DNA of 64,000 bases, taken from assembly GCF_900103505.1 (NCBI RefSeq), contig NZ_FNIA01000003.1, positions 186,001 to 250,000 of the forward strand, read 5' to 3'. The notes below the pieces were generated by a model. That model did no database searches. It saw only the letters and a program-made list of their open reading frames with translations, and was not told the DNA's origin. Positions 1-64,000 of the stretch are shown here, one piece after another. Source of the stretch: Haloarchaeobius iranensis (GTDB lineage: Archaea; Halobacteriota; Halobacteria; Halobacteriales; Natrialbaceae). Position numbers and translations under genes: made by a program. Numbering within the stretch: the stretch's first letter is position 1; every line of letters begins with the position of its first letter.

Positions 1-1
1 G

Positions 2-295
2 GACGTGATGGCCGACTCGCCCTCGGGCGACATCGTGGCCTACGGCGACGTGACTCGGTCGGTCGCGCTCGGCCACGCCCGCTCGGACGAGGCCACGTAC
101 CGCGAACTCGGCTGCGACGACGAGCGCTTCCACACGTTCGTCACGCCCGGGGACACCGTCTACGGCTTCACCCGGGTGCTCGACGCCGAGGCGACCCACG
201 ACCACGCCGGCACCGTCACCTTCGAGCACATCGCGTTCAACCAGCACGACGCACCCGTCTACTCGGGCACCCGTCGCGCGCTCATCCAGCAATGA
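2..295 (+). CDS. mch: Mesaconyl-CoA hydratase (MaoC-like), C-terminal part, cut by window start
   Basis: The frame is open from the first bases of the window and ends at a TGA at 293-295, so only the last ~97 residues are present. They look like the second MaoC/hot-dog half of beta-methylmalyl-CoA dehydratase (mesaconyl-CoA hydratase): a GDTVYGF stretch and a GTVTFEHIAFNQ-like strand. The stop overlaps the start of the CitE-type lyase by 4 nt (ATGA). In haloarchaea this pair belongs to the methylaspartate cycle for acetyl-CoA assimilation, hydrating mesaconyl-C1-CoA to beta-methylmalyl-CoA. Family assignment rests on the C-terminal third and the neighbour, so a related MaoC dehydratase is not excluded. 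Confidence 0.75.
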   Translation, partial: DVMADSPSGDIVAYGDVTRSVALGHARSDEATYRELGCDDERFHTFVTPGDTVYGFTRVLDAEATHDHAGTVTFEHIAFNQHDAPVYSGTRRALIQQ

Positions 296-1332
296 CAGAC
301 ATCGCACGCACCTTCCAGACCGCACCGGCCGCCGTCCCGCGGGACAACACGGCGAAGTACCTCGACAGCGCCCTCGACAGCGAGGGGTTCGCCTGCCCGG
401 ACTGGCTCGTCCCCGACCTGGAGGACGGCACCGCACCCGACATGAAGGCCGAGGCGCTGGAGAACGTCGTCGACCGATTGCCCGAGCACGCCGACGCGTT
501 CCCCGGCGAGATCTGGCCCCGCGTGCAGTGGGCCTACGACGACGAGGGCGCACGGGAGCAGGGGCGCGAGGAGATCCGCACGCTGGTCGAGGAGGTCGGC
601 GAGCACATCGACGGCGTCGTCGTCCCGAAGGTCGGCCGGCTGGCGGACGTGAAGGATGCCGCAGGCGTCGTCGCGGACGCAGAGCGCGAGTTCGGCTTCG
701 CCGACGACGCCATTGGGATGGCGGTCATCGTCGAGACGGCCGCCGCGAAGTCCGACCTCCGCGAGATATCGCTGTTCGGTTCGAACTCCCGGCTCGACGC
801 ACTCGTGTTCGGTCCGGTCGACTACACCGCCGAACTCGGCGGCCGCGAACTCGACGGCGAACGACCGGAGTGGGGGGGCCTGCTCGAGGACCTCTCGAAC
901 GAGGCCAGCGCGAACGACCTCGTCGCCATCGGCGGCCCCTACGACCGGCTGTTCACCGAGCGGGCCGGCGTCACCTTCTACAACGGGGACGGCTACGCCG
1001 ACCACGTCGAGCGCGAGGCCCGCGTCGGCCTCGACGGCTCGTGGTCGCTCTACCCCAAACAGACGATCCAGGCGAACCGCATCCACATGCCCACGAGCGA
1101 CGAGCTGGCCCGCGACGTCCGCAAGATAGAGGCGTTCCAGGAGGCAAAATCCGGTGGTACCGGCGCGGTCACCGTCGAGGGACAGATGGTCGACGAGGCG
1201 ACGTTCAAGAACTTCGTCAACACCGTCGAGACGGTCCGGACCATCGACGAGCGCCACCCCGACCAGACCGGCGAGGCCTACGAGGACGAGCTGCTCGAGC
1301 GTGCGCTCACCGTCGACACGACCTGGGAGTAG
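292..1332 (+). CDS. citE: HpcH/HpaI-CitE family beta-methylmalyl-CoA / malyl-CoA lyase
   Basis: 346 residues of the CitE TIM-barrel family. Visible motifs: VPDLEDGTAPD near residue 40 (acidic metal/CoA-binding region), VVVPKVG near 110, a central VIVETAAA glutamate, FGPVDYTAELG and a C-terminal LYPKQTIQAN. The start overlaps the upstream hydratase stop by 4 nt, indicating translational coupling. In the haloarchaeal methylaspartate cycle this lyase cleaves beta-methylmalyl-CoA to propionyl-CoA and glyoxylate; a malyl-CoA thioesterase role is a family alternative. Genomic pairing with the hydratase favours the lyase role. Confidence 0.85.
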   Translation: MTDIARTFQTAPAAVPRDNTAKYLDSALDSEGFACPDWLVPDLEDGTAPDMKAEALENVVDRLPEHADAFPGEIWPRVQWAYDDEGAREQGREEIRTLVEEVGEHIDGVVVPKVGRLADVKDAAGVVADAEREFGFADDAIGMAVIVETAAAKSDLREISLFGSNSRLDALVFGPVDYTAELGGRELDGERPEWGGLLEDLSNEASANDLVAIGGPYDRLFTERAGVTFYNGDGYADHVEREARVGLDGSWSLYPKQTIQANRIHMPTSDELARDVRKIEAFQEAKSGGTGAVTVEGQMVDEATFKNFVNTVETVRTIDERHPDQTGEAYEDELLERALTVDTTWE

Positions 1333-1381
1333 TCCCCGGAGCCGTGAATCGACCGCCGCTGCTGCGCTCCTCCGCTCTCGA

Positions 1382-2284
1382 CTACTCCAGCCCGTGTTCC
1401 GAACGGTAGGCAGCGGCGTCCGGGGCGATGGGGTCCGAACGGGTGCCGTCCGGTGCCAGGTCGGCGTCGGGGAGTGACAGCGTATCGAAGGTGACGAAGC
1501 CGCAGCCGTCGCACTCGAACGCCGTCGACCCGAGTGCGGGGTACTGCACGTCGCGCTCCTCGAACGAGCCGCCGCAGTGCTGGCAGTCCTCGCGCGGCGA
1601 CGGGAGCTCGTGGAGGTGGTAGGCCCGGAACACCTCGTCGCAGTCCTCGCAGCGGTACTGCGCCTCGTACACCCGGTCGAGGTTCCGGTCGCGGTCCTCG
1701 CTCACCGCCGTCGAGCCGCAGTCCTCGCACCGCAACTCGTCCGCCAGGACCGCCTCGATGGTCGTCAGCTCACGGTACCTGACGATGGGGTCGTCGTGCT
1801 CGCGTGCCAGGTGTTCGAGCGAGGACTGCGGCTCGGTGAACGGCCGGAAGCCGTACTGCCGGGCACACTCGCTCGCGGCCGCCTCGCCCCGCGCGTCCCC
1901 GTCGTCTGAGACGCGATCGACGATGGTGACCTCGCCGTCCGCACCCTTCCGGTAGACGTGGCCGCTCCCGGCGTCCGAGGTGTCGTTCACCCCCAGGACG
2001 CAGCCGGACTCGCCCGGCTCCAGCACCGCCTGCATGAACGGTCCGAACAGCGTCTCGTCGTCACTCTTGATGGCGTACGCGGAGGCCATGTCCGGCTGTC
2101 GCAGTCTGCTCGTGGTCAGCGCGATGACCTCGTACTGAACGTCGGGCACTCGGTCTCCCGGGTCCGCTGGCCCGGTGTCGACGACGTTCGCGAAGTCGTC
2201 CGCGAGCGTGAGCCGGCTCCGGAGCGTCTGGAGCCGCTCCCGGGGGTTCTCGACCGCGAACGACTGGACCACCCAGTAGGACAT
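1382..2284 (-). CDS. Haloarchaeal protein with two C-terminal zinc ribbons
   Basis: 300 residues, function not recognised. The N-terminal ~175 residues are an unassigned alpha/beta region beginning MSYWVVQSFAV. The C-terminal part has four CxxC knuckles: CEDCGS and CEDCDE around 195-220, then CQHCGG and CDGCGF around 238-262. These would form two zinc ribbons, as in nucleic-acid or protein-binding adaptors. No signal peptide or membrane segment. It converges with citE (49-bp gap), so it is not in that operon. Confidence 0.7.
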   Translation of the reverse strand: MSYWVVQSFAVENPRERLQTLRSRLTLADDFANVVDTGPADPGDRVPDVQYEVIALTTSRLRQPDMASAYAIKSDDETLFGPFMQAVLEPGESGCVLGVNDTSDAGSGHVYRKGADGEVTIVDRVSDDGDARGEAAASECARQYGFRPFTEPQSSLEHLAREHDDPIVRYRELTTIEAVLADELRCEDCGSTAVSEDRDRNLDRVYEAQYRCEDCDEVFRAYHLHELPSPREDCQHCGGSFEERDVQYPALGSTAFECDGCGFVTFDTLSLPDADLAPDGTRSDPIAPDAAAYRSEHGLE

Positions 2285-2342
2285 ACGCCGACCGAGTCGG
2301 GTGAGACGGAAACCGTTTTCCGTAGCGCCAGCGCCGCGAGCA

Positions 2343-2687
2343 TCAGGCCGCCAGCGATTCCTCCAGCAGCTTCCGGTTCTTCACGTTCGCCTTCCACGTC
2401 GCGTCGAAGATGTCGCCGACGACGGGGACGCTCCCCAGCGCGACGTCGAGGCCGATGTTGACCAGCATCCGGACGACGGTCCGCTTCTTCACGCCCGCGA
2501 CGACGGCCTCGAGCACGATGTACAGCGAGAAGAGGGCCGTCACGAAGTCGCCGATGAACGGCAGCAGACCGAGGACGGGGTCGAGCCCGACACGCCGGTC
2601 CGTGCCCGGGATGCGGATGGCCTCGTCGAGCAGCCACGCGACCCGCTTCGTCCGCCGGACCGCCGGGTGAGTCCTCTCGGATTCCAT
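2343..2687 (-). CDS. DUF4112-type small membrane protein
   Basis: 114 residues from the ATG at 2687; an in-frame ATG 16 codons upstream exists, but the family normally begins just before the charged MESER stretch. A basic N-terminus is followed by a GLDPVLGLLPFIGDFV segment and a repeat-like GLDVALGSVPVVGDIFDATW segment near the end. This pair of glycine-proline-aspartate turns is characteristic of DUF4112 proteins, which have two hydrophobic hairpins and no known function. Single-gene context. Confidence 0.75.
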   Translation of the reverse strand: MESERTHPAVRRTKRVAWLLDEAIRIPGTDRRVGLDPVLGLLPFIGDFVTALFSLYIVLEAVVAGVKKRTVVRMLVNIGLDVALGSVPVVGDIFDATWKANVKNRKLLEESLAA

Positions 2688-2742
2688 ACCCGAGATGTCG
2701 ACGGCGGTAAGCAAAAGTCCGTGGGTCGGCGGCAAGCGGTCG

Positions 2743-3117
2743 TCAGTCGGCCGCCTCTCGCCGTCGACGTGGCTCAGGGACCGGCGACAGGACGCCGAAC
2801 AGCACCCGGTTCAGCCCGAAGCCGACCGCCATCCCGAGCATAGACGGGGCGATCGCTCCAACCGGAACCGAGTTCGTCACCGTCGACACCGCGAGCGCGA
2901 CGATGGCGAGGGTTCCGATGCCGACGAGCGCCCACTTGCCGGCCTCGCTCCGGTCCGACGCCGCCACCAGGAGGAACGAGACGGCCGCGACCACGGTGCC
3001 GATGGCCAGTCCACGGGGACTCCAGCCGATGGTCGAGACGCTTCCCGCGACGGCGACGTAGACCAGCGAGAGGAGCAGCTCGCGGCGGACGATGGCGTCC
3101 GCGACTCGCTCTGACAT
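2743..3117 (-). CDS. Predicted four-helix membrane protein, unknown function
   Basis: 124 residues with about four hydrophobic segments (roughly 14-30, 35-52, 62-80 and 86-108) and a basic arginine-rich C-terminal tail. No catalytic motif is visible and I do not recognise the family beyond a small haloarchaeal integral membrane protein. It lies 55 bp upstream of the DUF4112 gene on the same strand, so the two may share a transcript. Confidence 0.65.
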   Translation of the reverse strand: MSERVADAIVRRELLLSLVYVAVAGSVSTIGWSPRGLAIGTVVAAVSFLLVAASDRSEAGKWALVGIGTLAIVALAVSTVTNSVPVGAIAPSMLGMAVGFGLNRVLFGVLSPVPEPRRRREAAD

Positions 3118-3186
3118 ATCAGGGCTGTGTTTGGTTGGGCGCGTAAATCTTTGGTTACGGTGCCGGGCAGCAGTCCGCCGCCCGGG

Positions 3187-3822
3187 TCAGTCAGCCCCGG
3201 CGACCTCGACGGCGACCTCGTTCCGGCGCATGAACGGCGGCGTCCACGGGTCGTCGTACCGCAGCAGGGACGGCTCGGCCGTGGGCTCGATGCCCGCGCC
3301 GTCGAGCGTCGAGAGCAACTGCGCCTCCAGCCGCTCGACCCGCCAGCCCGGCGCGTACCACGAGAACCCGACGACTGCGACCGTCTTCGGCGGCTCCACG
3401 ACCAGCCGGACCGTCGACTCCGTCGGTACCGGGGCGGACTCCGGCCCGTACTCCGCGGGCAGGTAGAACGCCATCCGCGTCCCGCTCCCGTCGGCGTCGT
3501 CCGACCGCACCGGCGCGGTCATCGACACGGACTCGCCGTCGCTCCCGTCCGAGCGGACCGGTGCAGTCATCGAGACCTCGTCCTGCCGCTCGTTCTCGCC
3601 GGAGATGTACCGGAAGAGCCGTCGGAACGCCGTCCGCTGGTCCGACGCCGTCGTCTCGACGAGCACGGTCCGCGGGTACCGCCGTAGCTCGACGCCGTCT
3701 ATCTCACGGACCCGTTCGTACGGCACCTCCTCGGCCGACCGCGACGAGTAGCTGCCCCAGGCGACCCAGGCCCCGAGTGCCAGCGCGCCGCCCGCGAGCG
3801 CCGTCTTCGTGAGTCTGTTCAT
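3187..3822 (-). CDS. SOUL-family heme-binding protein
   Basis: 211 residues. An N-terminal hydrophobic helix (residues ~6-24) suggests an exported, membrane-anchored protein. The following domain begins VPYERVREIDGVELRRYP, the usual SOUL/HBP opening, and contains MTAPVR twice (around residues 85 and 102) separated by a short acidic insert, then FYLPAEYGPESAPVP and the closing FSWYAPG region. SOUL proteins bind heme or related tetrapyrroles; in archaea their role is not established. The duplicated MTAPVRSD motif looks like a small local duplication. Monocistronic. Confidence 0.85.
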   Translation of the reverse strand: MNRLTKTALAGGALALGAWVAWGSYSSRSAEEVPYERVREIDGVELRRYPRTVLVETTASDQRTAFRRLFRYISGENERQDEVSMTAPVRSDGSDGESVSMTAPVRSDDADGSGTRMAFYLPAEYGPESAPVPTESTVRLVVEPPKTVAVVGFSWYAPGWRVERLEAQLLSTLDGAGIEPTAEPSLLRYDDPWTPPFMRRNEVAVEVAGAD

Positions 3823-4035
3823 ACTACCACGTACGCTGGGGAGACGGATGAATCAGATGCCTGGTTGGTCGGCGGTGAGCGCCGTGGCGGCGTGGGTCCT
3901 GACTCCGTCGAGCGAAGCGGTGGGACCGGGAACCCGACCGAGCCGAACCGTTCCTCCCCGGTTCGCGGGCCTGGACTCGTCGGGGTCGGAGCCAGCTGCA
4001 GCCGCTTCGCTCCTCACGGTCGTTCGGAGCAGAAG

Positions 4036-4118
4036 CGGTGGGGCTGGGATTCGAACCCAGGAGGCATGACGCCACCTGCTTTCAAGGCAGGCGCAATAGG
4101 CCGCTCTGCCACCCCACC
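4036..4118 (-). tRNA. tRNA-Ser (UGA)
   Basis: On the minus strand the sequence folds as a class II tRNA: a 7-bp acceptor (GGTGGGG with CCCCACC), T at position 8, a GCAG D-stem, an anticodon stem CCTGC/GCAGG with loop CTTGAAA (anticodon TGA), a long variable arm and a TTCGAAT T-loop. The discriminator base is G, as expected for serine. CCA is not encoded. It reads UCA and wobble-related serine codons. Confidence 0.97.
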
Positions 4119-4216
4119 TCGTGCGGTGATTCTGCGTTCGGCTCCTAAGAGTTGTCGGTTGCGCGCCCCCCCCCATCGCCCGAGCACCCAACTTTCTCCG
4201 GCCCCAACCGACGGGT

Positions 4217-4531
4217 ATGCCGACAGTCGAGTTCCATGGCGAGACCGTGGAGTGCGAGTCGGGCGCACGGCTCCGCGACGTGCTGCTCGACGCGGGGCTG
4301 TCGCCACACAACGGGCCGACCGCGGTCTCCTGTCACGGTCTGGGGACCTGCGGGACCTGCGCGGTGGCAATCGAGGGCGCGGTCGAGCCGTCCGAGCCCG
4401 CCCGCCGCGAGCGAGCGCGGCTGAACTTCCCCCCGCACTCGTCCGAATCCGGGCTGCGGCTCGCGTGTCAGGTTCGGGTGACCGACGACATCGTCGTCCG
4501 GAAGGGCGACGGCTTCTGGGGCCAGAAGTAG
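4217..4531 (+). CDS. 2Fe-2S ferredoxin (plant type)
   Basis: 104 residues with the [2Fe-2S] ligand pattern C-x5-C-x2-C (C39, C45, C48, in SCHGLGTCGTC) and a fourth cysteine near residue 85 in LACQVRV. This is the shorter archaeal/bacterial fold rather than the long halophilic ferredoxin with an acidic insert. It probably transfers electrons to an unidentified partner. It stands alone and converges with the next gene, leaving one base between stop codons. Confidence 0.85.
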   Translation: MPTVEFHGETVECESGARLRDVLLDAGLSPHNGPTAVSCHGLGTCGTCAVAIEGAVEPSEPARRERARLNFPPHSSESGLRLACQVRVTDDIVVRKGDGFWGQK

Positions 4532-4532
4532 G

Positions 4533-5291
4533 TCAGTCGCGGACGAGTTCCGGTCCGTCCTCGCCGTCGACGACGTGGAGCCCGTGGTCCCGGACGAACT
4601 CGGTGGTGAACTTGGGGACGATGCGGCCGGCCTTCGCGCGGGCCCGGACGAGCGCGACCACGTCGGCGAGGTCGGAGCCGGTCTCGACGGTCCGATAGCT
4701 CGGGAGGAAGTCCACGTCGAGGTCGGCGTCGGTCGCGCGGTCGACGAGGGTCTCGACCGTGGGGCCGGTGAACGCGCCGTCGAAGTCGATGGCCTCGCAG
4801 AAGGCCGCTGTCCAGACCCGGCCGTCGGTGGCGGGTCCGACGACGACGTCCGAAGTCCGGAGCTTCATCGCCGCGCTGTCGATGTCCTTCCGGCCGACCA
4901 GGGGTGCGTTGCCGTCGAGGGTCAGCACCGAGTTCTCTCCCTCGTTCCGCAGCAGGTGGGTGACGGTGTTGCCGACGCGGCCGTCGCGGGTCGACCCGAC
5001 CTGCACCTCGAAGCGCACGTCCGATGGGTCCGCCGCGGCGCGGTCGACGACGGCACGGACGGCGTCTTCGGCGGACTCGTCGGCGTCGACGAACTCGTCG
5101 GGGAGGTCGTCGTCGCTGCGGTAGTTCACCAGCACGTCACCGCCGGAGTTGTCGGCGGCGAAGACGGCATCGGCGAGCATCGCCGCGTAGCAGTCCGCCG
5201 CCTCGGCGTGTGACAGCGGCGAGGTGTCAGCGAGTCGGGGCAGGACGAGTCCCTCGCGCGGGGGCTCGGCGAGGACGACCACGAGTGTCAT
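4533..5291 (-). CDS. DUF2064-like nucleotide-diphospho-sugar transferase-fold protein
   Basis: 252 residues starting at ATG 5291; an upstream in-frame ATG would add ten unlikely residues. The MTLVVVLAEPPREGLVLPRLA opening, the central VLTLDGNAPLVGRKDID region (equivalent to the nucleotide/metal-binding strand) and DVVVGPATDGRVWTAAF resemble DUF2064/GT-A fold proteins. The DxD-type metal site is not clear, so activity is uncertain. No operon partner. Confidence 0.6.
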   Translation of the reverse strand: MTLVVVLAEPPREGLVLPRLADTSPLSHAEAADCYAAMLADAVFAADNSGGDVLVNYRSDDDLPDEFVDADESAEDAVRAVVDRAAADPSDVRFEVQVGSTRDGRVGNTVTHLLRNEGENSVLTLDGNAPLVGRKDIDSAAMKLRTSDVVVGPATDGRVWTAAFCEAIDFDGAFTGPTVETLVDRATDADLDVDFLPSYRTVETGSDLADVVALVRARAKAGRIVPKFTTEFVRDHGLHVVDGEDGPELVRD

Positions 5292-5378
5292 ATCCGAACC
5301 TGTCGGCCGCGGGGCCTTCAAGCCGCCGTTCCTGCGCGATGGGTGGGAATTAAGTCGGGTCAGACCGCGTATGTCGGT

Positions 5379-5597
5379 ATGAACTGGCTGAAGGCGCTCG
5401 GGTTCCTCGTTCCGTTCGGCATCGTCCTCTCGGCGGTTACCTCGGTCGTCCTCCTCGGGACGGGCCTCGCTGCACCGCCCGAATCGGTGTCGGTCGCGCC
5501 AGCCGCGGCGACGCTCGCGCTGGTGGTCCTCGTCGTCGTCGGGCTGCTCGCCGTGGGTGGGCGGTCGCGCCGCTGGCTGTCGCGGCAGTACTGGTAG
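5379..5597 (+). CDS. Small two-helix membrane protein
   Basis: 72 residues from ATG 5379. Two hydrophobic segments (residues ~6-29 and ~42-61) are separated by a short proline-rich loop, with a basic RSRRWLSRQYW C-terminus that should face the cytoplasm. Family not recognised. It lies alone between two minus-strand genes. Confidence 0.6.
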   Translation: MNWLKALGFLVPFGIVLSAVTSVVLLGTGLAAPPESVSVAPAAATLALVVLVVVGLLAVGGRSRRWLSRQYW

Positions 5598-5609
5598 CCA
5601 GGCGTCCGC

Positions 5610-6257
5610 TCAGCGTTCTCGTCGCCCCTTCGTCTGCCGGTAGTCCGACGCCATGAGCGCCGCGAACCGTTCGACGAACGTCTGGACCTGCTCGTCGGTC
5701 GCCTCCTGTGGCGGAATCATCGGTACGAGCTCGAAACCGCGCCCCCGGATGGCCTCACCGTGCTGGGCGTACAGGTCGAGCTCGGCGGCGGGGGTCGTCG
5801 TGTACTCCGTGCCGATCTCCGCGAGCGCCCGCTCGCCAACGGGGACGATGATCTCGGGGTTTATCATCCGTATCTCGGCGTTGAGGTACGGCTCGCAGGT
5901 GCCGACCTCGTCGTCGGTGGCCGCACGGTCGGCGTGGTGACACCGGGTCAGGAAGGTGAGGAACACGTTCGCGAGCTCGGGCTCGTCGGGGTCGTCGTCG
6001 ACGCGCCGGAGGCCGAGGCGCTGCAGCACCCGCCCGAACGCCTCGTCGCGGCCGAACGGCACGCCGGCGGCCTCGGCGTTGGCGTCCGGCCCCTCGCCGA
6101 CGAACAGGAAGTCCGCCCCCACGTCGCCGTAGCCGTGGACGACCCGTTCGCGCCGCTCGCAGAGGTCGCAGTTGGTGCAGTCCTCGTCCATGCCGAACGG
6201 GTTCGCGAGGTCGTCCTGGTTGGCGTCCACGTCGGGAGCCTGGGCCGGCACGGACAA
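5610..6257 (-). CDS. Uracil-DNA glycosylase superfamily protein (family 4-like), Fe-S type
   Basis: 215 residues. Cysteines in DCTNCDLC near residues 27-33, TRCHHADR near 107 and GTCEPYL near 121 match the [4Fe-4S] ligand set of family 4/5 uracil-DNA glycosylases. The active-site loop appears as VGEGPDANAEAAGVPFG (GEAPG...G.PF in the family), and EIIVPVGERAL matches the middle strand. The usual HPS/HPA motif near the C-terminus is instead VPMIPPQEATDEQ, so the catalytic histidine appears absent. Role in uracil excision is therefore inferred only. It heads a minus-strand group with the 82-residue protein and Mrp. Confidence 0.75.
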   Translation of the reverse strand: MSVPAQAPDVDANQDDLANPFGMDEDCTNCDLCERRERVVHGYGDVGADFLFVGEGPDANAEAAGVPFGRDEAFGRVLQRLGLRRVDDDPDEPELANVFLTFLTRCHHADRAATDDEVGTCEPYLNAEIRMINPEIIVPVGERALAEIGTEYTTTPAAELDLYAQHGEAIRGRGFELVPMIPPQEATDEQVQTFVERFAALMASDYRQTKGRRER

Positions 6258-6270
6258 AAGTCGTCTGGAG

Positions 6271-6519
6271 TTACCGGCCGAGACCGCCGCGTTCCTTCAC
6301 TTCCAGGATGAACTTCACGTTCTTCACGACGTCCTCGGGCGTCGTCTCCTCGTCGGGGTCGTAGATGTCGCTGGTGCGGTAGAGGATGTTCGCGAGCTGT
6401 TCGGACTCGGAGCTGTCGGCGCGGATCTCCTCGGCGACGTCACGGAGGAGCGCGACGGTCTCCGGGTCCGGGTCCGGCAGCGGGTCGGTGCCGTCGGCCG
6501 GGGTGCTGTCCTCGCTCAT
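6271..6519 (-). CDS. Conserved acidic haloarchaeal protein, unknown function
   Basis: 82 residues, strongly acidic at the N-terminus, followed by a predicted helical region (PETVALLRDVAEEIRAD, then EQLANILYRTSDIYDP) and a lysine-containing tail. No known motif. It is 6 nt downstream of the mrp stop and 13 nt before the glycosylase-like gene, so probably cotranscribed with them. A helper or regulator of Mrp is possible from position only. Confidence 0.65.
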   Translation of the reverse strand: MSEDSTPADGTDPLPDPDPETVALLRDVAEEIRADSSESEQLANILYRTSDIYDPDEETTPEDVVKNVKFILEVKERGGLGR

Positions 6520-6525
6520 CGTTCG

Positions 6526-7569
6526 TCACCGGGTGTTCGCCTGCTTCTGTCGCCGGACGAAGCCGATGTTGTTCGCGACGTTCTCCGTAATCCCCCGGAA
6601 CGCCCCGCCGGTGTCGCTGTCCTCGTCGAGCACGACCGGCCGGCCTTCGTCGCCACCGGTCCGGACGGCGGGGTCCAGCGGGACCGACCCGAGGAACGGC
6701 ATGTCGTGCACGTCGGCGAAGCGCTCGCCGCCGCCCTCGCCGAAGATGGCGTGCTCGCCGCCGCAGTCGGGGCACCTGAACGTCCCCATGTTCTCCGCGA
6801 TGCCGAGGACGACGGTGTCGTGCTTGCCGAACATCTCCAGGCCCTTGCGGGCGTCGTCGAGCGCGACCTCCTGGGGCGTCGTGACGATGACGGAGCCGGT
6901 GACGGGCACTGTCTGGAGCAGGGTGAGCTGCGTGTCGCCGGTGCCTGGCGGGAGGTCGATGACCATGTAGTCGAGGTGGCCCCACTCCACGTCCTCCCAG
7001 AGCTGGGTGAGGACCTTGTGGACCATCGGGCCGCGCCAGATGACGGGGTCGTCCTCGCCGACGAGGAAGGCCATCGACATCAGTTTCATCCCGAACTGCT
7101 CGGGCGGGACGAGCTGCTCGTCCTCGGTCGCGCCCGGCGGCTCGTCGGCGTCGACCATCCGGGGCACGTTCGGCCCGTACACGTCGGCGTCGAAGAGGCC
7201 GACGCTCGCGCCCATGTCGGCCAGTCCGGCCGCGATGTTCACGGCCATCGTCGACTTGCCGACCCCACCCTTGCCCGAGGCGACGGCGATGACGTTCTCG
7301 ACGTTGGGGAACACCTCGTCCCCGGCCGAGAGGTCGTCGACGATGCGCGCCGAGAGGTCGAGTTCGACGTCCGTATCGGCGAACGCCTCGCGCACCGCGT
7401 CGGCGATGGCGGTCTCGTTCGGCGAGTACGGCGCACCGAGGGCGAGCGAGATGGCGACGGTGTCGCCGTCGACGGACACGTCGTTCACCAGGCCGAGCGA
7501 GACGATGTCGTCACCGAGGTCGGGGTCCTCGACGGTGCCGAGACGGTCGAGGACGGCGTCTTCGTCCAT
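6526..7569 (-). CDS. mrp: Mrp/NBP35 family iron-sulfur carrier P-loop ATPase
   Basis: 347 residues. An N-terminal MIP18/DUF59 domain (1-~80, with EDPDLGDDIVSLGLV) precedes a deviant Walker A motif GKGGVGKS (99-106), the FDADVYGPNVPRM switch and a DLPPGTGD motif. A cysteine pair in FRCPDCGG near 263-266 is the probable Fe-S binding site for dimeric scaffold function. Proteins of this family carry and insert [4Fe-4S] clusters. First gene of a minus-strand set with two following genes; the glycosylase downstream is itself a predicted Fe-S protein. Confidence 0.92.
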   Translation of the reverse strand: MDEDAVLDRLGTVEDPDLGDDIVSLGLVNDVSVDGDTVAISLALGAPYSPNETAIADAVREAFADTDVELDLSARIVDDLSAGDEVFPNVENVIAVASGKGGVGKSTMAVNIAAGLADMGASVGLFDADVYGPNVPRMVDADEPPGATEDEQLVPPEQFGMKLMSMAFLVGEDDPVIWRGPMVHKVLTQLWEDVEWGHLDYMVIDLPPGTGDTQLTLLQTVPVTGSVIVTTPQEVALDDARKGLEMFGKHDTVVLGIAENMGTFRCPDCGGEHAIFGEGGGERFADVHDMPFLGSVPLDPAVRTGGDEGRPVVLDEDSDTGGAFRGITENVANNIGFVRRQKQANTR

Positions 7570-7642
7570 GTGTCCTACTCCGGGCGAACGGATGGTAAGG
7601 GCTTCGAAGGCGGGAGCCTCCGAGGACGGGCGGCCGACCGAC

Positions 7643-7660
7643 TAAAATATTCTTTAGCTA
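7643..7660 (+). promoter_or_regulatory. AT-rich promoter of the proteasome pair
   Basis: A short AT-rich stretch (aaaatattctttag) in GC-rich surroundings, 34-50 nt ahead of the beta-subunit ATG. It is suitable as a TATA/BRE element giving a short leader. Exact start site not determinable. Confidence 0.5.
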
Positions 7661-7693
7661 ACATTTTTCCACCGCCGAGCCCTGGCATCTCCC

Positions 7694-8359
7694 ATGCCCG
7701 ACCCAGGTATCCGGACGGCAAAGCGCACCGAGTTCGAGGTGTCACACACCGAGACCGACGGGCCGGTCGTCGAGACCGGCACGACCATCGTCGCGCTGAC
7801 GGCTCCCGACGCGGTCGTCGTCGCCGCCGACCGCCGGGCGAGCCTCGGTGGCCAGTTCGTCGCCAACAAGGACGTGACGAAGGTCGAACGGGTCACCGAG
7901 AGCGCCGCGCTCGCGCTCTCCGGCGCCGTCGGCCCGCTCCAGTCCTTCACCGACACTCTCCGCGCGGAGGCGAACCTGTACGAGGCCCGCCGTGGCGAGC
8001 GGCTCTCCACCGAGGCCTTGGCGAACGTCGCGGGGACCCTCGTCCGCGGTATCCCCGCGCAGGTCGTGCTCGCGGGCGTGGACGAGACCGGTCCCGCGGT
8101 GTACGAACTCGACGGCGGCGGCAGCGTCATGGAGACCGACTACGCCGCCGGCGGCAGCGGGATGCAGGTCGCCTACGGCACGCTCGAAGGTCGCGCCGAA
8201 GGCGTCGAGAACCTCGCCGAAGCCCGCGAACTGGCCGCCAACGCGGTCGCCGCGGCCAGCGAGCGCGACGTGGCCAGCGGCAACGGCGTCACGGTCGGCA
8301 CCGTCACCAGCGAGGGTGTCGAACTCGACGAGACCGTCGACGCGGCGGAGGTGATGTAG
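7694..8359 (+). CDS. psmB: 20S proteasome beta subunit (paralog paired with its own alpha)
   Basis: 221 residues. A ~28-residue propeptide ends before ETG|TTIVALT, giving an N-terminal catalytic threonine on autocleavage. The catalytic lysine is conserved in NKDVTKVERV (one residue later than in Thermoplasma because of a small insertion), as are GSG near Ser129 and ERDVASGNG (Asp166/Ser169). So it should be an active peptidase of the 20S core. The next gene, an alpha subunit, begins directly after the stop codon. The propeptide is shorter than in the main Haloferax beta subunit, suggesting a secondary proteasome set, though this cannot be proven without the rest of the genome. Confidence 0.9.
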   Translation: MPDPGIRTAKRTEFEVSHTETDGPVVETGTTIVALTAPDAVVVAADRRASLGGQFVANKDVTKVERVTESAALALSGAVGPLQSFTDTLRAEANLYEARRGERLSTEALANVAGTLVRGIPAQVVLAGVDETGPAVYELDGGGSVMETDYAAGGSGMQVAYGTLEGRAEGVENLAEARELAANAVAAASERDVASGNGVTVGTVTSEGVELDETVDAAEVM

Positions 8360-9073
8360 ATGCAGGACGGCGACGACCGGCGGAGCTACGACCGCGGCAC
8401 CAGCATTTTCTCGCCGGACGGCCGGCTCTACCAGGTCGAGTACGCCCGCGAGGCCGTCCGCAAGGGGAGCGCGACCGTCGGCGTCACCACCGAGGACAGC
8501 GTCGTCTTCGCCTCGGACACCAGCACCCGGTCGCCCCTGCTCGAACGCGACAGCGTCGAGAAGATACACGACGTGGACGGCCGCCTCGGCATCGCGAGCG
8601 CGGGCCACGTCGCCGACGCGCGGCGGCTCGTCGACGAGGCCCGCCGGTTCGCCCAGGCCGAGCGACTCCGCTACGGCGAGGCACCCGGCGTCGAGACCAC
8701 GGCGAAGGCCATCGCGGAGGTCGTCCAGGAGTCGACCCAGACCGGCGGGATGCGGCCCTTCGGCGTCGGACTGCTCGTCGGCGGCGTCGTCGACGGCGCG
8801 CCGAGACTGTACGAGACGGACCCGTCGGGGACGCCCTCCGCGTGGCGCGCGACGGCCATCGGGAGCGGGAGCGACGAGATCCGCGACTACCTCGAGACAG
8901 AGTTCACCGACGGCCTTGGAACCGACGACGGCATCGCACTCGCACTCGACGCGCTCCGGACGGGGACGGACGAGCTGACGCCCGGGGAGGCCGCCGTCGC
9001 CACGATGGACGCGGACGGCTTCCGGTCGATGGACGAGGACGTGGCCGCTGGCCACTTCCGGGGGGCCTCGTAG
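8360..9073 (+). CDS. psmA: 20S proteasome alpha subunit
   Basis: 237 residues with the alpha-type N-terminal signature RGTSIFSPDGRLYQVEYARE (residues 12-31), which builds the gate and the outer ring. No catalytic threonine, as expected. The central GMRPFGVGLLVGGVVDG segment and an ATAIGSGSDEIRDYL region are typical. The start ATG is immediately after the beta stop, so the two are cotranslated. The C-terminus is short, lacking the long acidic tail of main haloarchaeal alpha subunits. It should assemble with the beta protein into a core particle fed by PAN ATPases. Confidence 0.9.
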   Translation: MQDGDDRRSYDRGTSIFSPDGRLYQVEYAREAVRKGSATVGVTTEDSVVFASDTSTRSPLLERDSVEKIHDVDGRLGIASAGHVADARRLVDEARRFAQAERLRYGEAPGVETTAKAIAEVVQESTQTGGMRPFGVGLLVGGVVDGAPRLYETDPSGTPSAWRATAIGSGSDEIRDYLETEFTDGLGTDDGIALALDALRTGTDELTPGEAAVATMDADGFRSMDEDVAAGHFRGAS

Positions 9074-9140
9074 GCCGTTCTCGGCGTCGGTACCGGCGGA
9101 ATGCGCATGCGTTTTGTCTCCCCGGTCCCGACTGTCTGGT

Positions 9141-10328
9141 ATGGAATCGACGGCACGCTCCGCACGGCTCCGGCTGGCCCTCGTCGTCTGGGGCGTGCTC
9201 GTCTCGCAGGTGTTCCTCTACCCCGGCCTCTCCGACCTCGTCGTCGCGCTCGGCGCACCGGCGGGTATCCAGGCGGGGATGTGGTTCCTCGTCGCCGAGT
9301 TCGCCGCCTTCGTGACGTTCGCGGGCGTCTGGGGCGCGCTGAGCGACGTGACCGGGAAGCGCGTCCCCTGGGTCGTCGGCGGCGCCGCCGGCGGTGCCGC
9401 CTGCTACCTCCTGCTGACGCAGCTCCCCGCGCTCGGGCTCGGCTGGGCGGTCGTCCTCGTTGTCCGGCTCGCCGGCGGTGCGCTGACTATCGGCGCGTTC
9501 TCGCTCGCCATCACGATGCTGATGGACCTCTCGGGTGGGCACGGCCGGAACATGGGTGCGGCCGGTATCGCCATCGGCCTCGGCGCGGCGCTGGGCTCGG
9601 TCGTGGGCGGCCAGCTCTCCACCCTCGGAGCGTTGACCCCGCTGTACGCGAGCGCGGCGGTGCTCCTCTCGGCGGGGCTGCTCGCCGCCACGGTGCCCGA
9701 CCGCACGCCGACGAAGAGCCCCGGTGTCGGCGACATCCTCGCCCGGCTCCGGGACCGGCCGTCGCTCGGAGTGCCGTACGCCTTCGGCTTCATCGACCGG
9801 TCGACGGCGGGCTTCTTCTCGCTCGTCGGCGTCTACTACTTCCGCGACGTGTTCGACCTCGGCGCCGCCATGGCGGGGCTGACGCTCGCGTGTTTCTTCC
9901 TCCCGTTCGCCCTGCTCCAGTACCCCTTCGGCTCGCTCTCCGACAGAGTCGGCCGGTTCCTGCCGGTCGTCGGCGGCTCGGTCGTCTACGGCCTGACCAT
10001 CGTTGCGGTCGGCCTCGCACCGGTCTACCTCCTCGCGGCCGCCGCGATGGTCGCGGCCGGGGTCTGCGGTGCGCTGATGGCGCCGGCGACGATGGCGCTC
10101 GTCACCGACATCGCCGCCGCGGACGGGCGCGGGGCCGCCATGGGCGGGTTCAACGTGTTCGGGAGCCTCGGCTTCCTGACGGGCTTTCTCGTCGGCGGGC
10201 TCGTCGTCGAGTCCGCGAACTACCTGACTGCGTTCCTGGTCGTGGGCGGCCTCGAACTCGCCATCGCACTGGTTGCACTGCCGGCGGTGCGCCGGGTCGC
10301 GCTCCGGGTCCAGGAACAGCCGTCCTGA
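9141..10328 (+). CDS. Major facilitator superfamily transporter
   Basis: 395 residues from ATG 9141; an upstream in-frame ATG at 9114 gives a less plausible basic extension. About 12 hydrophobic segments. MFS hallmarks include GALSDVTGKRVPWVVGG between helices 2 and 3 and GSLSDRVGRFLPVVGG in the second half (the loop 2-3 and 8-9 signatures). The substrate cannot be told; the sequence resembles drug/sugar efflux-type 12-TM members. It stands alone and converges with the regulator gene. Confidence 0.85.
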   Translation: MESTARSARLRLALVVWGVLVSQVFLYPGLSDLVVALGAPAGIQAGMWFLVAEFAAFVTFAGVWGALSDVTGKRVPWVVGGAAGGAACYLLLTQLPALGLGWAVVLVVRLAGGALTIGAFSLAITMLMDLSGGHGRNMGAAGIAIGLGAALGSVVGGQLSTLGALTPLYASAAVLLSAGLLAATVPDRTPTKSPGVGDILARLRDRPSLGVPYAFGFIDRSTAGFFSLVGVYYFRDVFDLGAAMAGLTLACFFLPFALLQYPFGSLSDRVGRFLPVVGGSVVYGLTIVAVGLAPVYLLAAAAMVAAGVCGALMAPATMALVTDIAAADGRGAAMGGFNVFGSLGFLTGFLVGGLVVESANYLTAFLVVGGLELAIALVALPAVRRVALRVQEQPS

Positions 10329-10337
10329 CGCCGTTTC

Positions 10338-11294
10338 TCAGGCGGACTCCGCCTCTGCCGCCTCCGCGTCGCCGGCCTCCGGGGTCGCTGTCTCGACGCC
10401 CCGTCGCTGGCTCTCGACGACCGAGCCGTCGCGAGCGACGTACAGCGCCAGCTCCTCGTCGTCGAGCCGGGTCGTCACGCGCACCGCGAGGGGGTCGGTC
10501 GAGAGCAGCGTCTCGGCCCACTCGCCGCCGACGTTCCAGACGGAGCGGTCGGCCACGTCCCGGTCGTGGTCGTGGTAGAAGGCGACGACGGCCGGGTGGT
10601 CGAGGACGGTGAGGGCCACGGGACAGCGCAGCCGGTCGCCACAGCCCTCGCAGGCGTAGCGGGCGGTGACGGGTTGCGGTCTGTCGACGGCCCCTTCGCC
10701 CGTTCCGTCGCCACCGTCTCCGCCAGCGTCGTCCTCGCCGACTGGCTCGACCCGCGTCCGCACCCGCCCGCCGCAGGTCGGACAGACGCCGTCGTCGAAC
10801 GCGCCGATGCGGTGGCGGTGGTAGCGGTCGAAGGCGTCGGGGAGAGCCTCGTCGTCGTGCGTCGCGTAGCCCGCTGGCGGGAACGGCAGTTCGAGCAGGT
10901 CGCGCTCGCAGGCCGTGCAGCCGACCGTGGTGACGTTGTCGGCGACGTGGGCTTCGAGGGAGTCCGCCTCGCAGAACGGACACGGGTCGTCGAGCGCGAC
11001 GGGCGCTCTATCGACGCTGTCGGTGTACGCCCCGGCCGCGATGCCACGGGCGACACGCAGGCCGGCGTCGGTCAGCTCGTAGCGGTCGTCCTCGCGCTTC
11101 CGGACGAAGGTGCCGTCGAGCTGGCGCAGGTGGTAGGCGAAGCCGGCCGACGTGTCCTCGTCGCTGGCGTCGAACAGCGCCGAGAACGACCGGTCGACCG
11201 GACTGCCGTCCTCGACGAGTGACTGGAGGACGGCCATCCGGGTCTCGCTGCCGAGCGCGCCGAACGCGTCGCTCGCATCGTCGCCGTCGGTCAT
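10338..11294 (-). CDS. ArsR-like winged-helix regulator with zinc-ribbon C-terminal domain
   Basis: 318 residues from ATG 11294. Residues ~8-80 form an ArsR-type winged helix (FGALGSETRMAVLQSLVEDG, then FAYHLRQLDGTFVRK). The remainder has CPFCEAD/CTACERD pairs near 105-130 and CPTCGG/CEGCGD pairs near 165-205, so two zinc ribbons, then a predicted effector-like domain (VRVTTRLDDEELALYV). This layout is common among haloarchaeal regulators of unknown ligand. Neighbours give no clue to the target. Confidence 0.8.
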   Translation of the reverse strand: MTDGDDASDAFGALGSETRMAVLQSLVEDGSPVDRSFSALFDASDEDTSAGFAYHLRQLDGTFVRKREDDRYELTDAGLRVARGIAAGAYTDSVDRAPVALDDPCPFCEADSLEAHVADNVTTVGCTACERDLLELPFPPAGYATHDDEALPDAFDRYHRHRIGAFDDGVCPTCGGRVRTRVEPVGEDDAGGDGGDGTGEGAVDRPQPVTARYACEGCGDRLRCPVALTVLDHPAVVAFYHDHDRDVADRSVWNVGGEWAETLLSTDPLAVRVTTRLDDEELALYVARDGSVVESQRRGVETATPEAGDAEAAEAESA

Positions 11295-11644
11295 GCCCCG
11301 CGGTAGCCGGGCGCACGACAAAGGCCTGCCGCCCGCGGCCAGCGGGTCTGGTGTCCGGAAACCAATTGTGGTATGATATCAAGGCTCGAACAACTTTTTT
11401 GTACAAGGCGGTGACGGCTTGGACGAGTCAGAACGATGCTCCAGCTCCCCGTCTTCGACGCCTGATTCTTCGGGTCACCCGGTAGGGTGGGGCGGTCGGC
11501 CTCACCTCGGCCGTAGCCGCGGCACTGCGGCTACTCACGCCCACGCTGCACCGACTACCCGACTGTTTCACACACCAGAGCATCGACGCCCGACCCCACG
11601 CTCGGTCGGGTGAATCACGCGAACTCGACGTGAGGAACGACAGT
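11295..11644. other. Structured intergenic region between divergent regulator and ABC genes
   Basis: 350 bp with no convincing gene. It holds a gatatc/actttttt AT-rich patch (11373-11400) suitable as promoter core, and several perfect inverted repeats: 11471-11481 (5 bp), 11513-11534 (8-bp stem gtagccgc/gcggctac, 6-nt loop) and 11589-11610 (7-bp stem). They may be leader structures of the ABC transcript. Confidence 0.45.
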
Positions 11645-11797
11645 ATGTACGACACCACGCCGGACGCGGCGAACGGCACGACGATGGAACCGATGCACGA
11701 GACGACGACTGACGCGACGCACAGCACGACGGCGGAACCGACGACCGATACACCGCGACGCCCCGGACGACCAGAGACACCACCGACGACACGATGA
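11645..11797 (+). CDS. Candidate 50-residue threonine-rich leader peptide of the ABC gene
   Basis: An ATG at 11645 opens a 50-codon frame whose TGA overlaps the ABC transporter ATG by 4 nt (ATGA), the same coupling used by real gene pairs in this window. The peptide is very rich in threonine, proline and aspartate/glutamate, with no hydrophobic core. That low complexity also fits non-coding GC-rich DNA, so it may be chance. If translated, it could couple or attenuate transporter synthesis. Confidence 0.3.
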   Translation: MYDTTPDAANGTTMEPMHETTTDATHSTTAEPTTDTPRRPGRPETPPTTR

Positions 11798-13674
11798 CGG
11801 ACACACCACACGACGACGAAGACGACGCGTTCGAGGCGCAACGGGAGCGGGTGGACCGCCCGATGGTCCGGCTGTTCCGCGAGTACGGCCGGGAGAACTG
11901 GCTGGCAATCGTCGGCGGCGTCGTCATGGGGCTGGCCGCGCACACGATGGCGCTGCTGCCGACGTACGTGCTCGCCGAGACCATCGACGCGGTGTTCCTC
12001 CAGACGAAGCCGCAGTACTCGCTGCCGCTGGTGCCACAGACGGTCGTTCCCGACTCGCGGACCGGGCGGTTCTGGTTCTCGGTCGGGGCTGTCGGGCTGA
12101 CGTACGTCTGCTCGACGGTGTTCACCTGGCTGATGGGACTGGGGCTGAACTCGTTCGCCCAGTCGGTCCAGCACAACGTGCGCTCGGACAGCTACGACGC
12201 CATGCAGCGGCTCGACTACGCGTTCTTCGCCGACAAGCAGACCGGCGAGCTGATGAGCGTCCTGAACAACGACGTGAACCGGCTGGAGCAGTTCCTCAAC
12301 GGCGGGCTGTTCATCGCCACGATGCTGGTGGTGAACGTCGGCGTGACCGCCGTCCTGCTCGCCTACCTCCAGTGGCAGCTGGCCATCCTGACGATGGTGA
12401 CGGTGCCGCTCATCGGCTACTTCACGTACAAGTTCGTCCAGATCATCCAGCCGATGTACTCCGAGGTGCGCTCGACGGTCGGGCAGCTGAACTCCCGGCT
12501 GGAGAACAACCTCGGCGGCATCGAGGTCATCAAGGCCAGCACCACGGAGGACTTCGAGGCCGACCGTGTCAGCGACGCCTCGAACGAGTACTTCGAGAAG
12601 AACTGGGACGCCATCACGACGCGCGTTAAGTTCTTCCCCGGCCTCCGACTGACCGCCGGCGTCGGCTTCGTGCTCACCTTCGCCGTCGGCGGCCACTGGG
12701 TGCTGACGAACCAGGCCCCGCCGTTCATGAGCGGGTCGCTGTCGGTCGGGACGTTCGTCGCGTTCGTCTACCTCGGTCAGCGGTTCATCTGGCCGATGAG
12801 CCAGTTCGGCGAGCTGGTCAACCTCTACCAGAACGCCCGCGCCTCCGCCGAGCGCATCTTCGGACTGATGGACGAGCCGAAGACGCTCGGGGCCGACGGG
12901 GACCTCCCCGAGCTCTCGGTCCGGAACGGGCGCGTCGAGTACGACGACGTGACCTTCGGCTACGAGGACGACGAGACCGTCCTCGAGGACGTCTCCTTCG
13001 ACGTCTCGGGCGGGGAGATGCTCGCGCTCGTCGGGCCGACCGGGGCCGGCAAGTCGACGGTCCTGAAGCTCCTGCTCCGGCTCTACGACGTCGACGACGG
13101 GCAGATCCGCGTCGACGGCCAGGACATCAGGGAGGTCACGCCGGCGAGCCTGCGCGACAGCGTCGGCTACGTGAGCCAGGACACCTACCTGTTCTACGGG
13201 AGCGTCCGGGACAACATCGCCTACGGGCAGTTCGACGCCACCAACGAGGAGATACGCGAGGCCGCGAGGGCCGCCGACGCCCACGAGTTCATCACCGACT
13301 TCTCGGACGGCTACGACACCGAGGTCGGCGAGCGCGGTGTGAAACTCTCCGGGGGGCAGCGCCAGCGCATCGGCATCGCCCGCGTGCTGCTGCGGGACCC
13401 CGACATCCTGCTGCTCGACGAGGCGACCTCCGACGTGGACACGGAGACCGAGCTCCGCATTCAGGAGAGCATCGAGGAACTCGTCTCGGACCGGACCGTC
13501 GTCGCCATCGCCCACCGACTCTCGACGGTGAAGGACGCCGACCAGATCCTCGTGCTGGAGGACGGGCGGGTCGAGGAGCGCGGTACGCACGACGAACTGC
13601 TCGCCGAGGACGGCACCTACGCCGACCTCTGGGGCGTGCAGGCCGGCGAGCTGGAGACGATTCCGGGCATGTAA
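11794..13674 (+). CDS. ABC exporter, fused transmembrane and ATPase domains
   Basis: 626 residues. Six membrane helices between ~30 and 340 (exporter-type TMD), then a nucleotide-binding domain: Walker A GPTGAGKST near 414, LSGGQRQRIGIARVLL near 518, Walker B ILLLDEATSDVD, and an AHRLST H-loop. Half-transporter that probably works as a homodimer in lipid, peptide or drug export; the substrate is not inferable. A second half-transporter is not adjacent, supporting homodimerisation. Confidence 0.92.
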   Translation: MTDTPHDDEDDAFEAQRERVDRPMVRLFREYGRENWLAIVGGVVMGLAAHTMALLPTYVLAETIDAVFLQTKPQYSLPLVPQTVVPDSRTGRFWFSVGAVGLTYVCSTVFTWLMGLGLNSFAQSVQHNVRSDSYDAMQRLDYAFFADKQTGELMSVLNNDVNRLEQFLNGGLFIATMLVVNVGVTAVLLAYLQWQLAILTMVTVPLIGYFTYKFVQIIQPMYSEVRSTVGQLNSRLENNLGGIEVIKASTTEDFEADRVSDASNEYFEKNWDAITTRVKFFPGLRLTAGVGFVLTFAVGGHWVLTNQAPPFMSGSLSVGTFVAFVYLGQRFIWPMSQFGELVNLYQNARASAERIFGLMDEPKTLGADGDLPELSVRNGRVEYDDVTFGYEDDETVLEDVSFDVSGGEMLALVGPTGAGKSTVLKLLLRLYDVDDGQIRVDGQDIREVTPASLRDSVGYVSQDTYLFYGSVRDNIAYGQFDATNEEIREAARAADAHEFITDFSDGYDTEVGERGVKLSGGQRQRIGIARVLLRDPDILLLDEATSDVDTETELRIQESIEELVSDRTVVAIAHRLSTVKDADQILVLEDGRVEERGTHDELLAEDGTYADLWGVQAGELETIPGM

Positions 13675-13756
13675 CCAGGCGCGCCGGCGCGATAGCGGTC
13701 AGCCCCGCCGCGTCTCGACGGCGGATTTAAGCACGTTCGAGCCCATCGTGTGACAC

Positions 13757-14839
13757 ATGCTCGCAGACGAGTTCGGTCGGGAGGTCTCCGGGGTGCGGGT
13801 CTCGCTGACCGACCGGTGCAACTTCGACTGCGTCTACTGCCACAACGAGGGGCTGGGCGACACGCGCGGCCCGATGGCTGCCCAGGACCACGAGATGAGC
13901 GCCGACGACGTGGTCCGCTTTCTGGAGGTCGCGGCCGAGTTCGACGTCGACAGCGTGAAGTTCACCGGCGGCGAGCCGATGCTCCGGCAGGACCTGGAGG
14001 AGATCATCCGGCGCACCCCCGACTCGATGGAGGCCTCGATGACGACGAACGGGACGTTCCTGCCCGGCCGGGCCGAGGCCCTCGTCGACGCCGGGCTCTC
14101 GCGGGTGAACGTCTCGCAGGACGCACTGGACCCCGAGCAGTTCGCCGCGGTCACGCAGTCCGGCGCGTACGACCGAGTGCTCGAAGGCGTCGAAGCCGCC
14201 CTCGACGCGGGGCTCGCGCCGGTGAAGCTCAACATGGTGGTCTTCGAGAAGACCGCCGGCTACGTCCCCGAGATGGTCGACCACGTCGCGGAGAACGACG
14301 GGCTCCGGCTCCAGCTCATCGAGTACATGCCCGAGCTGGTCGGTAAACCGGAGTGGGCCATCGACATCGACCGCGTCCACGACTGGCTGGGCGAGCGGGC
14401 AGACCGGGTCGAACACCGCGAGATGCACGACCGACGGCGCTACTGGATTCGAGACGAGGACGCGCCCGAGGAGGCTGACGTGGACGGCACGACCGGCGGC
14501 ATGGTCGAGATCGTCGACCCCGTCGAGAACCCGACGTTCTGTGCGAACTGCCACCGGGTGCGGGTCACCCACGACGGCTACCTGAAGGGCTGTCTCAACC
14601 GCAACGACGACCTGCGCTCGATGGGCGAGATGTCGAAAGCGGAGATTCGAGAGACGTTCCGCGAGACCGTCGCGAACCGGGTCCCGTTCTACGGCGAGTA
14701 CATGGTCCGGAACGGCGACGGCGAGTGGGAGGTCAACGACGAGTATCTGGACACGCCCGCCGTGTCCGACACCGACGGGAGCAGACCGGAACCCGTGTAC
14801 GACGGCGGGGTTGAGGACGGCTACGGCTCGACCGACTGA
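13757..14839 (+). CDS. moaA: GTP 3',8-cyclase (molybdenum cofactor biosynthesis, radical SAM)
   Basis: 360 residues. The radical SAM cluster motif is C21-x3-C25-x2-C28 (CNFDCVYC), with [10 protein letters not shown] as the SAM-binding GGE motif. The C-terminal second cluster uses C262, C265 and C279 ([19 protein letters not shown]). With MoaC it converts GTP to cyclic pyranopterin monophosphate, the first step of molybdopterin synthesis. The C-terminal ~40 residues beyond the family core ([15 protein letters not shown]) are a disordered acidic tail. A single-gene unit here; other moa genes are elsewhere. Confidence 0.93.
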
Positions 14840-14873
14840 ACCTCCCGGCCCGCTCTACCGCCTCGTGCCCTGC

Positions 14874-14935
14874 AATGGTTTGCATACAAATAAAACATTA
14901 TTTTTATAATAATTTAATATCACGGCCCCAGTGGA
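14874..14935 (+). promoter_or_regulatory. Strongly AT-rich promoter island
   Basis: About 60 bp dominated by A and T (tttgcatacaaataaaac, then attatttttataataattt), far below local GC. It contains several possible TATA boxes 15-50 nt upstream of the lipoprotein ATG at 14942. It is the most AT-rich stretch in the window. Confidence 0.65.
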
Positions 14936-14941
14936 GTCGGT

Positions 14942-15415
14942 ATGAACCGGCGAACGGCCGTGAAAGCGGCAACTACTGCAACAGTCGCGTTCTCCGGTTG
15001 CCTGGGCGCACTGAATATCTCGTCCTCTACGCAGGGTCCTCCCGCATACGTCCACGCTGAATTCACGGTACTCGACGAGAGTAGAAACACGGACGAAGAA
15101 ATTCCCGACCTCGAAGACCCTCCCAGAGTCCGATTCAATCGAGGGGATGGTGAAATTCTCGTATTCGGCTCGCTCCGTGTCGGGTCCGGGAACTGCAGCC
15201 GAGCAGCACTCGACTCGATTACGTACGATGAGGAGACGAAGGTATTGACAGTCGCTGTCGGTACTACCGGCGTCGAACCGGAAAACAGCGGTTGTGAGGG
15301 CGACGAATCGGTCGACTCGTACCGTCTTACCATCACTTTCGACGAGAACTACCCTGAAGAAGTACAGGCGTCCGAGGAGGGGGAACACGAACGAACGACG
15401 GTTTCGAGGCCGTAG
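14942..15415 (+). CDS. Putative secreted lipoprotein with lower-GC composition
   Basis: 157 residues. MNRRTAVKAATTATVAFSGC is a Tat-type signal with a lipobox ending at Cys20, predicting a lipid-anchored exported protein. The mature part is beta-rich with three further cysteines that could form disulfides. No family recognised. GC and codon choice (many A/T-ending codons such as gaa, aca, att) differ from neighbours, suggesting recent acquisition. It sits between moaA and tRNA-Ser(GCU) behind the AT-rich promoter. Confidence 0.75.
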   Translation: MNRRTAVKAATTATVAFSGCLGALNISSSTQGPPAYVHAEFTVLDESRNTDEEIPDLEDPPRVRFNRGDGEILVFGSLRVGSGNCSRAALDSITYDEETKVLTVAVGTTGVEPENSGCEGDESVDSYRLTITFDENYPEEVQASEEGEHERTTVSRP

Positions 15416-15482
15416 TCGAGACGTTTCAAAGTGAACGAACCGCCCGCGTGCGACGGTTCCTCACCACGGGGGCGTTCCGTTG

Positions 15483-15492
15483 GGCTTAAGTA
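15483..15492 (+). promoter_or_regulatory. TATA box of tRNA-Ser/rpsM transcript
   Basis: ggcttaagta in a GC-rich context, about 80 nt upstream of tRNA-Ser(GCU). No other clear promoter is seen before rpsM, so tRNA and ribosomal genes are likely cotranscribed and processed. Confidence 0.5.
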
Positions 15493-15572
15493 GTGTACCG
15501 GAAAAGGTGAAGACGCACTACGCTGTAGGGGCATCGGTCCCGAGTCCGAGAGGGCGGAGATAACACACGCGA

Positions 15573-15657
15573 GTCGTGGTAGCCAAGCCTGGCCCAAGGC
15601 GCAGGGTTGCTAACTCTGTGGCGTCAAGCCTCCTGGGTTCGAATCCCAGCCACGACG
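15573..15657 (+). tRNA. tRNA-Ser (GCU)
   Basis: Class II tRNA of 85 nt: acceptor GTCGTGG/CCACGAC, T at position 8, anticodon stem CAGGG/CTCTG with loop TTGCTAA (anticodon GCT), long variable arm (gcgtcaagcctc), T arm CTGGG-TTCGAAT-CCCAG, discriminator G. Reads AGC/AGU codons. CCA not encoded. Confidence 0.97.
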
Positions 15658-15666
15658 TCGGAACTT

Positions 15667-15722
15667 CACACCGGCTTTTGGGCACGGTGTGACCATCCAA
15701 CCAGAAGTGCAGCGGGCACTTC
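15667..15722 (+). promoter_or_regulatory. Two perfect hairpins between tRNA-Ser and rpsM
   Basis: Inverted repeat cacaccg/cggtgtg at 15667-15691 (7 bp, 11-nt loop) and gaagtgc/gcacttc at 15704-15722 (7 bp, 5-nt loop). Both lie in the likely leader of rpsM, ending 14 nt before its ATG. They could serve transcript processing after tRNA release or ribosomal-protein feedback. Confidence 0.45.
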
Positions 15723-15736
15723 GCACACCACCACAC

Positions 15737-16255
15737 ATGAGTGCAGAAGAACCACAGGACGAGCAAGACGACGAAGACCTTCAGTACTTCGTCCGCATCG
15801 GGCAGACAGACCTCGATGGGACGAAGTCCGTCGAACGCTCGCTCATCGAGATGAACGGCATCGGCCGACGCACGGCGCGTATCATCGCCGACAAGGCGGG
15901 CGTCGACCGGACGGCCACGTTCGGCCGTCTGGACGACGACGCGATCGACGCCGTCGTCGAGAAAGTAGAGGAGTACGCCGACGAAGTTCCGGACTGGCTC
16001 ACCAACCGCCAGAACGACTTCTACACCGGCGAGACCACCCACGAGGTCGGCAACGAGCTCCAGATGTCGCGGCGCTACGACATCAACCGGATGAAGATGA
16101 TCAGCTCCTACAAGGGCGTCCGGCACAAGAAGGGACAGAAGGTGCGCGGCCAGCGCACGAAGTCCACCGGTCGTACCGAGGGGACCATCGGCGTCAACGT
16201 CGAGGAGATCCGGGAGCAGGAGGCCGAGGAGGCCGCCGAGGAGGGTGACGAATAA
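15737..16255 (+). CDS. rpsM: 30S ribosomal protein uS13
   Basis: 172 residues, the archaeal length. After an acidic N-terminal tail it reads [20 protein letters not shown], then the helix-two-turn-helix region [16 protein letters not shown] basic C-terminal segment [20 protein letters not shown] contacts tRNA and 23S rRNA at the subunit interface. ATG 15737 is chosen because it follows the hairpin leader and the family begins with this acidic stretch. First gene of the S13-S4-S11-RpoD operon; the next gene overlaps by one base. Confidence 0.96.
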
Positions 16256-16776
16256 TGGCGCTCGGTAGCAACACGAAGTCCTACGAGACGCCGAACCACC
16301 CGTGGCAGGGCGAGCGCATCAGCGAGGAACACAGCCTCGTCGAGCGCTACGGCCTGAAGAACAAGGAGGAGCTCTGGCGAGCACAGTCCGAGCTGCGCGA
16401 CTACCGTCGCGAGGCCCGTGACCTGCTCGGTCAGACCCAGTCCGAGGACGAGGTCGCCACCGCAGGCGGCGAGTTCCTCACACGACTCAAGCGCATCGGC
16501 ATCCTCGACGAGGAGGACCAGCTCGACCAGGTCCTGTCGCTCGAGATCTCGGACATCCTCGAACGCCGCCTCCAGACGGTGGCCTACCGCAAGGGGCTGG
16601 CCAACACGACCAGCCAGGCGCGGCAGTTCATCGTCCACGGACACATCACCGTCGACGGCGCACGCGTTCGCGTGCCCTCGTACACGGTCGAGGTGTCCGA
16701 GGAGGACAGCATCGCGTTCGACGAGAACAGTCCGCTCGCGGACGACCTGCACCCCGAGCGTGCGGAGGGTCAGTAA
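16255..16776 (+). CDS. rpsD: 30S ribosomal protein uS4
   Basis: 173 residues. Contains the archaeal uS4 opening [12 protein letters not shown], the S4 RNA-binding domain near residues 100-165 ([20 protein letters not shown], then [14 protein letters not shown]) and an acidic tail. Primary 16S rRNA binder that nucleates 30S assembly. The start shares one base with the rpsM stop (TAATG). Confidence 0.96.
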
Positions 16777-16777
16777 C

Positions 16778-17170
16778 ATGGCAGAACAAGAAGACGACAA
16801 GTGGGGCGTCGCCCACGTACACGCATCGTTCAACAACACCGTCATGACGGTCACGGACCTGACCGGCGCGGAGACCATCGCGAAGTCCTCCGGCGGAACT
16901 GCTGTCAAGCAGAACCGTGACGAGGCCTCGCCGTACGCGGCGATGCAGATGGTCGAGTCCATCGCGGACGAGATCCGCGCGGCTGGCATCGAGGGCCTGC
17001 ACGTTCGCGTGCGCGGCCCCGGTGGCAACCTGCAGAAGTCCCCCGGTCCGGGTGCGCAGGCAGCGATTCGCGCACTCGCCCGTGAGGACTTCGAGATCGG
17101 CCGCATCGAGGACGTCACGCCGATCCCGCACGACGGGTCCCGAGCACCGAAAGGCAAGGGCGGGTTCTGA
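16778..17170 (+). CDS. rpsK: 30S ribosomal protein uS11
   Basis: 130 residues. After [20 protein letters not shown] come the conserved [30 protein letters not shown] and [17 protein letters not shown] motifs, then the usual [16 protein letters not shown] end. Lines the 30S platform near the mRNA exit channel. The ATG lies one base after the rpsD stop, with a GAGGGT ribosome-binding sequence overlapping the upstream gene end. Confidence 0.96.
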
Positions 17171-17173
17171 GCC

Positions 17174-17920
17174 ATGGACGAGGACTACGAGGTCGAGTTC
17201 GTCGAACGCGGCGACCGGAAGGCGCTGTTCCTCGTTCGCGGGGTCACCCCCGCGTTCGCGAACGGCATCCGCCGGACGATGATCGCAGACGTGCCCACCC
17301 TCGCAATCGACGAGGTTCGCGTCATCGAGAACTCGTCGGTGATGTTCGACGAGCAGATCGCGCTCCGCCTGGGGCTCGTGCCGCTCACGACCCCGCCGGC
17401 CGAGTTCGACGAGGACGACGTCGTCACGCTCTCCATCGACGTGGCGGGGCCGGCGACGGCGTACTCCGGCGATCTCGTCAGCGCGGACGACATGGTCCAG
17501 CCCGCGGACCAGAACGTCCCCATCATCGAGCTGAAGGACGGCCAGCGTCTCGAACTCGAAGCCGACGCGGTCCTCGAAACCGGCAAGGCTCACGCCAAGC
17601 ATCAGGGCGGCGTCTCGGTCGGCTACCGGCACCTCCAGCGCGTGGAGGTCGTCGGCGACGCCGACGAGTTCGAGGAGAGCGAACCGAACATCGTGCGAGG
17701 CGTCGTCGAGATCGACGGCGAACTCGTCGACACGGCCGAATTCGACAACGACCTCACCCAGAAGTTCCCGGGTAAGGAAGTCGCGGTGCACGACGTCGAG
17801 AAGGCGTTCGTGTTCCACGTCGAGACCGACGGGTCGATGACGGTCGAGGAGCTCGTCAACCGCGCAACCGACTCCATCGAGTCGCGCGCGCTCGAGCTCG
17901 AAGACGCGGTATCGTTGTAA
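17174..17920 (+). CDS. rpo3: DNA-directed RNA polymerase subunit Rpo3 (RpoD)
   Basis: 248 residues of the alpha/Rpb3-like subunit. Domain 1: [23 protein letters not shown]; dimerisation elements bind Rpo11. The inserted domain (about 95-165) has no cysteines, so unlike some archaeal homologs it cannot hold an Fe-S cluster. It nucleates RNAP assembly with Rpo11, Rpo10 and Rpo12. Starts 3 nt after rpsK; last gene before the tRNA-Leu. Confidence 0.95.
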
Positions 17921-17965
17921 GAATATGACCCCTTCCAACCACACCCTGACTGCCGCTCGCGGGGG

Positions 17966-17983
17966 CGAGACCACCTGGTCTCG
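17966..17983. repeat. Perfect 8-bp inverted repeat after rpo3
   Basis: cgagacca-cc-tggtctcg, 45 nt after the rpo3 stop and 98 nt before tRNA-Leu. It could be a terminator-like or processing hairpin separating the S13 operon from the tRNA-Leu/L18e unit. No T run follows. Confidence 0.45.
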
Positions 17984-18081
17984 CACGCGGAGCGACGACG
18001 CTCCCGTCCCCGCTTCGTGGTCGACAATCGAAAGTGGTTTGAAGGGGGGCACAGAAGGGATGTGTACCCGCAAGGGTGCGA

Positions 18082-18166
18082 GCAGGGATAGCCAAGTCTG
18101 GCCAACGGCGCAGCGTTCAGGGCGCTGTCCCATAGGGGTCCGCAGGTTCAAATCCTGCTCCCTGCA
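18082..18166 (+). tRNA. tRNA-Leu (CAG)
   Basis: 85-nt class II tRNA: acceptor GCAGGGA/TCCCTGC, T8, anticodon stem CAGCG/CGCTG with loop TTCAGGG (anticodon CAG), variable arm around tcccataggggtcc, T arm GCAGG-TTCAAAT-CCTGC, discriminator A as for leucine. It precedes rpl18e by 33 nt and is probably in the same transcript, as in other haloarchaea. A gtggtttgaa element at 18034-18043 may be its promoter core. Confidence 0.97.
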
Positions 18167-18199
18167 TCCACTTCTACCGAAACTAGCAGGAGGAAAGTC

Positions 18200-18550
18200 A
18201 TGAGTAAGACAAACCCACGGCTCGGCAGTCTCATCGCCAAGCTGAAGTCGGTGTCCAGAGAGAAGGACGCTGACGTCTGGAGCGACGTAGCAACCCGACT
18301 CGAGAAGCCCCGACGCACGCACGCGGAGGTCAATCTCGGTCGGATCGAGCGATACGCACAGGAAGACGAGACGGTCATCGTCCCGGGCAAGGTGCTCGGT
18401 TCGGGTGCCCTCTCGAAGTCGGTCACGGTCGCGGCGGTCGACTTCTCGTCGTCCGCGGAGACCAAGATCGACCAGGTCGGCGAATCGCTCGAACTGGAAC
18501 AGGCAATCGAACAGAACCCCGAAGGCTCGAACGTCCGGGTGATCCGATGA
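18200..18550 (+). CDS. rpl18e: 50S ribosomal protein eL18
   Basis: 116 residues matching archaeal eL18: [20 protein letters not shown] opening, [20 protein letters not shown], then [26 protein letters not shown]. An AGGAGGA ribosome-binding site lies 9 nt upstream. Heads the eL18-uL13-uS9-Rpo10-Rpo6-Eno-uS2 run, and overlaps rplM by 4 nt. Confidence 0.96.
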
Positions 18551-18984
18551 GTCTCGCAGAGTTCGACGCAGACGTCATCGTGGACGCCAGCGACTGTATC
18601 CTCGGTCGTGTCGCGTCCCAGGTCGCAGAGCGCGCACTCGACGGCGAGACGGTCGCGGTCGTCAACGCCGAGGAGGCGGTCATCACGGGCTCGGAGGACG
18701 ACATCATGTCGACCTACCGGAAGCGTGTCGAGGTCGGCTCCGACAGCGGCCCGTACTACCCGAAGCGCCCGGACCGCATCTTCAAGCGGTCCATCCGCGG
18801 CATGATGCCGTACAAGACGACGGCAGGCCGCGAAGCGTTCGAGGGCGTCCGCGTCTACGTCGGCAACCCGTACGACGACGACGGCGAGGTGCTCGACGGC
18901 ACGTCGCTGGATCGGCTCTCGAACATCAAGTTCGTCCAGCTGGGTGAGGTCTCGGCTGAACTGGGTGCTAACGTCACATGGTAA
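18547..18984 (+). CDS. rplM: 50S ribosomal protein uL13
   Basis: 145 residues. Contains [34 protein letters not shown] and [21 protein letters not shown], all standard uL13 motifs; the conserved IRGM-P-K loop binds 23S rRNA. Starts within the eL18 stop (ATGA) and overlaps rpsI by 7 nt. Confidence 0.96.
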
Positions 18985-19373
18985 CGAACACATCAGGCAA
19001 GAAGAAGACGGCCATCGCCCGCGCGACCGTCTCGGAAGGCGAGGGTCGCGTTCGAATCAACTCCAAGCCGGTCGAGCTCGTCGAACCCGAGATCTCCCGG
19101 CTCAAGATGCTGGAGCCGTTCCGCATCGTCGACGACGTCCGCGACGACGTGGACGTCGACGTCGAGGTCTCCGGTGGCGGCATCAGCGGCCAGGCCGACG
19201 CGGTGCGCACCGCGATCGCCCGTGGCCTCGTCCAGCACTCCGGCGACGCCGAACTCCGCGACGCGTACATGGAGTTCGACCGCTCGCTGCTGGTCAACGA
19301 CGTCCGCCAGTCCGAACCCAAGAAGTGGGGCGGTCCCGGCGCTCGGGCCCGCTACCAGAAGTCCTACCGCTAA
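18978..19373 (+). CDS. rpsI: 30S ribosomal protein uS9
   Basis: 131 residues: [22 protein letters not shown] at the start, [19 protein letters not shown] in the middle, and the invariant [18 protein letters not shown] tail whose last arginine reaches the P-site tRNA anticodon. Overlaps the uL13 end by 7 nt. Confidence 0.96.
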
Positions 19374-19385
19374 GGTGATCAGTCC

Positions 19386-19580
19386 ATGATGGTACCAGTC
19401 CGGTGTTTCACGTGCGGCAACGTCGTCGGCGAGCACTGGGAGGAGTTCAAAGCGCGGACCCGAGAGGGTGACGAGGACCCCGAAGAGGTGCTCGACGAGC
19501 TCGGCGTCGACCGCTACTGCTGTCGCCGGATGCTCGTCTCGCACAAGGACCTCGTCGACATCGTGAGCCCCTACCAGTAA
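19386..19580 (+). CDS. rpo10: RNA polymerase subunit Rpo10 (RpoN)
   Basis: 64 residues with the zinc-bundle CFTCGN at the N-terminus and CCRRML near the C-terminus; [13 protein letters not shown] and [16 protein letters not shown] are diagnostic. Stabilises the Rpo3-Rpo11 assembly platform. Starts 12 nt after rpsI (ATG ATG; the first is used by most homologs) and shares one base with rpo6. Confidence 0.95.
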
Positions 19581-19759
19581 TGCCCCGACAACGATACAAC
19601 CGGTACGAGAAGGCACGCATCCTCGGCGCGCGAGCGCTGCAGGTGTCATACGGTGCGCCGGTCCTCATCGAGACGGACCAGACGGAGCCGATCCTCGTCG
19701 CTGCGGAGGAGTACGACGCGAACGCGCTCCCGTTCACGGTCAAACGAGGGAAGGAATGA
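19580..19759 (+). CDS. rpo6: RNA polymerase subunit Rpo6 (RpoK)
   Basis: A 59-residue gene with ATG at 19580 sharing one base with the rpo10 stop and a TGA overlapping the enolase ATG by 4 nt. The protein begins [20 protein letters not shown] and ends [13 protein letters not shown], with the Rpb6/omega core ([20 protein letters not shown]). It clamps the largest subunit. Lacks the acidic N-terminal tail of eukaryotic Rpb6. Confidence 0.95.
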
Positions 19760-20961
19760 CGCTCGTCAGCGACGTCCGACTCCGACGTGTGCTCGACTCC
19801 CGTGGGAACCCCACGGTCGAGGCCGACGTGCTCACCGAGAGCGGTGGCTTCGGTCGTGCGGCCGCACCCTCGGGTGCGAGCACGGGCGAGTACGAGGCGG
19901 TCGAACTCCCACCGGGCGAGGCCATCGCGAACGCCCGCGAGGACGCGATTCCGCGTCTCGTCGGCCAGGTGTACGCCGGGAACCAGCGCGAGGTCGACGC
20001 CGCACTCAACGCGGCGGACGGCACCGACGACTTCTCCGGCATCGGCGCCAACAGCGCGGTCGCCATCTCGATGGCGGCGGCGAAGGCCGGTGCGGACGTC
20101 CTCGGCGCGCCGCTGTTCCAGCACCTCGGCGGTGCGTTCCGCGGCGAGAACTTCCCGGTTCCGCTGGGCAACGTGGTCGGCGGTGGCGAACACGCCGCCG
20201 ACGCGACCCACATCCAGGAGTTCCTCGCCGCGCCGGTCGGCGCGCCGAACGTCGCGGACGCGGTGTTCGCGAACGCGGCCGTCCACGAGGCCGTCGCTGA
20301 CCTGCTCGACGAGCGTGGCGTCCCCTGCGGCAAGGGTGACGAGGGTGCCTGGGCGCCGTCTATCGACGACGCCGAGGCGTTCGAGATCGTCGAGGAGGCG
20401 ACGGAGCTCGTCGAGGACGAGGTCGGCTTCGAGGTCGGCTTCGGCCTCGACGTGGCCGCCGCGGAGCTGTACGACGCCGACGAGGGGGTCTACCGCTACG
20501 GCGACGACGAGCGGACGACCGACGAGCAGATCGAGTACATCGCCGAACTCGTCGACGAGTACGACCTCGTCTACGTCGAGGACCCCCTCGACGAGGACGA
20601 CTACGAGAGCTACGCGACGCTCACGGACCGCGTGGGCCACCGCACGCTCGTCTGTGGGGACGACCTGTTCGTCACCAACACGGAGCGGCTCTCGACCGGC
20701 ATCGAGCTCGGCGCCGGCAACAGCATCCTCATCAAGCCGAACCAGATCGGGACGCTGACCGACGCGTTCGACGCGGTCGAGCTCGCGGTCCGGAACGGCT
20801 ACGACCCGGTCATCTCCCACCGTTCGGGCGAGACCGAGGACACGACGATCGCACACCTCGCCGTCGCGACCGACGCACCGTTCATCAAGACGGGCGCGGT
20901 CGGCGGCGAGCGAACCGCCAAGCTGAACGAACTCATCCGAATCGCAGACGACGCACTATGA
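19756..20961 (+). CDS. eno: Enolase
   Basis: 401 residues. [14 protein letters not shown], the mobile loop [14 protein letters not shown], the metal-binding aspartate/glutamate set ([23 protein letters not shown]), and catalytic [11 protein letters not shown] plus [14 protein letters not shown] are all present, so it should be active. Interconverts 2-phosphoglycerate and phosphoenolpyruvate. Its place inside a ribosomal/RNAP operon is conserved in haloarchaea. Overlaps both neighbours by ATGA. Confidence 0.96.
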
Positions 20962-21740
20962 CAGACCAGGAACCCGATCAGGAGGGGCTCGACGCGTCCG
21001 ACTCCGACGTGGACCTCGACGCCGCCGACGAGGCGGCCGACGAGGCACCCGTCGAGGACGCCGAGCCCACCGAGGAACAGGACGCCGAGGCCGTCGAGGC
21101 CGAGGCCGAACCAGAGGAGGAGGAGTCCGCGATGGACGAGGACGTCATGGCCGACGACGAGGCCGACCTCCTCATCCCCGTCGAGGACTACCTCGGTGCC
21201 GGTGTCCACATCGGTACCCAGCAGAAGACCAAGGACATGGAGCGGTTCATCCACCGTGTCCGGACCGACGGGCTGTACGTCCTCGACGTCGGGACGACCG
21301 ACAGCCGCATCCGGACGGCTGCGGACTTCCTCTCGAACTACAATCCCGAGCAGATCCTCGTCACGTCCTCGCGCCAGTACGGTCGGTTCCCGGCCGAGAA
21401 GTTCGCCGACGCGGTCGGCGCACGCGCCCGGACAGGCCGGTTCATCCCCGGCACGCTGACGAACCCGAAGTACGACGGCTACATCGAGCCGGACGTGCTG
21501 GTCGTCACCGACCCCATCGGCGACGCCCAGGCCGTCAAGGAGGCCATCACGGTCGGCATCCCGGTCATCGCGATGTGTGACTCGAACAACCAGACGAGCA
21601 ACGTCGACCTCGTCGTCCCGACGAACAACAAGGGGCGCAAGGCGCTGTCGGTCGTCTACTGGCTGCTGGCCAACGAGACGCTCGACCGCCGCGGTGCCGA
21701 GCCCACGTACTCCCTCGACGACTTCGAGAGCGGTATCTGA
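20958..21740 (+). CDS. rpsB: 30S ribosomal protein uS2
   Basis: 260 residues. The first ~68 are an extremely acidic halophilic extension. The uS2 core starts near [22 protein letters not shown] and includes [52 protein letters not shown] and [20 protein letters not shown]-like segments. Last gene of the conserved operon; a kinase gene in the opposite direction follows. Confidence 0.95.
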
Positions 21741-21789
21741 ACTGGCTGACTTTTTCCCGTTCTCCACCGGCACGGAGCGACTGCTGTTC

Positions 21790-23469
21790 TCACGCCGTGG
21801 CCTCGACGGCGACGAACTCGACGTCCCGGATCTCGAAACGCGCGCCGCCGGGCTCGGAGTCGGTGACTGCGAGTGTCCAGCCGTGGGCGCGGACGACGTT
21901 CTCGACGATGGCGAGTCCGAGTCCGGTGCCGTCGGTGCCCGAGTGGCCGGAGTCGATGATGGCCTCGCGCTCGGTGTCGGGGATGCCCGGGCCGTCGTCG
22001 GCGACGAAGAAGCCCCTGCCGTCGTCGAGTTCGTCGACCGTGACGGTCACGGTCCGGCCAGCGTGTTCGACCGCGTTCCGGAACAGGTTCTCGAAGCTGC
22101 GCTGGAGCTGGCCGCGGTCGCCCTGGACGGTGCGGTCGAGTTCGCAGGCGAGCGTGGCGTCGGCGGTCTCGACCTGCGCCCAGGCGTCCGCGACGAGGTC
22201 CGAGAGCGGGACGGGCTCGGGCTGTTCGACGGCGTCACCGTCGCGGGCGAGTGCGAGCACGTCGTCGACGATACGACCCATGCGGTCGTGGCTGGTCTCG
22301 ACCTCCTCGAGGTAGGTGGTGCCCTCCTGTCCGTCGACGTGGTCGTGGAGCAGGTCGACGTAGCCCTCGGCGACGTTCAGCGGGTTGCGGAGGTCGTGGC
22401 TGACGACGCTGGCGAACTGGTCGAGGCGCTCGTTCTGGCGTTCGAGCTCGCGTTCGCGGCGGATGCGGTCGGTGACGTCCTGGAGGAGGAACACCTCGCC
22501 GGCGTGCTCGCCGAGGGTGGTGCGTTCGACCTCCAGGTACCGTTCGCCGGCCGCGGCGTCGATGCGGATGGGGTCGGCTGTACGCGCCGTCGGGTCGGTG
22601 ACGACGGCACGCAGTGGGGGGTGGGCAGCGAGTGCGTCCGTCGCCGGGTCGCCGACGGCGGACTCGTCGAGGTCGAGTAGCGACGCGGCGACCGGGTTGA
22701 GGTCGACCATCCTGCCGCGGCCGTTCACGACGAGCACGCCCTCGGAGAGGGTCTCGAGGACGCGGGCCCGGGCGACGGGTGGGACCTCGACGAGGTCGTA
22801 CCAGAACAGCCCGAACCAGAGCGATATCACGCTGACGGCGAACGAGGGTTCGGTGACCCGCAACTGTGGAGAGACGACGCCGTCGACGACGGTGCCGGCC
22901 CACGGGAGCCCGACCGCGACGAGGATGGCGACGGCCTGCCCCCGGTAGAGGTTCCGGGCGCGGAAGCAGAGCTGTACCAGCAACGCGGTGGTGACCGCGA
23001 GCAGGAGCGACATGTACGCGAGGTGCACGAAGTACATCGAGCCGTATTCGACGATCAGGAGCCGCCCCGTCTCCGTGTCGAGCGCGATGGACCTGTAGAG
23101 GAGGTCGTGGCGCTCCGTGGTGAACATGAGCGTCAGGGTCAGCAGCGGCTCCGCGGAGAGCAGCGCGACGAGTCGCGGCGTCACGAGGTGGCCGCGACCG
23201 GTGTACACCATGGCGAACAGCAGGAGTGCGACGCCGGCGGCCGCGGACCCGAGGAACGTCAGTTTCAGCCAGAGTATCGACGTGGCTCGGGTGGTGGCCA
23301 GCACCGACAGGGACTGCGACCCCGTCCAGAGAGCGATGCCGCCGACCGAGAGCGCGAACCAGCGACCACCCCGGCCGTCGTCGCGACGCGAGACCAGCAC
23401 AGCGAGGCCGCCTGCGACGACAGCCGAGAACAGCATCGAAGCGATGTAGAGGCGGAGAGACGGATACAC
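21790..23469 (-). CDS. Membrane sensor histidine kinase (7TM-PAS-HisKA-HATPase)
   Basis: 559 residues from a GTG at 23469, chosen because the protein then opens with the first helix of the 7TM histidine kinase N-terminal domain and an AAGTAT-type TATA sits ~27 nt upstream. An ATG at 23538 is the alternative and would add 23 residues. Layout: seven helices (1-~225), PAS (~235-335), phosphoacceptor His358 in VVSHDLRNPLN, N box FRNAVEHA, G1 DDGPGIP, G2 TGLGLAI. Signal unknown. No response regulator adjacent. It separates rpsB from mvk, which are neighbours in other haloarchaea. Confidence 0.87.
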   Translation of the reverse strand: MYPSLRLYIASMLFSAVVAGGLAVLVSRRDDGRGGRWFALSVGGIALWTGSQSLSVLATTRATSILWLKLTFLGSAAAGVALLLFAMVYTGRGHLVTPRLVALLSAEPLLTLTLMFTTERHDLLYRSIALDTETGRLLIVEYGSMYFVHLAYMSLLLAVTTALLVQLCFRARNLYRGQAVAILVAVGLPWAGTVVDGVVSPQLRVTEPSFAVSVISLWFGLFWYDLVEVPPVARARVLETLSEGVLVVNGRGRMVDLNPVAASLLDLDESAVGDPATDALAAHPPLRAVVTDPTARTADPIRIDAAAGERYLEVERTTLGEHAGEVFLLQDVTDRIRRERELERQNERLDQFASVVSHDLRNPLNVAEGYVDLLHDHVDGQEGTTYLEEVETSHDRMGRIVDDVLALARDGDAVEQPEPVPLSDLVADAWAQVETADATLACELDRTVQGDRGQLQRSFENLFRNAVEHAGRTVTVTVDELDDGRGFFVADDGPGIPDTEREAIIDSGHSGTDGTGLGLAIVENVVRAHGWTLAVTDSEPGGARFEIRDVEFVAVEATA

Positions 23470-23490
23470 GTGCCTAACGTGTAGATTGGT

Positions 23491-23503
23491 TGCGATACTT
23501 AGG
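23491..23503 (-). promoter_or_regulatory. Candidate TATA box of the 7TM histidine kinase
   Basis: Reading on the minus strand, cctaagtatcgca, centred about 27 nt upstream of the GTG at 23469, which supports a leaderless transcript and that start codon. Confidence 0.4.
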
Positions 23504-23563
23504 AGTGTTCTGGCTCCCGCGGAATCGACAACACTCATACCAGTGGCGGGGGAGAGAGTCGGT

Positions 23564-24550
23564 ATGGTCACGGCAAGCGCCCCAGGGAAGGTGTACCTGT
23601 TCGGGGAGCACGCGGTCGTCTACGGCGAGCCGGCGGTCCCGTGTGCAGTCGAGCGGCGGGCGACCGTCGCGGTCGAGGAGCGTGCCGACGGCAGGCTCCG
23701 CGTCGACGCCCGCGACCTCGAGATAGAGGGGTTCACCGTCGAGTACGGCGCGGCGACGGACGAGCTCGGCGTGGAGGTCCCCACCGAGCTGCTCGAGGCG
23801 GCGACGGAGTACGTCGACGGTGCGGTCGAGCAGGCCAGGGACGCCTGCGACGTGTCGGACGTGGGATTCGACGTCACCGTCGAGAGCGAGATCCCGCTCG
23901 GTGCAGGGCTGGGCTCCTCGGCGGCGGTCGTCGTCGCGACCATCGCGGCGACCGCGGCGGAGCTCGGCGTCGAGCTGGACCCGCGGGAGGTCGCGACCCG
24001 CGCCTACCAGGTCGAAAGCGACGTCCAGGACGGGCAGGCGTCGCGGGCGGACACGTTCTGTTCCGCGATGGGCGGTGCGGTCCGCGTCGAGGGCGAGGAC
24101 TGCCGGACGCTCGACGCGCCGGACCTCCCGTTCGTCATCGGGTTCGACGGCGGGTCGGGCAACACCGGCGAGCTGGTCGCGGGAGTCCGCGACCTGCGCG
24201 AGCGGTACGACTTCGCGGCGGACACGGTCACCGCTATCGGCGACATCGTCCGCCGTGGCGAGGCCGTCCTGACCGAGGACGACCCCTCGCTCGACGAGCT
24301 CGGACGGCTGATGGACTTCGACCACGGGTTGCTGGAGGCGCTGGGCGTCTCCTCGCGGTCGCTCGACGAGATGGTGTGGACCGCCCGCGAGGCGGGTGCG
24401 TACGGCGCGAAGCTGACGGGCGCTGGGGGCGGTGGCTGCATCGTCGCGCTCGACGACTCGCCGGCGACGGAGACGGCGCTGTCGTACTCGCAGTCCTGCG
24501 AGGTGGCGTTCCGTGCCGAGCTCGCCCGGGACGGGGTGATCGTCCCGTGA
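23564..24550 (+). CDS. mvk: Mevalonate kinase
   Basis: 328 residues, GHMP kinase family. Starts MVTASAPGKVYLFGEHAVVYG (motif 1), has the glycine-rich ATP loop PLGAGLGSSAAVVVAT near residue 113, and ends with GAKLTGAGGGGCIVAL (motif 3). Phosphorylates mevalonate in the archaeal isoprenoid pathway. ATG 23564 gives the standard N-terminus. Coupled by GTGA to ipk, the later kinase of the same pathway. Confidence 0.94.
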   Translation: MVTASAPGKVYLFGEHAVVYGEPAVPCAVERRATVAVEERADGRLRVDARDLEIEGFTVEYGAATDELGVEVPTELLEAATEYVDGAVEQARDACDVSDVGFDVTVESEIPLGAGLGSSAAVVVATIAATAAELGVELDPREVATRAYQVESDVQDGQASRADTFCSAMGGAVRVEGEDCRTLDAPDLPFVIGFDGGSGNTGELVAGVRDLRERYDFAADTVTAIGDIVRRGEAVLTEDDPSLDELGRLMDFDHGLLEALGVSSRSLDEMVWTAREAGAYGAKLTGAGGGGCIVALDDSPATETALSYSQSCEVAFRAELARDGVIVP

Positions 24551-25278
24551 CGACCGTCCTCAAGCTCGGTGGGTCGGTCATCACCGACAAGGACCGGGCC
24601 GAGACCGTCGACGGCGAGGCGCTCGACCGGGCGGCGGACGCGGTTGCGCGTGCGACCGACGACCTCGTGGTGGTCCACGGCGGCGGGAGCTTCGGCCACC
24701 ACAACGCCGAGGCCCACGGCGTCAGCACGACTGCGGGGACCCACGAAATCGGGGGTCTGACCGAGATCCACTCGGCGATGAAGGCGCTGAACGGGCTCGT
24801 GCTGCGGCGGCTGCACGACCGCGACGTACCGGCGGTGCCGGTGCATCCGCTCTCGGCCGCGAGCCGGGACCCGGGCGGGGAACTCACGCTGCCGGCCGAA
24901 CAGGTCGCGACGCTCCGGGCCGAGGGGTTCGTCCCGGTTCTCCACGGTGACGTCATCGCGCACCGCGGCGAGGGTGTGACGGTGCTCTCGGGCGACGAGA
25001 TCGTCACGTCGCTCGCGCGGGACCTCGACGCGGACCGGGTCGGCCTCTGCTCGACGGTCCCCGGGGTCCTCGACACCGACGGTGGGGTGATTCCGAGAAT
25101 CGAGCGTTTCGACGACGCCGCCGACGCGCTCGGCGGGGCCGAGTCCACGGACGTCTCCGGCGGGATGGCCGGGAAGGTGCGGACGCTGCTCGCTCTGCCG
25201 ACGCCGGCGAGCGTGTTCGGGCTGGACGACCTGTCCGCGTTCCTCGACGGCGAGGCGCCGGGGACGACCGTCGGGTGA
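24547..25278 (+). CDS. ipk: Isopentenyl phosphate kinase
   Basis: 243 residues from GTG 24547, which overlaps the mvk stop by 4 nt. Amino-acid kinase fold: TVLKLGGSVITDKD at the N-terminus, VVHGGGSFGHHNAEAHG with the substrate-binding histidine, VPVLHGDVIAHRG and SGDEIVTSLARDL in the middle, GGMAGKVRTLL near the end. Converts isopentenyl phosphate to IPP in the alternative archaeal mevalonate pathway. The product feeds IdsA, encoded 2 kb downstream. Confidence 0.93.
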   Translation: MTTVLKLGGSVITDKDRAETVDGEALDRAADAVARATDDLVVVHGGGSFGHHNAEAHGVSTTAGTHEIGGLTEIHSAMKALNGLVLRRLHDRDVPAVPVHPLSAASRDPGGELTLPAEQVATLRAEGFVPVLHGDVIAHRGEGVTVLSGDEIVTSLARDLDADRVGLCSTVPGVLDTDGGVIPRIERFDDAADALGGAESTDVSGGMAGKVRTLLALPTPASVFGLDDLSAFLDGEAPGTTVG

Positions 25279-25302
25279 ACCGCGGTCGCGAGGAGCGGGC
25301 TG

Positions 25303-25557
25303 CTACCGCCGAAGCCGGCGGAGTGGTTCCAGCACCGCGTCGAAGGCCCGGGCGATGACGCCGCCGTCCTGTCTGTCGTGCTCCTCGGTCCGGCCGATGA
25401 AGGCCGCGTCCTCGTCGGCCCTGTCCGAGACTCGCGCCAGTCCTCGACACTCGTGTCGCTCGGGGAGGCGGTGGCGGCCACAGTGGGTCTCGCCGCACTC
25501 GTTGCAGGAGTACGGGAACCCCTCGACGGACCGCCCACAGAACGAGCACGACGCCAT
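25303..25557 (-). CDS. AN1-type zinc finger protein
   Basis: 84 residues. The AN1 finger spans ~4-38: CSFCGRSVEGFPYSCNECGE, then HCGRHRLPERHEC, giving the usual C-x2-C, C-x2-C, C/H ligands. A charged linker and an arginine-rich C-terminal helix (FDAVLEPLRRLRR) follow. AN1 domains bind protein or ubiquitin-like partners in eukaryotes; the archaeal role is unknown. It faces away from the RNase J gene across a 335-bp spacer. Confidence 0.85.
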   Translation of the reverse strand: MASCSFCGRSVEGFPYSCNECGETHCGRHRLPERHECRGLARVSDRADEDAAFIGRTEEHDRQDGGVIARAFDAVLEPLRRLRR

Positions 25558-25892
25558 ACCTCGGGTACGGCACAGTGAAAGTTAAACCTGTGGAACGTTC
25601 ACACAGCGGTAGCCCGGAGGCCGTGTCGCAGCGCCGCACACTCGCGGCACAGTCCAACCCGCATCCGGCGGTCGCCATCGCGTAACCCACGTGCTTTTAA
25701 CCTCGGACCGAGAAGGGTCGGTTAACAGACCCCGCGGGTAAGTGTGGTCGCGACGGTGCCGGCGACTCCGGCAGCGCCCGCGCCCACATAGCGGGATGCG
25801 CGCCGACGCGCTGTAAGACGCCGGGGCGTAGCGTTCCGTTCTCCGGGGGAGTTTGCACATACCGAGACGCGGCATTTCGGTGCTACACAACC
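25558..25892 (+). promoter_or_regulatory. Long promoter/leader region of RNase J
   Basis: 335 bp without a convincing gene. A cttttaacc TATA-like element at 25692-25700 would start an RNA around 25720, leaving a ~170-nt leader, unusual in haloarchaea. The leader holds a gccgg/ccggc hairpin at 25758-25772 and a GTG-initiated 15-codon frame (25744-25791, [15 protein letters not shown]). On the other strand the same AT element is ~30 nt ahead of a 21-codon frame (25599-25664) with a CREC motif. Neither is shown to be translated. Confidence 0.45.
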
Positions 25893-27245
25893 ATGGAAAT
25901 CGAAATCGCAACCATTGGCGGATACGAGGAAGTCGGCCGGCAGATGACTGCCGTCCGAGCCGGTGACGACGTCGTCGTCTTCGACATGGGTCTGAACCTC
26001 TCGCAGGTTCTCATCCACGACAACGTCGAGACCGAGAAGATGCACAGCCTGGACCTCATCGACATGGGGGCCATCCCGGACGACCGGATCATGAGCGAAC
26101 TCGAGGGCGACGTGCAGGCCATCGTGCCGACGCACGGCCACCTCGACCACATCGGGGCCATCTCGAAGCTGGCCCACCGCTACGACGCGCCCGTCGTGGC
26201 GACGCCGTTCACCATCGAGCTCGTCAAGCAGCAGGTCGAGAGCGAGCAGAAGTTCGGGGTCGAGAACGACCTCGTGAAGATGGACGCCGGCGAGACGATG
26301 ACCATCGGCGACTCCGGGCAGGTCGAGCTCGAGTTCGTCAACGTCACACACTCCATCATCGACGCCATCAACCCGGTCCTGCACACGCCCGAGGGCGCGG
26401 TCGTCTACGGGCTGGACAAGCGCATGGACCACACGCCGGTCATCGGCGACCCCATCGACATGAAGCGGTTCCGCGAGATCGGCCGCGAGGGCGAGGGGGT
26501 CCTCTGTTACATCGAGGACTGTACCAACGCGAACAAGAAGGGTCGCACGCCCAGCGAGTCCGTCGCGCGACGGCACCTCAAGGACGTGATGTACTCGATG
26601 GAGGACTACTCCGGCGGCATCGTCGCCACCACGTTCTCCAGCCACATCGCCCGCGTGAAGTCCCTCGTCGAGTTCGCCCGCGACATCGGCCGCCAGCCGG
26701 TGCTGCTCGGGCGCTCGATGGAGAAGTACTCCGGCACCGCCGAGCGTCTCGGCTTCGTCGACTTCCCGGGCGACCTCGGGATGTTCGGCCACCGGAAGTC
26801 CGTCGACCGAACGTTCAAGCGAGTCATGAAGGAGGGCAAGGGCAACTTCCTGCCCATCGTCACGGGCCACCAGGGCGAGCCGCGCGCGATGCTCACCCGG
26901 ATGGGACGCGGCGAGACCCCCTACGAGTTAGAGGACGGCGACAAGGTCATCTTCTCGGCCCGGGTCATCCCGGAGCCGACGAACGAGGGCCAGCGCTACC
27001 AGTCCGAACGCCTGCTCGGGATGCAGGGCGCACGCATCTACGACGATATCCACGTCTCCGGCCACCTGAACCAGGAGGGTCACTACGAGATGCTGCAGGC
27101 GCTCCAGCCCCAGAACATCATCCCGGCCCACCAGGACATGAGCGGCTTCAGCGGCTACGTCAACCTCTGCGAGAGCGAGGGCTACAAGATGGGCCGCGAC
27201 CTCCACGTCACCCGTAACGGCAACCTCATCCAGCTGACCGAGTGA
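25893..27245 (+). CDS. rnj: Ribonuclease J (archaeal beta-CASP 5'-3' exoribonuclease)
   Basis: 450 residues. Metallo-beta-lactamase motif HGHLDH at ~81-86 in [13 protein letters not shown], further metal ligands in NVTHSIIDA, and the beta-CASP part with [15 protein letters not shown] and [12 protein letters not shown]; the C-terminal metal histidine is in PAHQDMSG. Compact archaeal form without a bacterial C-terminal extension. Degrades RNA from the 5' end in mRNA turnover and rRNA processing. Four nt upstream of idsA, hence cotranscribed. Confidence 0.93.
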
Positions 27246-27249
27246 CAGC

Positions 27250-28299
27250 ATGACAGACCCGCAGACGCGAGAACAGACGGTGCTCGAGGCGGTGGGCCAG
27301 CGACGCGAACTCGTCAACGAGGCCATCACCGAGGAGCTGCCCATCAAGTCGCCCGAGCGGCTGTACGAGGCATCTCGCTACCTGCTGGACGCGGGTGGGA
27401 AGCGGCTCCGGCCCACGGTGCTGCTCGTCGTCGGGGAGGCGCTGACCGACGTGGAGCCGATGTCGGCGGACTACCGCGAGTTCCAGTCACTGACCGACGA
27501 GCCCGTCGACCTCATGGCCGCCGCCGTCAGCGTCGAGGTCATCCAGTCGTTCACCCTCATCCACGACGACATCATGGACGACGACGACCTCCGGCGGGGC
27601 GTGCCGGCGGTCCACAAGGAGTACGACCTGGAGACGGCCATCCTCGCGGGCGACACGCTGTACTCGAAGGCGTTCGAGATCATGGTCGAGACGGACGCCC
27701 CACCGGAGCGGGTCGTCGCAGCCACCGACACGCTGGCGTCGACCTGCACGAAGATCTGCGAGGGCCAGAGTCTCGACGTCTCGTTCGAGACGCGACGCGA
27801 CGTCGACCCCGATGAGTACCTCGAGATGATCGAGCAGAAGACGGCGGTCCTGTACGCGGCCTCGGCCGCCATCGCCGGCGAACTCCTCTCCGCGGACGAG
27901 GAGGTCGTGGACGCGCTGTACGGCTACGGCCTCGACGTCGGGCGGGCGTTCCAGATACAGGACGACGTGCTCGACCTCACCGTCCCGTCGGACCAGCTCG
28001 GCAAGCAGCGCGGCTCGGACCTCGTCGAGAACAAGCAGACGCTCATCACGGTCCACGCCCGCGAGCAGGGCGTCGACGTCGGCGGGCTGGTCGACACCGA
28101 CAGCGTGGAGGCGGTCACCGAACCCGAGATTGACGACGCGGTGGCGACGCTCGAGGAGGCGGGCAGCATCGAGTACGCCAACCAGACCGCGCGCGACCTC
28201 GTGCAGCGCGGCAAGTCCCGGCTCGAGGTCCTCCCGGACAACGAGGCGCGCGACCTGCTGTGCGATATCGCCGACTACCTGATAGAGCGCGGCTACTGA
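27250..28299 (+). CDS. idsA: Geranylgeranyl / short-chain polyprenyl diphosphate synthase
   Basis: 349 residues. First aspartate-rich motif in HDDIMDDDDLRRG (~105-117), second in QIQDDVLDLT (~235-244), with GGKRLRPTVLLVVGEAL binding IPP. Chain length: the residues before the first motif (QSFTLIHDD) fit C15/C20 archaeal enzymes. Makes precursors for archaeal lipids and carotenoids, downstream of Mvk and Ipk. Cotranscribed with RNase J. Confidence 0.92.
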   Translation: MTDPQTREQTVLEAVGQRRELVNEAITEELPIKSPERLYEASRYLLDAGGKRLRPTVLLVVGEALTDVEPMSADYREFQSLTDEPVDLMAAAVSVEVIQSFTLIHDDIMDDDDLRRGVPAVHKEYDLETAILAGDTLYSKAFEIMVETDAPPERVVAATDTLASTCTKICEGQSLDVSFETRRDVDPDEYLEMIEQKTAVLYAASAAIAGELLSADEEVVDALYGYGLDVGRAFQIQDDVLDLTVPSDQLGKQRGSDLVENKQTLITVHAREQGVDVGGLVDTDSVEAVTEPEIDDAVATLEEAGSIEYANQTARDLVQRGKSRLEVLPDNEARDLLCDIADYLIERGY

Positions 28300-28392
28300 C
28301 TGTTCTCGCACGACTCAGTTCCTGAGTCGAACGCCGTATCGCGGGGCGAAACCCTCCGCGGTTTTAGTGGCTGTCCCGGTCTACCCGTAGCT

Positions 28393-28872
28393 ATGCCACA
28401 GGACAGCAGCACGACGCGACGGAGCGTCCTCGCGGGTGGTGCCGCGGCCCTGGCGGGACTCGCCGGGTGCCTCGGCGGCAACCAGGTACAGAAGTCGGAA
28501 CCGAACCAGGACGGCGAGGGAACCCTCGGCGAACTGCGCTGGATCCTCGAGGAGACACACGGTATGTCGGTGACGAGCATGACGTACAGCGACGAGGTCG
28601 TGACCCTCGAGTACGAGTCACAGGCGTCGGACCGCGCGGAGTCCCGCGACGAGATCGGTCAGGTCATCTCCTCGTACGGGCTCATCATCGACAGCGGCGG
28701 CCCCTCGACCCGGCTCGAGGCGGCCATCGCCGACCGGTTCGAGAGCCAGGCCGAGGAGTACCACGTCGAGGCGACGTGGGTCGACCAGTGGCGTTCGGGC
28801 GAGATGTCCGACGCGCTCGTCGCCCAGCGCGTGTTCAACACGCGCCGGTTCCCCGAATCCGCGACCGAGTAG
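28393..28872 (+). CDS. Tat lipoprotein of unknown function
   Basis: 159 residues. N-terminus has TTRRSVLAGG (twin arginine) and a lipobox ending LAGLAGC near residue 26. The mature protein has a predicted alpha/beta domain (TSMTYSDEVVTLEYESQ, DEIGQVISSYGLIID). A DUF8159-like haloarchaeal family is possible but I cannot confirm it. It follows idsA by 93 nt. Confidence 0.75.
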   Translation: MPQDSSTTRRSVLAGGAAALAGLAGCLGGNQVQKSEPNQDGEGTLGELRWILEETHGMSVTSMTYSDEVVTLEYESQASDRAESRDEIGQVISSYGLIIDSGGPSTRLEAAIADRFESQAEEYHVEATWVDQWRSGEMSDALVAQRVFNTRRFPESATE

Positions 28873-29255
28873 GGCGACACCAACTGTGTCCGTGGCTGTG
28901 CCGGCTTCCCGACCGGCACTCCGAATCTGGGTGGTCTGACCGGCGCGACGCCGGTCGACACGTGCGGTCTGCGGTGCGATTGCGGTGCGGAGGCAACGAC
29001 TGCGGTGCGTGCGACGACGACTTCGGTGTGATAGTGGCTACCTGCGGTGCGGCTGGTGGATGCGGTACGTGGGTGGCTCCACGGTGGCTGGAGCACGCCG
29101 GGTCTGCTGGCTTTCCGGACGGATACTTTCGTAGTCGAGGCCAGCCCGAAAGCCCCGGCTGGCCCGATTACGTCGCTGGTGCCGGCTCATCGCGACTCGA
29201 ACTCCCGGGACGAACATCACGACTGTTTTGACGGTTCCGGCTGTACGCCCTGTCA
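28873..29255. other. Intergenic region with short direct repeats
   Basis: 383 bp with no plausible gene. A perfect 7-bp inverted repeat gtgccgg/ccggcac lies at 28898-28919, 26 nt after the lipoprotein stop, possibly a terminator hairpin. Four exact copies of tgcggtgcg occur at 28970, 28981, 29001 and 29043. The gltX promoter must be near 29200-29250 (gactgttttgacgg). Confidence 0.5.
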
Positions 29256-30974
29256 ATGGACGATTCGCTACGCGAGCAGGTCGAGCGAGCGGCCGAGAAG
29301 CACGCCCTGTTCAACGCGGTCAAGCACGAGAGCGACGCCGCCGTCGGCGCGGTTATGGGCCCGCTGATGGGCGAGAACCCCTCCTTCCGCGAGCACGGCG
29401 ACGAGGTGCCCGGCGTGGTCGGGGGCGTCTGCGGGCGCGTCAACCAGATGGACCACGCCGAGAAGCGCGAGCGGCTTGGCGAACTCGCACCGGAGCTGCT
29501 GGCGGAGCTCGACAGCGAGGACGAGGGCGAGCAGCACACGCTGCCGGACCTGGACAACGCCGAGGCGTACGACCAGGTCCGGATGCGCTGTGCGCCGAAC
29601 CCGAACGGGCCGTGGCACGTCGGCCACGCGCGGATGCCCGCCGTCATCGGGACGTACAAGGAGCGCTACGACGGCTGGTTCTGCGTCCGGTTCGACGACA
29701 CCGACCCGGAGACGAAGCGCCCGGACCTCGACGCCTACGACGGCATCCTGGAGGATATCGAGTACCTCGGCTTCGAGCCCGACGAGGTGCTGAAAGCGAG
29801 CGACCGCCTGGAGACGTACTACGAGCACGCACGGGAGCTCATCGAGATGGGCGGGGCGTACACCTGCTCCTGTCCGCAGGGGGAGTTCTCGGACCTGAAG
29901 AACAGTGGGCAGGCCTGCCCGCATCGCGGGAAGGACGCCGAGACCACGATGGCGGAGTTCGAGGAGATGGTCGCGGGCGAGTACAGCTCCGGCGAGATGG
30001 TCCTGCGGGTGAAGACCGACATCGAGCACAAGAACCCCGCGCTCCGTGACTGGGTGGCGTTCCGGATGATAGACACACCACACCCCCGTCCGGAGGCCGA
30101 GGAGTACCGCTGCTGGCCGATGCTCGACTTCCAGTCCGGCATCGACGACCACCTCGTCGGCATCACGCATATCATCCGCGGCATCGACCTGCAGGACTCC
30201 GCGAAGCGCCAGCAGTTCGTCTACGACTACTTCGGCTGGGAGTACCCCGAGGTCGTCCACTGGGGCCACGTCCAGGTCGACGCCTACGACGTGAAGATGT
30301 CAACCTCGACGCTGAAGGAGCTCATCGACGCGGGCGAACTCGACGGCTGGGACGACCCGCGCGCGCCGACCATCAAGAGCCTTCGACGGCGGGGCATCCG
30401 CGGCGAGGCCATCGTCGAGTCGATGATCGAACTCGGCACCTCGACCTCGAACGTCGACCTCGCGATGTCGTCGGTCTACTCGAAGAACCGCGACCTCATC
30501 GACGACGGTGCGGACCGGCAGTTCCTCGTGCGCGACGGCACCGAACTCGGCATCGTCGGCGGCGCGCCCGAGTTCGGCGAGCCGCCGGTCCACCCGGACC
30601 ACGAGGACCGCGGTGTCCGCGAGATTCCGGTCAGTTCCGCCGTGCTGCTCGAACCGAAGGACCTGCCCGAGCGCGAGGAGCGGGTCTGGCTGAAGGGCCT
30701 CGGCTGTTTCCGGTTCACCCGCGACGCGCTCCAGTACACTGGCGACGACATCTCGGCGGTGCGCGAGGAGGGCGTCGACGTGGTGCACTGGGTGCCCGCG
30801 GAGGACAACGAGCCCGTCGAGCTCTGGACGATGGACGGCGTCGTCGAGGGGTACGCGGAACCGGGCGTCCGCGACCAGCCGGTCGACACGATGGTCCAGT
30901 TCGAGCGCGTGGGCTTCGCCCGCGTCGACGCCCACGACGAGGACGGCTCCGTGGCGTACTTCGCCCACGAGTAG
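29256..30974 (+). CDS. gltX: Glutamyl-tRNA synthetase (archaeal type)
   Basis: 572 residues. Class I signature HVGH at ~121-124 in PNPNGPWHVGHARMPAV and a KMSTS-like motif (VKMSTSTLKEL near 348); the archaeal-type beta-barrel anticodon domain is at the C-terminus (DLPEREERVWLKGLGCFRFT). An N-terminal ~100-residue helical extension is typical of the archaeal/eukaryotic form. Probably also charges tRNA-Gln with glutamate, as usual in archaea. Single gene. Confidence 0.94.
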   Translation: MDDSLREQVERAAEKHALFNAVKHESDAAVGAVMGPLMGENPSFREHGDEVPGVVGGVCGRVNQMDHAEKRERLGELAPELLAELDSEDEGEQHTLPDLDNAEAYDQVRMRCAPNPNGPWHVGHARMPAVIGTYKERYDGWFCVRFDDTDPETKRPDLDAYDGILEDIEYLGFEPDEVLKASDRLETYYEHARELIEMGGAYTCSCPQGEFSDLKNSGQACPHRGKDAETTMAEFEEMVAGEYSSGEMVLRVKTDIEHKNPALRDWVAFRMIDTPHPRPEAEEYRCWPMLDFQSGIDDHLVGITHIIRGIDLQDSAKRQQFVYDYFGWEYPEVVHWGHVQVDAYDVKMSTSTLKELIDAGELDGWDDPRAPTIKSLRRRGIRGEAIVESMIELGTSTSNVDLAMSSVYSKNRDLIDDGADRQFLVRDGTELGIVGGAPEFGEPPVHPDHEDRGVREIPVSSAVLLEPKDLPEREERVWLKGLGCFRFTRDALQYTGDDISAVREEGVDVVHWVPAEDNEPVELWTMDGVVEGYAEPGVRDQPVDTMVQFERVGFARVDAHDEDGSVAYFAHE

Positions 30975-31004
30975 CTGCCGAACCGACGGCGTCGCGGCTC
31001 CTTC

Positions 31005-31508
31005 TCACCAGACGAAGACGAACAGGCCGAACCCGAGCAGCATCGACAGCGTCAGCAGCGCCTGCACGACCGCGCTCGCGAGGATGCCGAGGCTGGTCGT
31101 CGCGGCGGCCCGGGCAGCGTGCCGGCGGTCCTCGGTCTCCCAGTACTCCAGCGCGAAGACGGTCCCGACGACGCCGACGACGATACCCACCGGGCCGGTG
31201 ACGAACAGCAGCGCGAGCCCGACCGCGCTCGCCAGCAGTGTCGTGCGCCAGGACGCGCCGCCGACGCGTGCGGAGACGGCGTCCGCGAGGAGGTCGGCCG
31301 CGACGGCGAACAGCCCGACGGCGACGAGGCCGACCGCGACGAACACGCCCAGGCCGTCGCCCCAGAGCCAGAAGACGAGGACGCCCGCGACCGAGAGCAG
31401 GGGGCCCGGCATCGACGGGACGACGCTGCCGACGATGCCGGCGACCAGGAGGACGACGGCGGCGACGAGGACCGGGTCGACACCACCGGTGAGGGAACCG
31501 AGTGCCAT
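31005..31508 (-). CDS. DUF456 membrane protein
   Basis: 167 residues from ATG 31508, with six hydrophobic glycine-rich segments. LVAGIVGSVVPSMPGPLLSVAGVLVF and FVTGPVGIVVGVVGTVFALEYWE are the duplicated GxxGxxxPxxPG-type motifs of DUF456. Function unknown; integral membrane. Converges with gltX and diverges from the ferredoxin operon. Confidence 0.8.
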   Translation of the reverse strand: MALGSLTGGVDPVLVAAVVLLVAGIVGSVVPSMPGPLLSVAGVLVFWLWGDGLGVFVAVGLVAVGLFAVAADLLADAVSARVGGASWRTTLLASAVGLALLFVTGPVGIVVGVVGTVFALEYWETEDRRHAARAAATTSLGILASAVVQALLTLSMLLGFGLFVFVW

Positions 31509-31669
31509 GTCGTCCGGTAGTGTCGTCGTCGTCAAGGATGTTGTGCCGTCGAGGGGCATGCTGGTGCGCTCCGAGCAGGTCTCGCGGTGACCAGTGGCGA
31601 CCGCCGACCGCGCCGCCCTCCCGACGTTCACGAACGTAAATTTAAGACCCGGGCCGCCTTCGTGCCTAG

Positions 31670-32005
<336 letters not shown>

Positions 32006-32011
32006 GCACCG

Positions 32012-32866
32012 ATGGAGATAGCAGTACTCACGAAGGGGGTCCCTGACTTCCGAGAGGGCCAGGTGTCCTTCGACGAGGACGGCCACCTCGAACGCGGGAA
32101 GACCCCGACGGTCATGAACCCGAACGACAAGTTCGCGCTGCGTGCCGCCCTGCAGACGAAGGTGCGCCACGGCGGGAACGTCACACTCTGCAGCATGGGC
32201 CCGCCCGGCTACGACAACATCCTCGAGGAGGGGATGCGGGACGTGTACGCCGACGACCTCGTGCTGGTGTCCGACCGGGAGTTCGCGGCGGCGGACACCT
32301 GGGCGACGGCCATCACGCTGACGGCCGCGCTCGAACACATGGAGACGGAGCCCGACGTGGTGTTCGCGGGCTTCAAGACGGCCGACGGCGAGACGGGCCA
32401 CACCGGCCCGCAGACGTGCTGGGGGCTGGACCGGCCGATTCTCACCCACGTCATCTCGCTCGACATCGAGCCCGAGAACGAGGTGGTGCGGGCGAAGCGC
32501 CTCGTCGAGGGCGACGTTGACGAGATCGAGACCGTCGAGGCACCGCTGCCCTGTGTCGTCGTCACGGACCCCGAGTTCGAGCCGACGTACCGCCGCGCCG
32601 AGCACCGTCTCGAACTGAAGGACCTGCGCGAGCAGACGAAAGAGCGCGCCGAGAACTACGAGGACCACCTCACGATGTGGAACCACGAGGAGCTGAACCT
32701 CGACCCGGACTTCGTCGGACTGGACGGCTCGCCGACCATCGTCTCGTCGGTCGACCCCATCCCGAAGTCGCCATCGGAGCGCGAGGCGACGATGGTGACG
32801 CCGGACGACGAGGAGGGGATGGAACAGGTACTCGAGGAGATGACGCCGTTCGCGGGGGGTGACTGA
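32012..32866 (+). CDS. etfB: Electron transfer flavoprotein beta subunit (FixA-type)
   Basis: 284 residues. Starts MEIAVLTKGVPDFREGQVSF and includes MNPNDKFALRAALQTK, the adenine-nucleotide binding TADGETGHTGPQTCWGL and LPCVVVTDPEFEPTYR motifs of the FixA/EtfB family. Pairs with EtfA to carry FAD (and in bifurcating systems a second FAD) between dehydrogenases and the quinone reductase FixC. GTG of etfA follows 2 nt later. Confidence 0.92.
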   Translation: MEIAVLTKGVPDFREGQVSFDEDGHLERGKTPTVMNPNDKFALRAALQTKVRHGGNVTLCSMGPPGYDNILEEGMRDVYADDLVLVSDREFAAADTWATAITLTAALEHMETEPDVVFAGFKTADGETGHTGPQTCWGLDRPILTHVISLDIEPENEVVRAKRLVEGDVDEIETVEAPLPCVVVTDPEFEPTYRRAEHRLELKDLREQTKERAENYEDHLTMWNHEELNLDPDFVGLDGSPTIVSSVDPIPKSPSEREATMVTPDDEEGMEQVLEEMTPFAGGD

Positions 32867-32868
32867 CG

Positions 32869-34593
32869 GTGCCGACTATCGACCCCGGCGAGTACACCAT
32901 CGCCGAGCTCGGCCCCGAGCTGAAGGACATCGCGGACGTCGACGAGCTGGAGGCCATCCTCGAGGCCGAGCAGGACGGCGAGAACCGAACCGGTGCGGTG
33001 ACGCTCATCGAGAGCCGCATCGAGAAGTTCAGCGAGGACGACGAGGATGGCGACGCCGGCGACCTCGACCCGAGCGAGATGAGCGTCGCCGACATCGGGA
33101 ACGCCGTCAGGGACCTCGAGGAGGTCGAGGACCTCGAAGCCCTGCTCGAGGCCGAGGAGGCCGCCGAGGGCCGTGACAGTGCGAAACGGCTCATCCAGAA
33201 GCGCATCGACGACCTCAGCGAGAGCGAGGACGACGGCGAGGACACGGAAGTCGAGGCGGAGACGCCGGAGGAGCGCCACCCCGACCTCGACCACCCGACG
33301 GCCGACAAGCGGCACGTCCGGGCCATCGACGACGGCAGCTACGAGGACATGTGGGTGTACTGCGAGACCCAGCAGGGCGACATGCTGGACGTCTCCCGCG
33401 AGATGCTCGGGAAGGCCCGCCAGCTGATGGACCAGTACAACGAGGACTACGGGGTCTCCGCGAGCGAAGCGAGCGGAGGCTCGGAAGACGAGTCCTCCGG
33501 TGGCGACGAGAAGGTCGTCGCGGTGCTCGTCGGCGACGACGTCGAGAAGCACACCGAGGAGTGCATCGAACTCGGCGCGGACGTGGTCGTCACGGTCGAG
33601 GACGACCGGCTCGCGCGCTTCCGGCACAAGCCGTACACGCGCATCTTCTGTGACGTGGCGCGCTGGGGTGGCGACCCCGGCGAGGGCAACCCCGACCCGG
33701 CCGACTGGCGCGACTACGACGAGCCGCGCTACGTGCTGTTCCCGGCGACGAACAACGGGCGGGACCTCTCGGCGCTCGTGCAGGCGGAGCTCGACTCCGG
33801 CCTGGCGTCGGACTGTTCGGGGCTCTACATCGAGGACGCGGAGATCTCGAACCCGGTCAAGACCGGCGAGCCGGGCACGACGAAGACGTTCGACCGCATC
33901 CTGCACATGAAACGCCCGGACTTCTCCGGCTTCGAGTACTCGACCATCCTCTGTATCGACAACCCGCATCGGGACTTCCACCCGCAGGGCGGCTCCGTCA
34001 TCCCGGGGAGCTTCGAGGTGCCAGACCCGGACCCCGACCGCGAGGGCGAGGTCGTCGAGTGGGACGGCGACATCGACGACGGCTGGTTCCACGTCGAGGT
34101 CACCGACCACGACGTGCTCGACGAGGGCGTCGACCTCACCGGCAACGAGGTCGTCGTCGCGATGGGTCGTGGCATCGGCGACAACCCGACGAAGGGGATG
34201 GAGCTGGGCATCGAACTCGCCGACTGCTTCGAGGACGCCGACGTGGGCGTCACCCGTGGCATCGTCACTGGCTCGTATCAGTTCGACGCCAACGTGGAGC
34301 AGTACACCCACGAGGAGCGCCAGATCGGCGAGACGGGCCAGGTCGTCGCGCCCGACCTCTACATCGCCGCCGGTATCTCCGGCGCGGTCCAGCACAAGGT
34401 CGGCATGGACGACTCGGGCGTCATCGTCGCCATCAACACCGACCCCGATGCGAGGATCAGGGACTTCTCCGACTACTTCATCGAGGGCGACCTGTTCGAC
34501 GTGCTCCCGGGGCTCATCGACGCCGTCGAGAGCGGCGACGTGAGCGAGGCGCTTGCGGCGGCCGCGGCGCCCGGAGGTGCCGGCGATGACTGA
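32869..34593 (+). CDS. etfA: Electron transfer flavoprotein alpha subunit with duplicated N-terminal module
   Basis: 574 residues, GTG start directly after etfB. The C-terminal ~360 residues are EtfA/FixB (VVAVLVGDDV, then AMGRGIGDNPTKGMELG and SGAVQHKVGMDDSGVIVAINTDP, the FAD-binding site). The first ~195 residues are extra: two tandem copies of a ~47-residue helical unit (9-55 and 70-117; pattern LEAILEAEQDG..R.GAV.LIESRIE), acidic linkers, a domain with MWVYCETQQG, and a serine-glycine linker at 195-214. Overlaps fixC by 8 nt. The unusual N-terminus may bind a partner. Confidence 0.9.
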   Translation: MPTIDPGEYTIAELGPELKDIADVDELEAILEAEQDGENRTGAVTLIESRIEKFSEDDEDGDAGDLDPSEMSVADIGNAVRDLEEVEDLEALLEAEEAAEGRDSAKRLIQKRIDDLSESEDDGEDTEVEAETPEERHPDLDHPTADKRHVRAIDDGSYEDMWVYCETQQGDMLDVSREMLGKARQLMDQYNEDYGVSASEASGGSEDESSGGDEKVVAVLVGDDVEKHTEECIELGADVVVTVEDDRLARFRHKPYTRIFCDVARWGGDPGEGNPDPADWRDYDEPRYVLFPATNNGRDLSALVQAELDSGLASDCSGLYIEDAEISNPVKTGEPGTTKTFDRILHMKRPDFSGFEYSTILCIDNPHRDFHPQGGSVIPGSFEVPDPDPDREGEVVEWDGDIDDGWFHVEVTDHDVLDEGVDLTGNEVVVAMGRGIGDNPTKGMELGIELADCFEDADVGVTRGIVTGSYQFDANVEQYTHEERQIGETGQVVAPDLYIAAGISGAVQHKVGMDDSGVIVAINTDPDARIRDFSDYFIEGDLFDVLPGLIDAVESGDVSEALAAAAAPGGAGDD

Positions 34594-36253
34594 CCGCGAG
34601 CACTACGAGGCGGTCGTCGTCGGCGCCGGTCCCGGTGGTGCGGCGGCCGCGGCCCGGCTCGCCGACCACGGCGTCGAGACGCTCGTGCTCGAACGGGGCG
34701 CCGACGCCGGCGCGAAGAACGTCTCCGGCGGGCTCATCTACGCGGAGCAGTCCGCCCCGTACACCGTCGACGACCTGTTCCCCGACTTCCGCGAGGAGGC
34801 GAGCGAGCGTCCCATCACGGACTACAAGATGGACAACATCGCGGGGAACCGCGTGAAGACGTACGACCTGACGCCGCTGCACGAGAACGACACGCTCTGG
34901 TGCGATGCGGTACTGCGCCGGAAGATGGACTCGTGGATGGCCGAACGGGTCCACGAGAAGTGCCGCGAGAGCGGCGGCGGCCTGCTGACCGACGTGCGCG
35001 TCAACGGGCTGCTCCGAGAGAACGGCGAGATCGTCGGCGTCACCTGCGACGAGCTGGACGACATCGAGGCCGACGTGGTCATCGCGGCCGACGGCGTCAA
35101 CTCCGAGCTGGCCCGCGAGGCCGGCCTGATGGACTGGGACGACCCCGAGGAGTGGTTCCAGGGCGTCAAGGCCGTCGTCGACGTGCCCGACGGCTTCGTC
35201 CAGGAGACGTTCGGCGTCGACGAGGACGAGGGCGTTGCCCGGCTGTTCTCGGGGGACCTGTTCCAGGATGCCCGGGGCGGCGGGTTCATGTACACGAACC
35301 AGGACACGCTCTCCATCGGGACCGTGTTCCACCTCGACAGCATCGTCGAGGAGCGCGCCGAGACGCACGAACTGCTCGACGCGCTGTTGACCCATCCGCA
35401 CCTCTCGAACTGGCTGCCGGAGGAGTACGACGAGGTCGAGTACTCCGCGAAGCTGGTGCCCGACTCGAAGAAAGTTGCCCTGAAGGAGCCCCACCGCGAC
35501 CGCCTGCTGCTCGTCGGCGACGCCGCCGGCCAGATGCAGGCCCAGGGGCCCATCATCAAGGGGATGAACCACGCCGTGACGGCCGGTGCGCTCGCGGCGG
35601 ACGCGTACGTGACCGCACGCGGCCGGTCCGGGGAGACCGCCGGCCAGCGCTACGCCACTCTGCTCGACCGGGAGGGCGTGATGGACAAGCTCCGCCCGAA
35701 GAGCTACGACTGGACGAGCGGCATCAGCGAACACCCCGCGATGGCGAACGTCATGGAGACGGTCGCCAAGTCGCCGGTCGGCCGCGCGGTGTTGCGGACC
35801 GGCGCGGCGGAGTCGCTGGTCGAGCGGGCGTTCAACTCGCCGCGCCTGCTGTCGATGCTGCCGGACATCAAGCCGGCCTACGTCACCGTTCCCACCCTCA
35901 TCGGGGAGGAGCAGGGCGTGCCGGTCAGCGGCGAGAGCACGGTCGAGACGCCGACGCTGGAGGAGCGCATCGGCGACCTGAGCTACAACACCGACATCGG
36001 CAACCCACACATCGAGGTGGTCGACAACTCCTGGGCAGCCAGCGGCACGGCGGTCACCGCATGCCCGGTCAGCGCCGAGGACTTCGGCGGCGGCTGCTAC
36101 CGCTCGGAGACCGTCGGAACGAACGGCAGCGAGGAGCGCGTCGTGAGCCTCGACACCCAGCCCTGCGTGGAGTGTGGTACCTGCGCCGTCGTCGCCGACA
36201 CGGAGTGGGAGCACCCACGCGGCGGCAAGGGCGTGGAGTACGAGCAGGGCTGA
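34586..36253 (+). CDS. fixC: FixC/ETF-quinone oxidoreductase with C-terminal Fe-S (FixX-like) domain
   Basis: 555 residues. N-terminal FAD Rossmann motif VVVGAGPGGAAAAARLADHG and a second FAD site in LLVGDAAGQMQAQGPIIKGM. The C-terminus has C504 and C527-x2-C530-x2-C533 (CVECGTC), plus C493, a layout like the [4Fe-4S] tail of ETF-QO or a fused FixX, and ends WEHPRGGKGVEYEQG as FixX does. Passes electrons from ETF to menaquinone at the membrane. Start overlaps etfA by 8 nt; 3 nt precede the next gene. Confidence 0.92.
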   Translation: MTDREHYEAVVVGAGPGGAAAAARLADHGVETLVLERGADAGAKNVSGGLIYAEQSAPYTVDDLFPDFREEASERPITDYKMDNIAGNRVKTYDLTPLHENDTLWCDAVLRRKMDSWMAERVHEKCRESGGGLLTDVRVNGLLRENGEIVGVTCDELDDIEADVVIAADGVNSELAREAGLMDWDDPEEWFQGVKAVVDVPDGFVQETFGVDEDEGVARLFSGDLFQDARGGGFMYTNQDTLSIGTVFHLDSIVEERAETHELLDALLTHPHLSNWLPEEYDEVEYSAKLVPDSKKVALKEPHRDRLLLVGDAAGQMQAQGPIIKGMNHAVTAGALAADAYVTARGRSGETAGQRYATLLDREGVMDKLRPKSYDWTSGISEHPAMANVMETVAKSPVGRAVLRTGAAESLVERAFNSPRLLSMLPDIKPAYVTVPTLIGEEQGVPVSGESTVETPTLEERIGDLSYNTDIGNPHIEVVDNSWAASGTAVTACPVSAEDFGGGCYRSETVGTNGSEERVVSLDTQPCVECGTCAVVADTEWEHPRGGKGVEYEQG

Positions 36254-36256
36254 ACC

Positions 36257-36607
36257 ATGTCGGTCGCCGCGCGTATCGACGAACTCGAACGGGAGGTCGC
36301 CCGCGAGCGCGACGGGTTCGAACCGCCAGCCGACCCCGACTCGCGGGCGACCGAGTACGTCCGCGAGGGTGTCGGCCCGGCGGTCGTGCTCTTCGCCGAC
36401 TGCCGGACCGGCGGCCCCGACCTGCCGTCGGCCGAGCGCGAGCGACTTGAGGCAGTGTTCAACGAGTGGCTCGAGCTGTACGCGCTTTGCTACGGCGTCG
36501 AGATGGACTGCTCGTTCGCCATCCGCACCGGGGCCGAGGTGCTCGTCGATACGCACAGCGCCCGGGACGTGGCACAGTTGCTGACGACGGTGCCCGACCG
36601 GCGGTGA
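36257..36607 (+). CDS. Small conserved protein of the Fix operon
   Basis: 116 residues, starting 3 nt after fixC with an ATG. Opens with an amphipathic helix (MSVAARIDELEREVARERDGF), then an alpha/beta core VGPAVVLFADCRTGGPD and ELYALCYGVEMDCSFAIRTG. No signal or known motif. Position as last gene of the ferredoxin-EtfB-EtfA-FixC operon suggests an accessory role in assembly or regulation, by context only. Confidence 0.7.
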   Translation: MSVAARIDELEREVARERDGFEPPADPDSRATEYVREGVGPAVVLFADCRTGGPDLPSAERERLEAVFNEWLELYALCYGVEMDCSFAIRTGAEVLVDTHSARDVAQLLTTVPDRR

Positions 36608-36682
36608 GCGCCTGGGATAGTTCCCGGGGGTGTGGAATCTTCCCAAACAATCATTACGTCTCCATGCGTGGTAACAACTATC

Positions 36683-37417
36683 ATGAAACTCACTGACAAG
36701 CTGAGCTTCGAGCACGAGGACCGGGAGCGTATCTACGAGTACGTCGAGAGCCACGGCACGGTCGAGCGCGACTCGCTCCACCGGGCGCTGAACCTGGACC
36801 CGCGAGCCGTCCGACATCACGTCGCCATCCTGAAGCGCGACGGCTACCTGAACGACGCCGACGGCGACCTGAAGGTCGCGTTCGAGGACGAGGCGGCGGC
36901 CGAGGAGCACACCTCCGACGAGGTCGACTTCGTCATCCGGCAGGCCAGACAGGAGGACCTCGCCGGTCTCGTCGGTGCCATCCGGGCCGTCGCCAGCAGC
37001 GGCGACTACATCGTCGCCGAGTCGGTCGCCGACGTGCTGGACCACGAGGAGGTACTGCTCCGGCACAACGAGCTGGAGTCACGCATGTTCTTCGTCGCGA
37101 CCGTCGGCGACGAGGTCGTCGGCTGGGTCCACATCCGTGCGCCGGAGCTGCAGAAGCTGTCCCACACCGCCGAGCTGACCGTCGGGGTGCTCTCGGAGTA
37201 CCGCCGACACGACATCGGCTCGCACCTGCTCGAGCGCGGCGTCGGGTGGGCCGCCTCGAACGAGTACGAGAAGATATACAACTCCGTCCCGGCGACGAAC
37301 GAGGCCGCCATCTCGTTCCTGGAACGGCACGGCTGGGAGACGGAGGCGGTCCGCGAGAACCACTACGAGATCGACGACGACTACGTCGACGAAGTGATGC
37401 TGGCGACGACGGTCTGA
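36683..37417 (+). CDS. Winged-helix plus GNAT acetyltransferase fusion
   Basis: 244 residues from ATG 36683. Residues 1-~70 form a winged helix (RIYEYVESHGTVERDSLHRAL, then RAVRHHVAILKRDGYL). Residues ~85-235 are a GNAT domain (FVIRQARQEDLAGLVGAIR start; acetyl-CoA loop YRRHDIGSHLLERGVGWA; NEAAISFLERHGWE end). Fits leaderless transcription from an aatcattacg element ~30 nt upstream. May be a DNA-binding acetyltransferase; substrate unknown. Confidence 0.85.
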   Translation: MKLTDKLSFEHEDRERIYEYVESHGTVERDSLHRALNLDPRAVRHHVAILKRDGYLNDADGDLKVAFEDEAAAEEHTSDEVDFVIRQARQEDLAGLVGAIRAVASSGDYIVAESVADVLDHEEVLLRHNELESRMFFVATVGDEVVGWVHIRAPELQKLSHTAELTVGVLSEYRRHDIGSHLLERGVGWAASNEYEKIYNSVPATNEAAISFLERHGWETEAVRENHYEIDDDYVDEVMLATTV

Positions 37418-37430
37418 GCCGGCGTCACGC

Positions 37431-37585
37431 TCACCCTCCGTATTCCTCCATCGCGCCGAGACCAGCTGCGCCTCGAAGAACGTCACGGCGCAGCCCGGGC
37501 GGTAGGGCGTCGCGGCGCCGTCGGCGTCGCGTTCGTCGACCGACTCCCCGCAGTACGGACAGTAGGTCGGCGGCTCGGCGGCCAT
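37431..37585 (-). pseudogene. Tiny zinc-finger protein, apparently frameshifted and with a degraded second knuckle
   Basis: From ATG 37585 the frame reads MAAEPPTYCPYCGESVDERD, then ATPYRPGCAVTFFEAQ. The first CxxC is intact; in the second, only one cysteine remains (PGC where CPxC is expected). In-frame reading then runs antisense into the acetyltransferase without a stop, whereas a one-base shift near 37455-37460 gives the plausible ending AMEEYGG-stop at 37431. So the gene looks mutated, or the read has a one-base error. Nine nt downstream of the next zinc-finger gene. Confidence 0.5.
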
Positions 37586-37593
37586 GATGAACG

Positions 37594-37755
37594 TCACGGC
37601 CACTCGTCCTCCTTGCCGTCGAGCGGGAGGGCGACGACGCCGTCCTGCCGGCCGAGGACGCGGGCGTGGGCGGGACACACCGCCCGGTTCTCGTCCCAGG
37701 GGATGTCCAGCTCGACCGCGGCCTCCCGGTCGCAGTCGGGTTCCGAACACTGCAT
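37594..37755 (-). CDS. 53-residue zinc-finger-like protein
   Basis: A short gene with ATG at 37755. MQCSEPDCDREAAVELDIPW has C-x4-C, followed by NRAVCPAHARVLGRQDG with C and H, consistent with a single zinc site. Ends GKEDEWP. Family of small haloarchaeal zinc µ-proteins, role unknown. Likely cotranscribed with the broken finger gene 9 nt downstream. Confidence 0.65.
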   Translation of the reverse strand: MQCSEPDCDREAAVELDIPWDENRAVCPAHARVLGRQDGVVALPLDGKEDEWP

Positions 37756-37798
37756 GTGCGTGCCAACGCGGAGCCGGCCTACAAAGCTGTCCCCGACG

Positions 37799-39910
37799 CT
37801 ACGCGCCGTGGACGGAGCCGTGCGCGTCCTCCGGCCGCGGGCGCTCGGCGCGGTCGTAGTGGAGCTCGACGCAGGTCCCGCCGAGGTCGCTGTCGGCGAA
37901 GGCGAGCTCGCCACCACCCAGGGTGACCGTCCAGTACGCGAGCCAGAGGCCGAGGCCGCTGGCGTGTTCGAGTGGCGACTCCGAGCCGGATTCGAGCGCC
38001 CGGCGCTCGGCGGTCGAGAGCGATTGTCCGTCGTCGTCCACGCGGATGACCACCTTGTCGACCGTGGCCTCGGCCGAGACGACGACGCTGAGCTCGTCCC
38101 GCTCCGGGTTGCGCGCGACGGCGTCCGCGACCAGTTCGGCGACGGCGTCCGCGAGGTCCGAGGTCGCCCGCGCCCAGACCCCGTCCGGGAGCGTCGTCGT
38201 GAGCGAGAGCTGCGGCACGGAGTCCGTCGTGGGCTCGAGGCCCTCCGCGAGCAACTCGTCGATGGGGACCGGCTCCGTCTCCGTCTCGACGACCGCCTGG
38301 GTCCTGCGGGCCTTCTCGCTCAGCTCCAGGATGCGTCGGGCCTCGGCCGCGACGATGCGCGCCGCCTCCGCGTCCGCCTCGTCGTCAGTGCGCCCGGCGA
38401 TGGCCTCCGCGTGCCCGAGGATGACGTTGAGCCGGTTGCGGATGTCGTGCCTGAGGATGCGGTTGAGCACCTCGATGCGCTGTCGCCGCGTCCGTCGCTC
38501 GGTGACGTCGTGGGCCACGACCAGCACCTGTTCGACCCCGTCACCCACGGGGTTGAACCGGACGTCGTAGGTCCGTCCCCGAGCTTCCGCTGTCGTCTCG
38601 ACTGCCTTGCCGGCGAGCGCGGTGCGACAGCTCTCCAGCAGTTCCGGCCGGTCCTCGAGGAGCTCGAACACCGTGCGGCCGACCGCCTCGTCCTCGAACA
38701 GGTCGTCCGCGCGTCGGCCCTCCTCGACGGTGACCACGCCGTCCGCGTCGAACGCGAGCAGCGTCGTCGGGGCGTTGTTCACGATCGTCCTGAGCTGTCG
38801 CTCGGCCTCCCGCGTCGCGTCGAGGCGGGCGACGAGCTCGTCGCGCATCTCCCCGAGCGAGCGCCCGAGGGTGCCGAACTCGTCGGTCCGCTCGACCGTC
38901 GTGTCGGTGTCGTAGTCGCCGCCGGCGATCGACTCGGCAGCAGTGGCGAGCCGTCGCACCGTCCGCCCGGTCTGCCAGCCGAAGAACCCGACGACGAGGA
39001 CCGACGCGAGGATGGCGACCACGACGACGCCGACGATGCCCCGGCGGACCTGGTCGACGACCGCGTAGGCGCTGTCGGTCGGTGCGTGCTTGACGAGCAC
39101 CCAGTCGGTTCCGGCCACGGGTGCGTACGCCCGTACGTAGTCGCCCGACATCTCGTCCTCCCGTCGGAACGAGTCGTCGAAGCCGGTCTTGCCGGCGGTG
39201 CCCTGGGCCACGACCGCCGACGTTGCGGTCCCGCCCCCGAGGTACGACTCACCCGTGGCTCGGTCGTCGTCCGAGAACTGGACGACGCCGTCGGAGTTCA
39301 CGACGGTCGTGACCCCGTCGCCGTACGGGTCCTGGAACAGCTCGTTCACCGCGTCGGTCGCGACGACCACGACCAGCACGCGGCCGACCGTCTCCGGAAC
39401 CGGCGAGGCGAACGCGACCACCCGGCGGCCGTCGCGCTCGTAGGGACCCGTCACGGTGGTCGCGTCGTACCGGCCGAACAAGCCGAGTTCGGACCGCGGC
39501 GGGGGCCTGACGGTCGAGTTGCCGCCGCTGGCGAACACCACGTTGTCGCTGCTCTCGACGACGTAGATGCCGACGATGTCGGTCGACTCGTCGTCGTTGG
39601 AGACGTCGTCGAGGTAGGCCGCCGCCTCGGACGGGTCGTCGCTGGCGAGTGCGGGGTGTTCGGAGACGACGCGGGTGAACTGGCGGTTCGCGTCCAGCCA
39701 ACGGGCGAGGTTCTCCGACTCGACGACCGTCTGTGAGACCATCGTGTTCTCGACGCCCGACTCGACCACGCCCCCGGTCGTGCCGACTGTCAACCAGCCG
39801 ACGCCGGCGAACACGCAGACGACGAGCGCGAGCGTGACCGCGAGCTGTACGGAGTACGAGCCGTGGAGTCTGGCGCGGAGCCCGTCGCCGCCGTCGTCGT
39901 CGCCCGTCAT
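37799..39910 (-). CDS. Sensor histidine kinase (dCache-HAMP-PAS-HisKA-HATPase)
   Basis: 703 residues. Helix 1 ~20-42, extracellular ligand-binding dCache-like region ~43-288, helix 2 ~291-312, HAMP ~313-366, PAS ~372-470, phosphoacceptor His488 in RHDIRNRLN, and an ATPase domain (DDDGQSL and GLGLWLAYW, with a degenerate G1 box). Start overlaps the stop of the substrate-binding lipoprotein by 4 nt (ATGA), so they are made together; the lipoprotein may present a ligand to it. No response regulator nearby. Confidence 0.9.
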   Translation of the reverse strand: MTGDDDGGDGLRARLHGSYSVQLAVTLALVVCVFAGVGWLTVGTTGGVVESGVENTMVSQTVVESENLARWLDANRQFTRVVSEHPALASDDPSEAAAYLDDVSNDDESTDIVGIYVVESSDNVVFASGGNSTVRPPPRSELGLFGRYDATTVTGPYERDGRRVVAFASPVPETVGRVLVVVVATDAVNELFQDPYGDGVTTVVNSDGVVQFSDDDRATGESYLGGGTATSAVVAQGTAGKTGFDDSFRREDEMSGDYVRAYAPVAGTDWVLVKHAPTDSAYAVVDQVRRGIVGVVVVAILASVLVVGFFGWQTGRTVRRLATAAESIAGGDYDTDTTVERTDEFGTLGRSLGEMRDELVARLDATREAERQLRTIVNNAPTTLLAFDADGVVTVEEGRRADDLFEDEAVGRTVFELLEDRPELLESCRTALAGKAVETTAEARGRTYDVRFNPVGDGVEQVLVVAHDVTERRTRRQRIEVLNRILRHDIRNRLNVILGHAEAIAGRTDDEADAEAARIVAAEARRILELSEKARRTQAVVETETEPVPIDELLAEGLEPTTDSVPQLSLTTTLPDGVWARATSDLADAVAELVADAVARNPERDELSVVVSAEATVDKVVIRVDDDGQSLSTAERRALESGSESPLEHASGLGLWLAYWTVTLGGGELAFADSDLGGTCVELHYDRAERPRPEDAHGSVHGA

Positions 39911-40866
39911 CCACCCTCGGACTGCCGCAGATAGTCCCTTGCGACGGTGCGGGGGGCCTCACCGTCGAACACGATACGCGCCGCCAGCCGGCGAACGGTC
40001 TCGACGGAGTCCATGCTCCTCGTGGCCGCGTCGAGACTCTCCGGGACGGCCTCGGCGTCGGCGTGCTCCCCCCGGAGGAGCGCGACGGGCTCGTAGAAGG
40101 TGAAGAAGTCGCGGTCGTCCTCTAACCGGGTAAACGTCCAGCGTTCGAGCTGCGGGCTCGTCGCGTAGCCGACACCGATGTCGAACAGCCCGGCCCGCAG
40201 GTGGTCGTAGACGAGGAGGGGGTCGACCTCGGTCGTGGCCCGTCCGATGGAGTTCCGTTCGGCCGTATCGAGGCCGTAGTGATGCAGTAGCGCGTTCCAG
40301 CCGTCCGGACGGGTCCGGAAGCCGGGCCCGAAGGCGACGTCCGCGCTGTCGGGCTGCTCCATGAGCCGGTCGAGCAGGCCGCTGATGGTCTCGACGCCGG
40401 TCCGTTCGGCCCAGTCTGGCCGGGCCAACAGGACGTACCGGTTGTCGAGCGGCGCGGGCTCCTGGACGCGGATGTCGGTCTCGGACGCCACCGCCGCCGC
40501 AGCCGCCTCGTACAGCGCCGTCGCGCTATCGAACTCCCGGCTCGGCGCGATATCGACGAAGTTGCGAAGGGTGCCGGTGTACTCCCAGTAGCAGTCGATC
40601 TCGCCCCGGCGGAGCGCACGCCAGTTCTCGCCGAACTGACCGATTCCGAGGCGGTGGACCGGCTGGACGTCGGTCCGGGACTGGAGCGACTCGAACCCGA
40701 GCCAGGCGAACAGCTGGTTCTCGGCGAACAGCTTCGACCCCAGCCGTAGTTCGCGGCCCGGTGCCGGCCCGTCGCCGGCGTCACTGCTCAGACAGCCTCC
40801 GAGCACTCCAGTGGCCCCACCACAGGCTGTGGATAGGAAGTCGCGCCGGCCCATCCGCCGCGTCAT
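39907..40866 (-). CDS. OpuAC-type glycine betaine/choline-like substrate-binding lipoprotein
   Basis: 319 residues from ATG 40866, supported by a TATA box ~29 nt upstream (leaderless). Tat motif GRRDFLS and lipobox ending LGGC at Cys25 give a membrane-anchored exported protein. The body matches the OpuAC/ProX fold (LRLGSKLFAENQLFAWLG, then EIDCYWEYTGT, ADVAFGPGFRTRPDG). Usually such proteins feed an ABC importer; here no permease or ATPase is adjacent, and the next gene is a coupled histidine kinase, pointing to a sensing role. Confidence 0.85.
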   Translation of the reverse strand: MTRRMGRRDFLSTACGGATGVLGGCLSSDAGDGPAPGRELRLGSKLFAENQLFAWLGFESLQSRTDVQPVHRLGIGQFGENWRALRRGEIDCYWEYTGTLRNFVDIAPSREFDSATALYEAAAAAVASETDIRVQEPAPLDNRYVLLARPDWAERTGVETISGLLDRLMEQPDSADVAFGPGFRTRPDGWNALLHHYGLDTAERNSIGRATTEVDPLLVYDHLRAGLFDIGVGYATSPQLERWTFTRLEDDRDFFTFYEPVALLRGEHADAEAVPESLDAATRSMDSVETVRRLAARIVFDGEAPRTVARDYLRQSEGG

Positions 40867-40890
40867 ACGGTACCAAGGATTCTCCAACGT

Positions 40891-40897
40891 GTAAATG
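40891..40897 (-). promoter_or_regulatory. TATA box of the lipoprotein-kinase operon
   Basis: Minus-strand catttac centred ~28 nt upstream of ATG 40866, matching leaderless initiation. Confidence 0.5.
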
Positions 40898-40910
40898 TAC
40901 CGGGGGTCGC

Positions 40911-43226
40911 TCAGGCGTGTCGCTCGCGCTCCTCGTCCGCAACCGCGCCGCCGTAGGCGTCACAGAGCGGGACGAGCGCGTCGCCGAGAGCGCGCATGCA
41001 CTGGCCCGGGGAGTGGAAGCCGCAGTCGTCGGCGACGGCCGACCAGTCGTGGGCCTGGAGCGCGCGCTCGACCAGGACCCGCTCCTGGCGGTCGGTCAGG
41101 TCGACCTCGTGGTCGGGGTCGACGAGGTGTTTGACGACGAGGTCCCTGAAGGGGGTCGGGTCCACGTCGAACAGCCCGGTGCCGTAGGCCGCACCCGCGA
41201 CCATCCGCCACTCGTGCTCGGAGAGCGCGAGGTCCAGGTCGCCGTCGCAGGCCGCCAGCGAGGCGCGCACCTCGTCCGGGTCGGCATCGTCGAGCGCGTC
41301 GGTGAGCTGGCCCCCGACGCGGCGGGCGAACCAGTCGCCGTGACGGTCCGCGAGGGCCGCCCCGACCGGCGAGCAGGGGTCGAGCATGACGACCGAGTAC
41401 TGGCCGCTCACGTCGTTCCGGGTGGTGGAGTAGTGCACGACGGCGTAGTCGTTGCGCGCCCAGAACCGGACGAGCCGGGCGGTCGCGCCGTAGGCGACGC
41501 CGAGCCAGTCCACGTCGTCGGCGAACTCGGCCCGGACCTCGTCGAGCAGGTACGAGCCCAGTCCGGACGAGCGGACCGCGTGATGCGTGGCGATGCGGAC
41601 GACGCGGTAGCCGACGGGTGCAGCGGCGGCCTCGTCCCGGACCTGACTCACCAGCACGTCCGGGATCATGTTCCCCCGGATGCGGTCACCCTCGTACATG
41701 CCGGCCGCCGTCTCGTCGTCGAGGCCGCCCTCGCGGGCGAGCAGGGCGACGCTGACGACGTGGCCCCCGTGGGTGAGTGCCCGTACCGTCAGGTTCGGCG
41801 CGTCGAGCAGTCGGGCGAGGTCGTCCGGCTCGGTGCGGTAGTGGGCGAGCACAAGCAGGCCGAACGTCTCCCGCAGGAGCGTGGGGTCTTCGAGCAGGTC
41901 GTCGCCCTCGACGCGCCCGTAGCTGACCGAGTCCGGGGTGGCGTCGGCGACGACCTGTTCGACCGGCGGCCGCGCGTCGAGCCCGAGCGCATCGAACGAC
42001 CAGACCTCGACCGGGTCGCCCGCCGCGTAGCGGATGGGCTCGGCGAGTCGGCACTCGCGGACCTCGTGGTCGCTCCCGTCGAGGTGCTCGCGGAAGCGCA
42101 CCGAGAAGCCACGCCCAGCGCCCTCGTAGCCGTGGACGGTGGACGCGTAGGCGACGCGGTCCGCGTCGAGCGTCGCGTCGAGCAGCCGCACCGAGAGCGC
42201 GGCGGCCTCGTCGACGACGAGCAGGTCCGGCTCCGCAGCCGACTCGGCGGCGACGCGCGGCGGTTCGTACCGGACCGCGCCCCCGCTCGCCGCCACGAGG
42301 TGCGCGTTCTCGTCGGGGTGGCCGCCTGCTGCGTCGAGCGTCGCGAGCAGTTCGCGGGCGCGGTCGAACACCTCCGCCGCGTTCCGACGGTTCGGTGCGG
42401 TGACCAGCACGTCCAGCCCGTCGGCGGCCGCCGCGCCCGCGGCCAGGCCCGCCGCACTGGACTTGCCGCGCCCGCGGTCGGACCCGACCACGAGGGCGCG
42501 CCGGTCACCGTCGCAATCGCCGTCCGTTCCCGCATCTGTCGGGCGGTCACGGGCGATGAACTCGAAGTCGTGGACCGCCTCGACCTGGTCGGTTGTCAGG
42601 CACGCCGCGTACGCCTCGGTGGGGAACCCGTGCTCGACCGGGATGGCGAGCCCGTCGTCCGGCTCGCGGCCGTCGACCAGGCGCGGCGCGGGGTCCGTCA
42701 GGCCGTCGTCAACGACCCGCGTGCCGTCCGCATCGCCGGCCGCGCCGACCGCGACGATACCGATGCCCGGGTGTGCGCGTAGGCTCTCGACGAACCGGCG
42801 GCGGAACCGTCCCGACACGTCCTCGACGCCGAACGGCGGCACGGCGAGCCCCTCGTCGAAGCCGTCGCGCCGGTCCGGCCAGTCGTCGAGGGGCGGGGCG
42901 AGCAGCACGAGCAGGCCGCCGCCGTCGACCGCCCCGACCACCTGCCCGAGCGCGTTCGGCCGGAGCGTGTCGTGGGCGTCGTAGACGACCGCCGAGAGGG
43001 TCGTGCCGAGTAGCGACGACGCACGGCTCGGCTCGGCCTGTTGGCACGCGAGGGCGTCGCGGTCGCTCACGAGCGCGGTGTCGGAGACGCCGACCGCGAC
43101 CGCGTCGAGCACGGCGTCGGCGGCCCGATAGCAGTCCGCGCGCGAGCCGGTCAGCACGAGCAGGCGGCGCTCGTTCGTCGCGTCGGCCTCGGCGAGCAGC
43201 GCACGCGCGACCTCGACTGCGTCCAT
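40911..43226 (-). CDS. tmcA: tRNA(Met)/RNA cytidine N4-acetyltransferase TmcA
   Basis: 771 residues from ATG 43226. N-terminal DUF1726 region, a RecD-like ATPase with Walker A GSDRGRGKSS (~247-256) and Walker B DLLVVDEAAALS, then a GNAT domain (VVRIATHHAVRSSGLGSYLL near 541-560), and a C-terminal tRNA-binding part. Makes ac4C with ATP and acetyl-CoA in tRNA-Met and, in some archaea, many rRNA sites. Single gene; its 5' end is 270 bp from rpl7ae in the opposite direction. Confidence 0.93.
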   Translation of the reverse strand: MDAVEVARALLAEADATNERRLLVLTGSRADCYRAADAVLDAVAVGVSDTALVSDRDALACQQAEPSRASSLLGTTLSAVVYDAHDTLRPNALGQVVGAVDGGGLLVLLAPPLDDWPDRRDGFDEGLAVPPFGVEDVSGRFRRRFVESLRAHPGIGIVAVGAAGDADGTRVVDDGLTDPAPRLVDGREPDDGLAIPVEHGFPTEAYAACLTTDQVEAVHDFEFIARDRPTDAGTDGDCDGDRRALVVGSDRGRGKSSAAGLAAGAAAADGLDVLVTAPNRRNAAEVFDRARELLATLDAAGGHPDENAHLVAASGGAVRYEPPRVAAESAAEPDLLVVDEAAALSVRLLDATLDADRVAYASTVHGYEGAGRGFSVRFREHLDGSDHEVRECRLAEPIRYAAGDPVEVWSFDALGLDARPPVEQVVADATPDSVSYGRVEGDDLLEDPTLLRETFGLLVLAHYRTEPDDLARLLDAPNLTVRALTHGGHVVSVALLAREGGLDDETAAGMYEGDRIRGNMIPDVLVSQVRDEAAAAPVGYRVVRIATHHAVRSSGLGSYLLDEVRAEFADDVDWLGVAYGATARLVRFWARNDYAVVHYSTTRNDVSGQYSVVMLDPCSPVGAALADRHGDWFARRVGGQLTDALDDADPDEVRASLAACDGDLDLALSEHEWRMVAGAAYGTGLFDVDPTPFRDLVVKHLVDPDHEVDLTDRQERVLVERALQAHDWSAVADDCGFHSPGQCMRALGDALVPLCDAYGGAVADEERERHA

Positions 43227-43334
43227 ACAGCCGCGTGGGGCCCCGAAGGACAGGGGCGTTTCGGTCCCGCGCCGGTCGGTGGGTGCGGTTTCACCCGTGC
43301 CCCGTAGTCTCACACGCCCGGCGCTTTGAACACC

Positions 43335-43342
43335 CTTATAAG
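43335..43342 (+). promoter_or_regulatory. TATA box of the rpl7ae operon
   Basis: cttataag in GC-rich DNA. Start site expected near 43363-43367, which leaves ~130 nt of leader before rpl7ae, long for a haloarchaeal mRNA. Confidence 0.65.
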
Positions 43343-43364
43343 GTGGGCCGGGCTACGATTGTAC

Positions 43365-43496
43365 TACACCCTACGCGGGGTTGATGATGCTCCTAGCCCC
43401 ACAGGATTCCGACCGTCGGACCCAGCTGACGGTCATGCGGGCCCGACCCGCGACGGCAGGGGAGCGCGAGCCCACGTGTAGGAGAGGTGAACAACC
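43365..43496 (+). promoter_or_regulatory. Structured rpl7ae leader with box C/D-like motifs
   Basis: Inferred 5' leader. tgatga at 43382-43387 (box C) and ctga at 43426-43429 (box D) are 38 nt apart, the format of a box C/D RNA or kink-turn that L7Ae binds. There is also a perfect gaccgtc/gacggtc stem (43411-43417 with 43427-43433), a gcggg/cccgc stem (43437-43451), and a GGAGAGGTGA ribosome-binding sequence before the ATG. No good terminal stem flanks C and D. Either L7Ae autoregulation or a guide RNA is possible. Confidence 0.5.
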
Positions 43497-43856
43497 ATGG
43501 CAGTCTACGTAACCAAAGAAATCCCAGCCGACCTCCAAGAGGACGCCCTCGAGGCCCTCGAGGTCGCACGAGACACAGGTAGCGTGAAGAAAGGAACGAA
43601 CGAGACGACGAAGGCCGTCGAGCGCGGCAACGCCGAGCTCATCTTCGTCGCGGAAGACGTCCAGCCCGAGGAGATCGTCATGCACCTCCCCGAGCTGGCC
43701 GACGAGAAAGGTATCCCGGTCGTCTTCATCGAGACCCAGGACGACGTCGGCCACGCGGCCGGCCTCGAAGTCGGGAGCGCCGCGGCCGCCGTCGTCGACG
43801 CCGGCGAGGCCTCGACGGACGTCGAGGACATCGCAGGCAAGCTCGAGGACCTTTAG
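43497..43856 (+). CDS. rpl7ae: Ribosomal protein eL8 / L7Ae (kink-turn binding)
   Basis: 119 residues. Conserved RNA-binding loop [23 protein letters not shown] and the downstream [15 protein letters not shown] region. Part of the 50S subunit, box C/D and H/ACA guide RNPs, and archaeal RNase P. First gene of an operon with eS28, eL24 and Ndk; the leader probably contains a site for its own product. GAGGT at 43857-43861 is the ribosome-binding site for rps28e. Confidence 0.96.
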
Positions 43857-43865
43857 AGGTAATCC

Positions 43866-44090
43866 ATGAGTGCCGAAGAGTCCGAAGACGGCGCGACCCC
43901 CGCGGAAGTCATCGAGATAGTCGGCAAGACCGGCATGCACGGTGAAGCCATGCAGGTCAAGTGCCGCATCCGCGAAGGGGAGAATCAGGGTCGAATCATC
44001 ACGCGCAACTGCCTCGGCCCGGTCCGCGAGGGCGACATCCTGCAGCTGCGGGAGACCGCTCGCGAGGCCGACTCCATCGGAGGACAATAA
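43866..44090 (+). CDS. rps28e: 30S ribosomal protein eS28
   Basis: 74 residues with [38 protein letters not shown] and [19 protein letters not shown], the OB-fold eS28 pattern. Near the mRNA exit side of the 30S head. One-base overlap with rpl24e. Confidence 0.96.
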
Positions 44091-44296
44091 TGGTGACGAC
44101 GCGCGACTGTGAGTACTGCGGCGACGAGATCACGCCCGGAACGGGGACCATGTTCGTCCACACGGACGGCAAGACGGTCCACTACTGTTCCGCGAAGTGT
44201 GAGAAGAACGCCAACCTCGGCCGCGAGCCCCGGGACCTCGAGTGGACAGAGGCCGGTGCCGGCGTCTCCGAGCGGCAGGAGGACGACGAGGAATGA
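44090..44296 (+). CDS. rpl24e: 50S ribosomal protein eL24
   Basis: 68 residues. Zinc-binding [13 protein letters not shown] and [20 protein letters not shown] give the four cysteines of a treble clef. C-terminal acidic tail. Makes intersubunit contact in the 50S. ATG shares one base with rps28e stop; overlaps ndk by ATGA. Confidence 0.95.
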
Positions 44297-44757
44297 GCGA
44301 GCGCGAGCGCACCTTCGTCATGGTCAAGCCCGACGGCGTCCAGCGCGGCCTCACCGGGGAGATCATCTCCCGCTTCGAGGACCGCGGCCTGAAGCTGGTC
44401 GGCGCGAAGTTCATGCAGATCGACCAGGACCTCGCCGAGGAGCACTACGGCGAGCACGAGGGCAAGCCGTTCTTCGACGGCCTCGTCGAGTTCATCACCT
44501 CCGGTCCCGTCATGGCAATGGTCTGGGAGGGCGACGACGCCATCCGCCAGGTCCGTCACATGATGGGCGAGACCGACCCCGCCGAGTCCGCTCCGGGCAC
44601 CATCCGCGGTGACTTCGGGCTGGACCTCGGCCGCAACGTCATCCACGGCTCGGACCACGAGGACCCCGGGTCGAACGAGCGCGAGATCGACCTGTTCTTC
44701 GACGAGGACGAGCTCGTCGACTACGAGAAGGTCGACGAAGGCTGGCTGTACGAGTAA
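44293..44757 (+). CDS. ndk: Nucleoside diphosphate kinase
   Basis: 154 residues. [21 protein letters not shown] near the start, active-site histidine in [20 protein letters not shown], and the C-terminal [10 protein letters not shown] helix. Transfers gamma-phosphate between NTPs and NDPs via phosphohistidine. Last gene of the eL8-eS28-eL24 operon, a conserved archaeal arrangement. Confidence 0.96.
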
Positions 44758-44861
44758 CCCCTTCACTTCTTTCGCGGTTCGTCACGGCGCTGGAGCGGCA
44801 GCGCTCGCCCGTCGACCCTGCCGCCCCACGGAAAGAAACTTTACCCGTTCCGTCCGTTCGT

Positions 44862-47273
44862 GTGCGCATCGTGAACAAAGAGACGACGAGACGCGCGGTC
44901 CTCTCGGCCGTCCTCGGGGCGGGGGTCGGGGGGATGGCGCTGACAGACGCCCGGTCGTACCTGGAACGGTTCGCCCCGGGCTCGGGAACGGTGTGGGGCG
45001 CAGCGAACCGGAACGCGGCCGGACGGGTCGAGAGCCCGTACGGTGCGGCGACGGTCAGCTACGACGACGACCACGTCCCCCACGTGGAAGCCGACGACGA
45101 GCGAGCGGTGTACTTCGCGGTCGGCTACTGCCACGGAGCGGACCGCCTCTTCCAGATGGACCTCTACCGACGGCTGATGGCGGGCGAGCTCTCGGCGGTC
45201 GTCGGGGACGTGGCGGTCGACTCCGACGTGTTCCACCGGCAGCTCGACTTCGCGGGGGCTGCCGAGGCGACGTGGGAGCGCGCCGAGGGCACCCCGACCG
45301 GCGACGTGGTCAAGGCGTACGTCGACGGGGTGAACCGGGCGCTTGAGCAGGAGTCGACGCCGCTGGAGTACCGGCTGCTGTCGTTCGAGCCGCGCGAGTG
45401 GACGCCCACGGCGAGCCTGCTCATCTCGAAGCAGATCTCGTGGGGGCTCACGGGCTCGTTCCGCACGCTTCGGAGGGCGCTGGCGCGGGAGCGGCTCGGG
45501 AGCGAGGCGACCGAGGAACTGTACCCCCGACCCATGGACCACGGCGTCCCCATCATCCGCGAGTCTGGTGGTGGGGCGTCCGTCGTGACGGGTTCGGCAG
45601 ACGCCGCGACGCCCGAACCGGGGCTCGTCTCCTGGCTCGAATCGTTCGGGACGGACCCCGGGATCGGTTCGAACTCGTGGGTGCTCTCCGGGGAGCAGAC
45701 CGCCTCGGGCGACCCTATCGTCGCCAACGACCCGCACCTCAACCTCACCGTGCCGCCGGTCTGGTACGAGCAGCACGTCGTCGGCCCGGACCCGCTCGAC
45801 GTGCGCGGCGTCTGCTTCCCCGGCGTCCCCTTCGTCATCATCGGCCAGAACCACGCCGGGGCGTGGGGCTTCACCAACGCCGGGGCGGACGTCATCGACT
45901 TCTACACGTACGAGACGACGGGCGACGGGAGCTACCGCTACGGCGAGGAGACCCGGGAGTTCGACACGCGGACAGAGACGGTCGAGGTGGCCGACGGCGA
46001 GGACGTCGCGGTGACGGTAAAGCGGTCCGTCCACGGCTCGGTGCTCACGCAGTACCCCGACGGCGACGACTTCGAGCAGGCCGACGAACTCGGCGTCGCG
46101 TGGACTGGGCTCTCGGCGACGCGGACCGTCGAGGCGGTCCGCGAACTCAACGTGGCTGACGGACTCGAGGAGGCGGCGGCGGCCATCAGGAAGTTCGACG
46201 AGCCGACACAGAACTTCGTCTACGCAGACGCGGACGGGGACACCTACTACTGGGTGACCGGGCAGATACCCATCCGAACGACGGACGGCGAGCCGGTGCA
46301 GGGCACCCGCGTCTTCGACGGCTCCGCCCGCGAGGGCGAGTGGGGGCCGGGCTACACGCCGTTCGGTGAGTCTTCGTGGGAAGGGTTCGTCCCCTACGAG
46401 GAGAAGCCCGGCGTCCGGAACCCGGACTACCTCGCGACGGCGAACCAGCGGCTCACGGACGACCCCGAGCACTACCTCTCGGAGGGGTACGCGCCGCCGT
46501 TCCGGGGCGGTCGCATCTACGACCGGCTCGACGAGCGCGCGGCGAGCGACGAGTCGATGGACGCGGCGTTCGCTCGCGACGTACAGCTCGATGTCGTCGA
46601 CGGGCGGTACGAGCTGTTCCGTCCCATCGTCGGGGAGGCCGTCGAGGAAGGACTCCCCGTGATGGTCGACGTGGACCCACCCGTCTCACCGGCCGCGCTG
46701 CTCGACTGGGACGGTGGGATGCGCCCCGGCGACCCCGAACCGCTCCTGTTCGAGCACTGGCTCCGCGCCTTCCGCGACCGGACGTTCGAGGCCGCGTTCG
46801 CCGACGCGGGCCTTCCGGAGGATTTCTCGAAGCCGAACCTGTGGGTCCTGGGGACGCTCCCGCCGGACAGTGAGTGGTTCGACGGCGACCGGGCGGCCGT
46901 CGCCGCCGCCGCGATGAGTGACGCGCTCGAGACGCTCTCGGACGAGGGCTGGGAGGACTACGGCGACTGGAACCGGGTCCGCTTCGAGCACCCGTTCGAC
47001 CAGCCGTTCCTGAACTACGACCAGCTCCGGACGTCGGGCTCGCCGGGCACGGTTCGGAACTTCCGGAGCGAGTCCTCGCGGGGGGCGAGCTGGCGCATGG
47101 TCGCCACGTTCGACGGGGAGTCCCGGGCCATCCTCCCGGGTGGCAACTCGGGCGACTACTTCTCCGACCACTACGACGACCAGCTCCGCGACTGGGCGGA
47201 CGGCGAGTACAAGTCGATGGCGCGGACGGTGCCCGACGGCGTCGACGTGACCTTCGAGGAGGGAGACGGATGA
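44862..47273 (+). CDS. Penicillin acylase family (Ntn) amidohydrolase, Tat-exported
   Basis: 803 residues. Start is GTG 44862 or the GTG three codons later. TTRRAVLSAVLG is a Tat-type signal. Alpha-chain HVPHVEADDERAVYFAVGYCHGADRLFQMD, then the autocleavage site GIG|SNSW with Ser270 as nucleophile, and beta-chain VANDPHLNLTVPPVWYEQHVV. Cleaves amide bonds, perhaps acyl-homoserine lactones or acylated amines; the substrate is not known. A small membrane protein gene follows by ATGA overlap. Confidence 0.9.
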   Translation: MRIVNKETTRRAVLSAVLGAGVGGMALTDARSYLERFAPGSGTVWGAANRNAAGRVESPYGAATVSYDDDHVPHVEADDERAVYFAVGYCHGADRLFQMDLYRRLMAGELSAVVGDVAVDSDVFHRQLDFAGAAEATWERAEGTPTGDVVKAYVDGVNRALEQESTPLEYRLLSFEPREWTPTASLLISKQISWGLTGSFRTLRRALARERLGSEATEELYPRPMDHGVPIIRESGGGASVVTGSADAATPEPGLVSWLESFGTDPGIGSNSWVLSGEQTASGDPIVANDPHLNLTVPPVWYEQHVVGPDPLDVRGVCFPGVPFVIIGQNHAGAWGFTNAGADVIDFYTYETTGDGSYRYGEETREFDTRTETVEVADGEDVAVTVKRSVHGSVLTQYPDGDDFEQADELGVAWTGLSATRTVEAVRELNVADGLEEAAAAIRKFDEPTQNFVYADADGDTYYWVTGQIPIRTTDGEPVQGTRVFDGSAREGEWGPGYTPFGESSWEGFVPYEEKPGVRNPDYLATANQRLTDDPEHYLSEGYAPPFRGGRIYDRLDERAASDESMDAAFARDVQLDVVDGRYELFRPIVGEAVEEGLPVMVDVDPPVSPAALLDWDGGMRPGDPEPLLFEHWLRAFRDRTFEAAFADAGLPEDFSKPNLWVLGTLPPDSEWFDGDRAAVAAAAMSDALETLSDEGWEDYGDWNRVRFEHPFDQPFLNYDQLRTSGSPGTVRNFRSESSRGASWRMVATFDGESRAILPGGNSGDYFSDHYDDQLRDWADGEYKSMARTVPDGVDVTFEEGDG

Positions 47274-47605
47274 CGCCGGAGTTCCTCACCGAACTGCGCG
47301 CGGACGAACGGCGCCGTGTCGCGGCGACGAACGGTGCGGTCCTGCTCGGCGTCGGCCTCTCGCTGTTCCACTGGTCGGGGCTGTTGCTCGCTGGTGCGCT
47401 GGCGTCGCTCCCCCAGCGGTCCATCCCCCGCGGCATCGGCGCGGGCTTCGGCGTCGGGGTGCTGGCCGTCATCGTGTTCCTCGGACAGCTCTGGCTGGCG
47501 GGCACCCTCGGACTCGTGCTCGGGATGGGCCAGCCGACGTGGCTCGCGCTGGGCCTCGGCCTCGGGCTGCCGACCGTCGGCGCGCTCGTGCGCGGAGTCG
47601 TCTGA
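47270..47605 (+). CDS. Membrane protein coupled to the acylase
   Basis: 111 residues with three to four hydrophobic segments (VLLGVGLSLFHWSGLLLAGAL, FGVGVLAVIVFLGQLWLAG, and two glycine-leucine-rich stretches). ATGA overlap with the acylase gene. Family not recognised. Perhaps a membrane partner or anchor. Confidence 0.6.
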   Translation: MTPEFLTELRADERRRVAATNGAVLLGVGLSLFHWSGLLLAGALASLPQRSIPRGIGAGFGVGVLAVIVFLGQLWLAGTLGLVLGMGQPTWLALGLGLGLPTVGALVRGVV

Positions 47606-47676
47606 GTTCAGCCACCCTCGGCGGCAGAGACCGCCGGCGCTGTCGGTTCGGCTGCCGGAAAACGCGACGGACCGTC

Positions 47677-48756
47677 TCAGTCGTCGGCCGCCGAGCGCTG
47701 TGAGGTCGCGGGTACCGCTATCTCGCCGGCGTCCAGCTCGGCCTCGACCTCGCGGACCGCCTGGACCATGTTCCGCATCTTGCCGAAGGCGACCTCGCGG
47801 GGGAGCAGCTTCACGCCGCAGTCGGGCGAGATGACGAGCCGCTCCGGCGGGACGACCTCCAGCCCCTTCCGGACGTTCTCCTTGATCTCCTCGACGGGTT
47901 CGACCTCGGCGGTGTGGGCGTCGACGACACCGAGCGCGAGGTCCTTCGTGAACTCGTCGGCGGTGAAGACGTCGAGCTGCTCGTAGTCGCCGTTGGCGAG
48001 CTCGAGGTCGAACTCGTCGACCGGGTAGTCGAGGATCTCGGGGTAGATGCGCGAGTAGTCGCCGTAGCAGACGTGCAGGCCGATGCGGACGTCCTCCTCG
48101 ATACTGTCCGCGATGCGCTCCAGGCACTCGCCGACGATGGCGTGGTCGTCCGGCGTCGTCGCGAGCGCGGGCTCGTCGATCTGGATGTAGCGCGCGCCGG
48201 CGTCGACGAGCTTCTCGATCTCCTCGTTGACCAGGTCCGCGAGGTCGTACGCGAGCGCCTCGTCGTCCTCGTAGGCCTCGTTGAACGACCAGTTCGCGAG
48301 GGTGTACGGGCCGGTGATGGGAACCTTGACGGGCCGCTCGGCGGCGTCGGCGGTGAACTCGTACTCGTCGACGAGCCAGCTCTCGTCGTAGGCGACATCG
48401 TCGACGACGCTGGGCTTGTCGAAGTAGTTGTGGCCCCACACTTTCACGGGTCCGTTGAACTCGTAGCCCTCGATGCGGTGGGCGAAGAACTCCACCATCT
48501 CGTTGCGGCGCATCTCGCCGTCGACGACGACGTCGAGCCCGGCGCGTTCGTGCTCGTCCGTGATGAGCCGGCAGGCGTCGTCCTTGGCCTCGGCCCAGTC
48601 CTCCGCGTCGAACTCGTGGTCGGGGTCCTCGTAGAGCTCCTTCGCGCGGTTCAGCCACTTCGGCTTGGGGTAGCTCCCGACGACGGTCGTCAGGAGGAAG
48701 TGGTCGTTCGGGTGGGCCTCGGGCCGGAACTGGTCGCGGTTCTCGTTGGTCGTCAT
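47677..48756 (-). CDS. metE: MetE-type methionine synthase, catalytic (C-terminal-like) subunit
   Basis: 359 residues, a stand-alone cobalamin-independent catalytic barrel. TTVVGSYPKPKWLNRAKELY opens it; zinc ligands are visible as H-x-C in RIGLHVCYGDY and a later Cys in ISPDCGVKLL. Overlaps the upstream related gene by ATGA. Homocysteine methylation is predicted; methyl donor (folate or methyl-corrinoid) cannot be deduced. Confidence 0.85.
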   Translation of the reverse strand: MTTNENRDQFRPEAHPNDHFLLTTVVGSYPKPKWLNRAKELYEDPDHEFDAEDWAEAKDDACRLITDEHERAGLDVVVDGEMRRNEMVEFFAHRIEGYEFNGPVKVWGHNYFDKPSVVDDVAYDESWLVDEYEFTADAAERPVKVPITGPYTLANWSFNEAYEDDEALAYDLADLVNEEIEKLVDAGARYIQIDEPALATTPDDHAIVGECLERIADSIEEDVRIGLHVCYGDYSRIYPEILDYPVDEFDLELANGDYEQLDVFTADEFTKDLALGVVDAHTAEVEPVEEIKENVRKGLEVVPPERLVISPDCGVKLLPREVAFGKMRNMVQAVREVEAELDAGEIAVPATSQRSAADD

Positions 48757-49757
48757 GCTTGCACCTCCGTCTCGGCGAGGGCGACGGCATCGGCCGCCGC
48801 CTCGACCTTCGCCTCGAACTTGCTGTAGGGCAGGTAGAACGTCTCGGTGTTCGTCGTCACGTACGTCGTGTCGAACTCGGCGACCGGGAGGTTGTCGAAC
48901 ACCCAGTCGACGCGCTCGTTGATGGCCTCGGGCTCCTCGACGAGCGTGTTCTGGCCGTCGAGCAGACCGAGTGCGATGTCGTCGGTCGCGCCGTACTCCT
49001 GCAGGTTGTACAGGTTCGCATCGTGGTCGGAGACGAAGTCGAAGCCCACGGCGTTCACGTCGGCGTCGAGGAGGTGAGCGTACACCTTCTCGTCGAGCGC
49101 GCCCCAGTACGGGTGGACGACGACATCGGCGTCGACCGCGTCGGCGACCGTCGTGACGGCCTCGGGGACCTCCGAATCGAGCCCCTCGTCGGGCGCGCTC
49201 TCGACGAGCGACGGTTCGAGCAGGAACAGCGTCTCGACATCGGGGAAGGCGTCGGCCTCACCGGCGAGGAAGTCGGCGACAGCGTGGAGGAACTCGGTCT
49301 CGTCGCCGTAGTGCTCGTCGGTGGCGAGGTCTGCCAGCGAGTACGGGCCCGGGAGCACGGCCTGCAGCCCGTCGTCGACCCGCTCCGCGGCGGCGTCGAG
49401 TTCGGCGGCCACGTCGCCGTCGAACGTCAGGTCGTCCTGCACGACCGGCTCGCGGTAGAAGTTGTTGTTGTCGTAGTAGCGGACGATGCCGCGGGTCTCG
49501 ACGTTGTCGTGAACCGCCAGCGGGTGCGCGAGCATGTCGTCCCAGCGGAGCTGGCCCTCGACGACGCGGTCGAGCCCGGCGTCGGTCTGCACGTCGACGA
49601 CCTCGGTGCGCGCGCGGTCGTAGGCGTCCTGCAGTTCGGGGCCCTCGTCACCGGAGATGAGGTCGCCCTTCTGGTGGCCCTTGCGGTCCGAGAGCTCCGA
49701 TTTCGCCCAGTCGGGGAGGGGAAACAGTCCTGGTGTCGTCGCGACGAGGTCTGTCAT
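48753..49757 (-). CDS. MetE-like paralog lacking zinc ligands (partner of the catalytic subunit)
   Basis: 334 residues from ATG 49757, preceded by a TATA (tttaatatttt) ~33 nt upstream. It shares the MetE barrel framework (TTPGLFPLPDWAK, QLRWDDMLAHPL, LPGPYSLADLATDEHYG) but the H-x-C pair is replaced by VVHPYWG, and no PDCG-like cysteine is present; no cysteine is seen at all. It may bind methyl donor or substrate for the catalytic subunit, like the N-terminal half of full MetE. Confidence 0.75.
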   Translation of the reverse strand: MTDLVATTPGLFPLPDWAKSELSDRKGHQKGDLISGDEGPELQDAYDRARTEVVDVQTDAGLDRVVEGQLRWDDMLAHPLAVHDNVETRGIVRYYDNNNFYREPVVQDDLTFDGDVAAELDAAAERVDDGLQAVLPGPYSLADLATDEHYGDETEFLHAVADFLAGEADAFPDVETLFLLEPSLVESAPDEGLDSEVPEAVTTVADAVDADVVVHPYWGALDEKVYAHLLDADVNAVGFDFVSDHDANLYNLQEYGATDDIALGLLDGQNTLVEEPEAINERVDWVFDNLPVAEFDTTYVTTNTETFYLPYSKFEAKVEAAADAVALAETEVQA

Positions 49758-49784
49758 CTTACTCCCGGCTTGGCTATGCGGGTG

Positions 49785-49795
49785 TTTAATATTTT
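49785..49795 (-). promoter_or_regulatory. TATA box of the metE operon
   Basis: Minus-strand aaaatattaaa centred ~33 nt upstream of ATG 49757, in GC-rich DNA, clearly distinct from the hemK-like gene ending at 49823. Confidence 0.6.
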
Positions 49796-49822
49796 CGAAC
49801 AATGGAGATGCGTGTGGGTTAT

Positions 49823-50407
49823 CTACCGCAGGAGCTTCAGCACGGTCAGCGTCTCGAACGGGAACGACTCGTCCCGGAGCGCGACCGCGCTGAACCCGTT
49901 GGCGGCGGCGCGGTCGACGACCGCGTCGACGCCGGTGAGCGAGGAGACCAGCAGGTACACCGCACCGTCCGGCGCGAGCACGCGCCCCACGTCGTCGAGG
50001 AACGGGTCGATGACCGCCCGGCCGTCCTCGCCGCCGGTCAGTGCGACCTCCATCCAGTCGTTGCGGGCCGCGGCCTCGTCGGCCGGCAGGTACGGCGGGT
50101 TGAACACCACGGCGTCGAGGCGGCCGTCCCGGAACGGCTCCACGAGGTCCGCGCGCACGACCTGCACACCGTGCTCGCTCCGCTCGCGTGCCTGCTCGCA
50201 GGCGTGTGGGTTCAGGTCGGTCGCGACGACCGACGCCTCGGTCGCCGCCGCGATTCGCTCCGCTACGTAACCCGAGCCGGTGCCGACCTCGACGACGGTC
50301 CCCGACACCCCGTCGGCGAGCGCCGCCTCGGCGAGCAGGTGCGAGTCCTCCGCGGGCTGGTACACCTCGGTCTCGACGCCGCGGCGCTCGGCCAGGTCGT
50401 CGGCCAT
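49823..50407 (-). CDS. HemK2/Mtq2-like N5-glutamine methyltransferase
   Basis: 194 residues. SAM-binding VVEVGTGSGYVAERIA (motif I), DLNPHACEQAR, and the NPPY active-site tetrapeptide in VVFNPPYLPADEAA. The compact length and YQPAEDSHLLAEAAL start match the archaeal/eukaryotic class that methylates the GGQ glutamine of a release factor. Starts directly after the mscS stop; part of the ksgA region. Confidence 0.87.
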   Translation of the reverse strand: MADDLAERRGVETEVYQPAEDSHLLAEAALADGVSGTVVEVGTGSGYVAERIAAATEASVVATDLNPHACEQARERSEHGVQVVRADLVEPFRDGRLDAVVFNPPYLPADEAAARNDWMEVALTGGEDGRAVIDPFLDDVGRVLAPDGAVYLLVSSLTGVDAVVDRAAANGFSAVALRDESFPFETLTVLKLLR

Positions 50408-51604
50408 CTACTCCTCACCTCCGTCCGGCGCCGGTTCGGCGGCTCCGGTGACCGACTCCGCGACCCGCTCGTCCCCCCGCGAGGCGAGGGTCCGCTGCGG
50501 GAACGGTATCTCGACGCCCGCCTCGTCGAACGCCTCCTTCACTGCGGTGACGACCGCCGTCCTGGCGCGCCACTTCCGGCGCGCACTCGGGTTGTCGATC
50601 CAGAACCGGACGCCGAGCACGACCGCCGAGTCGCCGAAGCGCTTGACGATGACCTGTGGCGTCGGCACCGTCAGGATGGTGTCGAGGTCGTCGATGGCCG
50701 CTGCGGCAGTCTCGACGGCTTCGTCGACGTCGCTGTCGTAGTCGACCCCCACCTCGACCTCCAGCCGGAGTCGGCCCTTCCGCGAGCGGTTGGTGATCTG
50801 CTGGCCGCTCACCACGTCGTTCGGAATCATCACGTACTCCCCGTCGAACGTCTGGATGCGCGTGTTGAAGATGGAGATGTCGGTGACGATACCATCGACC
50901 CCGCCGATCTCGATCCAGTCGCCGATCTCGAACGGACGCGAGAACATCAGCACGAAGCCCGCGAGTACCGCACCGAGCGTCTGTCTCGCGGCCATGCCGA
51001 CCACGATACCCGCGAAGCCGGCACCGACCAGCAACCCGGTCAGCTGGACGTCCCAGACCCCGAGCGCGACGATGGCCGCACTCGTCCAGAGCACGACCTG
51101 GGAGAGGCGGTAGGTGAGCCGTCGCTGGTGGTCCGAGAAGGCCTCGGTCGTCGCGAGGTAGTCCTCCAGCACCCGCTTGACGAGCCGCGAGAGGATGTGC
51201 GTGAGCAGGACGAGGACCACCGAGATGAGCACCTTGTCCGCGTCGCTCGTCGTCACCGGCAGGTTCCGCATCGCGGTCGCGACCTCGTCGGCGCTCGACC
51301 AGACGCCGACCACGACCGACGACGACGCGAACACGGCAACGCCGATGAGCAACAGCGTCAGCACGTCTGCGACGGTGTTCCCGAACCGGTCGCGCAGCTC
51401 CCCCTGCACGCGGTTGGTGACGTAGCCGATAGCCGCGAGGAACGCGACCGCGGTGACTGTCGCGACGACCCGGAGCACCGGACTCTCGACCACGTCGGCG
51501 AGTCCGTTCACCGCCTCGACGAGGTCGCTCACCCAGGTCCCGTCGCCGGACTGGAGGCCCACGGCGGCGCGGGCGAGTACCGGACGGACGCCGGTCTCAG
51601 TCAT
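50408..51604 (-). CDS. mscS: MscS-family mechanosensitive channel
   Basis: 398 residues. Several N-terminal helices, then pore helix TM3 region LLVGAGFAGIVVGMAARQTLGAVLAGF and the beta domain RPFEIGDWIEIGGVDGIVTDISIFNTRI with the conserved IPNDVVSGQQITNRSR motif. Releases osmolytes on hypo-osmotic shock. Overlaps the ksgA end by 8 nt, so it is in the L21e-RpoF-DUF655-KsgA-HemK run. Confidence 0.92.
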   Translation of the reverse strand: MTETGVRPVLARAAVGLQSGDGTWVSDLVEAVNGLADVVESPVLRVVATVTAVAFLAAIGYVTNRVQGELRDRFGNTVADVLTLLLIGVAVFASSSVVVGVWSSADEVATAMRNLPVTTSDADKVLISVVLVLLTHILSRLVKRVLEDYLATTEAFSDHQRRLTYRLSQVVLWTSAAIVALGVWDVQLTGLLVGAGFAGIVVGMAARQTLGAVLAGFVLMFSRPFEIGDWIEIGGVDGIVTDISIFNTRIQTFDGEYVMIPNDVVSGQQITNRSRKGRLRLEVEVGVDYDSDVDEAVETAAAAIDDLDTILTVPTPQVIVKRFGDSAVVLGVRFWIDNPSARRKWRARTAVVTAVKEAFDEAGVEIPFPQRTLASRGDERVAESVTGAAEPAPDGGEE

Positions 51605-52436
51605 CCGACGGACCACGGCCGACGTCGGCCGCGAGCGTCGCCAGTTCGGCGAAGGTCTCCGGTGGGAGCTTCCCGGCCCGCTTGCTCATCAGGTCCTCGT
51701 CAGCCGCCTCGACCACGGCGTCGGCGTCGTCCAGCCCGGAGATGTGCGCCGTGTTCCGGACGGCGTTGCGCATCGTCTTCCGGCGCTGGGTGAACACCGC
51801 CTTCACGAAGTCGAGGAAGAACTCCTCGTCGTCGACCTCGTAGTCGGGCGTTCTCGGCGTACAGCGGACCACCGCACTGTCGACCTGCGGCGGCGGCGAG
51901 AACGCCTCGGCGGGGATGGTCTCGACCAGTTCCACGTCGGCGTAATGCTGCGTGCTCACCGAGAGCCGGCCGTAGTCGTCGGTCCCCGGCTCGGCGACCA
52001 TCCGATCGGCGAACTCCTGCTGGAACATCAGCACGAGCGGCCGTTCCAGGGGGAGCAGCCGGAACGTGATGGGGCTCGAGACGCCGTACGGCAGGTTCGA
52101 CACCGACGCCGTGAACTCGGGGAGGTCGACCTCGAGGGCGTCCCCCTCGACGACGGTCAATCGTCCCGCCTCGCGCTCCGCGGCGAACTCCTCGCGGAGG
52201 AAGGCGGCGAGCTTCGGGTCGCGCTCGATGGCGGTGACGTGGTCGGCCGACGCGAGCAGCCGGTCGGTCAGTGCGCCGTTGCCCGCACCGATCTCCAGCA
52301 GATGCTCGTGGTCGGCCGTCTCGGGGAGGTAGTCTGGCAGTCGGTCGAGGACGCGGTCGTCAACGAGGAAGTGCTGGTCGCGGTCGGGGTCGCCGCGGAC
52401 CCCCGCCCGGGCCAGCAGTCCGTCGGGGTCTCTCAT
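51597..52436 (-). CDS. rsmA: 16S rRNA dimethyladenosine transferase
   Basis: 279 residues. DQHFLVDDRVLDRLPDYL opening, SAM motif LLEIGAGNGALTDRLL, ERDPKLAAFLREEF, and the adenine-binding NLPYGVSSPITFRLL (NLPY). Dimethylates two adjacent adenines in helix 45 of 16S rRNA, a late 30S maturation step. In the conserved archaeal order after DUF655. Confidence 0.95.
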   Translation of the reverse strand: MRDPDGLLARAGVRGDPDRDQHFLVDDRVLDRLPDYLPETADHEHLLEIGAGNGALTDRLLASADHVTAIERDPKLAAFLREEFAAEREAGRLTVVEGDALEVDLPEFTASVSNLPYGVSSPITFRLLPLERPLVLMFQQEFADRMVAEPGTDDYGRLSVSTQHYADVELVETIPAEAFSPPPQVDSAVVRCTPRTPDYEVDDEEFFLDFVKAVFTQRRKTMRNAVRNTAHISGLDDADAVVEAADEDLMSKRAGKLPPETFAELATLAADVGRGPSDD

Positions 52437-52476
52437 CGATTGCCCCCGGCTACGGGACCGGGAGGGAAAAAGCCGC

Positions 52477-53055
52477 CTACTCGTCGCTGCGGCCGACGAA
52501 CGCCTTGTACTTCAGGTCGTCGTCGCGGAGCTCCTCGAGGATGCGCTCGGCGAGCACGCCGTCAGGGTCGTGCAGGCCGGCGACGCGCTCCTCGAGGTCC
52601 TCGAAGCTCTGGAACGGCTTGCGCTTGCGCTGGTCGAGGATACTGTTGCGCAGTTTCTTGCCGATGCCGGGCAGCAGGTTCAGCTGGTGGAGCCGGAGGG
52701 TGATGGGCTGGGCGTCGTTGTAGAACGCCACGAAGCGGTCCTCCTCGGCCTCTACCACCTCGGCGACGACGTACTCGATCTCCGACTGTGCGCCCGAGGA
52801 GAGGTCGTCGAACTCGATTTCACGGACCCGCTTGACCGTGTCGCCCTGTGGTTCGATGGGTACCTCGTCGTCGATAGCCACGTCTGGCGTCTCCGAGAAG
52901 ACGACCTCGAACAGGCGGAAGTCGCGGGTGCCCAGCGCGTACGCCAGCGGCTCCCGGTCGTAGCCGGCCCGCCCGTCGCTCGAACGGCCGTTGGGAAATA
53001 TATCGAGGACGATGGCGTGGACCGACGCCTCCGCCTCACGTTCGGAATCGCTCAT
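52477..53055 (-). CDS. DUF655 RNA/DNA-associated protein with helix-hairpin-helix
   Basis: 192 residues. N-terminal OB-like strand set (HAIVLDIFPNGRSSDGRAG) and C-terminal HhH motif LNLLPGIGKKLRNSILDQRK. DUF655 proteins accompany RpoF and KsgA in most archaea, and a nucleic-acid role is expected from the HhH; the precise function is unknown. 41 nt before ksgA, 55 nt after rpoF. Confidence 0.9.
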   Translation of the reverse strand: MSDSEREAEASVHAIVLDIFPNGRSSDGRAGYDREPLAYALGTRDFRLFEVVFSETPDVAIDDEVPIEPQGDTVKRVREIEFDDLSSGAQSEIEYVVAEVVEAEEDRFVAFYNDAQPITLRLHQLNLLPGIGKKLRNSILDQRKRKPFQSFEDLEERVAGLHDPDGVLAERILEELRDDDLKYKAFVGRSDE

Positions 53056-53110
53056 TCTATGTACGAGATAGGGGAGGCGCGTATTTAAAAGATGGCGACG
53101 GGGTGCCCGT

Positions 53111-53467
53111 TCAGGCGTACTTCGCGACGACGTTGAGTATCTCGTCGAGCTCGTCGCCGTCGAGCGTGTAGCGCTCCTTGGCGTACACCGAGCGCAGTTC
53201 CGTGCGGTCCTGCGGAAGCAGGTTCGCGATCTTGTACGCCGTCGCCTCGTCGACCTTCTCGAGCTCCTGCAGCTCGTCGACCAGCTCCTGTGCTTCCTCG
53301 ACGTCGAGCACGGCGAAGCGGTGGACGTGCTCGATGGCTCGCGCCAGCTCGTACTGCATCTCGCGCTCCTCGTCGAGGGCCCTCTCCTCCTCGATATCGG
53401 CGAGGAGCTCCTTGACCTTCGGCACGGTCACGTACTCCTCGTCGAGCTTTTCTTTGAATATCGTCAT
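53111..53467 (-). CDS. rpo4: RNA polymerase subunit Rpo4 (RpoF)
   Basis: 118 residues with KEKLDEEYVTVPKVKELLADI (Rpo7 contact) and the HRDC-like C-terminal part ELVDELQELEKVDEATAYKIANLLPQDRTELRSVYAKER. Rpo4/Rpo7 form the stalk of archaeal RNAP that binds nascent RNA. Four nt after eL21. Confidence 0.94.
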   Translation of the reverse strand: MTIFKEKLDEEYVTVPKVKELLADIEEERALDEEREMQYELARAIEHVHRFAVLDVEEAQELVDELQELEKVDEATAYKIANLLPQDRTELRSVYAKERYTLDGDELDEILNVVAKYA

Positions 53468-53471
53468 GCGA

Positions 53472-53762
53472 TTACTGCTGGGCCTTGAGGTGTGCTGCCG
53501 CGACGATGAGGGTCTTCTCCTTGCCGCCGTCCGTGATCTGGACCTTGAACGCGGCGCCCTGTTTCCCGACGACCTCGCCGGTCTGGCCGTCGAAGCGCGG
53601 GTGGTAGCGACCCTTCTGGATCGAGGGGTCGATCTTCAGGTGGACCTTCTGGCCCTCGTCGTACTCCTGAATCGCGCGCTGCGGCGGCGATGTGCCCCGC
53701 TCGCGGGGGTGGTTCTTGAGCTTGTTCCGCGTGTTCTTCATGGGTCCGTTGGAGTTGGGCAT
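53472..53762 (-). CDS. rpl21e: 50S ribosomal protein eL21
   Basis: 96 residues: [20 protein letters not shown] start, [23 protein letters not shown] and [21 protein letters not shown]3-like fold bound to 23S rRNA. First gene of the eL21-Rpo4-DUF655-RsmA-MscS-HemK series. Confidence 0.95.
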
Positions 53763-53856
53763 AGTCGTACACCTCCCTTGTCTCGTCGCCGTTATAAATC
53801 GCACGTTGTTCGACTGCCGAAACGCCCGGATTCGGCTCGCAGACGCGGCCGGTCGG

Positions 53857-54899
53857 TCATCGGGCGACGGCGAGGCGGGCGGCCCGGCGGACCGTCGCCG
53901 CACGGTCCCCGGCGCCGCCGCAGTCCCGGTTCAGGGCCGCAGCCGCCTGCTCCTCGTGGTCCCGTCGCGACTCGGTGTTCCCGTTCGCGCCGGCCTCGGC
54001 CGCCTGCTGATAGTGGTCGGCACCGTCGCGAAGGTTCTCCGCGCTGCACTGGAGGCTCGCGATGGAGCCGCCGACGTCCGGCGGCAGTTCGTCGGGTGCG
54101 GCGTAGGCGGTGACTCCCTCCGCCGCGTAGTCCCGGGCCGTCCCGAACGGTTCGATGGCCGACTCGTAGGCACCGTCGTCGTACGCTTCCGCCGCCACGA
54201 AGAACCGGTCGAAGGCCAGCGAGAGCAGTCTGGTGCCCTCCGAGAGACTGCTCCCGGCTGCAGTGAGGGCCTCCAGGTCCGAGAGCGAGTCCCGGTACTC
54301 GCTCACGCTCGCGTCGGTCCCCTCGGATTCGAGGCGTCCGGCGTCGGCAGTCGCGTCCTCGATGGCTCCCCCGGCCCGTTCGAAGCTCGTGGTCGCGGAC
54401 TCGAAGGTCGAGGCTGCGGTTTCGAACTCCTGGTTCTCGAACTGTCCGATCCCGACACGCAGCCCGTCGAAGCCGGCGGCCATGGCCTCCAGCGCGCTCG
54501 TCAGGTCCCGGAACGACGCCACGAGCGCCCTGAGGTCGTCGATCGCCGCCTGCTGCTCCGCTGTGGGGTCACTGACGGCGGCGGCGTCCAGCGCTCGTTC
54601 CGCCGCGTCCAGGTGCTCGGTGATCCGCCCCGGGTCGACCGACACCTGTTCGTCCATCGCCCGGGAGAACGCGTCGCTCTCCTCGTCGAGCGCGGCGAGT
54701 GCGGCATCGAGTTCGGCGTTCCCTCGTCGAGGTGGTCGCCGGTCGACTCGGTGGGCGTCGCCGTCGGAGTCTGGGTCGGTGTTTGGGTCGGTTCTGTCGG
54801 CGTCTCTGTGGCGGTCGTTCCACCGCCACCGGACGAACAGCCCGCCAGCCCGAAGAGGGCCAACGAACCGGCTGTTCGGAGCCAGCTGCGTCGGTGCAT
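53857..54899 (-). pseudogene. Tat lipoprotein gene broken by a single-base frameshift
   Basis: From ATG 54899: MHRRSWLRTAGSLALFGLAGC (Tat signal and lipobox, Cys21), then a Ser/Gly/Thr-Pro linker ending near DHLDEG. At the GGG run at 54721-54723 the frame must shift by one to continue NAELDAALAALDEESDAF, which runs into a ~280-residue alpha-helical domain ending at 53857. An ATG at 54657 gives a full second part with no signal. So the gene is frameshifted, or one G was lost in assembly. The domain is long-helix, tetratricopeptide-like, function unknown. Confidence 0.75.
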
Positions 54900-55022
54900 G
54901 CGTGAACTCGACCGCCGACGCGCAAAAGGGACGTGGCCGTCGCGGCCCAGCGTTTTACGTCCTTAAACAGTGGGAGGACGTTCCCTCTACTCCAATCTCT
55001 TTCGACACGTAGCAAGAAAAGC

Positions 55023-55031
55023 GTATTAAAT
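55023..55031 (+). promoter_or_regulatory. TATA box of the GNAT gene
   Basis: gtattaaat; the start site would fall ~55053, which excludes the ATG at 55030 inside the box and favours the ATG at 55063. Confidence 0.6.
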
Positions 55032-55062
55032 GCGGCTGAATATCAACGCACGAGTGAATAAG

Positions 55063-55629
55063 ATGGACGAAACGAAACCAAACGCTCCGAACTCTGGACG
55101 CGCTGGCGAGTGGTACTCGCCGGCGCCCTCCAGAGCGTCCGACCGCCCGCCACGGTCGTTCCTCGATGCTCGTGGCCGCTACCTCCAGCTGTCCGTCGGC
55201 TACGGCCTCTCGACCGAGACGTACGAGGCACTCGTCGGAATGTACGACACGTTCGACCCCGCCGACCGGGTCCACGGGCTGCCACCGCTCGCAACGGACA
55301 CCATCCGCGACTGGCTCGACAACCTCCGGCCCGGCATCCACGCCGTGGCCCGCCACGATGGCCGCGTCGTGGGCCACGCCGTCCTCATGGAAGCCAGCGA
55401 CGAGGAGGTGCACGAACTCGCCATCTTCGTCCGCGGGAGCTACCAGCACGCACGAATCGGTACCCGCATCCTGGAGCGCTTCTGCTGGGAGGCCGACCGC
55501 TACGGTATCCCCGCAATCACGCTCTTCGTCCAGTCCGACAACCGGCCCGCGCTCAACCTCTACCGGTCCATGGGCTTCGAGGGAGAGTACGTCGGCCACG
55601 GCGAGCTGGAGATGCGCCTCGACCTGTAG
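55063..55629 (+). CDS. GNAT family N-acetyltransferase
   Basis: 188 residues from ATG 55063, because the TATA element overlaps the earlier ATG. GNAT motif B-like region HAVARHDGRVVGHAVLMEAS and acetyl-CoA loop RGSYQHARIGTRILERFCWEA, then DNRPALNLYRSMGFE. N-terminal ~50 residues are a variable leader. Substrate unknown. Separate from the PLP gene by 44 nt. Confidence 0.85.
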   Translation: MDETKPNAPNSGRAGEWYSPAPSRASDRPPRSFLDARGRYLQLSVGYGLSTETYEALVGMYDTFDPADRVHGLPPLATDTIRDWLDNLRPGIHAVARHDGRVVGHAVLMEASDEEVHELAIFVRGSYQHARIGTRILERFCWEADRYGIPAITLFVQSDNRPALNLYRSMGFEGEYVGHGELEMRLDL

Positions 55630-55673
55630 TCGCCCAACGCAAGAGTAACCAGTCCGGGGGGCGATGCCCGCGT

Positions 55674-56843
55674 ATGGACGAAGCAGACGAGGACTTCCGC
55701 ATCGAGACGCGCTCCATCCACGCCGGGCAGGAGCCCGACGAGGAGACCGGCGCGCTCATGACGCCGATCTACGCGAACTCCACGTACGAGCAGGACGGCC
55801 CCGGCGACCACCGCGGCTACGAGTACTCGCGCACCGCGAACCCGACACGCACCGACCTGGAGGCGAACCTCGCCAGCCTCGAGGGTGGCGAGTTCGGCCG
55901 CTGCTTCTCCTCCGGGATGGGCGCCATCAACACCGTGCTGAACCTGCTCGAATCCGGCGACCACGTCGTCACCGGCGAGGACGTCTACGGCGGGACCCAC
56001 CGCATCTTCACGCAGGTGTACGAGGACTACGACCTGGAGTTCTCGTTCGTCGATATGACGGACCTGGACGCCATCGAGTCGGCGATGCAGGAGAACACGG
56101 AGCTCCTCTGGCTGGAGACGCCGACGAACCCGCTCATGTCCATCGTCGACATCCGGGGCGCGTCCGACATCGCACACGAGTACGACGCCCTCTGTGCCAT
56201 CGACAACACGTTCGCCACGCCGTACCTCCAGCGGCCGCTCGAACACGGCGCGGACATCGTGAGCCACTCGCTGACGAAGTACCTCGGCGGCCACTCCGAC
56301 GTGGTCGGCGGCGCGCTCGTCACGGACGACGAGGAGCTCGACGAACGGATCGGCTTCTACCAGAACTCCGTCGGCGCGACCCCAGGCCCGCACGACTGCT
56401 TCCTCGTCCTCCGCGGGACGAAGACCCTGCCCGTCCGGATGGACCGCCACTGCGAGAACGCCCGGGCCATCGCCGACTGGCTGGCCGAGCACGACGCCGT
56501 CTCGGCGGTGTTCTACCCCGGGCTCGACGACCACCCCGGTCACGAGGTCGCTGCCGAGCAGATGGACGACTTCGGCGGGATGCTCAGCTTCGAGGTCGAC
56601 GGCACGCTCGAACAGGCCAGCACCGTCGTCAGCGAGACCGAGGTGTTCACGCTCGCGGAGTCCCTCGGCGGCGTCGAGAGCCTCATCGAGCAGCCGGCCG
56701 CGATGACCCACGCCGCCATCCCGAAGGAGGAACGCCTCGAGGCGGGCCTCACCGACGGCCTCATCCGCGTCAGCGTGGGCATCGAGCACGTCGACGACCT
56801 CACCGCCGACCTCCAGCAGGCGTTCGACGCGGCCGGGCTCTGA
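55674..56843 (+). CDS. PLP-dependent Cys/Met metabolism enzyme (cystathionine gamma-synthase/lyase type)
   Basis: 389 residues from ATG 55674. [29 protein letters not shown] is the family opening, PLP lysine is in [17 protein letters not shown], and the [14 protein letters not shown] and [12 protein letters not shown] motifs are conserved. Can act as cystathionine gamma-synthase, gamma-lyase or O-acetylhomoserine sulfhydrylase; exact reaction not resolvable by eye. A link with the MetE genes 6 kb away is not operonic. Confidence 0.9.
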
Positions 56844-56916
56844 GCGGCCGCCCCAATCGCGCCCGCCGTCCCCTGTCGGCACAACGGCTTTCCTCCTCGC
56901 AGTCGCAGTTCGGCAC

Positions 56917-57603
56917 ATGACACCCAACGGCGTCCACACCTTCACCTTCGAGTTCGACTTCGGGGGGCGCGTGCTGACCGTCCATCCGGCGGCGGTCGAG
57001 ACGAACCACGGCCTCGTGCTGCTGGACGTGGGGCTGCCCGGTGCGACGGACCAGCTCCGCGACGCGCTCGGCGATGCCGGCCTCGACCTCGCGGACGTGT
57101 CGATGGTGGTGCTCACCCACCACGACGGCGACCACGCCGCGGGCCTCGCCGAGCTGGCGGACGAGACGCGGCTCATCGTCGCCACACACCGGGGCGAGGC
57201 ACCGTACGTCGACGGCCGCCGACACCCCGTCAAGGCCGCCCCCGACGACGAGCGCTTCCCGCCGGTGCCGGTCGACCTCGAACTCACCGGCGGCGAGACG
57301 TTCCACACCGACGCCGGGCCGATGCGGGTCGTCGAGACGCCCGGGCACTCGCCCGGCCATGTCTCCCTGTATTTCCCCGACCACCGGTTCCTCGTCGCCG
57401 GCGACGCGATGACGAACGACAACGGGGGCGCGGACGCCTTCGGCGGCCCCAAACCGCAGTTCACCCCGGAGCTGGACCAGGCCGTCGAGTCGGTCGGCCG
57501 CCTCGCCGAGCTCGATATCGAGACGACGCACTGCTATCACGGCGGCACGGCCGACGCCGGCACGGACGACATCGCCGCGATACACGCGGAGCGACGGCGC
57601 TGA
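56917..57603 (+). CDS. Metallo-beta-lactamase-fold hydrolase
   Basis: 228 residues. HHDGDHAAG (H-x-H-x-D-H motif) near 67-76, further ligand histidines in ETPGHSPGHVSLYF and near the end (ETTHCYHGG). Glyoxalase-II or quorum-quenching lactonase-like length. Metal hydrolase of unknown substrate. Next gene starts 2 nt later with GTG. Confidence 0.87.
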   Translation: MTPNGVHTFTFEFDFGGRVLTVHPAAVETNHGLVLLDVGLPGATDQLRDALGDAGLDLADVSMVVLTHHDGDHAAGLAELADETRLIVATHRGEAPYVDGRRHPVKAAPDDERFPPVPVDLELTGGETFHTDAGPMRVVETPGHSPGHVSLYFPDHRFLVAGDAMTNDNGGADAFGGPKPQFTPELDQAVESVGRLAELDIETTHCYHGGTADAGTDDIAAIHAERRR

Positions 57604-57605
57604 CC

Positions 57606-57845
57606 GTGTCCGACACTCCCGGCCCCGAATCGAAGACCCTCGTCGACGAGGTCGTGGACCCCCGTCTGTTCCTGTTCGTCGTCACCATCGCGGTCGTCTC
57701 CGTCACGGCGGACTACCTCGGTGTCGGCGTCCTCGGCGTCGAGACACTCGCGGACGCGATAGAGACTGCTCTCGTCATGACCGCCGGTTCCTACCTGGGC
57801 GTCGTCGTCATCGACGTCGGCTGGCGCCGTCTCTTCGGACGCTGA
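57606..57845 (+). CDS. Small two-helix membrane protein
   Basis: 79 residues from GTG 57606, directly after the MBL stop. Two hydrophobic segments (LFLFVVTIAVVSVTADYLGVGVLG and MTAGSYLGVVVIDVGW). Not recognised. Probable operon with the hydrolase. Confidence 0.6.
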   Translation: MSDTPGPESKTLVDEVVDPRLFLFVVTIAVVSVTADYLGVGVLGVETLADAIETALVMTAGSYLGVVVIDVGWRRLFGR

Positions 57846-57921
57846 CGGTCGGCGGAGCGGTTGCTACGGGAGCGAACGAGCGGTCACCGGGTGGTGACCA
57901 GAAACCGCGGTCGGCTCGAAC

Positions 57922-58188
57922 TCAGATACGGCCGACGTTCTCGACGGAGACGGACTCGACGCCGTCGACCTCGGCGAAGGCCTCCTCGACTGCCTCGGTG
58001 CCACCGGCGTCGTCGGGCACGATGACGGTCGGGAACAGCGCGACGAGACCGAACGCGACGTCTTTACGCTCGACGCCGTTGATCTTCGCGCCCTCGGGCA
58101 GGGAGTTCTCGAGACGCTCCTGGAGCTCGTCCAGGTCGATGTCCGGGCTGTTCGGCATGACCTTGATCTTGGCTGCTACCTTCCCCAT
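57922..58188 (-). CDS. Translation elongation factor 1-beta (aEF1B)
   Basis: 88 residues. [22 protein letters not shown] start and [20 protein letters not shown]; the ending [24 protein letters not shown] is the family closing helix-strand. Nucleotide exchange factor for EF-1alpha. Starts 2 nt after the small zinc protein gene. Confidence 0.94.
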
Positions 58189-58190
58189 GG

Positions 58191-58370
58191 TTACGGCCCC
58201 TCGAACCCGCAGTCGGGACAGTTGTACAGGTTGCTCTGCTTGCGGCACTTCGCGCAGCGGTAGATCTGCGCACCACAGTCCGGGCACTTGAACGCGGCTG
58301 CGTTCGTCCCGGAGATGTTGATCCCACAGGAGACGCAGGTGCGCCGGGCGCGTTGGTTCGACTCGCTCAT
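58191..58370 (-). CDS. 59-residue µ-protein with four zinc knuckles
   Basis: Starts at ATG 58370. [19 protein letters not shown] begins; four C(P)xCG-type pairs: CVSCG at 12-16, CPDCG at 29-33, CAKC at 39-42 and CPDCG at 51-55. Closely resembles the studied Haloferax volcanii 59-residue zinc finger protein HVO_2753. Overlapping position with the EF-1beta gene (2-nt gap) is typical. Nucleic-acid or protein binding is expected but not shown. Confidence 0.9.
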
Positions 58371-58415
58371 ACCGCTGGTTTCCCGCCCGTCGGTTTTAAC
58401 GGTTGTCTTTCGACC

Positions 58416-59675
58416 CTACAGCGCGAGTGGCACCAGCAGCACGCCCATGCAGTAGACGCGTCGCGTCCGGAGGCGGACCGGGACCAGCCCGACGAGCGTC
58501 GCCGTCGCGAACAACACCACACCGACCGGACCTGCGAACGCCAGCGAGAGCACCACGAGCAGGCCGAGCGCCGCACCGGAGAGCCGGCGCGAGTCCGCGC
58601 GCCCGACGAACGCCAGGTAGCGGTCGCCGACAGTGACCACCAGCACTGTCCCCGCCGCGCCGGCGACGACGACCGCCGCCAGCGCGACCGTGAGCGACGG
58701 CACACCACCAACGCGGTCGACCGCGACCAGCACGCCCGTTCGCGGCGACCCGAGCGAGACGAGCGCGAACAGCGCAAAGACGCCGTTGGCCGTGTTGACG
58801 CCGCTCGTCGCGACGACGTACCCCCGGTCGCCCGTCTCGGAGGGGAGCCCTGCCAGTGCGGCCGTCGCCGCCACGGCACTCGACACCCCCGGCAGATAGC
58901 CAACGGCCCCGCCGGCCAGCGCACCGGTGCCGGCGGCCACGCCGACCGAGCGCCGGTCGACCAGCAGCCGGGCGTCGGCCTGTGGCGGGACGCCCCCGCC
59001 GTCGATGGCGTCGAGCAGCACGGGTGCGCCGAACAGCCCGGCGAACAGCGGCGTCAGCACGCTCGCGGGGAGCGGTGCCCCCGGCTCCATCGGGAGTGCG
59101 ACGGCGCCCAGCGCACCGGAGAGGGCGAGGACGACCAGCCCCGCGAGCCGCGGCCACCACGACGGCTCGATGGCGAGCGTCAGGACCACGACCGCGGCGA
59201 GCACCAGCGACAGGTGTGCGAGCAGTGTCGGGTACACGGCCGTCATGAGCTCGGTCGCCGGGACCGCGAGCAGCGCGGCGAGTACGAGAGCCGCCCCACT
59301 GCCGAGGGCGGACAGTCGGAGTGCCTCACGCCCGCGGCCGCCGAGCACGAGCCGATGGCCGGGAAGCGCCGACGCTGCCATCGCCGGGTCGGGCACTCCG
59401 AGTGCCAGCGCCGGCACCACGTCCAGGAACGTGTGGACGACGCCCGCCGCGAGCATCGCCGCGACGACGCACGACTGCGGTGCCGGGGCCGACGGGGCCA
59501 CCGCCGCCAGTAGCAACGCGAAGTTGTTGGCGTGCAGCCCCGGCGTCAGACCACTCGCCGTGCCGAGACAGACCCCCGCGAACACGGACACGAGCAGCCA
59601 CAGGTCGGTGGCGGCGCCGGGGGTGGAAAACGGTGCGACCGGCGCGCCCGCACCGGTGGTGAGAGACGGCTCCAT
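58416..59675 (-). CDS. TctA-like (DUF112) membrane permease
   Basis: 419 residues with about ten helices. The duplicated TctA signature is visible: LGTASGLTPGLHANNFALLL near residue 37 and GAVGYLPGVSSAVAATAALAG in the second half, both with G-x-x-PG loops that form the substrate site in tricarboxylate transporters. No TctB or TctC partner is adjacent, so it may be an orphan carrier. ATG 59675 is leaderless behind a TATA at 59695-59704. Confidence 0.82.
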   Translation of the reverse strand: MEPSLTTGAGAPVAPFSTPGAATDLWLLVSVFAGVCLGTASGLTPGLHANNFALLLAAVAPSAPAPQSCVVAAMLAAGVVHTFLDVVPALALGVPDPAMAASALPGHRLVLGGRGREALRLSALGSGAALVLAALLAVPATELMTAVYPTLLAHLSLVLAAVVVLTLAIEPSWWPRLAGLVVLALSGALGAVALPMEPGAPLPASVLTPLFAGLFGAPVLLDAIDGGGVPPQADARLLVDRRSVGVAAGTGALAGGAVGYLPGVSSAVAATAALAGLPSETGDRGYVVATSGVNTANGVFALFALVSLGSPRTGVLVAVDRVGGVPSLTVALAAVVVAGAAGTVLVVTVGDRYLAFVGRADSRRLSGAALGLLVVLSLAFAGPVGVVLFATATLVGLVPVRLRTRRVYCMGVLLVPLAL

Positions 59676-59694
59676 CGCCGGCTCTGGTCCCCTA

Positions 59695-59704
59695 CTTGTA
59701 TAAG
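59695..59704 (-). promoter_or_regulatory. TATA box of the permease gene
   Basis: Minus-strand cttatacaag centred 25 nt upstream of ATG 59675, supporting leaderless initiation. Confidence 0.6.
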
Positions 59705-59786
59705 AACGTCAGCGTGGGTCGGTCGGGACAGCGGCGGCTCGTGGTCGGCTGCGTCGAAAGAAAGCTCGATTGCTGTGGCGTGACGT

Positions 59787-60146
59787 TCAGCCGAAGAGGC
59801 CGCCGAGGCCCTCGGCGCCCTCGTCGGAGACGTCCTCGTCGTCGTCATCGTCGTCGTCCGTCGTGTCCGGCACGTCGGAGACCTCCTCCTCCTCGTCCTC
59901 GTCGCCACCCTCGTCGCCACCCTCGTCAGCCGGGGCAGCGCCGCCTGCGGCCGCGCCGCCGGCGGGAACAGCGGCCGCCTCCGAGACGGCCTCGTCGATG
60001 TCGACGTCCTCGAGCGCTGCGACGAGCGCCTTGACGCGCGACTCCTCGACGTCGACGCCCGCTGCGTCGAGCACTGCGGTGAGGTTCTCTTCGTTGATCT
60101 CTTCGCCCGATTCGTTCAGGATGAGTGCTGCGTAAACGTACTCCAT
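59787..60146 (-). CDS. rpl12: Ribosomal protein P1 (archaeal L12)
   Basis: 119 residues. N-terminal dimerisation part [20 protein letters not shown], hinge of alanine/glycine, then a long acidic tail ending GLGGLFG. Three dimers sit on P0 and recruit elongation factors. Last gene of the uL1-P0-P1 operon; 5-nt gap to P0. Confidence 0.95.
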
Positions 60147-60151
60147 TGTAA

Positions 60152-61204
60152 TTATCCGAACATGTTTCCGAGGCCAGCTGCGCCGTCCTCGTCGTCGCCG
60201 TCGTCTTCGTCGGCGTCGTCGGCGTCAGCTTCCTCGGTCGTGTCTTGGTCGTCGTCCGATTCGTCTTCGGCTTCGGTGGTCTCCGCCTCCTCGGTGGCTG
60301 CAGGCGCTTCGATGTCCTGCAGTTCCTCAGGAAGCGCCTCGGGGTCGTCGAACGCCGCTGCGAGCGCGCGTACCTGCCCGTCCGCCTTGCGGACGAGGTC
60401 GTCCACGAGCTCCGGGCTCTCGACGGAGGCGTGCAGGCCGAGGCTCTTGGCCTCGCCCGTCGCCTTCGCGATGAGCGTCGACACGGTGGCCGCCGTCGGG
60501 TAGGACGCGTTGACGGAGAGGTTCCGTGCGCGAGCGGCCGCCGTGGCCACGTCGCTGCGGTAGGCCTCGACGTCGATGTCGAGGTCCGCGGGGTCGAACA
60601 TGACGCCGTCAGAGTAGACGGCGCGCAGGTCGAGCCCGACCTCCTTCGGCTCGATACCGAGTTCGCTCAGGACGTTCGCGAGCCCGTCGGAAACCTCCTC
60701 GCCCGCGCTCAGAACGTTCGAGTCCTCCGTGACGTGGATGGACCCGTCCTGGATGCGTGCCGCGGCACCGACCTGCTGGAGTTCGCCGACGAACGGTCCC
60801 GGGTCGACACCGGTGTCGCCCTCGGGGATGACGATGTCGTTCGGCGCGACTTCGCCAGCGTTGATCGGTGCGGGCGTCTTCGAGGCTTCGAGCACCTTGT
60901 ACAGCGCGAACGGGTTATCGTCCGTGCCGATGAGGCCGACCTGGCCCTCGATGTGCTCGGCGAGGCCTTCGATACCCTCGTCGACCTCGTCGAGCGCACG
61001 CTCGAGCAGCGTGTTCCGGCTCATCCGGAGCTTCGTGTCCGGGTAGAGGTCGGCGCGCATCGCCTGGAGCTGTCGGCTCGGGATACCGGCGACGTTGACG
61101 ACGCCGACGCTCTGGAAGGACTCGATCATCTCGACCAGTTCGTCGACCTCCTCGACCTTCCACTGCGGAAGGTTCTCGGTCTTGCGCTCGGCTCCGGCGC
61201 TCAT
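60152..61204 (-). CDS. rplP0: Ribosomal protein uL10 (P0), stalk base
   Basis: 350 residues. [20 protein letters not shown] start, rRNA-binding [22 protein letters not shown], an inserted domain, then P1-binding helices and a long acidic tail ending AAGLGNMFG, the same factor-binding end as P1. Shares one base with the uL1 stop. Confidence 0.95.
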
Positions 61205-61845
61205 CAGGCGCTCACCTCCACGGACGGCCCCATCGTGGTCTTCACGTAGATGGAGTCGATGTTGAGGGGGCCCTTCTCGAGGTTGGCCTCCAGCCGCCGG
61301 ACGATGACGTCGATGTTGTCGGCGATGTCGTCCGCATCCATGTCCTCTGCACCGACACGGGTGTGGAACGTCCGCCGGTCACGGCTCCGGAGCTGGACGG
61401 TGTTCTTCATGCGGTTGACGGTCTCCACGACGTCCTCGTCGAGGCCGAGCGGTGTCGGCATCTTCCCTCGCGGACCGAGGATGGTCCCGAGGTGACGAGC
61501 GACGTCCTGCATCATGTCCTCCTCTGCGATGAAGAAGTCTGTCTTGTCGGCGAGGTCCTTCGCGTCGTCGTCGTCACCGCCCAGGTCCGCCAGACCGTCT
61601 CCGCCGAACACTTCGTCGGCGACGTCCTCGGCTCGGAGGGCGGTTTCGCCCTCGGCGAAGACTACGATCTGGGTTTCCTGGCCGGTGCCCGACGGCAACA
61701 CGACGGACTCGTCGATACGTTTCGACGGGTCGTTGAGGTCAAGGTCGCGCAGGTTGATCGCGAGATCGACCGTTTCGCGGAAGTTCCGCTCCGGGCCGTC
61801 CTCGAGTGCGCGAGAGACTGCTGTGACTATATCCTGGTCTGCCAT
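61204..61845 (-). CDS. rpl1: 50S ribosomal protein uL1
   Basis: 213 residues. [29 protein letters not shown]-containing [16 protein letters not shown], and THVGAE-like [10 protein letters not shown]; ends [16 protein letters not shown]. Binds 23S rRNA at the L1 stalk and, in archaea, represses its own mRNA. ATG at 61845 follows a GGAGGTGAA ribosome-binding sequence that touches the leader hairpin. Confidence 0.95.
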
Positions 61846-61938
61846 CGTTCACCTCCGTAGTACGCGTAGTGCTCCTACGGGTCAGTGAAACAGGCGAAGC
61901 CTGTCTCACGTAGGCCGTGACGGAGTGCAAACTTAAAG
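61846..61938 (-). promoter_or_regulatory. uL1 operon promoter and structured leader
   Basis: Reading on the minus strand: TATA ctttaagt at 61931-61938, expected start near 61909. The RNA then begins at a perfect hairpin gtgagacaggc/gcctgtttcac (61885-61909, one G-U pair, 3-nt loop), followed by ccgtag/ctacgg (61855-61880) which overlaps the ribosome-binding sequence at 61848-61856. Leader of ~63 nt, as in other haloarchaeal L1 operons where L1 regulates translation. Confidence 0.65.
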
Positions 61939-62193
61939 CCGTCGAACCCGACCAGCCGGCAACACGGCAGTTTGCGCCGGCTAACTGCCTGCATTCAACG
62001 GCCGTACCCGGCCGCTCTGCTCCCCTGCCGCGGCCGACACCGCCCTGGCTTCGGACCGGCGCTCGTCGTCCACGCGGCAGCTGTTCGGGTGCCGTTCGAG
62101 GCGGGTCTGGACGCCGGAGCTGGCTCGACTTGTATAACTACGCGCGAGCCAGAGAGTTTTTCCGCTTCCACGGCATCCCACCCATCGAAACGG

Positions 62194-62802
62194 ATGGAAG
62201 ACACGAGCGACAGACTGGACGACCACATCTCGCATGCCATCGTCGATGGCACGCCGTACGAGCGACTACGCGCGCGACGGTACAGCCTCTTTTCGGCAAC
62301 GATTCCGACGAAGCTCCGACGACAGGGCGGACTCCTGCTCCTGCTCACCGCGGCGGTCCCGCTGCTCGGGGCCGCGACCGCGACGACGGAGGGGGGGACC
62401 ACGTGGTCGGCACTGTTCACCTCGCCGAAGATCGCGTTGCTTGCCTTCTTCGCCGTCGGCGTCGAGACGCTCGCCGCCGTCGCGCTGTTCGCCATCGCGG
62501 CGCTCCGGCTGAAACACGAGATACTGGACGAACGGACTGCGCATCGACTGTTGAACCTCGAGGATATGGCCGCCATGATGGGCCTCGGGACCGGGGGACT
62601 CGCCGTCGTCCTCGTCGCCGCCTACGCCGTCCTCGGCGTGCTCGCGCCCGACGCGCTGGTCGGCCTGCAGCCCGCTCACTCCGCCGGGCCCTTCTCGGCC
62701 TCCGGCGCGGGGCTGCCCCTGGCGGCTGTCGCCGCGCTGTCGTCAGTGGTCGCGGTCGCCACCGTCGTCGGTGGCAGCCTGCTCCGCGAGCGCCTGTCGT
62801 AG
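62194..62802 (+). CDS. Predicted multi-helix membrane protein
   Basis: 202 residues from ATG 62194. Acidic N-terminus (MEDTSDRLDDHISHAIVDGT) then helices GGLLLLLTAAVPLLGAAT, KIALLAFFAVGVETLAAVALFAIAAL, GGLAVVLVAAYAVLGVLA and LAAVAALSSVVAVATVVGGSLL. Four TM segments. Not recognised. Inserted between the uL1 operon and L11, in opposite orientation. Confidence 0.7.
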   Translation: MEDTSDRLDDHISHAIVDGTPYERLRARRYSLFSATIPTKLRRQGGLLLLLTAAVPLLGAATATTEGGTTWSALFTSPKIALLAFFAVGVETLAAVALFAIAALRLKHEILDERTAHRLLNLEDMAAMMGLGTGGLAVVLVAAYAVLGVLAPDALVGLQPAHSAGPFSASGAGLPLAAVAALSSVVAVATVVGGSLLRERLS

Positions 62803-63106
62803 CTGGCGCTCGCTGGGTGTCGTCGGGTCGGGGCCCACGACGGCCGCCGTCGCTGTGGTCGTGACTCACCGGTCGTCAGGGCGAGCGTCGGAAACTCGTT
62901 GGACGCTCGTCCATCGAGCGGCCGCGGGTTACGCTGCCGCTTCAGCCGCACGATTCGCACTCCGCGCTGCCGCTCGGAGTTCGAAACACCGAAAATCTCG
63001 CTGTGCTCGATTTTCGAGCGTTCTCCTCGTCAGCCTCGCTACGACGCGGCTTCCTCGGCGAAAACGTGGCGTCACTCGCTACGCTCGTGCCGCTCGCATT
63101 CGCGGC
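62803..63106. other. Convergent intergenic region with a hairpin
   Basis: 304 bp between convergent genes, with no plausible gene. A perfect 8-bp inverted repeat cgaaaatc/gattttcg is at 62990-63016 (11-nt loop), 91 nt beyond the rpl11 stop. It may terminate rpl11. The rest is GC-rich with repeated cgctcg units and no other signal. Confidence 0.5.
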
Positions 63107-63595
63107 CTACGCTTCCGCTTCGGCCGCGAACACGTCGTCGTACTCGCCGTCGTCGATCCGCTGCTTGAACTCGCGCGGGTTCTCGCCCTCGATGGTGACA
63201 CCGAGCGACGTGCAGGTGCCGACGACCTCCTTCGCGGCGTTCTTCAGGTCGTAGGAGAGCAGGTCCGAGTGCTTCTGGTCGGCGATCTGCTTGACCTGTT
63301 CGACGGTGAGGTCGGCGACGAAGTTCTCCTGGGGCTCGCCGCTACCGGTGTCGAAGCCGGCTTCGTCCTTGACGAGCTCCGCCGTCGGCGGGACGCCGAC
63401 TTCGATGGTGAAGGAGCCGTCGTCGTCGTACTCGACGGTGACGGGCACTTCCGTGCCGTCGAACGCGGCGGTCTCCTCGTTGATCTGACTCACGACTGCC
63501 TGCACGTCGACGGGTGTCGGACCGAGCTCGGGACCGAGCGGCGGGCCAGGGTTGGCCTGGCCACCCGGAACGAGCACTTCGATGGTTCCAGCCAT
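63107..63595 (-). CDS. rpl11: 50S ribosomal protein uL11
   Basis: 162 residues from ATG 63595. MAGTIEVLVPGGQANPGPPLGPELG gives the N-terminal thiostrepton-binding part, GTCTSLGVTIEGENPREF the C-terminal rRNA-binding domain. Acidic tail. Transcribed from its own TATA (63617-63626), separate from the uL1 operon. Confidence 0.95.
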   Translation of the reverse strand: MAGTIEVLVPGGQANPGPPLGPELGPTPVDVQAVVSQINEETAAFDGTEVPVTVEYDDDGSFTIEVGVPPTAELVKDEAGFDTGSGEPQENFVADLTVEQVKQIADQKHSDLLSYDLKNAAKEVVGTCTSLGVTIEGENPREFKQRIDDGEYDDVFAAEAEA

Positions 63596-63616
63596 GCGTG
63601 AACGAATCCGTGCGCG

Positions 63617-63626
63617 AGTTTTAAGG
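63617..63626 (-). promoter_or_regulatory. TATA box of rpl11
   Basis: Minus-strand ccttaaaact, centred ~27 nt upstream of ATG 63595, consistent with near-leaderless initiation. Confidence 0.6.
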
Positions 63627-63690
63627 ATTGTCTTTCGGCGGCGGGTGCGTTGCGCTGTCACGGCACACCGTCTCGCTTTCGAGATTGATA

Positions 63691-63700
63691 AGGATTATAT
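63691..63700 (+). promoter_or_regulatory. TATA box of the HD hydrolase gene
   Basis: aggattatat, 40-49 nt upstream of ATG 63740, giving a leader of about 15-20 nt. Confidence 0.5.
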
Positions 63701-63739
63701 GAACGACGGCCGTGAGAGAGTGGAAACCGGTACTCTCAC

Positions 63740-64000
63740 ATGAAACTGGCAACCGACCCCACTCCGAACGAACGAGACGCAGCGATCAGCACACAGTCCG
63801 GCCGGACCGTCCGCCCGTTCGACCCGGACCCCGAAGCCGTCGACCTCGCGGACCTCGCCCACGGGACGGCCAACGTCTGCCGTGCGGCCGGGCAGTCCCG
63901 GTTCTTCTACAGCGTCGCCCTCCACTCGCTCTACGTCAGCCGCGAACTCGGCCGCGCCGGTGAGGACGAACGGACGCAGCTCTACGGGCTCCTCCACGAC
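63740..64000 (+). CDS. HD-domain phosphohydrolase (YfbR-like), cut by window end
   Basis: The first 87 residues are present, from ATG 63740 to the edge. FDPDPEAVDLADLAHGTANVC opens the fold, SRFFYSVALHSLYVSRELG carries the first metal histidine, and the window ends at LYGLLHD, the HD motif. Resembles 5'-deoxynucleotidase YfbR; metal-dependent dNMP hydrolysis is plausible. Remaining ligands are beyond the window. Confidence 0.8.
   Translation, partial: MKLATDPTPNERDAAISTQSGRTVRPFDPDPEAVDLADLAHGTANVCRAAGQSRFFYSVALHSLYVSRELGRAGEDERTQLYGLLHD

What the first reader, a model, noticed from the sequence alone, without database searches (positions are those of the whole stretch)
43365..43496. Box C/D-like motifs in the leader of the gene for L7Ae itself
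The leader of rpl7ae contains UGAUGA and CUGA 38 nt apart, the motifs that L7Ae recognises, together with strong stems and a long (~130 nt) leader. This suggests either autoregulation by L7Ae binding, as reported for other archaea, or a box C/D guide RNA cut from the same transcript. A flanking terminal stem is absent and no C'/D' pair is clear, so the fold is open.
Basis: partly seen in the sequence, partly recalled or inferred. Interest (0 to 1): 0.6.

Follow-up and report, generated by a model that had tools for sequence, protein, structure and literature searches.

The report
Class-wide kink-turn leader controlling L7Ae
The start of the mRNA for ribosomal protein L7Ae in almost all salt-loving archaea folds into a large conserved RNA structure built around the bend ("kink-turn") that L7Ae itself recognises, most likely so that the protein can turn down its own production; it is an elaborate, uncatalogued version of a control switch known from other archaea.

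Summary
The C-box-like UGAUGA (43382-43387) is real and nearly invariant. The "D box" CUGA (43426-43429) is a chance match inside a variable hairpin. The "absent" terminal stem exists: 43370-43380 pairs with 43471-43482. The true partner strand of UGAUGAU is GCGAG (43466-43470). Together they form a long-range kink-turn: U43381·G43470, bulge UGAU, tandem G86·A469/A87·G468, then a 10-bp stem and a variable apical domain. Covariation is overwhelming (18 of 21 pairs with double changes, 0/500 shuffles). A covariance model finds one copy, beside rpl7ae, in 277 of 284 genomes of the class, and none in about 200 other genomes of the phylum. Five of the seven misses carry divergent copies. Deep-branching relatives and outgroups have a short k-turn hairpin by the Shine-Dalgarno instead, so the long form arose once. 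The promoter places the transcript start at the element's 5' end (~43365), and the stem abuts or overlaps the Shine-Dalgarno. Best reading: an L7Ae autoregulatory leader, a new large variant of the switch reported by Daume 2017 and Huang 2019, not in Rfam 15. L7Ae binding and repression are inferred. Unlike the A. fulgidus switch, the stem is predicted to be stable without protein.

The parts
43336..43343 (+). TATA-like promoter box TTATAAGG
   Evidence: TATA hexamer starts 28-29 nt before the conserved TACA in 118 of 128 leaders; fixes the start at ~43365
43365..43369 (+). predicted transcript 5' end, conserved UACA(C)
   Evidence: spacing; near-invariant T A C A columns in alignment A1
43370..43380 (+). 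P1 / C-stem, 5' strand CCUACGCGGGG
   Evidence: pairs with 43471-43482 (A43474 bulged); 97.6% cells paired, 7 of 11 pairs with double changes
43381..43388 (+). Kt-b strand of the kink-turn: U43381 (-1b), bulge L1 UGAU 43382-43385, G43386 (1b), A43387 (2b), U43388 (3b)
   Evidence: U-G-A before the NC stem invariant in the element rows of A2; L1 is 3 nt (CAU/CGU/UGU) in 13 of 128 leaders and 4 nt in the rest
43389..43398 (+). NC-stem, 5' strand GCUCCUAGCC
   Evidence: pairs with 43455-43465; 7 of 10 pairs with double changes
43400..43406 (+). conserved apical motif CACAGGA (YCAGG(G)A in relatives), function unknown
   Evidence: present in nearly all leaders whatever the length of the apical domain
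   Evidence: MFE; absent or different in relatives
43437..43451 (+). variable apical hairpin B
   Evidence: MFE; not conserved
43455..43465 (+). NC-stem, 3' strand
43466..43470 (+). Kt-n strand GCGAG: G43468 (2n), A43469 (1n), G43470 (-1n)
   Evidence: NNGAG in most leaders; 2n = A in about 8 of 128; -1 pair U.G becomes U-A in L077 and L152
43471..43482 (+). P1 / C-stem, 3' strand CCCACGUGUAGG
   Evidence: its end lies 11-18 nt (mode 15) before the start codon
43485..43490 (+). Shine-Dalgarno-like AGGUGA
   Evidence: sequence; GG of the P1 end is shared with GGAGG in 14 leaders and lies 1-5 nt before (A)GGUG in 94
43497..43856 (+). rpl7ae (ribosomal protein L7Ae/eL8)
   Evidence: NCBIfam TIGR03677, 1.3e-48

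Best explanation
The whole leader is a conserved cis-regulatory RNA. Transcription starts at ~43365, at the 5' edge of a long terminal stem (P1). P1 and a second stem are separated by an asymmetric internal loop with the sequence signature of a kink-turn, whose two strands lie about 78 nt apart in this species. Free L7Ae binds the k-turn (inferred), locks the kink and P1, and lowers translation initiation of rpl7ae, because the 3' end of P1 abuts or includes the first GG of the Shine-Dalgarno and the kink swings the apical domain and bound L7Ae towards the ribosome-binding site. When rRNA and other targets absorb L7Ae, the leader is free and translation proceeds. Shown here: structure, covariation, k-turn signature, location, distribution, promoter spacing. 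Inferred: L7Ae binding, the sign of regulation, and the occlusion step.
For: Covariation: 94.3% of cells paired, 14/21 pairs with double changes, 0/500 shuffles, slid controls 34-55%; wider set 92.5%, 18/21 pairs, 113 double-change cells. K-turn: the residues that L7Ae recognition and k-turn folding depend on (G1b, A2b, A1n) are conserved, while 2n tolerates A, which matches a k-turn with A at 2n that A. fulgidus L7Ae binds (PMC3985660). The -1 pair changes U.G to U-A. Mostly 3b = U and 3n = C/U, so by the published rules it should need L7Ae to kink (PMC6298567). One copy per genome, at rpl7ae: 277/284 by model, 5 more by alignment, one match in its own genome even at E<=10. Outgroups and three deep lineages have a short SD-proximal k-turn at the same gene, and a tree puts all sampled long forms in one clade, support 99. 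L7Ae autoregulation through leader k-turns is experimentally supported in Sulfolobus and A. fulgidus (PMC5539422, PMC6298567). In haloarchaea changing the first GG of GGAGGUCA cut expression by 90% (PMC8241225).
Against: No binding or reporter data exist for the full haloarchaeal element. P1 is predicted to form with probability ~1 without protein, so simple folding on binding, as in A. fulgidus, does not explain switching. In most species the AGGUGA part of the Shine-Dalgarno lies 2-3 nt outside P1. Most L1 loops have 4 nt rather than 3. The conserved apical CAGG(G)A motif is unexplained.
Confidence: 0.78

Rival explanations
1. The leader is a box C/D guide RNA (or its precursor) cut out of the rpl7ae transcript.
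For: UGAUGA enclosed by a terminal stem; in some Haladaptataceae Kt-n reads CUGA exactly (L040, L063, L073). Short RNAs were sequenced from the rpl7ae intergenic region of Haloferax mediterranei (PMC5852579).
Against: The partner strand is NNGAG, not CUGA, in most leaders. No C'/D' pair; the region between the boxes varies from about a dozen to over 100 nt with no conserved guide. No Rfam snoRNA match. Always fused to rpl7ae, with P1 at fixed distance from its start codon.
Confidence: 0.04
2. A constitutive structured leader: it sets basal translation, mRNA stability or ribosome standby, and any L7Ae binding is incidental.
For: P1 and NC stems are predicted to be stable on their own; haloarchaeal leadered messages are often not SD-dependent (PMC8241225).
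Against: Conservation is strongest in the unpaired k-turn nucleotides, which a plain stem would not need. The gene encodes the k-turn-binding protein, and relatives keep a k-turn at the same gene although everything else changed.
Confidence: 0.12
3. The leader is regulated by another product of the operon (S28e or L24e) or by a second ligand at the apical domain.
For: A conserved apical CAGG(G)A motif of unknown function; L7Ae-S28e-L24e-Ndk order conserved.
Against: S28e is missing from the operon in lineages that keep the k-turn; no similarity of the leader to 23S rRNA beyond chance. The k-turn is the dedicated site of L7Ae-family proteins.
Confidence: 0.06

Closest known systems
l7ae 5'-UTR autoregulatory k-turn of Sulfolobus acidocaldarius (Daume et al. 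2017, PMC5539422)
   Same: k-turn in the leader of the same gene, close to the Shine-Dalgarno, implying negative feedback. The paper inspected 121 archaea and named Kt-b/Kt-n strands for Haloferax volcanii.
   Different: There it is a short hairpin. High leader conservation was reported only for Sulfolobales, and the H. volcanii test used only ~50 bp upstream, which by the anatomy here cannot contain the Kt-b strand. The haloarchaeal element is ~90-210 nt with an 11-bp C-stem and an apical domain.
A. fulgidus l7ae leader k-turn (Huang, Ashraf and Lilley 2019, PMC6298567)
   Same: k-turn core with bulge plus tandem G.A, and 3b:3n and -1b:-1n sequences that predict dependence on L7Ae.
   Different: The A. 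fulgidus RNA is unstructured until L7Ae binds; here P1 is predicted stable alone. Bulge is 3 nt (GAU) there, 4 nt (UGAU) in most haloarchaea.
Halobacteria S15 and euryarchaeal eL15 ribosomal leaders (Eckert and Weinberg 2020, PMC7247131)
   Same: Covarying ribosomal-protein leader confined to one archaeal lineage.
   Different: Different gene, ligand and structure; their table lists no L7Ae leader in Halobacteria, and the main text does not mention L7Ae or k-turns.
Box C/D sRNA
   Same: UGAUGA box, terminal stem, L7Ae-type k-turn.
   Different: No conserved CUGA D box, no C'/D', no guide; fused to an mRNA.

Membership tests
L7Ae autoregulatory l7ae leader (broad, Daume 2017) | located in the 5' UTR of l7ae | tested here: met
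   all matches inspected lie directly upstream of rpl7ae; promoter spacing puts the element inside the transcript
L7Ae autoregulatory l7ae leader (broad, Daume 2017) | k-turn: C-stem, bulge, tandem G.A/A.G, NC-stem | tested here: met
   bulge 4 nt in most, 3 nt in several lineages; 2n = A in about 8 of 128
L7Ae autoregulatory l7ae leader (broad, Daume 2017) | Shine-Dalgarno next to or inside the k-turn stem | tested here: met
   P1 ends 11-18 nt before the start codon; GG shared with or 1-5 nt from the SD
L7Ae autoregulatory l7ae leader (broad, Daume 2017) | bound by L7Ae and represses translation | not testable with these tools
   needs EMSA and reporter assays
A. fulgidus-type folding switch (Huang 2019) | k-turn sequence not expected to fold with ions alone | tested here: met
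   3b = U, 3n = C/U and -1 = U.G in most leaders, by the rules in PMC6298567; 3b = C in about 11 leaders is an exception
A. fulgidus-type folding switch (Huang 2019) | stem-loop essentially unstructured without L7Ae | tested here: not met
   P1 probability median 0.997 in the free RNA (prediction); so not filed as this mechanistic type
Box C/D guide sRNA | C box UGAUGA | tested here: met
   43382-43387; UGAUGA or CGAUGA in about 115 of 128 leaders, others carry 3-nt-bulge forms
Box C/D guide sRNA | D box CUGA closing the same k-turn | tested here: not met
Box C/D guide sRNA | C'/D' boxes and a conserved guide complementary to rRNA or tRNA | tested here: not met
   apical domain varies in length and sequence, no internal boxes seen in the alignments; target complementarity itself not searched
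Any Rfam 15 family | covariance-model match | tested here: not met
   none at E<=1 in the window region 42500-45000, none at E<=0.1 in eight related loci

The most novel reading that the evidence does not exclude
The enlarged haloarchaeal leader is not only an L7Ae switch but a two-input element. The conserved apical CAGG(G)A domain reads a second signal, or the leader is released as a stable small RNA that titrates L7Ae in trans. Short RNAs from both strands of this intergenic region were reported in Haloferax mediterranei.
Probability: 0.12. Interest if true: 0.72.

Novelty: new variant of a known kind. Interest (0 to 1): 0.52.

Why it matters
Few cis-regulatory RNAs are known in archaea, and structured leaders were thought untypical of haloarchaea. 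This one appears in practically every haloarchaeal genome searched, has strong covariation support, and is absent from Rfam 15. It shows a known short protein-binding hairpin being rebuilt once into a large long-range architecture that keeps only the protein-contacting nucleotides. It also indicates that the published ~50-bp Haloferax test construct lacked half of the real k-turn. The prediction can be tested directly in genetically tractable Haloferax volcanii.

Tried and rejected
Upstream ORF starting at the AUGAUG in Kt-b: the frame relative to rpl7ae is not kept (56/36/29) and 7 leaders have no AUG. Mimicry of 23S rRNA: best local alignment score 13 against shuffled mean 14.9. Alternative pair U82-A469 drawn by RNAalifold: position 82 is C in about 18 of 128 leaders while A469 stays, so it does not covary; the G.A pairing holds in the rows examined. 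Additional copies in the same genome: none at E<=10. Exact placement of the H. mediterranei small RNAs was not possible: none of 15 genomes of one related genus searched had a match at the reported coordinates.

Full report
Setting. The window is from a haloarchaeon close to Haloarchaeobius (L7Ae 100% identical in Haloarchaeobius sp. FL176). rpl7ae (43497-43856) is followed by genes for S28e, L24e and nucleoside-diphosphate kinase; tmcA lies divergently upstream.

Observation. UGAUGA at 43382-43387 and CUGA at 43426-43429 are present, 38 nt apart. Together they occur within 60 nt in only 0.4% of dinucleotide shuffles of the leader, but UGAUGA carries that rarity (3%), CUGA does not (42%). The full leader folds far better than shuffles (z = -3.8).

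Comparative anatomy. Leaders of 80 named haloarchaea show two conserved blocks, 5' CCUNNNCGGGGUUGAUGAUGCUCCUAGCC-N-CACAGGA and 3' GGCAGGGGAGC-NN-GAG-CC...AGG-SD, separated by about a dozen to over 100 variable nucleotides. On a MAFFT alignment of 38 leaders the two-helix structure has 94.3% paired cells and 14 of 21 pairs with changes on both sides; none of 500 shuffles reaches either value and slid versions pair 34-55%. RNAalifold finds the same helices unaided. A wider set with divergent families, aligned to the model and so leaning towards it, gives 18 of 21 pairs and 113 double-change cells.

The internal loop. Between the helices lie 5'-U-UGAU-GA-U and 3'-NNGAG. Read as a kink-turn: -1 pair U43381.G43470 (U-A in L077 and L152), bulge L1 = UGAU, 1b.1n = G43386.A43469, 2b.2n = A43387.G43468, 3b = U43388. 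In several lineages the bulge is the canonical 3 nt (CAU, CGU, UGU). UGA on the bulged strand and A at 1n are conserved throughout the aligned rows, while 2n is A in about 8 of 128 leaders. These are the residues expected of an L7Ae-type k-turn, and a k-turn with A at 2n has been crystallised with L7Ae (PMC3985660). The published folding rules (PMC6298567) predict that most of these k-turns need protein to kink.

Distribution. A covariance model (R1) finds exactly one copy in 277 of 284 genomes of the class. Five of the seven misses have divergent copies (L154, L155, L159, L160, L163). In about 200 other genomes of the phylum it finds none. The true exceptions (L164, L165, L166) and most outgroup genomes inspected carry instead a short hairpin with k-turn strands by the Shine-Dalgarno, for example CGU-GAU-GA-AGCGC-GCUA-GCGCU-GA-ACG-AGGUGA in L165 (read partly by eye in the outgroups). 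A tree of L7Ae+S28e+L24e puts all sampled long-form species in one clade (support 99), with the three short-form lineages branching before it. The long form therefore most simply arose once from a short ancestral k-turn.

Transcription and translation. The TATA box starts 28-29 nt before the conserved UACA in 118 of 128 leaders, so the transcript should begin at the element's 5' edge, about 43365 here; this is inferred, not mapped. P1 ends 11-18 nt (mode 15) before the start codon. In 14 leaders its terminal GG is the first GG of the haloarchaeal Shine-Dalgarno GGAGG, and in 94 it lies 1-5 nt before (A)GGUG. Replacing that GG in another haloarchaeal leader cost 90% of expression (PMC8241225). 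P1 is predicted to be formed even without protein (median probability 0.997; standard RNA parameters at 37 C).

Mechanism. The best-supported reading is an autoregulatory leader: L7Ae binds the k-turn, locks the kink and P1, and blocks initiation at the adjoining Shine-Dalgarno. Structure and signature are shown; binding, repression and the occlusion step are inferred from position and from published work in Sulfolobus and A. fulgidus. Because P1 is stable alone, the A. fulgidus mechanism (unstructured until bound) probably does not apply as it stands. A kink that folds the apical domain and L7Ae back over the ribosome-binding site is my proposal.

Known work. Daume et al. 2017 proposed L7Ae feedback for most archaea, listed Haloferax volcanii Kt strands, but saw high leader conservation only in Sulfolobales and tested ~50 bp of the H. 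volcanii leader, which by the anatomy here lacks the real Kt-b. Huang et al. 2019 does not mention haloarchaea. Eckert and Weinberg 2020 list a Halobacteria S15 leader but no L7Ae one. Rfam 15 has no match. Babski et al. 2016 judged structured leaders untypical of haloarchaea. Two short RNAs were reported from the rpl7ae intergenic region of H. mediterranei, one on each strand (PMC5852579); their exact position relative to the element could not be checked. The library searched holds only open-licence papers, so a description elsewhere cannot be excluded.

Verdict. The finding is real, ordinary in kind (a ribosomal-protein leader) but a new and large variant, with strong comparative support and a clear test.

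Noticed in passing
window 43400-43406: A conserved apical motif (YCAGG(G)A) just inside the NC-stem is kept in nearly all leaders although the rest of the apical domain varies; no partner or ligand was found.
   Followed up: partly
L164, L165, L166: The three deep-branching haloarchaeal lineages with the short k-turn have no rps28e detectable between rpl7ae and rpl24e, unlike all other loci examined.
   Followed up: partly
window 40911-43226 (minus strand): tmcA (tRNA(Met) cytidine acetyltransferase) is divergently adjacent to rpl7ae here and detectable upstream in 50 of 78 related loci.
   Followed up: partly
Haloferax mediterranei 1913216-1913270 (literature): Small RNAs HM10_V (42 nt, minus) and HM9_V (27 nt, plus) were reported in the HFX_2748(rpl7AE)/HFX_2747 intergenic region, so the leader region yields short RNAs on both strands (PMC5852579).
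   Followed up: partly
plasmid record CP031304.1, 401758-401887: The element and a 50S L7ae gene lie on a 987-kb Natrinema thermotolerans record filed as a plasmid; an essential ribosomal operon there suggests a second chromosome or a misfiled piece.
   Followed up: no
L167-L171, L174, L177, L181: These leaders have A instead of G at k-turn position 2n (GCAAG or GAAAG), a naturally rare k-turn type.
   Followed up: yes
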